A stretch of 23,760 bases of DNA. It comes from a virus. The position numbers and the translations under genes are program-made. Of the stretch, positions 1 to 23,760 are shown in pieces; position 1 is the stretch's first letter, and each line of letters starts with the position of its first letter. The stretch lies in the IMG/VR virus record IMGVR_UViG_3300031841_001778, positions 1 through 23,760 of that record, one strand, 5' to 3'. The notes below the pieces were generated by a model. It did not search any database. It worked only from the letters and a program-made list of their open reading frames with translations, and was not told the origin of the DNA.

Positions 1-270
1 CATTGCAACAAGCCAACCATATAGATTTACCAAACAAAAGTAACCTACTAACATTGTTGGCCATGCTAACTTTCTTCTATAATGTGCATATACAGCTGTT
101 AAACTACCAATGAAATAACCTGGATAGATGTATCTCATATCTGGATCAACTGCTGTAATAGCTAATGTTAAACTTGCACCTACTATAAAAAAGAAACTCA
201 CAAGTTCATAGTAAAATGCCACCTTATCCGACCGATAAGACGATAACCAAAATTCTTTTATTGTATTCAT
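1..270 (-). CDS. Membrane protein, C-terminus cut off by window edge
   Basis: The reading frame starts at an ATG at 270 whose ATGA overlaps the stop of the gp59 gene, and it stays open to base 1, giving 90 residues so far. After a polar start (about 20 residues with WLSSYRSDK) come three hydrophobic stretches, near residues 22-44, 50-66 and 70-90, so this is an integral membrane protein. I do not recognise a named family. In T4, gene 32 follows gene 59; here this membrane gene comes directly after, so the single-stranded-DNA-binding gene is not adjacent. It is translationally coupled to the gene upstream. Confidence 0.75.
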   Translation of the reverse strand, partial: MNTIKEFWLSSYRSDKVAFYYELVSFFFIVGASLTLAITAVDPDMRYIYPGYFIGSLTAVYAHYRRKLAWPTMLVGYFCLVNLYGWLVAM

Positions 271-872
271 ACAAATATATCTTTCATAATCATTTTACAT
301 TCGGTATCATTCATTGATACAAAATTTTTTAATTTGGCAATCTTAAATGAGAGATCAGGCCAAATAATCTTTTCTTTAATACTCTTATCCCATACCTTAC
401 CAAACGATAAGATTGAGTTAAAAATGACGGCGGTCTGGACATGAATTTTCCTTTGAATAAGTAACTGTAAAAGTCTTGGATGTTGTCCATTAACAGAGCG
501 AAAAACATCATCAAACCTAATATTATTAGTCCCAAGGTAATCATTGACCAATACACAATCGTTTCGAAAGTGATAAGTACCACTTTCTTTATATTTTCGC
601 CACTTGGTATAAGCTTCAGCACCTTCATTTTCTAATAAATTTCCTATCCATTTTTTACTATCTGCCACAAAATTACTAACAAAAAAATAGACAATATCAT
701 CTGAACTATACCGTTTTGATAACTTATGAAAAAAGTATCTATCATTTCGTTTTGTAAATGTATCTAACTTAACATTTATTTTACCATCATATTTGTGAAA
801 GTCGTATGATTTACTTGTAAAGTGTAACTTAACTGCCAAATATGTTTTGTAAACCTCAAATCCTCCATACAT
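267..872 (-). CDS. 59: gp59-like loader of the replicative DNA helicase
   Basis: This 201-residue protein resembles T4 gp59 (217 residues), which loads the gp41 helicase onto forked DNA coated with gp32 during recombination-dependent replication. The match is clearest in the N-terminal half: VYKTYLAVKLHF corresponds to T4 VYKLYLMIKQHM, then KRNDRYFFHKLSKRY to KRRDKYFFQKLSEKY, and FFVSNFVADSKKWIGN to the T4 ISNLVANQDAWIGD segment. The C-terminal half is helical and more diverged, as usual in this family. The assignment comes from remembered T4 sequence, not a search. The start ATG overlaps the TAA of the acetyltransferase gene. gp33 lies nearby, as in T4. Confidence 0.88.
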   Translation of the reverse strand: MYGGFEVYKTYLAVKLHFTSKSYDFHKYDGKINVKLDTFTKRNDRYFFHKLSKRYSSDDIVYFFVSNFVADSKKWIGNLLENEGAEAYTKWRKYKESGTYHFRNDCVLVNDYLGTNNIRFDDVFRSVNGQHPRLLQLLIQRKIHVQTAVIFNSILSFGKVWDKSIKEKIIWPDLSFKIAKLKNFVSMNDTECKMIMKDIFV

Positions 873-1357
873 TATAATTTATACTCAAAGTTTTGTGTTT
901 CATCATTAATATGTATCTGCTTTGCACCATTACTAATATGAAAATGTGTTGCCATTGGTGTTAATGGTGATAGTGTTACCAATCTTTTAAAATTGTTTTC
1001 TATTGTCCATTCTCTTAGTTTACTTATAATTTCTCTACCTGCACCTCTTTTACGTGACCATACTGTATATGCAATAATAATTTCGCCTCGTTGACCATCT
1101 TGGTTTGCAGCCTGACTCATATAATCCATTTCTCTTACTGTAAAGGGTACTTCAGGACAATATGCAACACAAACAATCGCCTCAATTTCATCATCATATT
1201 TCAGGCCAAATATTTTTCTGCCATGCATGATACGAAAACCAAGGGTTAGCTCAGGTCTTACAGGATCCTCAGATACATCTATATCGTCTAGTTCTACTAG
1301 TTCGGTACCTTTAACCCACTTAAAAAAATCATCTATGTTATCTTTAAACTTTTTCAT
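872..1357 (-). CDS. GNAT-family N-acetyltransferase
   Basis: A 161-residue protein with the GNAT fold pattern. A central strand (about residues 92-99, EIIIAYTVW) is followed by the acetyl-CoA pyrophosphate-binding loop RKRGAGREI, which fits the R/Q-x-x-G-x-G/A motif, then a helix. Near the end is FHISNGAK, matching the family's 'F-Y-x-x-x-G-F/A' C-terminal element. The substrate is unknown; phage GNAT proteins may acetylate small molecules or host or phage proteins. It sits between the JmjC/cupin gene and gp59, so two accessory enzymes interrupt the T4-like 33-59 order. Confidence 0.75.
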   Translation of the reverse strand: MKKFKDNIDDFFKWVKGTELVELDDIDVSEDPVRPELTLGFRIMHGRKIFGLKYDDEIEAIVCVAYCPEVPFTVREMDYMSQAANQDGQRGEIIIAYTVWSRKRGAGREIISKLREWTIENNFKRLVTLSPLTPMATHFHISNGAKQIHINDETQNFEYKL

Positions 1358-1360
1358 ACA

Positions 1361-2065
1361 TTATAAACTAATCCAATCTCTATCATGTCTTAAATTAAAA
1401 TCTTCATATGTTGCTACTGGTATACTTAGTGATAATCTTTTTTGATTAGCTATGTATTGGTGGTACTTATGTGCCGGTACATATACTAGATCACCAGGTT
1501 TCATAATATGGTCTATTACAGGTTTAGATTCTTCTATTTCTTTTAATCTATTTTTACCTTCAACACAATCAACATTTCTATACTTATGGTCATCTGGTGT
1601 TAATTCGGTGTCCCATACTCTCATCACACTTTCTCCTTCACATTGTATAATAAAATTATGGTTGTTATCAAAGTGTACACCAAAACTTCTATCGTTATCG
1701 TGTAAATTAAAAAATACCTGTGCGTCAGCAGGTGCTTTCCATATTTCTTCTACATCATTAACACATTCATTTATCATCTTTGACAATCTACTACAATCTT
1801 TTATATAACAAGTATAATCTTTTAGCAATTTTCTCATTTCAGTTGCTGGTATAGAAGAATCATCTGTCGACCATGCATTTACTTGCCAATGCATTGGTTC
1901 ATTCATATTAATAGCTTTAAATCTTTCAGTATTAACAAATGGAGATAAATTAATAATTAACTCTAAGTCTGCCCAATCTAAAGGTTTATTATCCTTACAC
2001 ATCTGTGGCATGACATACGGTGTATTCAATTGTTTAGCATTTTCTATTAATAGATGAGGTATCAT
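1361..2065 (-). CDS. JmjC/cupin-fold iron-dependent oxygenase-like protein
   Basis: A 234-residue protein with a double-stranded beta-helix signature. The metal-binding pair is probably the HFD in FGVHFDNNHNF (about residue 134), followed by FIIQCEGESVMRVWD. The distal histidine is in GDLVYVPAHKYHQY (about residues 192-205). This is the pattern of JmjC-like ribosomal oxygenases (YcfD/NO66) and other 2-oxoglutarate oxygenases. I infer hydroxylation of a protein or small molecule; the substrate is not visible. It begins inside the end of the gp33-like gene (ATGA overlap), so the two are translationally coupled. Confidence 0.7.
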   Translation of the reverse strand: MIPHLLIENAKQLNTPYVMPQMCKDNKPLDWADLELIINLSPFVNTERFKAINMNEPMHWQVNAWSTDDSSIPATEMRKLLKDYTCYIKDCSRLSKMINECVNDVEEIWKAPADAQVFFNLHDNDRSFGVHFDNNHNFIIQCEGESVMRVWDTELTPDDHKYRNVDCVEGKNRLKEIEESKPVIDHIMKPGDLVYVPAHKYHQYIANQKRLSLSIPVATYEDFNLRHDRDWISL

Positions 2066-2280
2066 ACAGGTAATTTACCTCCAGCTTTTTGTTTTAATAA
2101 ATTTAAATTCATCGCTTCTATCTTTATTTTTTCTTTTAATGATTTAGATGTTAGAGAACCAACGGTTGACGGATCAATGTCATTTATTTCACAATAATGT
2201 AATATAGAATCCATGTATGTTATGCCTCTCTTCTCTTTCTTAATCTTTTCTATTTCTAACGAAAACTCTTTACTGTTCAC
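2062..2280 (-). CDS. 33: gp33-like late-transcription co-activator
   Basis: A 72-residue protein that resembles the C-terminal two thirds of T4 gp33 (112 residues). gp33 bridges host RNA polymerase and the gp45 sliding clamp to activate late promoters with sigma factor gp55. The shared pattern is IEKIKKEKRGITYMDSILHY, then E-x-N-D-I-D, LKEKIKIEA and a leucine pair; T4 has IEKMVEEFGMSYLEA, EENSIP and IIEKIQSEA. The end KLPV differs from the T4 hydrophobic tail that contacts the clamp. The start is GTG at 2280, overlapping the thyX stop. Closeness to gp59 supports the call. Confidence 0.8.
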   Translation of the reverse strand: MNSKEFSLEIEKIKKEKRGITYMDSILHYCEINDIDPSTVGSLTSKSLKEKIKIEAMNLNLLKQKAGGKLPV

Positions 2281-2884
2281 TTAAATACCTCCAACTAATA
2301 GGAAAATGGTCTTTACAATGCCCGCTAATATGTTGTGTGACCATTCTTGTTTCTTGTTGTGAATCTTCTTTGCCTCTTAAATTACATACACGAGCAAATG
2401 CATATAATGTTCCTGACCAATACCATTCGGTCATCATGTTTTGAGGTAAAACTATTCTTGCCATTTCAGGTGCTATATTCTTTTCAATCATATTGTTATA
2501 TAACTCCTTTGTTTGTTTCATATAATCAGTAATATCATATTCTATTTCATCTGAACCGGATCCTTGTTTTTTATTCTCTGCCTTATTACGCCAAATAAAC
2601 GGTATATAAAACTCAGGTTCACTATCTACATATCTTCTACTGACTTCATTCCAAACTAAACCTACTTGATGTTTAACTAGTTGTCTTGCTACAAATATAG
2701 GTGCTTTGATTCTAAATTGTAATTGACCATGTGCAAAGGGAGACCAATGCTCATGTTCAGCTAAATACTTGATTAGTTTTTCGTCTTTTTCTTCGAATTG
2801 GGATTTGTTTTTTGCAAACGACACTCTAGCTGCATTTACAACGGATAGATCACTACCCATTTTGTCAATTAATTCAACATTCAT
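2270..2884 (-). CDS. thyX: Flavin-dependent thymidylate synthase ThyX
   Basis: A 204-residue ThyX, which makes dTMP from dUMP using methylene-tetrahydrofolate, FAD and NADPH and supports phage DNA synthesis. Visible family elements are NAARVSFA near the N-terminus, HWSPFAHGQLQFRIKAPIFV, the signature region RQLVKHQVGLVWNEVSRRYV (about residues 68-87), and the C-terminal QQETRMVTQHISG with a conserved arginine. The canonical RHR triad reads KHQ here, a variant I associate with marine T4-like phages. The ATG at 2884 lies only 7 nt beyond the -10 element and has no Shine-Dalgarno site, so the message is probably leaderless. The next downstream ATG (2860) would remove the conserved N-terminus. 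Confidence 0.93.
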   Translation of the reverse strand: MNVELIDKMGSDLSVVNAARVSFAKNKSQFEEKDEKLIKYLAEHEHWSPFAHGQLQFRIKAPIFVARQLVKHQVGLVWNEVSRRYVDSEPEFYIPFIWRNKAENKKQGSGSDEIEYDITDYMKQTKELYNNMIEKNIAPEMARIVLPQNMMTEWYWSGTLYAFARVCNLRGKEDSQQETRMVTQHISGHCKDHFPISWRYLSEQ

Positions 2885-2890
2885 ATTATT

Positions 2891-2919
2891 AATATATCAG
2901 ATTACGTTAATATTGTCAA
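2891..2919 (-). promoter_or_regulatory. Sigma70-type promoter of thyX operon
   Basis: The -35 box TTGACA (2919-2914) is followed by a 17-bp spacer and the -10 box TATATT (2896-2891). The predicted start of transcription falls at about 2884, the first base of the thyX ATG. The -35 box directly follows the last hairpin of the tmRNA. Confidence 0.8.
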
Positions 2920-3138
2920 TGGTCCGTTCTGTTACTAGGTGGACCAAACCCTTTAGCAGTATTAAGCTGCTATAGCAAAGTTATTGTTTGCATTTATAAG
3001 TTTGACTATACGTTGTCAACGATTTAACTCCAAATAGTTTTAACCAACTGTCGAACCTACACACCCCCCATAAGCACACCAAAATGTGTTTATGGTGGAG
3101 GTGGTGGGAATTGCACCCACGTCCAGAATAGCTATTAT
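2919..3138 (-). ncRNA. ssrA: Circularly permuted two-piece tmRNA (ssrA), phage-encoded
   Basis: Reading the minus strand, the acceptor piece comes first. It has a T-arm GUGGG-UGCAAUU-CCCAC (3122-3106), the 3' acceptor strand CACCUCC (3103-3097), discriminator A and an encoded CCA ending at 3093. A spacer (3092-3069) forms an imperfect hairpin. The coding piece then starts GGGGGUG (3068-3062), which pairs with CACCUCC over all 7 positions (one G-U), followed by GGUUCGACAG as in bacterial tmRNA. The tag frame runs 2991-2962, and the hairpin AGCAG-CUUAAUA-CUGCU (2971-2955) holds the tag stop as in E. coli P5. A last hairpin, UGGUCC/GGACCA, closes the RNA at 2946-2920. The exact 5' end of the acceptor piece is uncertain. 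Permuted tmRNAs are known from alphaproteobacteria and picocyanobacteria; they rescue stalled ribosomes with SmpB. No SmpB gene is visible here. Confidence 0.93.
2962..2991 (-). other. tmRNA proteolysis-tag reading frame (ANNNFAIAA)
   Basis: The resume codon is GCA at 2991-2989. The frame reads A-N-N-N-F-A-I-A-A and ends in TAA at 2964-2962. With the charged alanine the tag would be AANNNFAIAA, ten residues, close in length to the E. coli tag AANDENYALAA and ending in the AA that ClpXP-type proteases recognise. The N-terminal ANNNFA is closer to alphaproteobacterial tags (ANDNFA...) than to picocyanobacterial ones, which I recall as ending in APVAA. Confidence 0.85.
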
Positions 3139-3145
3139 CTATTCT
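3125..3145 (-). repeat. Perfect 7-bp inverted repeat across a stop codon, next to tmRNA
   Basis: AGAATAG and CTATTCT are separated by a 7-nt loop. The TAG stop of the exported-protein gene (3141-3139) is in the 5' arm, and the 3' arm runs into the tmRNA acceptor piece. It may be a processing or stabilising element at the 5' boundary of the acceptor RNA, but this is inference. Its 3' arm could also take part in the long P2 helix of the tmRNA instead. Confidence 0.55.
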
Positions 3146-3510
3146 TCAACGTTAAATTCATAACGATCAAATGACCTAAAAACCATACATGCTTCAGCGA
3201 CACCAGGTACTACTACAACTGGTATCAGTTGTTTTTTATCTCTTGTCATGTACATAACAACCATATAAACTGGTTCACCATCTTCATATGCATTTGATCT
3301 ACCTACACTTGCACTATGTTTTTCAAAGCCGTGTAAGGTTAAATATTCCTGTACTGTTGCAACATGTCCACAAACTTGTGGTATGTTTCTAAAATACAAT
3401 TGTCCGTCTGTAAATGGTCCTTCAAAAAATCCGTGTGTATCTGCTTTAGATTTAAATGTAAAGCTACAACTTATTATGAAAGCGGACAATAATAGTGTTA
3501 TTTTTTTCAT
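3139..3510 (-). CDS. Small exported protein of unknown function
   Basis: A 123-residue protein that starts with a signal sequence: MKKITLLLSAFIIS followed by C. IISC fits a loose lipobox, so it could be a lipoprotein cleaved before Cys15; cleavage after KSKA is the alternative. The mature part (about 100 residues) contains two cysteines, one in QVCGHVATVQEYL and one in VAEACMVF, that may form a disulfide in the periplasm. I do not recognise the family. The ATG has the upstream site AGAGAGGGCTT. Its stop codon lies in a perfect 7-bp hairpin (3145-3125) next to the tmRNA acceptor piece, so this gene and the tmRNA are probably transcribed together from the promoter at 4280. Confidence 0.75.
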   Translation of the reverse strand: MKKITLLLSAFIISCSFTFKSKADTHGFFEGPFTDGQLYFRNIPQVCGHVATVQEYLTLHGFEKHSASVGRSNAYEDGEPVYMVVMYMTRDKKQLIPVVVVPGVAEACMVFRSFDRYEFNVEE

Positions 3511-3534
3511 AAGCCCTCTCTAAAAACATGGGCA

Positions 3535-4224
3535 TTATTTTACTTTGTCCTTGTTTTCCTTCTCATAATATTTATAAAAGTCTTCTATTGCCTTACCTAG
3601 TTTATCTACGTAATCCTTTTTATCTTTTATAAATGATCTCATTGTACCGTCTTCGGATGCAATAAGGATAACGATTTGATCTATGACTTTTCCAAATAGC
3701 TCTTCATACATAATAGCATAGGCTGTAGTCTGCATAAAGTAGTTCTCAATCCAACTTTCTTGTCTTTCTTTGTTGGCAGTTTTGAAATCAATAACAGATA
3801 ATTTACCATTATATTCTGCAATACAATCCACCTGACCTGCAATTGTCAACTTTTTAGAATACATAATTGTTTCTAAACAATGTACATTATCAATCTGATC
3901 TAAGTATGGTTTCATTAGTTTAAATAATCCTAATGGTAATACTGATCTTTCACTAGGTGTTTCACCTTTGATATATTCTTCTACTAATTTATGTGTAGCA
4001 CTACCACGTCTTGCAGCTCTACCCATTTCCCAATTAGCTACATCATGTCCGATACTATCACGCCATTTTTGTAAACCATCTGCTTTATCTTTTTGTTTAC
4101 CTAAAACTGTTGTTACTGAGGGGAAGTTTTGACCGTCAATAGTATAAAATCTATTACCGTCTATATTTTTGCCTTTTGTTTGAGGCAGTTTACTCTTATC
4201 TATATCTACAAATTTAAAACTCAT
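3535..4224 (-). CDS. PD-(D/E)XK exonuclease (Cas4/RecB-like)
   Basis: A 229-residue nuclease. The N-terminus has the YTIDGQNFPSVTTVLG segment found in phage PD-(D/E)XK exonucleases, then GRAARRGSATHKLVEEYI, whose histidine is a metal ligand in RecB-family enzymes. The catalytic core follows: AGQVDCIAEYNGKLSVIDFKTA (about residues 127-148) gives the D...D-x-K triad, and a QTTAYAIMYEEL helix matches the family's Q-x-x-x-Y motif. The probable role is processing DNA ends for recombination or degrading host DNA. A perfect -10 box lies 28 nt upstream, and the site AAAGGATT precedes the ATG. It heads the operon that continues into the exported protein and tmRNA. Confidence 0.88.
   Translation of the reverse strand: MSFKFVDIDKSKLPQTKGKNIDGNRFYTIDGQNFPSVTTVLGKQKDKADGLQKWRDSIGHDVANWEMGRAARRGSATHKLVEEYIKGETPSERSVLPLGLFKLMKPYLDQIDNVHCLETIMYSKKLTIAGQVDCIAEYNGKLSVIDFKTANKERQESWIENYFMQTTAYAIMYEELFGKVIDQIVILIASEDGTMRSFIKDKKDYVDKLGKAIEDFYKYYEKENKDKVK
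3569..3576 (-). promoter_or_regulatory. Possible T4-type late promoter TATAAATA inside exonuclease gene
   Basis: An exact TATAAATA octamer lies about 60 nt upstream of the exported-protein ATG at 3510. It coincides with the codons for YKYY at the end of the exonuclease. In DNA this AT-rich a few chance copies per strand are expected, so the call is weak. If real, it would give late expression of the exported protein and the tmRNA. Confidence 0.25.
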
Positions 4225-4251
4225 ATTCTAATCCTTTATATTTAATACTTC

Positions 4252-4280
4252 ATTATACCACAATTAGAGTAGATTGTCAA
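4252..4280 (-). promoter_or_regulatory. Consensus sigma70 promoter of the exonuclease-tmRNA operon
   Basis: TTGACA (4280-4275), a 17-bp spacer and TATAAT (4257-4252): both boxes match the sigma70 consensus fully, the best in the window. The -35 box starts only 4 bp after the preceding oxygenase gene ends. The exonuclease ATG is 28 nt downstream of the -10 box and has an AAAGGA ribosome site. Confidence 0.9.
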
Positions 4281-4283
4281 GTC

Positions 4284-4913
4284 TTATATATGGTCGTACA
4301 GAATACTACCACCATTTTGAACTGGATCCCACGTCATAGGGTGCGTCCATGAAGCTAGAGAGTACTTAGTACCACTTATTAGAGGTTTTGCTACGTGTGG
4401 ATGTGTTACCTGACTAGGCCACATGAAAGACCACCCTACCGGTACGTCTTTATTATTCCAATTTTGTCTTGGAAACTCTAAATCACAACCCTCAAAATCA
4501 TTATTTAATTTTACATTCATTGTAATTTTTGAGGTGTCGTTATGTAATTCTACATCTTGTCCTTTTTCTGAATACTTTATAATCATAGGTGAAAACCAAC
4601 CTGAAATACCTGTTACTGCAAAGTTCTTTTCTATCAACGGACAAAGATGTTGTTTATAATGTTTTGCAAATTCTTCAAATAGAATTGGTGATATGTAAGA
4701 AAAGAATAAAGTATTCCAAGGTGAGGTTTTACCTGTAGGTTTTGTGTATGTTATAGATTCACTAAACTTGTTTGTATAATAATCACACATCTTAACCAAA
4801 TCATTACAAAATTCTTCGGTGTAAAATGGTGTGATTATTATATCGTTAATAACTTCAAATGTTTTACCACACTCGGGGTGGATTGCATTTTCATAATTTA
4901 CTATTAAGTTCAT
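4284..4913 (-). CDS. 2-oxoglutarate/Fe(II) oxygenase (prolyl/lysyl hydroxylase-like)
   Basis: A 209-residue protein. The C-terminal half carries the iron- and 2OG-binding set: H-x-D in VELHNDTSKITMNVKLN (about residues 122-138), a central GCDLEFPRQNW, and the distal histidine in SQVTHPHVAKPLISGTKYSL, where the lysine or arginine region would bind 2OG. This resembles the catalytic domain of prolyl/lysyl hydroxylases, which are frequent in T4-like marine phages. The substrate is unknown. It comes after the M15 peptidase gene, separated by about 70 bp that holds a short hairpin (GTGATT/AATCAC) but no visible promoter. Confidence 0.85.
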   Translation of the reverse strand: MNLIVNYENAIHPECGKTFEVINDIIITPFYTEEFCNDLVKMCDYYTNKFSESITYTKPTGKTSPWNTLFFSYISPILFEEFAKHYKQHLCPLIEKNFAVTGISGWFSPMIIKYSEKGQDVELHNDTSKITMNVKLNNDFEGCDLEFPRQNWNNKDVPVGWSFMWPSQVTHPHVAKPLISGTKYSLASWTHPMTWDPVQNGGSILYDHI

Positions 4914-4984
4914 ATAGACCTATAATCTAACATGTGATTAGCTAGAGAATCACTATCAGTACGATTTTTCTCTCGCTTCAACTT

Positions 4985-5452
4985 TCACTTAGGGTCGTAA
5001 GCTTCGTACTTAGTCTTGTTGTTCTCATCTTTGTATGCTCTTAAAATCTGTTTTCTATTGTCTTCAGATTTATACGAACAATGTACCCAACCGCTGTTAG
5101 GTTCATCTAAATTGTGGAACTCCAAAATCATCTGGTCAAAATCACAGTTCTCACTAATCCACTTGACCAACTCAGCATTGCTCACTCCAAATATTTCGAA
5201 ATCGGCCGCCTCCCCTTTAGCATGCTGTGAATTGACACTTGAGCCAATCTTTAAACATAACTCAGGACTACGATACCCACTAGATACCGATACAACTTTA
5301 CCAAAATGATCTCTAACTTTTTGTAAAACATTTTCACATAATGCTTTTAAGTTATTCATATGGTCTTCATTTGGATTATTATTAATTCCATGTCTAGTCG
5401 CTGTTTGTGAAGCAGTCATTTCTTTTAGACTAAAATTATTACTTAGTTTCAT
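4985..5452 (-). CDS. M15-family peptidoglycan peptidase, probable endolysin
   Basis: A 155-residue protein starting LSNNFSLKEMTAS, the usual opening of single-domain M15A peptidases of phages. Zinc and catalytic elements are visible: SGYRSPELC, SQHAKGEAADFE (S-x-H-x-x-G-x-A-x-D, about residues 73-84) and GWVHCSY, which supplies the last histidine. Family members cut D-Ala/diamino-acid cross-links or the L-Ala-D-Glu bond in peptidoglycan and often lyse the host. No signal peptide is present, so release would need a holin. The start overlaps the small gene upstream by 14 nt and has AAAGGA about 8 nt before the ATG. Confidence 0.88.
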   Translation of the reverse strand: MKLSNNFSLKEMTASQTATRHGINNNPNEDHMNNLKALCENVLQKVRDHFGKVVSVSSGYRSPELCLKIGSSVNSQHAKGEAADFEIFGVSNAELVKWISENCDFDQMILEFHNLDEPNSGWVHCSYKSEDNRKQILRAYKDENNKTKYEAYDPK

Positions 5453-5594
5453 TTAATTTTTCCTTTGCTCTTAATTTAAGCTTCTTCGCTTCTTTCAACC
5501 TATACCAACCCATAAACCCTCTATCAACTCGTCTTCGTTCTTCTAAAAGGTTTACTTCTTTTTTTAGTTCTTTATGTGTCGCCTTAACTTGCAT
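5439..5594 (-). CDS. 51-residue charged helical protein, DUF465/YdcH-like
   Basis: The ATG at 5594 directly follows the previous stop and has a strong ribosome site AGGGGGTAATT. The 51 residues are mostly helical and highly charged (KELKKEVNLLEERRR, then GWYRLKEAKKLKLRAKEKL), which resembles the small DUF465/YdcH-type proteins; this family link is tentative. The function is unknown. The stop overlaps the start of the M15 peptidase, so the two are coupled. Confidence 0.7.
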   Translation of the reverse strand: MQVKATHKELKKEVNLLEERRRVDRGFMGWYRLKEAKKLKLRAKEKLNETK

Positions 5595-5596
5595 AA

Positions 5597-5983
5597 TTAC
5601 CCCCTTGTTAGTTTAAGTATCTTTTCAATTTGTGCCTTAATAATTGGACCTCTGTTAGGCCAATGTATATAAGGTTCATCTGACTTAGATAGATTATATA
5701 AAAATGGTAATACAATCTTCTCTATGTCTTTAAATCTTGTCTGTGTTTCCTCATCTGTTTCAGTTTTGGTTACAGTTTCTTTTTCTGCTACGATTTGCAT
5801 TATCTCATTCATCATAGATTTAATGTCTGTAACATCTTCTTTTACTTTTGCTATTTCTAAATTTGTGCCTTCAACTAGTTTAGGATCTACCGTTGGTTTT
5901 GCCTCAGGTGTAGATGATACAGGCGTCATACCCCAATCATCATCAAGGTCAAACCCTCGCATATAATCTGGTATATCTGCCAT
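5597..5983 (-). CDS. Conserved hypothetical protein of T4-like marine phages
   Basis: A 128-residue acidic, soluble protein. The N-terminus (MADIPDYMRGFDLDDDWG) is followed by a proline/threonine-rich linker, then a helical region about residues 40-85 with heptad-like spacing (AKVKEDVTDIKSMMNEIMQI). The C-terminal segment EPYIHWPNRGPIIKAQIEKI I associate with T4-like marine phages, where the function is unknown. A structural or assembly role is possible but unsupported. Its start overlaps the preceding stop by one base. Confidence 0.8.
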   Translation of the reverse strand: MADIPDYMRGFDLDDDWGMTPVSSTPEAKPTVDPKLVEGTNLEIAKVKEDVTDIKSMMNEIMQIVAEKETVTKTETDEETQTRFKDIEKIVLPFLYNLSKSDEPYIHWPNRGPIIKAQIEKILKLTRG

Positions 5984-6285
5984 TACTTTTTCCTCTTTCT
6001 ATGTTTTGCCATTACTTGCTCTGTTTTAACTTGTTTAATTGTTTTCTTACCATGTTGTTGAGCTAATGGACTATTTGGATGTGCTTCAGCAATACGTGAT
6101 AAGTTATCTTTCCAACCACTATCTGATTTAAATGAACTGCCTTGTACACCACTAACAATATTTATAGTTGTTAGTTTTTGTTTAATATGTTTATTCTTTT
6201 TTAGAAAAGTTTCCATTTCTGATATGGTCATCATATCATCATAGACCTTACCGGTCTTAGTATTTTCAAATGTATAAATCGGCAT
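5983..6285 (-). CDS. Conserved small basic protein with MPxYxF start
   Basis: A 100-residue protein that opens MPIYTFENTKTGKVYDDMM. This resembles the N-terminal strand of FmdB-type zinc ribbons and of a common T4-like marine phage protein, but the CxxC knuckles of FmdB are absent, so it would not bind zinc in the same way. The C-terminus is strongly basic (KTEQVMAKHRKRKK), suggesting contact with nucleic acid. The function is unknown. It shares one base with each neighbour, so these genes look translationally linked. Confidence 0.75.
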   Translation of the reverse strand: MPIYTFENTKTGKVYDDMMTISEMETFLKKNKHIKQKLTTINIVSGVQGSSFKSDSGWKDNLSRIAEAHPNSPLAQQHGKKTIKQVKTEQVMAKHRKRKK

Positions 6286-6662
6286 TATTCGTGTTCTCCA
6301 CCAGGATCTCTAGGATCTAATTTAACTTTATACGGCATACCATTTTTATCTCTATACATTACGTAATCTCTTGCTCTGCCATAACTATGATAACCTTTAA
6401 TAAATCTAAAAGCATTAGGATTTCTTTTTGCTGTTTCAAACGTTGCAACAGTTATAAAAACAGCTGCAATAAATATCAAGTGAGCAATGGCAGTATAACC
6501 AAATACTGTCCAACTGCCTACTAATATAGAAAATACAATACACCACATCCATGCTAAAACCTGTGTAACAAAATGTCGTGTATTGAAATCTCTAATATGA
6601 CGTAAAGGGTTTTTATTCCAACCCATTACACCATTATATGTATCGTAAATAAACTCTCTCAT
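6285..6662 (-). CDS. Membrane protein with two transmembrane segments
   Basis: A 125-residue protein. Residues about 30-50 (FVTQVLAWMWCIVFSILVGS) and 55-73 (GYTAIAHLIFIAAVFITVA) form a transmembrane hairpin. The polar N-terminus (MREFIYDTYNGVMGWNKNPL) and the C-terminus (YHSYGRARDYVMYRDKNG) would lie on the same side, probably the cytoplasm. I know similar proteins from T4-like marine phages without a function. A holin role is conceivable given the downstream M15 peptidase, but nothing in the sequence proves it. Confidence 0.75.
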   Translation of the reverse strand: MREFIYDTYNGVMGWNKNPLRHIRDFNTRHFVTQVLAWMWCIVFSILVGSWTVFGYTAIAHLIFIAAVFITVATFETAKRNPNAFRFIKGYHSYGRARDYVMYRDKNGMPYKVKLDPRDPGGEHE

Positions 6663-6668
6663 TAATCA

Positions 6669-6755
6669 CTACAATGTTCCTTGCATATAATTCAAAACTA
6701 CAGCTAATACACCAAAAAATATTGCAATACTAGCCACACCATAAATATATTTCAT
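6669..6755 (-). CDS. 28-residue single-span membrane microprotein
   Basis: ATG at 6755 is preceded by the strong ribosome site TAAGGAGTAAT. The 28 residues (MKYIYGVASIAIFFGVLAVV, then LNYMQGTL) are almost entirely one transmembrane helix. It fills the gap between two conserved genes exactly. The function is unknown. The strong ribosome site is the main reason to believe it. Confidence 0.7.
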   Translation of the reverse strand: MKYIYGVASIAIFFGVLAVVLNYMQGTL

Positions 6756-6756
6756 A

Positions 6757-6975
6757 TTACTCCTTAAAATATTTATTTAACATTTCTAATTGGTCGTCAT
6801 ACTCAGCAATAATCTTTAGTTCTTTTTCAATAGTTTCTAAAGTATCTGGATGTTCAGCAACACCAGCTGTTCTCTGCATAAGAATTTCTACATTCATTTT
6901 ATGCTTTTCAATATGACCTTTAGCATGATCTTTTAAACCTTGTATAATATGACCTTTTAAATTAATATCTGACAT
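6757..6975 (-). CDS. Conserved small helical protein
   Basis: A 72-residue, charged, helical protein beginning MSDINLKGHIIQGLKDHAKG and ending in a probable amphipathic helix (ELKIIAEYDDQLEMLNKYF). I recognise this type from T4-like marine phages, where it has no known function. The preceding AAAGGAAACA gives a good ribosome site. It contains no cysteine or metal motif. Confidence 0.75.
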   Translation of the reverse strand: MSDINLKGHIIQGLKDHAKGHIEKHKMNVEILMQRTAGVAEHPDTLETIEKELKIIAEYDDQLEMLNKYFKE

Positions 6976-6985
6976 TGTTTCCTTT

Positions 6986-7057
6986 CTATTGCCACTTTAA
7001 GAGGCAATCACAATCTTCTATTTCGTATCCACAAAGAGGACAATTCTCATCTTCCAT
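6986..7057 (-). CDS. 23-residue zinc-ribbon-like microprotein
   Basis: The frame starts at an ATG at 7057, inside the last codons of the preceding gene, with GAGGG about 9 nt upstream. It encodes 23 residues, including CPLCGYEIEDCDC. The C-x-x-C and C-x-C pairs 7 residues apart could hold one zinc ion as a minimal ribbon. It ends at TAG, 10 nt before the next start. At this size, chance cannot be excluded, but the cysteine spacing and tight fit between genes favour a real gene. Confidence 0.55.
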   Translation of the reverse strand: MEDENCPLCGYEIEDCDCLLKWQ

Positions 7058-7619
7058 CTTTGATACCCTCTGCATACCATTTAGGCATTTTACTTGGTGC
7101 CTTCCATGTTGCAAATCTTTTTTTCTCCATTATATAATATTTTCTATAACTACCTACTGCGTCACCAGGTATCTTACAATATTCTGGCATAGCAGGTTTT
7201 GGATCAGTAGCTATGACATTATATTTAGCGTTCTTTGGTGGATGTTTTAATATATCACCTAGTTTATCAATTGTAACATGATTTTTTGTATGATTATATC
7301 TTTTCTTATATTCTTCATTCAAAGCCATCATATGTTTATATAACCAAATATAATTGTATGCTGATTCAAACAACCATATAGTACTAGGGTGTTTGACCCA
7401 ACCTGCCTTATATAAGACTTGTTCGTAATTAGAATTAGGATGTCGCCATCTTTTAATTTTTCTACCGTTTGCCGTCTTATCGTAATACTCTGTACCGTCC
7501 ATAACACGGTGGCAAGTTGATAATAATTGTGCTGATTCTAAAATCATTTTGACGACATGTTTGTCAATCATTTGTTCAGCAGCTTTAACTGGATTCTTAT
7601 CTACGTAAAATACGTTCAT
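7047..7619 (-). CDS. Conserved protein, sometimes labelled pyrimidine-dimer DNA glycosylase
   Basis: A 190-residue protein with the opening MNVFYVDKNPVKAAEQMIDK followed by HVVKMILESAQLLSTCHRV, then HPSTIWLFESAYNYIWLYKH and a conserved end with AVGSYRKYY. This family is widespread in T4-like marine phages. I recall it being annotated as a pyrimidine-dimer DNA glycosylase, but I see no clear likeness to T4 DenV, so that function is doubtful. The many conserved His, Lys and Trp residues suggest an enzyme or nucleic-acid-binding protein. It starts one base into the stop of the 62-residue gene. Confidence 0.8.
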   Translation of the reverse strand: MNVFYVDKNPVKAAEQMIDKHVVKMILESAQLLSTCHRVMDGTEYYDKTANGRKIKRWRHPNSNYEQVLYKAGWVKHPSTIWLFESAYNYIWLYKHMMALNEEYKKRYNHTKNHVTIDKLGDILKHPPKNAKYNVIATDPKPAMPEYCKIPGDAVGSYRKYYIMEKKRFATWKAPSKMPKWYAEGIKDGR

Positions 7620-7807
7620 TAGTGTAGGTCCTTATTGTAGAGGTCTTGTCTATTATATTTATGGCATAAAGTCTTCCATACACCAAACCAATAGTTTTTT
7701 GCCCAATCAGTAACGGAGTTTTGACAAGCCGATTTTGCATTATTAATTAATCTCTCCACTTTTGCTTGAGTAGAGGTCACTCTTTCTATATCTTGTAATG
7801 TAATCAT
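7619..7807 (-). CDS. Small protein of unknown function, leaderless promoter
   Basis: A 62-residue helical protein (MITLQDIERVTSTQAKVERL start; DWAKNYWFGVWKTLCHKY in the second half). I do not recognise a family. The ATG lies 8 nt beyond the -10 box at 7820-7815 and has no Shine-Dalgarno sequence, so the transcript would begin at or next to the start codon. It heads the operon that runs from here to the oxygenase gene ending at 4284. Confidence 0.7.
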   Translation of the reverse strand: MITLQDIERVTSTQAKVERLINNAKSACQNSVTDWAKNYWFGVWKTLCHKYNRQDLYNKDLH

Positions 7808-7814
7808 AATTTAT

Positions 7815-7843
7815 AGGATATCACTTCCAATAGTATTTGTCAA
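7815..7843 (-). promoter_or_regulatory. Sigma70-type promoter of the 7807 operon
   Basis: TTGACA (7843-7838), 17-bp spacer and TATCCT (7820-7815). It lies 3 bp after the halogenase gene stop. The predicted start site falls at about 7808-7807, on the ATG of the 62-residue gene. Confidence 0.75.
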
Positions 7844-7846
7844 GCT

Positions 7847-9415
7847 TTATTCTTCGTTCTCTTTTTGTTCTTCTCTATAAATCTGGTCTTTTAAAAAATC
7901 AAGTAAATTCTGTTCATTTTTTACTGCATTTGACCACATTTCCTTTTTAGCCTGTAAATGGTCCCAATGGGGCATCCACTCATCCATAATTTCATCTTCA
8001 GTCTTTTGATTCAAATAACATAATGTGGTTAAATCAGTTGGTGGGTAATTAAAACCTGCAGCTATAGAATGAAATCCTGTACCTTGTTCATGTGGCCAAT
8101 GATAATCAATATTTCTTTTTTGTGCAAATGATAAAAACTCATTTAAGAAATCACCTTTTAATTCTGTAATATGATCTGACCATGTTTTATTAAAGTTTGC
8201 TTTCCAATATGGTGTATCTTTTCTTTGAGATAATGCATAATGAAACGCAACAAAATGAGCAAACCCTTTGTATGCCACTTTACATTGGTGTGTAAAGTTA
8301 TCTTTGTCGTGTTGATTAGGGTCGCCACGTTCTAATGCTCTTAATAGATACCATAAAAATTCATGTACTGTATAAAGACCATTACTTTCTAATGGTTCTA
8401 TAAAACCTGCCGATAAACCTATAGCTGCGACATTCTTTACCCATAATCTTTTTGTAATACCAACTCGCATTTTTATATTTTTAAATTCACTATTTGATAT
8501 GTCATGCCCTTGTTTTTTTAGGTGCACCTTTAATTCATTTAATGCTGTACCATCATCTACAAATTTAGATGAGTAAACATAACCTGTACCAATTCTTTCC
8601 CAACTCGGTATATTCCACACCCAACCATTTTCTATAGCTGTACAGTTTGTATATGAAACAAGTTGTTCACTTTTATTTTTGTAAGGTACTCTAGTTGCCC
8701 ATGCACTATCATTTGGTAATAAATCATTATAACTTTCAAAAGGTTCTTTCATTTCTTTACCTAATAATAGAGATTTAAAACCTGTACAATCTATAAACAA
8801 GTCTGCTTTATATTGTTTGTTAATTGTTTCTATACCATCTTCATTATGTTCAACTGATTTTACATCTGTTAAGATATGTTTTACACCACGTGGTTTAGCA
8901 TAGTTATCTCTTAACCATAAAGCAAACTTTGTGGCGTCAAAATGATAAGCTGTATGTCTATTAAAATCAAATGGTATTTTATTATCTTTATTGTAAGTAA
9001 TTTTGTTTTGATTTACCAATGCCATTTGAGGGTAAATACATTCTGCATAATCAGAATTAGGAGTATTAGGATATAAAAACTTCTTTGTCCACCAATCATT
9101 CATTCTGGCATAGTTACCGTCCAAATTAGGTTCGCCAAAAGGATAGTGAAATGCCTCGCCCTTTTTATAAAAGTCTGTAAATTTGATTGATAACTTATAA
9201 GAACCATCTGTATGTGATAAAAATTCTTTATCATCTATACCTAAGAATTTAGTCCAGTTCTTAATACCACCAATAGTAGACTCACCAACACCAACTGTTG
9301 CAATGTTAGGACTTTCTAATAATGTTATATTTTTATTTGGGAATTTTTTGATAAGGGTACATGCTGTCATCCAACCTGCACTTCCACCACCTACAATCAT
9401 AATATCATTAATCAT
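7847..9415 (-). CDS. Tryptophan-halogenase-like flavoprotein
   Basis: A 522-residue member of the flavin-dependent tryptophan halogenase family. It shows the FAD-binding GGGSAGW near residue 9, GVGESTIGGIKNW, a lysine in GSYKLSIKF at the position of the catalytic lysine of PrnA, the halogenase motif GWVWNIP (W-x-W-x-I-P, about residues 267-273), and GFIEPLESNG with the conserved glutamate. Length matches the family (about 510-540). Family members chlorinate or brominate tryptophan or other substrates using reduced FAD and halide, and seawater is rich in both halides. Homologues occur in T4-like marine phages without a known substrate. It is the last gene of its transcription unit. Confidence 0.92.
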   Translation of the reverse strand: MINDIMIVGGGSAGWMTACTLIKKFPNKNITLLESPNIATVGVGESTIGGIKNWTKFLGIDDKEFLSHTDGSYKLSIKFTDFYKKGEAFHYPFGEPNLDGNYARMNDWWTKKFLYPNTPNSDYAECIYPQMALVNQNKITYNKDNKIPFDFNRHTAYHFDATKFALWLRDNYAKPRGVKHILTDVKSVEHNEDGIETINKQYKADLFIDCTGFKSLLLGKEMKEPFESYNDLLPNDSAWATRVPYKNKSEQLVSYTNCTAIENGWVWNIPSWERIGTGYVYSSKFVDDGTALNELKVHLKKQGHDISNSEFKNIKMRVGITKRLWVKNVAAIGLSAGFIEPLESNGLYTVHEFLWYLLRALERGDPNQHDKDNFTHQCKVAYKGFAHFVAFHYALSQRKDTPYWKANFNKTWSDHITELKGDFLNEFLSFAQKRNIDYHWPHEQGTGFHSIAAGFNYPPTDLTTLCYLNQKTEDEIMDEWMPHWDHLQAKKEMWSNAVKNEQNLLDFLKDQIYREEQKENEE

Positions 9416-9421
9416 AATAAC

Positions 9422-10369
9422 CTACTTGTTCATATTTAAAATTTGATTTACCTTTAATTTAATTTCATCCTTTTTAAGATCAGATACACGATTTACACCT
9501 AGTTTTTTAGCAAACTTAGTATATTCTTTTTGTTTCTTTCTCATCTTTGCTAACTTATCTTTTTCTTTTTGTATCTCTTTTTCGTAATCTATTTTCTTTT
9601 CGTTTTTCTTAACATCTATTTTATGTTTTCTAGTACGTAAAGATATATTGGCAGCTATCAATAGTAATACTGCTAAAGGGTCAAATACAAATATCAATAC
9701 TATAATAACCCAACGTACTGCCTCGTCAAAATAATCCTCTGCCTTATCACCGTAGATTAATTCTGCAATGTATTTGATAGGACCAACCTCTGCCTCTATC
9801 TTATCTTGTTCTAATTGTAAATTACCTTTGTTCTCAGTTAATTTGGCAATTTCATTTATTGCATTTGTTATTGCAATATTTAATGCTTCTCGTTCATCTT
9901 TTTGTTTTTCACGTTCTTTTAAACCTCTGGTCACATACTCCATATCAACATATTTTTCTAATGCACTATCTAAAAGATTTAATGTGTCTTGTGATCTATC
10001 AATAATACTTTGTTGAGAAGCTAATTGTTTATCTATTAGTTCTATTTTAATATTATTACTTGATGTAGGTTTTACTTGATCTAAATGTGCCTTTGATAAG
10101 AAACCAAAGATACCCATAGAAGTAATAAAGATTAACACTATAACTGCAAAAAACAAATATGTACGTAATGATGTTGGTACAAATTGATTTGACCAGTTAT
10201 TATACAACCAACTGGCGGCTACAAGTTTACCTACTTCCAACGCACTACCCATAGCAATGATAGGTATAAATGCACCAGCAAATAGTGTAGCCAATCCAAT
10301 GATTGAATAACCTGCAGCTATTACAGATATACTAATAGCTGAGATAAATGTTAATAGAATTAAAAACAT
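9422..10369 (-). CDS. Membrane protein with coiled coil
   Basis: A 315-residue protein. Three hydrophobic stretches lie in the first 95 residues (ISVIAAGYSIIGLATLFAGA, a second around GSALEVGKLVAASWLY, and YLFFAVIVLIFITSMGIFGF). A long charged coiled coil follows (about residues 105-195), then another membrane hairpin near 215-240 (VIIVLIFVFDPLAVLLLIAA) and a lysine-rich cytoplasmic coiled tail (KNEKKIDYEKEIQKEKDKL). The type is common in T4-like marine phages and its function is unknown. The coil between membrane segments suggests an oligomeric envelope complex. Confidence 0.8.
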   Translation of the reverse strand: MFLILLTFISAISISVIAAGYSIIGLATLFAGAFIPIIAMGSALEVGKLVAASWLYNNWSNQFVPTSLRTYLFFAVIVLIFITSMGIFGFLSKAHLDQVKPTSSNNIKIELIDKQLASQQSIIDRSQDTLNLLDSALEKYVDMEYVTRGLKEREKQKDEREALNIAITNAINEIAKLTENKGNLQLEQDKIEAEVGPIKYIAELIYGDKAEDYFDEAVRWVIIVLIFVFDPLAVLLLIAANISLRTRKHKIDVKKNEKKIDYEKEIQKEKDKLAKMRKKQKEYTKFAKKLGVNRVSDLKKDEIKLKVNQILNMNK

Positions 10370-10377
10370 GTTTATAT

Positions 10378-11118
10378 TTAGTCAGGTTTTTTAAGTGGTA
10401 TTGGAGGTTTCTCTTTTAGTTTTATAACCATTTCCTGATCTATCTGATTAAACTCCTCAGTTACAGTTACCTCTTCTATTTTATTCATCATGTTTATAAC
10501 TCTAGCTGAATAGTCTTTTGTTGTAGAAAATGCCTTTAATGTTTTAATTAGTTTCTTACCATTCAATGGTTCGCCATTTTTTAACATCTTAGTTCTTAGT
10601 TCTCTAAAGTCAACATATGCCTCGTGGTAATTTAACAATGACATATATTCTTTTACAGAACCACATTTTGTATCAAATGATCTTACACGCCACGGCGTAT
10701 CTGGTGACATGCCAATAGGTAACATACCCTTATCTTTGTTCCATGTACGTATACCAAATAGATTATTGCCTTCTTTTGCAAATCTACTTGTACCCCAACC
10801 ACTTTCTAATACAGCTTGTGCTGATAACATAGAGTAAGGTACTCTTAACTCAGGTGGTGTTTGAAAGTTTAGAAAATCAACACATTTGTTCAATGCATGT
10901 ATAAACTCCACATTGTTTCTATATTTCATTTCTGGTTCATGTAGACCTAAGTCTTTTGCCCAAAGAGCATGTTTTGTTTCAACATTTCTTTGAATATCAG
11001 CCTTAATCATATTATTAGGGTTAAATGTACCGTAGATAAACGAACCTACTGATACTACTGAAACTAAAGTTGTAAATAATATTAGTTTCTTTATACTATC
11101 GTATATTTTTTTTCTCAT
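10378..11118 (-). CDS. Membrane-anchored glucosaminidase (Bax/LytG-like)
   Basis: A 246-residue protein with an N-terminal signal anchor (about residues 11-30) followed by an endo-beta-N-acetylglucosaminidase domain. The catalytic region LSAQAVLESGWGTSRFAKEGNNLFGI (described in parts: AQAVLESGWGTS with the catalytic Glu, and NNLFGIRTW) lies about residues 98-125. It matches the Bax subgroup, which cuts the sugar backbone of peptidoglycan in the periplasm. The C-terminus is proline-rich (KEKPPIPLKKPD). It may help lysis, or remodel the wall from the membrane. A second wall enzyme, the M15 peptidase, is encoded at 5452-4985. Confidence 0.88.
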   Translation of the reverse strand: MRKKIYDSIKKLILFTTLVSVVSVGSFIYGTFNPNNMIKADIQRNVETKHALWAKDLGLHEPEMKYRNNVEFIHALNKCVDFLNFQTPPELRVPYSMLSAQAVLESGWGTSRFAKEGNNLFGIRTWNKDKGMLPIGMSPDTPWRVRSFDTKCGSVKEYMSLLNYHEAYVDFRELRTKMLKNGEPLNGKKLIKTLKAFSTTKDYSARVINMMNKIEEVTVTEEFNQIDQEMVIKLKEKPPIPLKKPD

Positions 11119-11119
11119 A

Positions 11120-11701
11120 TTATAATTGTCCTTTCAAATTAAAAAATAATACTAACATATATCTTTTATCATAAGTAAAATCGTGGCAAGCTGCATGATT
11201 TCTTTTGCCTTTGTATAAGACTAATCTATTAGGCCACGATCCATAAATTATATCGGGTGCTTTATCCCAATTGTTCTCGTAAAATGCTGTGCCACCAGTA
11301 TATGATTGTTCAAACGGTAGAACACCTGCAAAATCATAATCGTCATAGTGTACAGAACCTATAGAGTTTGAACCACCATGTTTTAAATGTACAGATTGTT
11401 TTAATTCATCTGTTATTGTAAGTCTTATTCTACAATGCCAATCTATAATTGGTTTTTCAAATAATTTTTGTACTTGACTTTTAATTTTTTCGTTCATATC
11501 TGGATCACAATTGGCAAAGTAATCTGTTTCCCAACAAGGTAGTGGTGATTGAAACCTATTACCATAATATACACTAGACGGTTGATATATTTCGTCATAG
11601 TGATACTTTTCTAACTTCTCATATAACTCAGCATAGTTATCTAAAAAACCAGTTTGAGTTATAATTGAACCAGATGATATTAGTTCTTCAACTGTTTTCA
11701 T
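11120..11701 (-). CDS. Iron-dependent oxygenase-like protein (DUF6445 type)
   Basis: I chose the ATG at 11701 (protein 193 residues), which overlaps the previous stop and has AAGG upstream; an in-frame start 18 nt earlier is less likely. The C-terminal half shows an H-x-D in IGSVHYDDYDFAGVLPF, then GGTAFYENNW, and a distal histidine near GKRNHAACHDF, with RYMLVLFF as the closing strand. This is the double-stranded beta-helix pattern of DUF6445/2OG-Fe(II) oxygenases. The family is inferred from recalled motifs. The substrate is unknown. Confidence 0.78.
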   Translation of the reverse strand: MKTVEELISSGSIITQTGFLDNYAELYEKLEKYHYDEIYQPSSVYYGNRFQSPLPCWETDYFANCDPDMNEKIKSQVQKLFEKPIIDWHCRIRLTITDELKQSVHLKHGGSNSIGSVHYDDYDFAGVLPFEQSYTGGTAFYENNWDKAPDIIYGSWPNRLVLYKGKRNHAACHDFTYDKRYMLVLFFNLKGQL

Positions 11702-12021
11702 TATTTTGACCTTACACAAATATAATCATAGCTACTGATTGATTCTGGTAAGTTCTCACCATACTCCGACCAAGTACCTATCTCAATGTTCTTATTTCTT
11801 TTTTGAAAAAATAAAACTCTATCTGAAAAAGAAGACATCTTTTTGAATATCTTTTCAGCTTGTTTTTCTGTATAATTATTAACTACATCTTTAGCCCAAT
11901 TACCAGTATAATAGGTAATTTTGTTTTCGTCTGAGTTAATAAAGTTTTCTATTTTTTCTGGTACTTTATCTATAATATGTTTTAGATAATGGTCCAGTTC
12001 TTTTGATTTACGCTTTGGCAT
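11701..12021 (-). CDS. Small protein of unknown function
   Basis: A 106-residue protein with a basic start (MPKRKSKELDHYLKHIIDKV) and a second half containing FSDRVLFFQKRNKNIEIGTW. I recognise no family. The ribosome site TAAGGAGAGTGAA is strong. It is coupled to the oxygenase gene that follows (overlapping TAATG). The mixed charged composition and lack of a signal peptide suggest a cytoplasmic role. Confidence 0.7.
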   Translation of the reverse strand: MPKRKSKELDHYLKHIIDKVPEKIENFINSDENKITYYTGNWAKDVVNNYTEKQAEKIFKKMSSFSDRVLFFQKRNKNIEIGTWSEYGENLPESISSYDYICVRSK

Positions 12022-12043
12022 TTCACTCTCCTTATTATATAAT

Positions 12044-12457
12044 TTATAGGTCTAACCCTATAGCGTTAAGTTTTGGCCTAAAACTGTAAAACAGTTTATT
12101 ATGGTTGCCTGTATCACCTATATTGGCCATTTGATATAGGTGCACCATTTCGTGGCCTAACGTGTCCACAAATTCTTTTTTGTTACGATACTTTGGTTGC
12201 ATTTGTAATCTATACACCCTTGTACCTTTTCTTTTCCACTCTAAGATTTCTACTTGACCGTAGCAGTATCTTTTTTTATCTCTAATTTGTTTAATAATAA
12301 TTTCATTAAAAGGTGATAAGTTGCCTTTGAATACACTTTCATTAATCATGTTAAAATACTTTTTAATATCTGTATATGTGGTTCTATACATTCTACTAGA
12401 CGTGAGTTCTCGCTTTAGTATTTTTTTAACCTGACTTTTTCGTGTTTCTTTTAACAT
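12044..12457 (-). CDS. SprT-like zinc metalloprotease
   Basis: A 137-residue protein with the H-E-x-x-H zinc-protease motif in TLGHEMVHLYQM (about residues 100-111). Before it lies a strand region, GQVEILEWKRKGTRVYRLQM, and after it GNHNKLFYSF, which would supply the third ligand as in SprT/Spartan proteins. The N-terminal helical region (YFNMINESVFKGNLSPF) matches the start of the SprT-like domain. Cellular relatives degrade proteins cross-linked to DNA; the phage role is unknown. The C-terminal zinc ribbon of bacterial SprT is absent. Confidence 0.85.
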   Translation of the reverse strand: MLKETRKSQVKKILKRELTSSRMYRTTYTDIKKYFNMINESVFKGNLSPFNEIIIKQIRDKKRYCYGQVEILEWKRKGTRVYRLQMQPKYRNKKEFVDTLGHEMVHLYQMANIGDTGNHNKLFYSFRPKLNAIGLDL

Positions 12458-12581
12458 ACTTATTTTTTAAATCTCCTATAATGAACCAGATACTCATAAA
12501 AAGACCTGATAATAATATAATTACAATCTCTTGTGGTAAAATATTATAAACTATTTCAAAAAATTCTGTTAAACTATTCAC
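12426..12581 (-). CDS. 51-residue single-span membrane protein
   Basis: The frame starts at GTG (12581), overlapping the end of the exported-protein gene, with the ribosome site AGAGGACGATT about 6 nt upstream. It encodes an acidic N-terminus (NSLTEFFEIVYNILPQ), one membrane helix (EIVIILLSGLFMSIWFIIG) and a basic tail (DLKNKYVKRNTKKSG). The distribution fits an N-out/C-in membrane protein. It overlaps the SprT gene start by 32 nt. The function is unknown; small proteins of this shape include holins and antiholins. Confidence 0.6.
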   Translation of the reverse strand: MNSLTEFFEIVYNILPQEIVIILLSGLFMSIWFIIGDLKNKYVKRNTKKSG

Positions 12582-12903
12582 AATCGTCCTCTATCTGTGA
12601 GCCTTTTAGTAGAGCACATTTAAATTCTTTATCAGCTTTTAATCTTAGATCAGCTGAAATACCATCTAAAATAGACGGCAAGTAATGTTGAAGGATGTTG
12701 ATACTTTCTATTGCAAACTTGTGAGCAATAAATTCTAATTCAGCTTCCATAATGGCAGCTTCATCAACGTTCAAACCGTTTAATTTAGATTGTATTATAG
12801 AACCTATAGTTGTTTCTAACTTGTCGTTTGCACTTGCTATATTTGATAAACCAAACCATAGTAATGCATTTAAAACAATAACAAACCCAATAAACTTTTT
12901 CAT
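12574..12903 (-). CDS. Exported protein of unknown function
   Basis: A 109-residue protein with a clear signal peptide: MKKF, a hydrophobic core IGFVIVLNALLWFGL and a likely cut after SNIASA. The mature part is about 85 residues, helical and acidic, ending KCALLKGSQIEDDCE with two cysteines that could form a disulfide. I recognise no family. It is the first gene after the promoter at 12966-12938, with AAAGG about 11 nt before the ATG, so it is probably expressed early with the genes to its left. Confidence 0.75.
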   Translation of the reverse strand: MKKFIGFVIVLNALLWFGLSNIASANDKLETTIGSIIQSKLNGLNVDEAAIMEAELEFIAHKFAIESINILQHYLPSILDGISADLRLKADKEFKCALLKGSQIEDDCE

Positions 12904-12937
12904 AATATAATATACCTTTCTTTGTTAATTACTATTT

Positions 12938-12966
12938 AGGATAACACATTATCCCACTAGAGTCAA
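12938..12966 (-). promoter_or_regulatory. Sigma70-type promoter of the 12903 operon
   Basis: TTGACT (12966-12961), 17-bp spacer, TATCCT (12943-12938). The sequence TAGCTGTTGACT around the -35 box is identical to that at the promoter at 21501. The leader to the ATG is about 28 nt. Confidence 0.7.
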
Positions 12967-13004
12967 CAGCTAATTTTCAGAAAAAAGTATGTAAAATCAA
13001 TGAT

Positions 13005-13034
13005 TTAAAGGGGGTACAGAATGTCGCACCCCCT
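13005..13034 (-). terminator. Intrinsic terminator after the DUF6433-like gene
   Basis: On the minus strand AGGGGGUGCG pairs with UGUACCCCCU over 10 positions (G-U pairs near the loop), with a 6-nt loop ACAUUC, followed by UUAAAU. The U-run is short, so termination may be partial. It lies 9 nt after the stop codon and before the next promoter. Confidence 0.8.
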
Positions 13035-13042
13035 CTAAATGG

Positions 13043-13558
13043 TTATTTTGCGTCTAATTTGACGAAATTATCGTCCCAATTGAAGGCAGCTTTAACTACC
13101 GATTCGCTTAAACCTTTGTAAACTTTGTTAAGTTTCTTATCTTTGGTGTCTATTAATACTTGTGCCTCATCTTTATGTAAAGCTTCTAGTATTTGAATAA
13201 ACATATTTTCCTTTTGGATTTTAGTAGTTTGGTTATCTGCACCTTTAATAAAATGCCATAACTTTTTACTTTCATTTTCCAAAAGAGAATGTTCCGTACC
13301 AATAGGGGCCTCATTTGCCATAAATGGTGGAGTTCCCTCTGGTATAGTCCATTCGAGTTTAGGATCAAATGCGCCTTTCAAAATCACTCTTAGACCAGGT
13401 GTATCATTGTCTTGTAATACTTTGATCTTTTTAGGTTTATCTTTGGCGTTATTAACCTTTGTTAAGACTTCCGAAATCAATGGCTTTGATGTACCTCTTG
13501 TTGATTGTACACGTGTCATTGCTTTTGGGTCTATTAAGTTAGGGTTTCTTGTTGCCAT
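13043..13558 (-). CDS. Conserved DUF6433-like protein
   Basis: I place the start at the ATG at 13558 (171 residues, MATRNPNLIDPKAM) because GGAGATATAAAA lies just upstream; the frame is open for 15 more codons but without a ribosome site. Conserved-looking blocks are the NNAKDKPKKIKVLQ helix, LRVILKGAFDPKLEW, IPEGTPPF, SKKLWHFIKGAD, and ENMFIQILEALHKDEAQVLI. I know this pattern from T4-like marine phages as DUF6433, often near RNase H; the function is unknown. Its good ribosome site and own terminator suggest high expression. Confidence 0.85.
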   Translation of the reverse strand: MATRNPNLIDPKAMTRVQSTRGTSKPLISEVLTKVNNAKDKPKKIKVLQDNDTPGLRVILKGAFDPKLEWTIPEGTPPFMANEAPIGTEHSLLENESKKLWHFIKGADNQTTKIQKENMFIQILEALHKDEAQVLIDTKDKKLNKVYKGLSESVVKAAFNWDDNFVKLDAK

Positions 13559-13580
13559 TTTTATATCTCCATAGCTATGT

Positions 13581-14417
13581 TCAAAAGTCTGATATATTTT
13601 CAATCATCACTTTTAGTTTATTTTCTATAAAGTATGTTAACAGTTGCGACCTGTCATTCACTTTATAAGATTTATACTCATTAAGTATATTATTATATAT
13701 ACGATCTGGAATCTCATCCAAATCAATCAATGTCTTATTACGTTCATAATACTTCTTAGTTTCTGAACCAAGTGGTATATTGTCAATATTTGACCACTCT
13801 AATAATCTTTTCTTAGTTATTGGTGCCTGTTTTTTATCAGTTGTAAATATATCATCTTCACTTAGTATATTTGGTATACCATCTGATCTATCACCTTTGA
13901 TAATTTGTTCTCTTAAAAATACCACAGGATCAATGTCTTCACCTATCATTTTCTTTTGTATAGGTGCATATTGTTTAACATGTGTATATTTTTGTAATTG
14001 TATAAAGTCTTTGTCGCCAGATATAATCATAACCTTTTCTTTAGCTTCTTTACATAAAACAGCAATTATATCGTCTGCCTCAGTATTATCTAATGTTAAG
14101 ACCACATAAGGAAAGTTATCTTTTAATTCTTGTTTTATGTTATGTAAGATGTTAAATATTTCTGTCCAATCTCTCTGGTCTTCATCTCTACCTTTTCTAC
14201 GACTATATTTGTATAGAGGGAATATTTCTCTTCGCCAAGGATCAGCTGCGTCTGAACACAGTACCATTTTACCGTATTCCTTTTTAAACATTTTATTATA
14301 GTTTCTTAGTGAGTTCATCACCATATGACGTATCATATCTACGTCAGCAGAAACCTCACCTCTTGTTTGTGCCATAAGGTTTGAAATTAAAACTTGGTTT
14401 AAATCAACTAATATCAT
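13581..14417 (-). CDS. rnh: RNase H / 5'-3' flap exonuclease, T4 Rnh-like
   Basis: A 278-residue protein of the T4 RNase H type (305 residues in T4), which removes RNA primers and short flaps behind the lagging-strand fork. Metal-binding acidic residues are visible: MILVDLNQVL at the start, VLCSDAADPWRREIF with KYSRRKGRD, NTEADDIIAVL (about residues 109-119), ISGDKDFIQLQ, and IIKGDRSDGIPNI (about 171-183), which begins the helix-hairpin-helix region. The order matches the family. Its start overlaps the stop of the small gene upstream (ATGA). Confidence 0.92.
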   Translation of the reverse strand: MILVDLNQVLISNLMAQTRGEVSADVDMIRHMVMNSLRNYNKMFKKEYGKMVLCSDAADPWRREIFPLYKYSRRKGRDEDQRDWTEIFNILHNIKQELKDNFPYVVLTLDNTEADDIIAVLCKEAKEKVMIISGDKDFIQLQKYTHVKQYAPIQKKMIGEDIDPVVFLREQIIKGDRSDGIPNILSEDDIFTTDKKQAPITKKRLLEWSNIDNIPLGSETKKYYERNKTLIDLDEIPDRIYNNILNEYKSYKVNDRSQLLTYFIENKLKVMIENISDF

Positions 14418-14653
14418 AAATCAGAAAACCTTGTTATTTCTATTTCTTTTTCATTAGCAAAGTTTCTATCATAAAACCAATTTCTATATTCTGTATCGGT
14501 AAATAATTCTATGACTTCACTATATCTAATTTGGTCATCTAGTATCATTTTTTCTAATGATTCAAATTCATATGAATCAACCTTACGGCTGACATTAAAT
14601 GATTTTGCATTTTCTAATAAAGCTCTTACGTTTCTTAAATGATTTTTATTCAT
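14414..14653 (-). CDS. Small protein of unknown function
   Basis: A 79-residue, charged, mostly helical protein (HLRNVRALLENAKSF; EKMILDDQIRYSEVIELF; YRNWFYDRNFANEKEIE). I recognise no family. It overlaps the oxygenase gene at its start and RNase H at its end, so all three are translationally coupled, which is the main support for a real gene. Confidence 0.7.
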   Translation of the reverse strand: MNKNHLRNVRALLENAKSFNVSRKVDSYEFESLEKMILDDQIRYSEVIELFTDTEYRNWFYDRNFANEKEIEITRFSDL

Positions 14654-15149
14654 AATTTATATTGATTACCACTCTCACTTTCTCATCTGTATGACCGACT
14701 GCTCGGTGTTCATACTTACCATCAAAGGTTACCATTCTATTTCTCTTTGAAGCTATATTATAATTCTTTTCACCATCAAATATTTCAGTATAACCATTAT
14801 TATCATTTACATAATAGATTGCAACCTTGTGGTCGTTGTTTACATCATCTATATGCCACTCACTAATAACTGGTTCTGGTGTAAATGTGGTTAAGTTTAC
14901 CTTTGCTCTGTATAAAGTCTTGTAATTTAATTTTTGAAATATGTGTTGGTCAAAAAAATCAAAAAAATTAGATAATGGTTCTTCATCAAATAATCTATGT
15001 TGAAAAAAGAACTCGTTAGGTCTACCTGCACCTTCGTAGGCTAAATGTGGTTGATAGTAATAAGGGAAATCCGAATTTGTAAGAAAATCAAATACTTGTT
15101 TTTCTATAGCTTCGTCTTTTAAAAAATTGTCAATAGGTTCTTTAATCAC
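14646..15149 (-). CDS. 2-oxoglutarate/Fe(II) oxygenase
   Basis: A 167-residue protein with the compact 2OG-Fe(II) fold. The metal pair is H-x-D in ISEWHIDDVNN (about residues 95-105), followed by KVAIYYVNDNNGYTEIFDG, then the distal His in GKYEHRAVGHTDEKVRVVI (about 144-162), where the arginine would hold 2OG. This is one of the oxygenase types common in T4-like marine phages. The substrate is unknown. It overlaps both neighbours by a few bases. Confidence 0.87.
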   Translation of the reverse strand: MIKEPIDNFLKDEAIEKQVFDFLTNSDFPYYYQPHLAYEGAGRPNEFFFQHRLFDEEPLSNFFDFFDQHIFQKLNYKTLYRAKVNLTTFTPEPVISEWHIDDVNNDHKVAIYYVNDNNGYTEIFDGEKNYNIASKRNRMVTFDGKYEHRAVGHTDEKVRVVININYE

Positions 15150-15399
15150 GTTTTAGCACATCTTTCTCAAAATCATTATATCTAAATTTCCACGTCCATA
15201 ATTTATCTAAAAGATAGTACCAAAAACCATTTAACATTGGTTCTATTAATGCAACCGCTCCAGCGTCAAACCAACTGGAACCTGTGATTACTTTTACAGT
15301 TGTTAATGATATGACAATGTGGCCTAGCGTATATACTATTGCTCGGCCACCACTTGTCTGTGCAATTAATTGAAAAATACCTTGTCTAAACTCGGTCAT
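15142..15399 (-). CDS. DUF2061-like membrane protein
   Basis: An 85-residue protein with two hydrophobic segments: AIVYTLGHIVISLTTVKVIT (about residues 20-39) and DAGAVALIEPMLNGFWYYLL (about 45-64), followed by DKLWTWKFR. The pattern 'helix, T-G-S, ALIEP-x-L-N, YY-x-x-D/E-x-x-W' matches DUF2061 small membrane proteins. The function is unknown. It follows the His-rich gene by 8 nt and may share its late promoter. Confidence 0.72.
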   Translation of the reverse strand: MTEFRQGIFQLIAQTSGGRAIVYTLGHIVISLTTVKVITGSSWFDAGAVALIEPMLNGFWYYLLDKLWTWKFRYNDFEKDVLKRD

Positions 15400-15407
15400 T
15401 ATATAAA

Positions 15408-15848
15408 TTAGTAATCACTAGAAACATCAGTAGCAACTCTGTTACCAGAAATTTTGAATACTGAAGTCATAGGCATACCATGTGTTGAATCTGGACCATA
15501 TGTTGAAACTATATGATCTTTACCGTGTGTTGAAAAATCATTTTGTAATTGTGTATTATCTACACCTGTACCTGAAATTTCAGACGCAACTAAGTCAGCA
15601 CCAGTGTGTGAATGATAATGTTTATCTGAATGAGAAACAGCAAAGTTACCGTCTTCAGCGACACCATCAACATTGTAGCTATCAATACTTTCTGAATCAT
15701 CAAATTTGATAACAACATGTCCTGTATTATAAGTTTCTTTCAATGTAATCACTATATTTTCGTTACCATGTCCATCATGTTGAGAATAAGTTTCTTCAAC
15801 GATAATTTTCTTGTCGTTAGACTCAGGTGTTATTTTGTAGTATTTCAT
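15408..15848 (-). CDS. His-rich protein under a late promoter, possible virion protein
   Basis: A 146-residue soluble protein rich in beta-type residues and histidine, with AVSHSDKHYHSHTGAD in the middle and further His-Gly pairs (HDGHGNE, STHGKDH, DSTHGMP). I recognise no family. It follows directly on a T4-type late promoter and has AAAAAGGATACAAGGT before the ATG. Late expression and beta-rich composition hint at a virion or assembly role, but this is inference. Confidence 0.75.
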   Translation of the reverse strand: MKYYKITPESNDKKIIVEETYSQHDGHGNENIVITLKETYNTGHVVIKFDDSESIDSYNVDGVAEDGNFAVSHSDKHYHSHTGADLVASEISGTGVDNTQLQNDFSTHGKDHIVSTYGPDSTHGMPMTSVFKISGNRVATDVSSDY

Positions 15849-15881
15849 ACCTTGTATCCTTTTTAATAGATGTTACTAACC

Positions 15882-15889
15882 TATTTATA
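15882..15889 (-). promoter_or_regulatory. T4-type late promoter TATAAATA
   Basis: An exact TATAAATA octamer in intergenic DNA, 34 nt before the ATG of the His-rich gene and 2 bp beyond the U-tract of the upstream terminator. T4 late promoters need only this -10-like octamer, read by gp55 with gp33 and the clamp; a gp33-like gene is present at 2280-2062. Confidence 0.7.
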
Positions 15890-15890
15890 A

Positions 15891-15917
15891 TAAAAAGGGG
15901 GCGAAAAACTCGCCCCC
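15891..15917 (-). terminator. Strong intrinsic terminator
   Basis: GGGGGCGA pairs with UCGCCCCC (8 bp, loop GUUUU) and is followed by UUUUUA on the minus strand. It ends transcription of the winged-helix-like gene, 9 nt after its stop. Confidence 0.93.
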
Positions 15918-15926
15918 AAATTTTAA

Positions 15927-16268
15927 TTAGGCGTTATTGTATGCGTATTGTGTACCATACAGAGCTTTAATACCAGCAGCTACAATTGCTTTTGTAGGCT
16001 GACCCATTCTGTAAGAAGTACCTTTCGCTGATTTATTTACATAAATCATGTTGCCTTCAGCTCTTAATGTATCAATAAGAGCTCTCGGAGATACCAAGTC
16101 AAACTTTGTTCTCAAAGTTTTCCATGATACTGATTCACCTGAAGCTAAAAGATTAATTACTTTAGCTCTTTTAGATAGTTTTTTTCTACCTCTTGTTTCA
16201 GTTCTTTTTACAACTTTAACTGAAACTAATTCATCTTTTTGAAAGATGTTTGATAATGATTTAAACAT
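15927..16268 (-). CDS. Winged-helix-like DNA-binding protein
   Basis: The start is set at the ATG at 16268 (113 residues, MFKSLSNIFQKDEL) because AAGGAGATATA immediately upstream is the best ribosome site in the window. The frame is open upstream to 16370, but that ATG lacks a site. The middle (RGRKKLSKRAKVINLLASGE, then VSWKTLRTKFDLVSPRALID and TLRAEGNMIYVNKSAKGTSY) reads as helix-turn-helix plus wing, and the tail as AIVAAGIKALYG. Similar proteins are common in T4-like marine phages with unknown targets. The strong ribosome site and terminator suggest abundant product. Confidence 0.85.
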   Translation of the reverse strand: MFKSLSNIFQKDELVSVKVVKRTETRGRKKLSKRAKVINLLASGESVSWKTLRTKFDLVSPRALIDTLRAEGNMIYVNKSAKGTSYRMGQPTKAIVAAGIKALYGTQYAYNNA

Positions 16269-16362
16269 TATATCTCCTTTATAAAATTTACGACCATCAA
16301 TTAAAAAGTATTTGGTGGCCGTGTTACCTAATACTTTATTGCAAAGTGCCTTATGCAATCTC

Positions 16363-16848
16363 TTAATCATCTAAGTTCATATCTGGTTCAAATATATCGG
16401 AACCATTCCTTAGATCATCTAACTCCTCTGATACCTCTTTATTTAAAGGTTTCTTTGGTTTAGATTTAAATTCTAAAACTTTTGCATAGTCTAGTCGAGC
16501 AATTGTTTGCCCTCTAGTATTTTGATCTAGTACAACCATCTTATCTGCCAATCTTTGAGCAGGATGATTTAAACCAAAATCCCTATACAATAGACCTCTC
16601 ATCATATCTACCAACAAACTGAAGTCTTTTGTAAATGTCGCTTGTTGTGTTTTGCAAGCCATGTCAACAAATTTTTTAATAAGATCCATTGATATTTGGT
16701 CAACACTATCCTCAACAAAAGCTTTTGTCTGTTGCTTTTCAATACGTTTTTTAAAAACATCATTATCTTTTTTACCTGTAGCTTCTATATTCTTAATACG
16801 ATCAGCAGGAAATAAAATTATATTGTCATCACTCACTAACAATTTCAC
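16363..16848 (-). CDS. Conserved hypothetical protein
   Basis: A 161-residue, soluble, charged protein. Its start NIILFPADRI recalls a protein type I have seen in T4-like marine phages. Further blocks are KRIEKQQTKAFVEDSVDQIS, FTKDFSLLVDMMRGLLYRDF and the acidic tail EELDDLRNGSDIFEPDMN. The function is unknown. It overlaps the end of the glutaredoxin gene by 20 nt and so is probably translated together with it. Confidence 0.75.
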   Translation of the reverse strand: MKLLVSDDNIILFPADRIKNIEATGKKDNDVFKKRIEKQQTKAFVEDSVDQISMDLIKKFVDMACKTQQATFTKDFSLLVDMMRGLLYRDFGLNHPAQRLADKMVVLDQNTRGQTIARLDYAKVLEFKSKPKKPLNKEVSEELDDLRNGSDIFEPDMNLDD

Positions 16849-17098
16849 CTTTAAAGTTAACTAAACCCTTATCTGTAAAGTGTTCAATTAATTGATTATA
16901 ACCACCAATTAACACACCATCAATTTTAATTTGAGGCATTGTTCTTACTTGTTTGCCTACCGCTTCAAATAATTCTTCTGGTGTTTTAAAGTCTTTACCA
17001 AACATTTTTTCTTCATATGGTAAATTTAGTTTATCCATTAATCCTTTTGCTTTTGTACAATAAACGCAATTTGGTTTACTATAAATTTGTATTTTCAT
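16829..17098 (-). CDS. Glutaredoxin
   Basis: An 89-residue glutaredoxin with the redox centre CVYC (residues 11-14) in IYSKPNCVYCTKAKG, the cis-proline in TMPQIKIDG, and GGYNQL, which binds glutathione. Glutaredoxins pass electrons from glutathione to ribonucleotide reductase and other enzymes; T4 encodes NrdC for this. No ribonucleotide reductase gene is in this window. It overlaps the LPP20-like lipoprotein gene by 20 nt. Confidence 0.93.
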   Translation of the reverse strand: MKIQIYSKPNCVYCTKAKGLMDKLNLPYEEKMFGKDFKTPEELFEAVGKQVRTMPQIKIDGVLIGGYNQLIEHFTDKGLVNFKGEIVSE

Positions 17099-17696
17099 TT
17101 TCGCTCATTAACTCGTTAAATGCATTATTAGCTTTTTCTTTTAGGTTGTAAGCGTCAACAGCCTGTTCAATATTATAATTGTACATTTTGTTAAATTCAC
17201 CTAAAGGTAATCTTAAACCAACCCATGCTCTGTAATAACCATTCTTAGTAAGTGTTACATCTTGTTCAAAGATTTCATAACCTCTAACAGGAGTATCTTT
17301 AATTAGATTTACTAATGTTGATTCTACTTCGGTAACCACAGTTTTTGTTTCTGTTTTACCTAATTCAGTAATGAATTGTTTAGATTGTTTGTTCATTTCG
17401 CCTTTGATAATGTCTGCTAATTCAGACTTAGCTAACATCTTAGCTTTCTCAATGGCAAGTTGTAGGTCTGGCGACACACTTGTTGCCACACCAAAGATAC
17501 ATTCTTTTGAATTATCTTTTGTATCAAATATCTTTAGATCACATGCTTTTGATTCATTGATATCTGCCATGTACCATTTTGGTACTTTGTTTAGATCACT
17601 ACCATTTTCAGATTTGATCTTGTAGGTTGAACTACTACAAGCGCCTAACATTAATGCTAATGCACCTGCACTTATTATTTTCACACTCTTATTCAT
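17079..17696 (-). CDS. LPP20-like outer-membrane lipoprotein
   Basis: A 205-residue lipoprotein with a lipobox ending in LGAC (Cys20) after a typical signal core (IISAGALALML). The mature part has KVPKWY, then FGVATSVSPDLQLAIEKAKM and LAKSELADIIKGEM, the 'variable loop then A-x-x-x-A-x-x-x-L-A' helix of LPP20-type lipoproteins. It should be attached to the host envelope after lipidation by host enzymes. AAAGGATAAATT precedes the ATG, and a promoter lies 22 nt upstream. Lipoproteins of this kind are unusual in phages; blocking of receptors or superinfection is a possible role. Confidence 0.82.
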   Translation of the reverse strand: MNKSVKIISAGALALMLGACSSSTYKIKSENGSDLNKVPKWYMADINESKACDLKIFDTKDNSKECIFGVATSVSPDLQLAIEKAKMLAKSELADIIKGEMNKQSKQFITELGKTETKTVVTEVESTLVNLIKDTPVRGYEIFEQDVTLTKNGYYRAWVGLRLPLGEFNKMYNYNIEQAVDAYNLKEKANNAFNELMSENENTNL

Positions 17697-17699
17697 AAT

Positions 17700-17837
17700 T
17701 TATCCTTTATCTGTTATACTATACACCAATTGTTGTAAATTGTCAAGTCCCATTTGAATATACTCTAAAAACTCTTGTCCAGTAACATCATATACAATAA
17801 CCAGCAATAATATAATGATTATAACGTTTCTTATCAT
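17700..17837 (-). CDS. 45-residue membrane microprotein overlapping a promoter
   Basis: The ATG at 17837 overlaps the preceding stop as ATGA, and GGGAG lies about 11 nt upstream. It encodes one membrane helix (NVIIIILLLVIVYDV) and a short polar tail (GQEFLEYIQMGLDNLQQLVY). The tail codons are also the -35 and -10 boxes of the next promoter, so this sequence serves two purposes. The function is unknown. Confidence 0.6.
   Translation of the reverse strand: MIRNVIIIILLLVIVYDVTGQEFLEYIQMGLDNLQQLVYSITDKG
17718..17746 (-). promoter_or_regulatory. Sigma70-type promoter of the lipoprotein-glutaredoxin unit
   Basis: TTGACA (17746-17741), 17-bp spacer, TATAGT (17723-17718). It lies inside the end of the 45-residue gene. 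The leader to the lipoprotein ATG is about 15 nt and contains AAAGGA. Confidence 0.85.
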
Positions 17838-18223
17838 TTACTTGCTATCTCCCACTCACCGTTTACTTTAAGACAAGCTTTCCCGTAAGTAAAAAAAGCA
17901 TGCCTTGGTCTACTAATATAACGACAATATTCTGGAACATTGACATCTCTATAATAGAACTCTGCAAATAACTCCCAATAACCAGGAGTTTCTAAACCAG
18001 CTTTACCATCAGCACATTCAAGTACTTCTTCTTTGTAAATTTCATCACCCTTTTGTTTAATTAAAACCTTAACAAAACAATATTGACCGTTGACCTCTTC
18101 AGGTTCTATAGTCTGAATTTTACTATGCAATATCTTTTCACCACTAACTGCCTGTGTTACACACAATAACAGTATGAATATAAAAGATATAAACAGATAT
18201 TTTTTAACGTTGTTCGGATCCAT
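17834..18223 (-). CDS. Exported protein, unknown function
   Basis: A 129-residue protein with a signal peptide or anchor (KKYLFISFIFILLLCVTQAV, likely cut near AVSG). The mature part has four cysteines (QYCFVKV, VLECADG, PEYCRYI, KACLKV) that could form two disulfides in the periplasm. Its end, YGKACLKVNGEWEIA, resembles the end of the lipoprotein two genes upstream (FGTACQLPDGRWIE), the typical closing of RT0821-type surface antigens. The two may share that fold. It follows directly on the 55-residue coiled-coil gene. Confidence 0.75.
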   Translation of the reverse strand: MDPNNVKKYLFISFIFILLLCVTQAVSGEKILHSKIQTIEPEEVNGQYCFVKVLIKQKGDEIYKEEVLECADGKAGLETPGYWELFAEFYYRDVNVPEYCRYISRPRHAFFTYGKACLKVNGEWEIASK

Positions 18224-18371
18224 AATTACTTACAATATTAATACTATGTTTTAATTCTCTTATTTCTTCTTCTAATTCTACTTCTTTAACATCACTAGTA
18301 ACATATTCTAGCTCTTGTTGTTTTTCAGACAATTCTTGTTTCATCATCTGTAATCTATCCTCGTATGCCAT
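18204..18371 (-). CDS. 55-residue coiled-coil protein
   Basis: ATG at 18371 overlaps the end of the lipoprotein gene. It encodes a highly charged helix (RLQMMKQELSEKQQELEYV, then VKEVELEEEIRELKHSINIV) with heptad spacing and no membrane part. The stop overlaps the next start by 20 nt. No clear ribosome site is visible, so translation would depend on coupling. The function is unknown. Confidence 0.55.
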   Translation of the reverse strand: MAYEDRLQMMKQELSEKQQELEYVTSDVKEVELEEEIRELKHSINIVSNYGSEQR

Positions 18372-18843
18372 CTTTTTCTATCCATCTCCCATCCGGTAAC
18401 TGACAAGCAGTACCAAAAATTGCATTTCTATTAACACCACCAATACCTATCAATGGCCAGTTTGAAGTAATATCAACACTCGCCTCATAGTCCGTGCATT
18501 TGAAAGGTCCTTCTAAGTATGACCTTGTAGTTTTAATTATACCACTATTACCTGTTTTACTATTATACCAATTTGTATATGATGAAGTACTTGGTGCTGT
18601 ATTTAAATGATCTACAAATACTGCGTTGTGTACATCATAATCAGATTGATACATTGCTTCTGCACCAGCAAAAGCACCTACAACAGCACAACCAGCTATA
18701 CCGTATGGATCTGAAATACCGATACTTGTACATACAGCTGTACTGGTCGTTGCACCTAAGACGGCGCCAACCTCTGATCTATTTGCACAACCACTAGCAA
18801 TAACTAGTGTTGACAATAAAATTAAAATCTTTTTACTTATCAT
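18355..18843 (-). CDS. 17-kDa surface-antigen-like lipoprotein (RT0821/Lpp0805 type)
   Basis: I place the start at the ATG at 18843 (162 residues); the frame extends to a TTG at 18864. A lipobox ends in ASGC (Cys19). A glycine/alanine-rich segment follows (EVGAVLGATTSTAVC; YGIAGCAVVGAFAGAEAMY), like the glycine zipper of Rickettsia 17-kDa antigens. The C-terminus has GPFKCTDYEASV and FGTACQLPDGRWIE, the family's closing C-R-x-Y and A-C-x-x-P-D-G-x-W motifs. It should sit in the host outer membrane. It looks like a gene acquired from a bacterium; a role in superinfection exclusion is conceivable. Confidence 0.8.
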   Translation of the reverse strand: MISKKILILLSTLVIASGCANRSEVGAVLGATTSTAVCTSIGISDPYGIAGCAVVGAFAGAEAMYQSDYDVHNAVFVDHLNTAPSTSSYTNWYNSKTGNSGIIKTTRSYLEGPFKCTDYEASVDITSNWPLIGIGGVNRNAIFGTACQLPDGRWIEKDGIRG

Positions 18844-19021
18844 ATGGTTTTGTGTCTTTTGCAATTAATAAACATTGATATTGTATATCATCTATTAATT
18901 CATTAATTTCAATATCTCTTTCTTTTGTTTTAGGATTATTATATTTTATATTATATAATTGATCCGACTTCTTTTTTATTACGTCAATCTTTTTACAAAA
19001 ATCACTTATCTTATGTAACAT
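18833..19021 (-). CDS. Small protein of unknown function
   Basis: A 62-residue, lysine-rich helical protein (KISDFCKKIDVIKKKSDQL; ERDIEINELIDDIQYQCLLI). I recognise no family. Its ATG overlaps the stop of the preceding gene (TAATG), and its end overlaps the start of the lipoprotein gene, so it is embedded in the operon. Confidence 0.65.
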   Translation of the reverse strand: MLHKISDFCKKIDVIKKKSDQLYNIKYNNPKTKERDIEINELIDDIQYQCLLIAKDTKPYDK

Positions 19022-19398
19022 TAGACTTTTCTACCTGCCGTTTTTAAATCTTCTTTTGCAACAACCATATAAGGACCCTTATTGTAAGCTGGCGCAATAG
19101 AATATTGTTTACTAATTTCTAATCTTTCTTGTTTTTCTTTCCAAGAAATCTGTTTACCATTACCCATATAATTACTAGGTTGTGGTTGATTGACAGGATT
19201 ACTGTCATTAGAATTACCTAAACTCATAACTGTTTTTCTCTTTGTTAATATAATTTTGCCATTATCATTTACATTAAACCCTTTTGACTTCAACCATTTG
19301 ATATGTTTTTGTAAAGCCAACTGGTAACTTTTCGTAGGTTTTTTAGCACGTAACCTACGAATTGCACCACTAGAATTATTTGTATAGATAATCGCCAT
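19021..19398 (-). CDS. Conserved hypothetical basic protein
   Basis: A 125-residue, strongly basic protein. The N-terminal part (SSGAIRRLRAKKPTKSYQLA, then KHIKWLKSKGFN) could bind nucleic acid; a low-complexity Asn/Pro/Ser segment follows (NDSNPVNQPQPSN), then KEKQERLEISKQYSIAPAYN and GPYMVVAKEDLKTAGRK. I have an impression of similar proteins in T4-like marine phages, with no function. Its ATG shares a base with the preceding stop. Confidence 0.72.
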   Translation of the reverse strand: MAIIYTNNSSGAIRRLRAKKPTKSYQLALQKHIKWLKSKGFNVNDNGKIILTKRKTVMSLGNSNDSNPVNQPQPSNYMGNGKQISWKEKQERLEISKQYSIAPAYNKGPYMVVAKEDLKTAGRKV

Positions 19399-19775
19399 TA
19401 ATGTATTGATTCAGATACCTCTTTTGATTTCTTTGCGTCTGCCTCTTTAGAAGCTTTCTCTTCTAAAGATTCTTTACTCATTTTTTGAGCATAAGTCATA
19501 CCAAAGACTTTCATATAAAACCAATCTCTTGGATTAGCTGATTGATATGCTAGTAATAGATTATCAAAATTGATATCTACCATTTCATAGATAGAAGGAT
19601 TTGATCTCTTCAATTCTATATGGTCTTTGAAGAATTGTATTCTGTTTTTGAATACATCATTTTCTTTTTCATCTTTCGACTTCTTTTTAGAAGCTTTGAT
19701 GTCTTTATCTTTTGCAACTTTGAACTCTGCAAATAGATTGTCTTTATCGTACTTAAAGTTTATGTCATTTTTCAT
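19398..19775 (-). CDS. Conserved hypothetical charged protein
   Basis: A 125-residue protein with lysine-rich ends. The first 40 residues are basic and likely disordered (KDIKASKKKSKDEKE), the middle is better ordered (IQFFKDHIELKRSNPSIYEM; FDNLLLAYQSANPRDWFYMK), and the tail is again charged (EEKASKEADAKKSKEVSE). I recognise no family. It is the first gene after the promoter at 19834-19806, with AAAGGAC about 10 nt before the ATG. Confidence 0.72.
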   Translation of the reverse strand: MKNDINFKYDKDNLFAEFKVAKDKDIKASKKKSKDEKENDVFKNRIQFFKDHIELKRSNPSIYEMVDINFDNLLLAYQSANPRDWFYMKVFGMTYAQKMSKESLEEKASKEADAKKSKEVSESIH

Positions 19776-19805
19776 AATGTTAGTGTCCTTTCAAATTAAT
19801 TATAT

Positions 19806-19834
19806 ACTATACCACAAATGTCTTGGATTGTCAA
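19806..19834 (-). promoter_or_regulatory. Sigma70-type promoter of the 19775 operon
   Basis: TTGACA (19834-19829), 17-bp spacer, TATAGT (19811-19806). The leader is about 24 nt, with a good ribosome site. GGCTTGACA at the -35 resembles the promoter at 7843 (AGCTTGACA). Confidence 0.88.
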
Positions 19835-19870
19835 GCCTTAAAAAAGTGTTGATTTTACTCGTTTTTTGAG

Positions 19871-19937
19871 AAAAAAAAGCGTCTAGGATGCACGTGGAGT
19901 AGCGAATCGTAGCTGTTCTAAGGTCTAAGTACACCTA
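19871..19937 (-). terminator. Structured RNA ending in U8, possible terminator or small RNA
   Basis: On the minus strand UAGGUGUAC (19937-19929) can pair with GUGCA-U-CCUA (19893-19884) over 9 positions with one bulged U. GACGC and then eight U follow. The enclosed 35 nt (including AGCUACGAUUCGCUACU) are richer in GC than the surroundings. The stop codon of the preceding gene lies in the 5' strand. The U-run suggests termination, but the 5-nt gap between stem and U-run is not typical, so a structured leader or small RNA is also possible. Confidence 0.4.
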
Positions 19938-20132
19938 TTTTCCCTCAAAATCTAGTGAAATCTGAGTATCAATATCTGATTGAGTTTCAGCCCATTTATC
20001 AAACTCGTCAATCTCTTTTTGTAATTTATCTCTGTATGATATTAAGGTTTGTTTTGCACCCTCTTTATCATCTGCATTGATCTTATCTATTGCTAGATTA
20101 AGTGTATCAACTGTTGCTATTTCATTTATCAT
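19935..20132 (-). CDS. Small helical protein of unknown function
   Basis: A 65-residue acidic protein (TVDTLNLAIDKINADDKEGA; YRDKLQKEIDEFDKWAETQ) that reads as two antiparallel helices. I recognise no family. It overlaps the preceding gene by 11 nt, and GAGG lies 12-15 nt upstream of the ATG. It is the last gene of the small early-type block. Confidence 0.7.
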   Translation of the reverse strand: MINEIATVDTLNLAIDKINADDKEGAKQTLISYRDKLQKEIDEFDKWAETQSDIDTQISLDFEGK

Positions 20133-20370
20133 TTACGACCTCCTCTATTTGGTTAAAGTAACACCAATACGTGCCTTGTACTGGACTTTCACCGTTTGTT
20201 GTGTATGTAATGGCACCTGTATAATTTAAATCTGTATCATACTCTTTAGCTGATAATGATGATTCATCTTCAGCTGCTATATCATTTGGATCAGTAGCAA
20301 TACCAATGTTTATAATCTCACCAATTCTGCCATTGTTTGCTTTAATCGTATCACCTAATTTAATTTTCAT
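20122..20370 (-). CDS. Small beta-rich protein of unknown function
   Basis: An 82-residue acidic protein. Its start, MKIKLGDTIKANNGRIGEII, is like the first strands of a small SH3-like barrel, and the end VQGTYWCYFNQIEEV fits another strand. The middle is acidic (AAEDESSLSAKEYDTD). I recognise no named family. It overlaps both neighbours by 11 nt. Confidence 0.7.
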   Translation of the reverse strand: MKIKLGDTIKANNGRIGEIINIGIATDPNDIAAEDESSLSAKEYDTDLNYTGAITYTTNGESPVQGTYWCYFNQIEEVVNDK

Positions 20371-20683
20371 AATGTTTCTCCAATGCTATATTATTTTCGT
20401 CAACAAATATCATAAGGTCATCTGTAATAGGTTCATAGTTGACATCTTTAAAAACCTGACCATCAAAGCCTTTCATAAAGTTTGCAATCGACTCATCAAA
20501 GTATTCTTTCACAGTTTCAGGACCGGCCATAAAACCATTTTCTAATACTCTGCCTTCGGCATATGCATTATAAGCTGATCTCGCTTCTTTAATTAAAAAT
20601 TCTCTATATGGAGATGGTTCGTAGTGCCATTCTTCAAACGTTGCATAGTCTAGCACATTTTTATTTTTTGTTAGTGTAGTCAT
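20360..20683 (-). CDS. Small acidic protein of unknown function
   Basis: A 107-residue soluble protein (YATFEEWHYEPSPYREFLIK; NAYAEGRVLENGFMAGPETV; ANFMKGFDGQVFKDV). I recognise no family or motif. It lies 6 nt after the DUF3310 gene and overlaps the next start, so it belongs to the same transcript from the promoter at 21501. Confidence 0.7.
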   Translation of the reverse strand: MTTLTKNKNVLDYATFEEWHYEPSPYREFLIKEARSAYNAYAEGRVLENGFMAGPETVKEYFDESIANFMKGFDGQVFKDVNYEPITDDLMIFVDENNIALEKHYEN

Positions 20684-20689
20684 AATTTC

Positions 20690-20947
20690 TTACTTGTCCT
20701 CCTCGGACATCAATAATACAATATAGTGAACTGCTTTGAGTAAATCTTTTCTATTCTTACCACTCTTTTTACCATATCTGCATAGATACTTAATTGCATT
20801 TGCATGGCAAAAATCTTTGTTAATACCAAGTTGTCTTAACATATCTTGTACTTGAAAACCATCTTTTGTGGTACTATAATGTTCACCATAAGTTGATTTA
20901 ATATAATCACCAATTTCTTTTACTATTTTATCTTCGTTGTATTTCAT
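20690..20947 (-). CDS. DUF3310 family protein
   Basis: An 85-residue protein whose second half shows the DUF3310 pattern: FCHANAIKYLCRYGKKSGKN followed by RKDLLKAVHYIVLL ('N-A-x-K-Y-x-x-R-x-x-K-K...D-L-x-K-A-x-x-Y'). The family is frequent in phages, and its function is not settled despite occasional 'nucleotide kinase' labels; no P-loop is present. AAGGATATATT gives a good ribosome site. Confidence 0.85.
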   Translation of the reverse strand: MKYNEDKIVKEIGDYIKSTYGEHYSTTKDGFQVQDMLRQLGINKDFCHANAIKYLCRYGKKSGKNRKDLLKAVHYIVLLMSEEDK

Positions 20948-20956
20948 AATATATCC

Positions 20957-21466
20957 TTAATGTTTCTTTTGAAATAAATATTCCTTGTCATATGATAAAC
21001 CTAGTTTATAACAAATATAATCTGGTTTTTCATTAATTAATTCTTCAGCTTCTAATATCCATCTGATTGCTTCTTCTTTATCTTTTGCACCGTGTCTTAT
21101 AGTGTTTGCTACTGTATTTAAGAAAGTTTGATATGCAGCTTCTTCCCACTCTCTTTCCTTATCTGCTTCTTCTTTTGCAATTTTAGAAAGTGTTTCTAAC
21201 TCTTTTTGTAATTCTTCATTTGACATTTCTTTAAAATTGTAATGTCTACCTTTTACACCAAAGGCGTCTTTATGCATTTCATAAACACTTGTAATTAAAC
21301 TATCTCTTTCATAGTCTGCAACTGTAAATATTCCTTGGTCATTCCAATACTTAATATCTTCAGTAACTAAGCCTGCCCAACTACCAGGATTATCTTTCAT
21401 CCATTGTTTAGATTCTTCGTTGATAGATTTGATGTGGTTTAATAATGTGTTCTTTTCTTTAATCAT
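20957..21466 (-). CDS. Conserved charged helical protein, probably leaderless
   Basis: I choose the ATG at 21466 (169 residues, MIKEKNTLLNHIKSI). The frame runs further up to a TTG at 21535, but a promoter lies in that extension and its start site falls on the 21466 ATG. The protein has SWAGLVTEDIKYWNDQGIFT, VADYERDSLITSVYEMH and FKEMSNEELQKELETL, then a long charged helix (KEEADKEREWEEAAYQ). Similar early proteins occur in T4-like marine phages; the function is unknown. Confidence 0.75.
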   Translation of the reverse strand: MIKEKNTLLNHIKSINEESKQWMKDNPGSWAGLVTEDIKYWNDQGIFTVADYERDSLITSVYEMHKDAFGVKGRHYNFKEMSNEELQKELETLSKIAKEEADKEREWEEAAYQTFLNTVANTIRHGAKDKEEAIRWILEAEELINEKPDYICYKLGLSYDKEYLFQKKH

Positions 21467-21472
21467 GTCTAT

Positions 21473-21501
21473 ACTATACATGGTTTTGGCGATAAAGTCA
21501 A
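21473..21501 (-). promoter_or_regulatory. Sigma70-type promoter of the 21466 operon
   Basis: TTGACT (21501-21496), 17-bp spacer, TATAGT (21478-21473). The predicted start is at about 21466, the first base of the ATG. The -35 surroundings TAGCTGTTGACT match the promoter at 12966. Confidence 0.8.
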
Positions 21502-21513
21502 CAGCTATTTTTA

Positions 21514-21543
21514 ATAAAAAACCCTTATTTTTCAATGGTTTTT
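21514..21543 (-). terminator. Hairpin terminator after the glycosyltransferase gene
   Basis: AAAAACC and GGTTTTT pair over 7 positions around a 13-nt loop, with the U-rich arm followed by UAUU on the minus strand. The stem is AT-rich, so it is weaker than the terminator at 15891. It separates the sugar-gene block from the early block. Confidence 0.6.
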
Positions 21544-21566
21544 AACATGCGACATTCTGTCAATGT

Positions 21567-22229
21567 CTATTTCCATGCATTTTTTACCCATTCCTGCGTT
21601 GATTCATGTGGATTTGGGTGTCCGTGGAACACGGTAACTATCGATTCGCCATTGTGGGAGTATGTTTGTTTCGCTTTGGCATATCTCTCACCCTTTCGAT
21701 CAAACCACTTATAAGATTGTGTCCAGGCGTCTGGAAATGACTTGGTTGTGGTCTCCTTGCGTACTATATGTGATGTTGCAACTTGGTCACCGAACATACG
21801 ATAATAGAAAGCTTTGTCTTTGTTAAACTCATTCCAAATATGTTCACCTTTTGTTCTTTTCCACCTCATAATAGAAGAATTAAATTGCTCTGTAGCAGGA
21901 TTAAAGTCATTCATACCTACAAACTCAGCTTCTGGTTCATGTGTAAAAAAGCAATCTATATTACCTGTAATTACCACATCTAAGTCCATGTAAAGAGTTT
22001 CTTCTTCACACTCGTTAAACAATTGCATTTTATTCCACCAACCATCCATGTTGTGGTATTTAAACTGTCTTACTTGTATGTCGCCTGTAACTAATTTTTG
22101 TAATTTAACATGATCGGTAAAACATACAAATTGATGTGGAATTGTGGTATTTCTTTTGACCATATTGTAGAGTTTTTGAACATACTCTACGGAATATTTT
22201 GTACCATAATTTACACAAGCAAAAATCAT
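21567..22229 (-). CDS. Glycosyltransferase, GT8-like with DxD
   Basis: A 220-residue glycosyltransferase of GT-A type. LYMDLDVVITGNID (about residues 78-91) contains the D-x-D that binds the metal and nucleotide-sugar. FNSSIMRWKR follows, where GT8-type enzymes have their acceptor-side 'N-S/A-G' motif, and VTVFHGHPNPHE near the end carries the last metal-binding histidine. The protein lacks a signal peptide. It probably glycosylates a phage or host surface product; the sugar is unknown. It overlaps the membrane gene upstream by 4 nt. Confidence 0.88.
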   Translation of the reverse strand: MIFACVNYGTKYSVEYVQKLYNMVKRNTTIPHQFVCFTDHVKLQKLVTGDIQVRQFKYHNMDGWWNKMQLFNECEEETLYMDLDVVITGNIDCFFTHEPEAEFVGMNDFNPATEQFNSSIMRWKRTKGEHIWNEFNKDKAFYYRMFGDQVATSHIVRKETTTKSFPDAWTQSYKWFDRKGERYAKAKQTYSHNGESIVTVFHGHPNPHESTQEWVKNAWK

Positions 22230-22462
22230 ATAGACAACCAGTTAAGTACAGCTCTTAAACTTAATATTAAGTACATACACTCCATTAACATTCTTGGCCA
22301 ATCTTTATCTTTATAACCAAAATATACCCACATTATACATGCAAGTACACTTAAAGACCAACCTAACCATTGTGTTGATATATTGGCAGCTGATAATATA
22401 AAAACACTAGTAACTGCTAAAGCAAATCCTATCCATCTATCCTTGTTTTTTAAGTATCTCAT
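22226..22462 (-). CDS. Small membrane protein in the sugar-gene block
   Basis: I start at the ATG at 22462 (78 residues, MRYLKNKDRW) because GGGGAG lies upstream at about 11 nt; an earlier ATG at 22486 has no site. Three hydrophobic stretches follow (IGFALAVTSVFILSAA; WLGWSLSVLACIMWVYFG; MLMECMYLILSLRAVLNWL). The last recalls the ends of small phage proteins with PnuC-like helices, but I cannot assign a family. It is encoded between two glycosyltransferase-type genes and overlaps both. Confidence 0.72.
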   Translation of the reverse strand: MRYLKNKDRWIGFALAVTSVFILSAANISTQWLGWSLSVLACIMWVYFGYKDKDWPRMLMECMYLILSLRAVLNWLSI

Positions 22463-23243
22463 AAGCGACACCACTCCCCATTTCATCTAAAGTAAATTGC
22501 TGATCGGCAACCATTTTAAAAAACTCACTCATAGTTTTTCGACCAGGTCTTTTTGGTTTTTCTATACAATCAATACGACCACTTATGAAACTACAAACAT
22601 TACGTTGATGTGTAAATACAGGTACCATGTTTTGTACTGCAACAATAGCTGACAAGGACATATTTGTAACTAAGGCATGACAATCTTTTAAGTCATCTCT
22701 TATATCAGTATTCCACCATTTATTATTTGGTCTTGGTTTATTTCTAAATCGTATTTCTCTATCAGTAAACTGTCTAATCATTTTAGTTATACTGTCTGCC
22801 CATTCTTCCTGCGTCATACCATTTATATGATGTGTTACAGTAGGACTAGAAGGAGCAAGTAAAATATGTTTTGTTTCACCTGTATTCCACCCTCTAAACT
22901 CTGTGTCAATACCTTGACTTTCTAATTTTTGTAAACGTGAACCGTCACCAACCCTAACATTAATACTATGAATATTACCTTTACAAATTCTAAAGTATGT
23001 TCTATCATAGTCCATTATCTTTGGTATTGGATATCTAACTATCTGTTCCGTTAAATAACCTGTATCTACAAACCACCACTCTTCGCCCTTTTTAATTACT
23101 TCTTGCAATTCGGGTATATTTTTTCCACCTAATCCCCAAAAGAAATGTATATTTCTATCTTCATCTTTCCAACCTTTCTTAATTTGCGGCCAGATTTGAT
23201 GTGATAAACAATCTTTCCATGGTATTTCGTGGCAAATAATCAT
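22437..23243 (-). CDS. Glycosyltransferase-like protein, paralogue of its upstream neighbour
   Basis: A 268-residue protein with a GT-B-like C-terminal half. HILLAPSSPTVTHHINGM is followed by an EEWADSITKMIRQFTDREIR helix-strand, then DCHALVTNMSLSAIVAVQNM and VPVFTH, where GT-B and capsule-type transferases bind nucleotide-sugar. The end QQFTLDEMGSGVAYEIL also occurs in the upstream gene (see the tandem-paralogue finding). The acceptor is unknown. The start overlaps the preceding stop (ATGA). Confidence 0.8.
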   Translation of the reverse strand: MIICHEIPWKDCLSHQIWPQIKKGWKDEDRNIHFFWGLGGKNIPELQEVIKKGEEWWFVDTGYLTEQIVRYPIPKIMDYDRTYFRICKGNIHSINVRVGDGSRLQKLESQGIDTEFRGWNTGETKHILLAPSSPTVTHHINGMTQEEWADSITKMIRQFTDREIRFRNKPRPNNKWWNTDIRDDLKDCHALVTNMSLSAIVAVQNMVPVFTHQRNVCSFISGRIDCIEKPKRPGRKTMSEFFKMVADQQFTLDEMGSGVAYEILKKQG

Positions 23244-23760
23244 ACTTTTTGATAATTCTTTGGTAAATAGATATGTAATCCTTTTTGTAATTTGTCAACT
23301 GTTTCTTTTGCATAACCTGATTTCATCTCTGATAATGTAAACTGATTAGCTAATAGGTGATCTCGCCAAGCTGCAATAGCAAGACCTCTTTCTTTTCTAT
23401 AACCTCTATAATCAAAGGTTCTAATCTTTTCTATTTCTGTGTACATCTCATAATTCCAGGATACAGGTGATAACATAGACAAACTCCAACAAATGCTAGG
23501 TATACCCAATAACAATCCCTCTATCGGTGCCGTTGATGTGAAAGACACCATACAATGTGTGTCTGGAAAATAATCTTGGTATTTTTTACTATCGTTTTTT
23601 GTAGATACGATAATCTCTCTATCTGTACCTGTTAAAATATTTTTTTTAACTTGTTCAATCCAATATTCTACGCTTTCTATATTCCAATATTTACATAGAT
23701 GTTCACTTGGTGGAAAAACTAAAATATATTTACCATCAAAATTATTATAGTATTTGTCTA
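23240..23760 (-). CDS. Glycosyltransferase-like protein, N-terminus beyond window edge
   Basis: The frame is open from base 23760, so only the C-terminal 173 residues are seen; the ATG at 23551 is internal and not the start. The visible part begins with FDGKYILVFPPSEH, then TDREIIVSTKND and HCMVSFTSTAPIEGLLLGIP (the loop that resembles GT-B and capsule or glycerophosphate transferases), followed by QFTLSEMKSGYAKE. It aligns along its length with the next gene, although that gene has no 'EGLLLGIP'. The function is probably surface-sugar transfer. Confidence 0.8.
   Translation of the reverse strand, partial: DKYYNNFDGKYILVFPPSEHLCKYWNIESVEYWIEQVKKNILTGTDREIIVSTKNDSKKYQDYFPDTHCMVSFTSTAPIEGLLLGIPSICWSLSMLSPVSWNYEMYTEIEKIRTFDYRGYRKERGLAIAAWRDHLLANQFTLSEMKSGYAKETVDKLQKGLHIYLPKNYQKV

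Follow-up and report, generated by a model that had tools for sequence, protein, structure and literature searches.

A circularly permuted tmRNA gene on the minus strand

The virus contig analyzed here, a metagenomic stretch of 23.8 kb (23,760 nucleotides, referred to below as the window), raised the question of whether a phage carries its own two-piece tmRNA and, if so, whether that RNA is functional and where it came from. An earlier reading of the letters alone (the sequence-only reading) had proposed a phage-encoded, permuted tmRNA at 2919-3138, with the acceptor half ahead of the coding half on one strand, and had named the Rfam permuted and alphaproteobacterial models and ARAGORN in permuted mode as checks. 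Both Rfam models scored above their cut-offs, tmRNA_permuted (RF04321) with 106.5 bits (E = 3.4e-20, cut-off 47) over 3155-2962 and alpha_tmRNA (RF01849) with 88 bits (cut-off 50) over 3209-2918, and ARAGORN returned a permuted tmRNA with the tag ANNNFAIAA. ARAGORN made no tmRNA call in Markov-randomised windows (0/200), and the folding z-score was -3.05. Taken together, the Rfam scores, the permuted call, the randomised windows and the z-score exclude chance, and we conclude that the window contains a real permuted (two-piece) tmRNA gene.

The gene is complete and lies at about 3155-2918 of the window, on the minus strand, which the sequence-only reading had left unnamed; the order of the halves is as it described. 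The proposed span was too short on the 5′ side, where the gene reaches at least 3155 with the P2 pairing strand. The 5′ end of the acceptor piece may be further upstream still, at 3188 (ARAGORN) or 3209 (RF01849). The features of the gene and its surroundings are collected in Table 1.

Table 1. Features of the tmRNA gene and its neighbourhood, in window coordinates
Feature	Position	Strand	Basis or remark
Acceptor (tRNA-like 3′) piece: P2 strand, T-arm, acceptor 3′ strand, A+CCA	3093..3155	-	ARAGORN, Rfam, structure
T-arm GUGGG-UGCAAUU-CCCAC	3104..3120	-	T-stem GUGGG 3120-3116 / CCCAC 3108-3104
Acceptor 3′ strand CACCUCC	3103-3097	-	followed by A+CCA
Discriminator A and encoded CCA tail	3093..3096	-	sequence
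24-nt spacer, hairpin-forming	3069..3092	-	structure, folding
Coding piece: acceptor 5′ strand GGGGGUG, UAGGUUCGAC, P2, tag frame, 3′ hairpin	2918..3068	-	ARAGORN, Rfam, structure
Acceptor 5′ strand GGGGGUG	3068-3062	-	
UUCGAC	3053-3048	-	
Tag frame GCA AAC AAU AAC UUU GCU AUA GCA GCU UAA (ANNNFAIAA-stop)	2962..2991	-	ARAGORN
P5-like hairpin at tag stop (AGCAG/CUGCU; UAGCAG/CUGCUA)	2955..2971	-	structure
3′ terminal hairpin UGGUCC/GGACCA (strands 2946-2941/2925-2920)	2920..2951	-	structure
PD-(D/E)XK exonuclease, syntenic upstream neighbour	3535..4224	-	HMM
Hypothetical protein	3139..3510	-	3′ end overlaps tmRNA 5′ strand by 17 nt
ThyX flavin-dependent thymidylate synthase, downstream neighbour	2270..2884	-	HMM
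gp33-type late transcription coactivator, syntenic downstream neighbour	2062..2280	-	HMM
Sigma-70-like promoter TTGACA-17-TATATT, directly after tmRNA, before thyX	2891..2919	-	consensus match only
Perfect sigma-70 consensus TTGACA-17-TATAAT, upstream of nuclease-hypothetical-tmRNA unit	4252..4280	-	consensus match only

Most of the anatomy put forward in the sequence-only reading was borne out. The acceptor strands pair at 7/7 positions, one of these being a G3:U70 wobble, the identity pair of alanyl-tRNA synthetase (AlaRS). The gap of 24 nt between the halves corresponds to the spacer, which, by analogy with permuted tmRNA biology, would be removed on processing, and the piece ends predicted at 3093 and 3068 agree with the positions of the acceptor stem and the spacer. 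The UUCGAC segment is likewise present, as is the tag frame with its resume codon, its C-terminal hydrophobic-Ala-Ala and its stop. The 3′ terminal hairpin region may in addition hold a pseudoknot (GGGU/ACCU), together with a conserved ACC..GUAACAGAA loop. We also observed two possible partners for GAAUAG in the acceptor piece, the adjacent CUAUUC and a CUAUUU in the coding piece (window 3144-3125 and 3037-3032), so that two mutually exclusive folds are possible, an ambiguity shared by some relatives.

Gene neighbourhood and phage type

The claim that the gene is phage-encoded was supported by its surroundings, since HMM searches matched T4-like genes in the window (gp59, the gp33-type coactivator and T4 RNase H), and the gene order around the tmRNA is nearly that of Pelagibacter phage Mosig. 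Among the matches listed, a gp33 homologue occurred at 93/122 viral loci and the nuclease at 85/122. The traits of T4-like SAR11 myophages (Kyanoviridae, Mosig/HTVC008M group), namely T4-like core genes together with Mosig's set around the tmRNA, are present; judged by its genes the contig is a T4-like myophage, and the gene order shared with relatives and the likeness of its tag make SAR11, bacteria that abound in the sea, its probable host.

ssrA is often an integration site for mobile elements (PMC11915505), and the contig could on that account be bacterial, or a prophage remnant beside a host ssrA used for integration. We consider this extremely improbable, however, because the neighbours are genes of lytic T4-like phages, the nuclease-hypothetical-tmRNA-gp33/thyX set matches that of a complete isolate, Mosig, and no integrase match was found among the part of the window proteins that was scanned.

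The perfect sigma-70 consensus upstream of the nuclease is likely to be the promoter of the tmRNA precursor, and the nuclease, the hypothetical gene and the tmRNA may form one operon. A search of the window for a glutamine riboswitch beside the tmRNA, as found in phage Melnitz, gave none at E up to 10. Elsewhere in the window, a flavin-dependent tryptophan halogenase family protein is encoded on the minus strand at 7847-9415 (PF04820, E = 4.8e-105).

Covariation and conservation of the tag

A structure derived from the window was compared with 34 different phage sequences; 79% of its cells were paired and 32/48 pairs had changed on both sides, giving a covariation score of 0.309, compared with 0.126 in shuffled alignments and at most 0.113 with partners slid. 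The T-stem and the acceptor stem were paired in all 34 sequences, with double changes at 4/5 T-stem pairs, and in P2 (helices 1-3), which joins the pieces, 84–90% of cells were paired and 10/12 pairs showed double changes. Because MAFFT alignments are wrong at the 3′ end, we assessed the 3′ hairpin in each sequence separately; 105/107 viral copies among the matches listed had 5 bp or more in this stem, compared with 34% in shuffles, and these 107 copies contained 36 different stems.

The P5-like hairpin fared less well. It is present at the tag stop of the window gene, as the sequence-only reading had described, but across viral relatives it did not rise above the shuffle level (80% of 178 viral copies among the matches listed, versus 72% in shuffles). 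With shuffles giving an almost equal frequency, P5 was dropped as evidence, and it is the weakest element of the gene.

G3:U70 and A73 were found in 178/178 viral copies among the matches listed. In the T-loop (window 3115-3109), positions 54/58 took one of two states, U/A or G/G, with no mixtures among 254 permuted copies; these states were counted 109 and 69 times, respectively, in viral copies, while SAR11 copies were all G/G. With eight state changes placed on the tree, this pattern reads as a tertiary covariation. Distinct viral tags ended in [LIMV]AA in 76/79 cases, with all four Ala codons in use for the last two residues. Conserved tag ends with varied Ala codons, along with maintained pairing, point to selection that acts on the peptide as well as on how the RNA folds. 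Given the strong covariation among the 34 phage relatives and the constancy of these tag ends, the tmRNA gene of the window is almost certainly functional.

A function of a different kind would be that of a decoy that prevents trans-translation by binding to host SmpB or to ribosomes, comparable to the form in mycobacteriophage DS6A, which lacks a tag and has a tRNA-like domain only. Phage RNAs consisting only of this domain have been reported as inhibitors (PMC4131195; PMC11915505), and the HMM found no SmpB in the phage. A decoy would nevertheless have no need of a conserved tag frame, whereas 77/79 distinct viral tags kept a full frame ending in -AA while drifting freely at synonymous sites, and the 3′ domain is also maintained by covariation; we thus regard a decoy as improbable and favor a tmRNA that tags.

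Comparison with SAR11 genes and the origin of the viral copies

We compared the viral copies with a set of presumed SAR11 genomes, which belong to one family and are small, with ~30% G+C and rhodopsin in 16/21. A permuted tmRNA was found in 50/60 presumed SAR11 genomes, and 29/29 tags from such genomes were nine residues long (among them ANDKFALAA, ANESYALAA, ANESYAIAA, ANEQFALAA and ANNKFALAA), which is the type to which ANNNFAIAA belongs. The tags of the window's viral group resemble these nine-residue tags of the presumed hosts. ANESYALAA was common to the viral and presumed SAR11 sets, and the first 17 nt of this tag were identical in phage copy L059 and SAR11 copy L175, which makes exchange of the tag segment as possible as convergence.

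A tree of the non-tag cores (166 columns, one tree method and a finite sampling of cellular donors) placed 96 viral copies on one side of a branch with 99/99 support, so that, at this support, the sampled viral permuted tmRNAs group apart from the sampled genes of SAR11 and other alphaproteobacteria. Our first viral scan required AGGTTYGAC and might have missed host-like copies, and for this reason a second scan was run with the alphaproteobacterial motif; the copies that it returned were also placed in the viral group. Each scan yielded at least 119–120 stretches.

These results bear on whether the gene was captured recently from a host, or is a decaying remnant, without function in the phage. 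The viral copies scored 90–113 bits with the model, lower than cellular alphaproteobacterial copies (mostly 120–165 bits), as might be expected of such a gene. The viral copies nevertheless stand apart on the tree, the best SAR11 core identity of the window gene is 73%, and compensatory changes maintain its pairing; this origin therefore appears very improbable. The tree gives no support to recent capture from SAR11, although an AU test of the window's clade grouped with SAR11, one specific arrangement chosen once the tree was at hand, did not firmly reject that arrangement (p = 0.09).

Tentatively, we suggest that the tmRNAs of marine T4-like phages form an old lineage distinct from the genes of present-day SAR11; the core of these RNAs would have drifted on its own, and their tag would have been tuned to the length and sequence of each host's tag. 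We hold this to be possible rather than probable. If true, the tag would reveal the identity of the host and would route products into the host's tag-dependent protease. In the sections of the literature that were searched, we found no earlier description of the separate viral group or of the host-like tags. The set raises the questions of whether the viral tmRNAs descend from a single old lineage or from repeated host captures, and whether viral tags follow those of the host.

SmpB and a proposed mode of action

The sequence-only reading had noted the lack of smpB, and our HMM search indeed found none within the 23.8-kb window, although one could conceivably lie in a part of this phage's genome beyond the contig. 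None was found either in 32 phage records, which include three complete isolates (Mosig, Melnitz and HTVC008M among the records) and a 165-kb contig. SmpB was present in 15/21 presumed SAR11 genomes. This distribution is consistent with dependence of the phage tmRNA on host SmpB.

On the strength of the gene itself, its structure and covariation, tag conservation, gene context and the absence of smpB, we consider it very likely that the gene encodes a functional two-piece tmRNA, carried by a T4-like myophage with SAR11 as its probable host and acting by trans-translation with host factors. The course from transcription to an advantage for the phage would then be as follows. The precursor would belong to a transcript that also covers the nuclease gene and the hypothetical gene upstream, host tRNA-processing enzymes would excise the spacer, and the two pieces would be held together by acceptor stem and P2 pairing. 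Host AlaRS would charge the phage tmRNA by way of G3:U70 and A73, and host SmpB would deliver it, in infected cells, to ribosomes that have stalled on broken messages. As ANNNFAIAA resembles SAR11's own tags, rescued fragments that carry it should be passed on to tag-dependent proteolysis in the host. On balance, ribosomes and amino acids would stay available while messages are destroyed, and the phage may in this way control proteolysis during infection, as had been suggested from the sequence.

Relation to known systems

Two-piece tmRNAs of phages are already known, from the marine phages treated by Buchholz et al. in 2022 (PMC9004378) and from the SsrA annotations of Mosig and Melnitz. That paper describes the two-piece tmRNA of Melnitz and counts 53 such structures among phage genomes, of which marine or aquatic phages account for 50; it presents viral genes as sharing their hosts' lineages, Melnitz excepted, and proposes that the RNA serves to maintain the hijacked translation machinery or to tag host proteins for recycling. 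The tmRNA database holds 79 phage sequences (PMC11915505).

The SsrA of Mosig EXVC030M (MT647606, 111467-111805) shares with the window gene the permuted form, a nine-residue tag, the T-loop UGCAAYU and its neighbours (PD-(D/E)XK nuclease, hypothetical, gp33 coactivator and ThyX), with 75% identity over the non-tag core, but differs in its tag (GEDNFALAA), its 44-nt spacer and the reverse order of gp33 and ThyX. A manA RNA motif lies near the tmRNA region of Mosig (L002 7383-7590; RF01745, 64 bits). The SsrA of Methylophilales phage Melnitz (MZ577095), a related T4-like phage, is also permuted and of alphaproteobacterial type, but has a 14-residue tag (ANDNYVPVDYALAA), a spacer of more than 100 nt and a glutamine riboswitch just downstream, whereas the window gene has no riboswitch nearby. 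In Pelagibacter phage HTVC008M we observed a permuted tmRNA (L004 3980-4189; KC465899, about 145161-145370) with 90.6 bits and the tag ANFNEYALAA, over which the record annotates no tmRNA feature. A further viral group (L013, L026, L030, L068, L097 and similar) carries tags of 23 residues (ANAFKPEVTVPMSVFADQELVAA), and the window's marker genes have hardly any match there; for some of its copies ARAGORN gives a shorter tag, ADAELVAA.

The cellular tmRNA of SAR11 (presumed Pelagibacteraceae, L175-L204) has in common with the window gene the permuted form, the 3′ hairpin and the nine-residue tag type (ANESYALAA, ANDKFALAA, ANNKFALAA), but differs in its core (identity at most 73%), its separate place on the tree, its T-loop (G54/G58 versus U54/A58 in the window) and its spacer (11–13 nt in the copies inspected, versus 24 nt). 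The ssrA genes of mycobacteriophages Bxz1, Cali and Catera and of Bacillus phage G are of the standard one-piece form and are not known to be permuted. Like the window gene, they are phage-borne (PMC4131195). Since two-piece tmRNAs of marine phages were described in 2022 (PMC9004378), the gene reported here adds a member to a known class, and it is a well-supported addition to the phage-borne ribosome-rescue RNAs that are common in ocean viromes.
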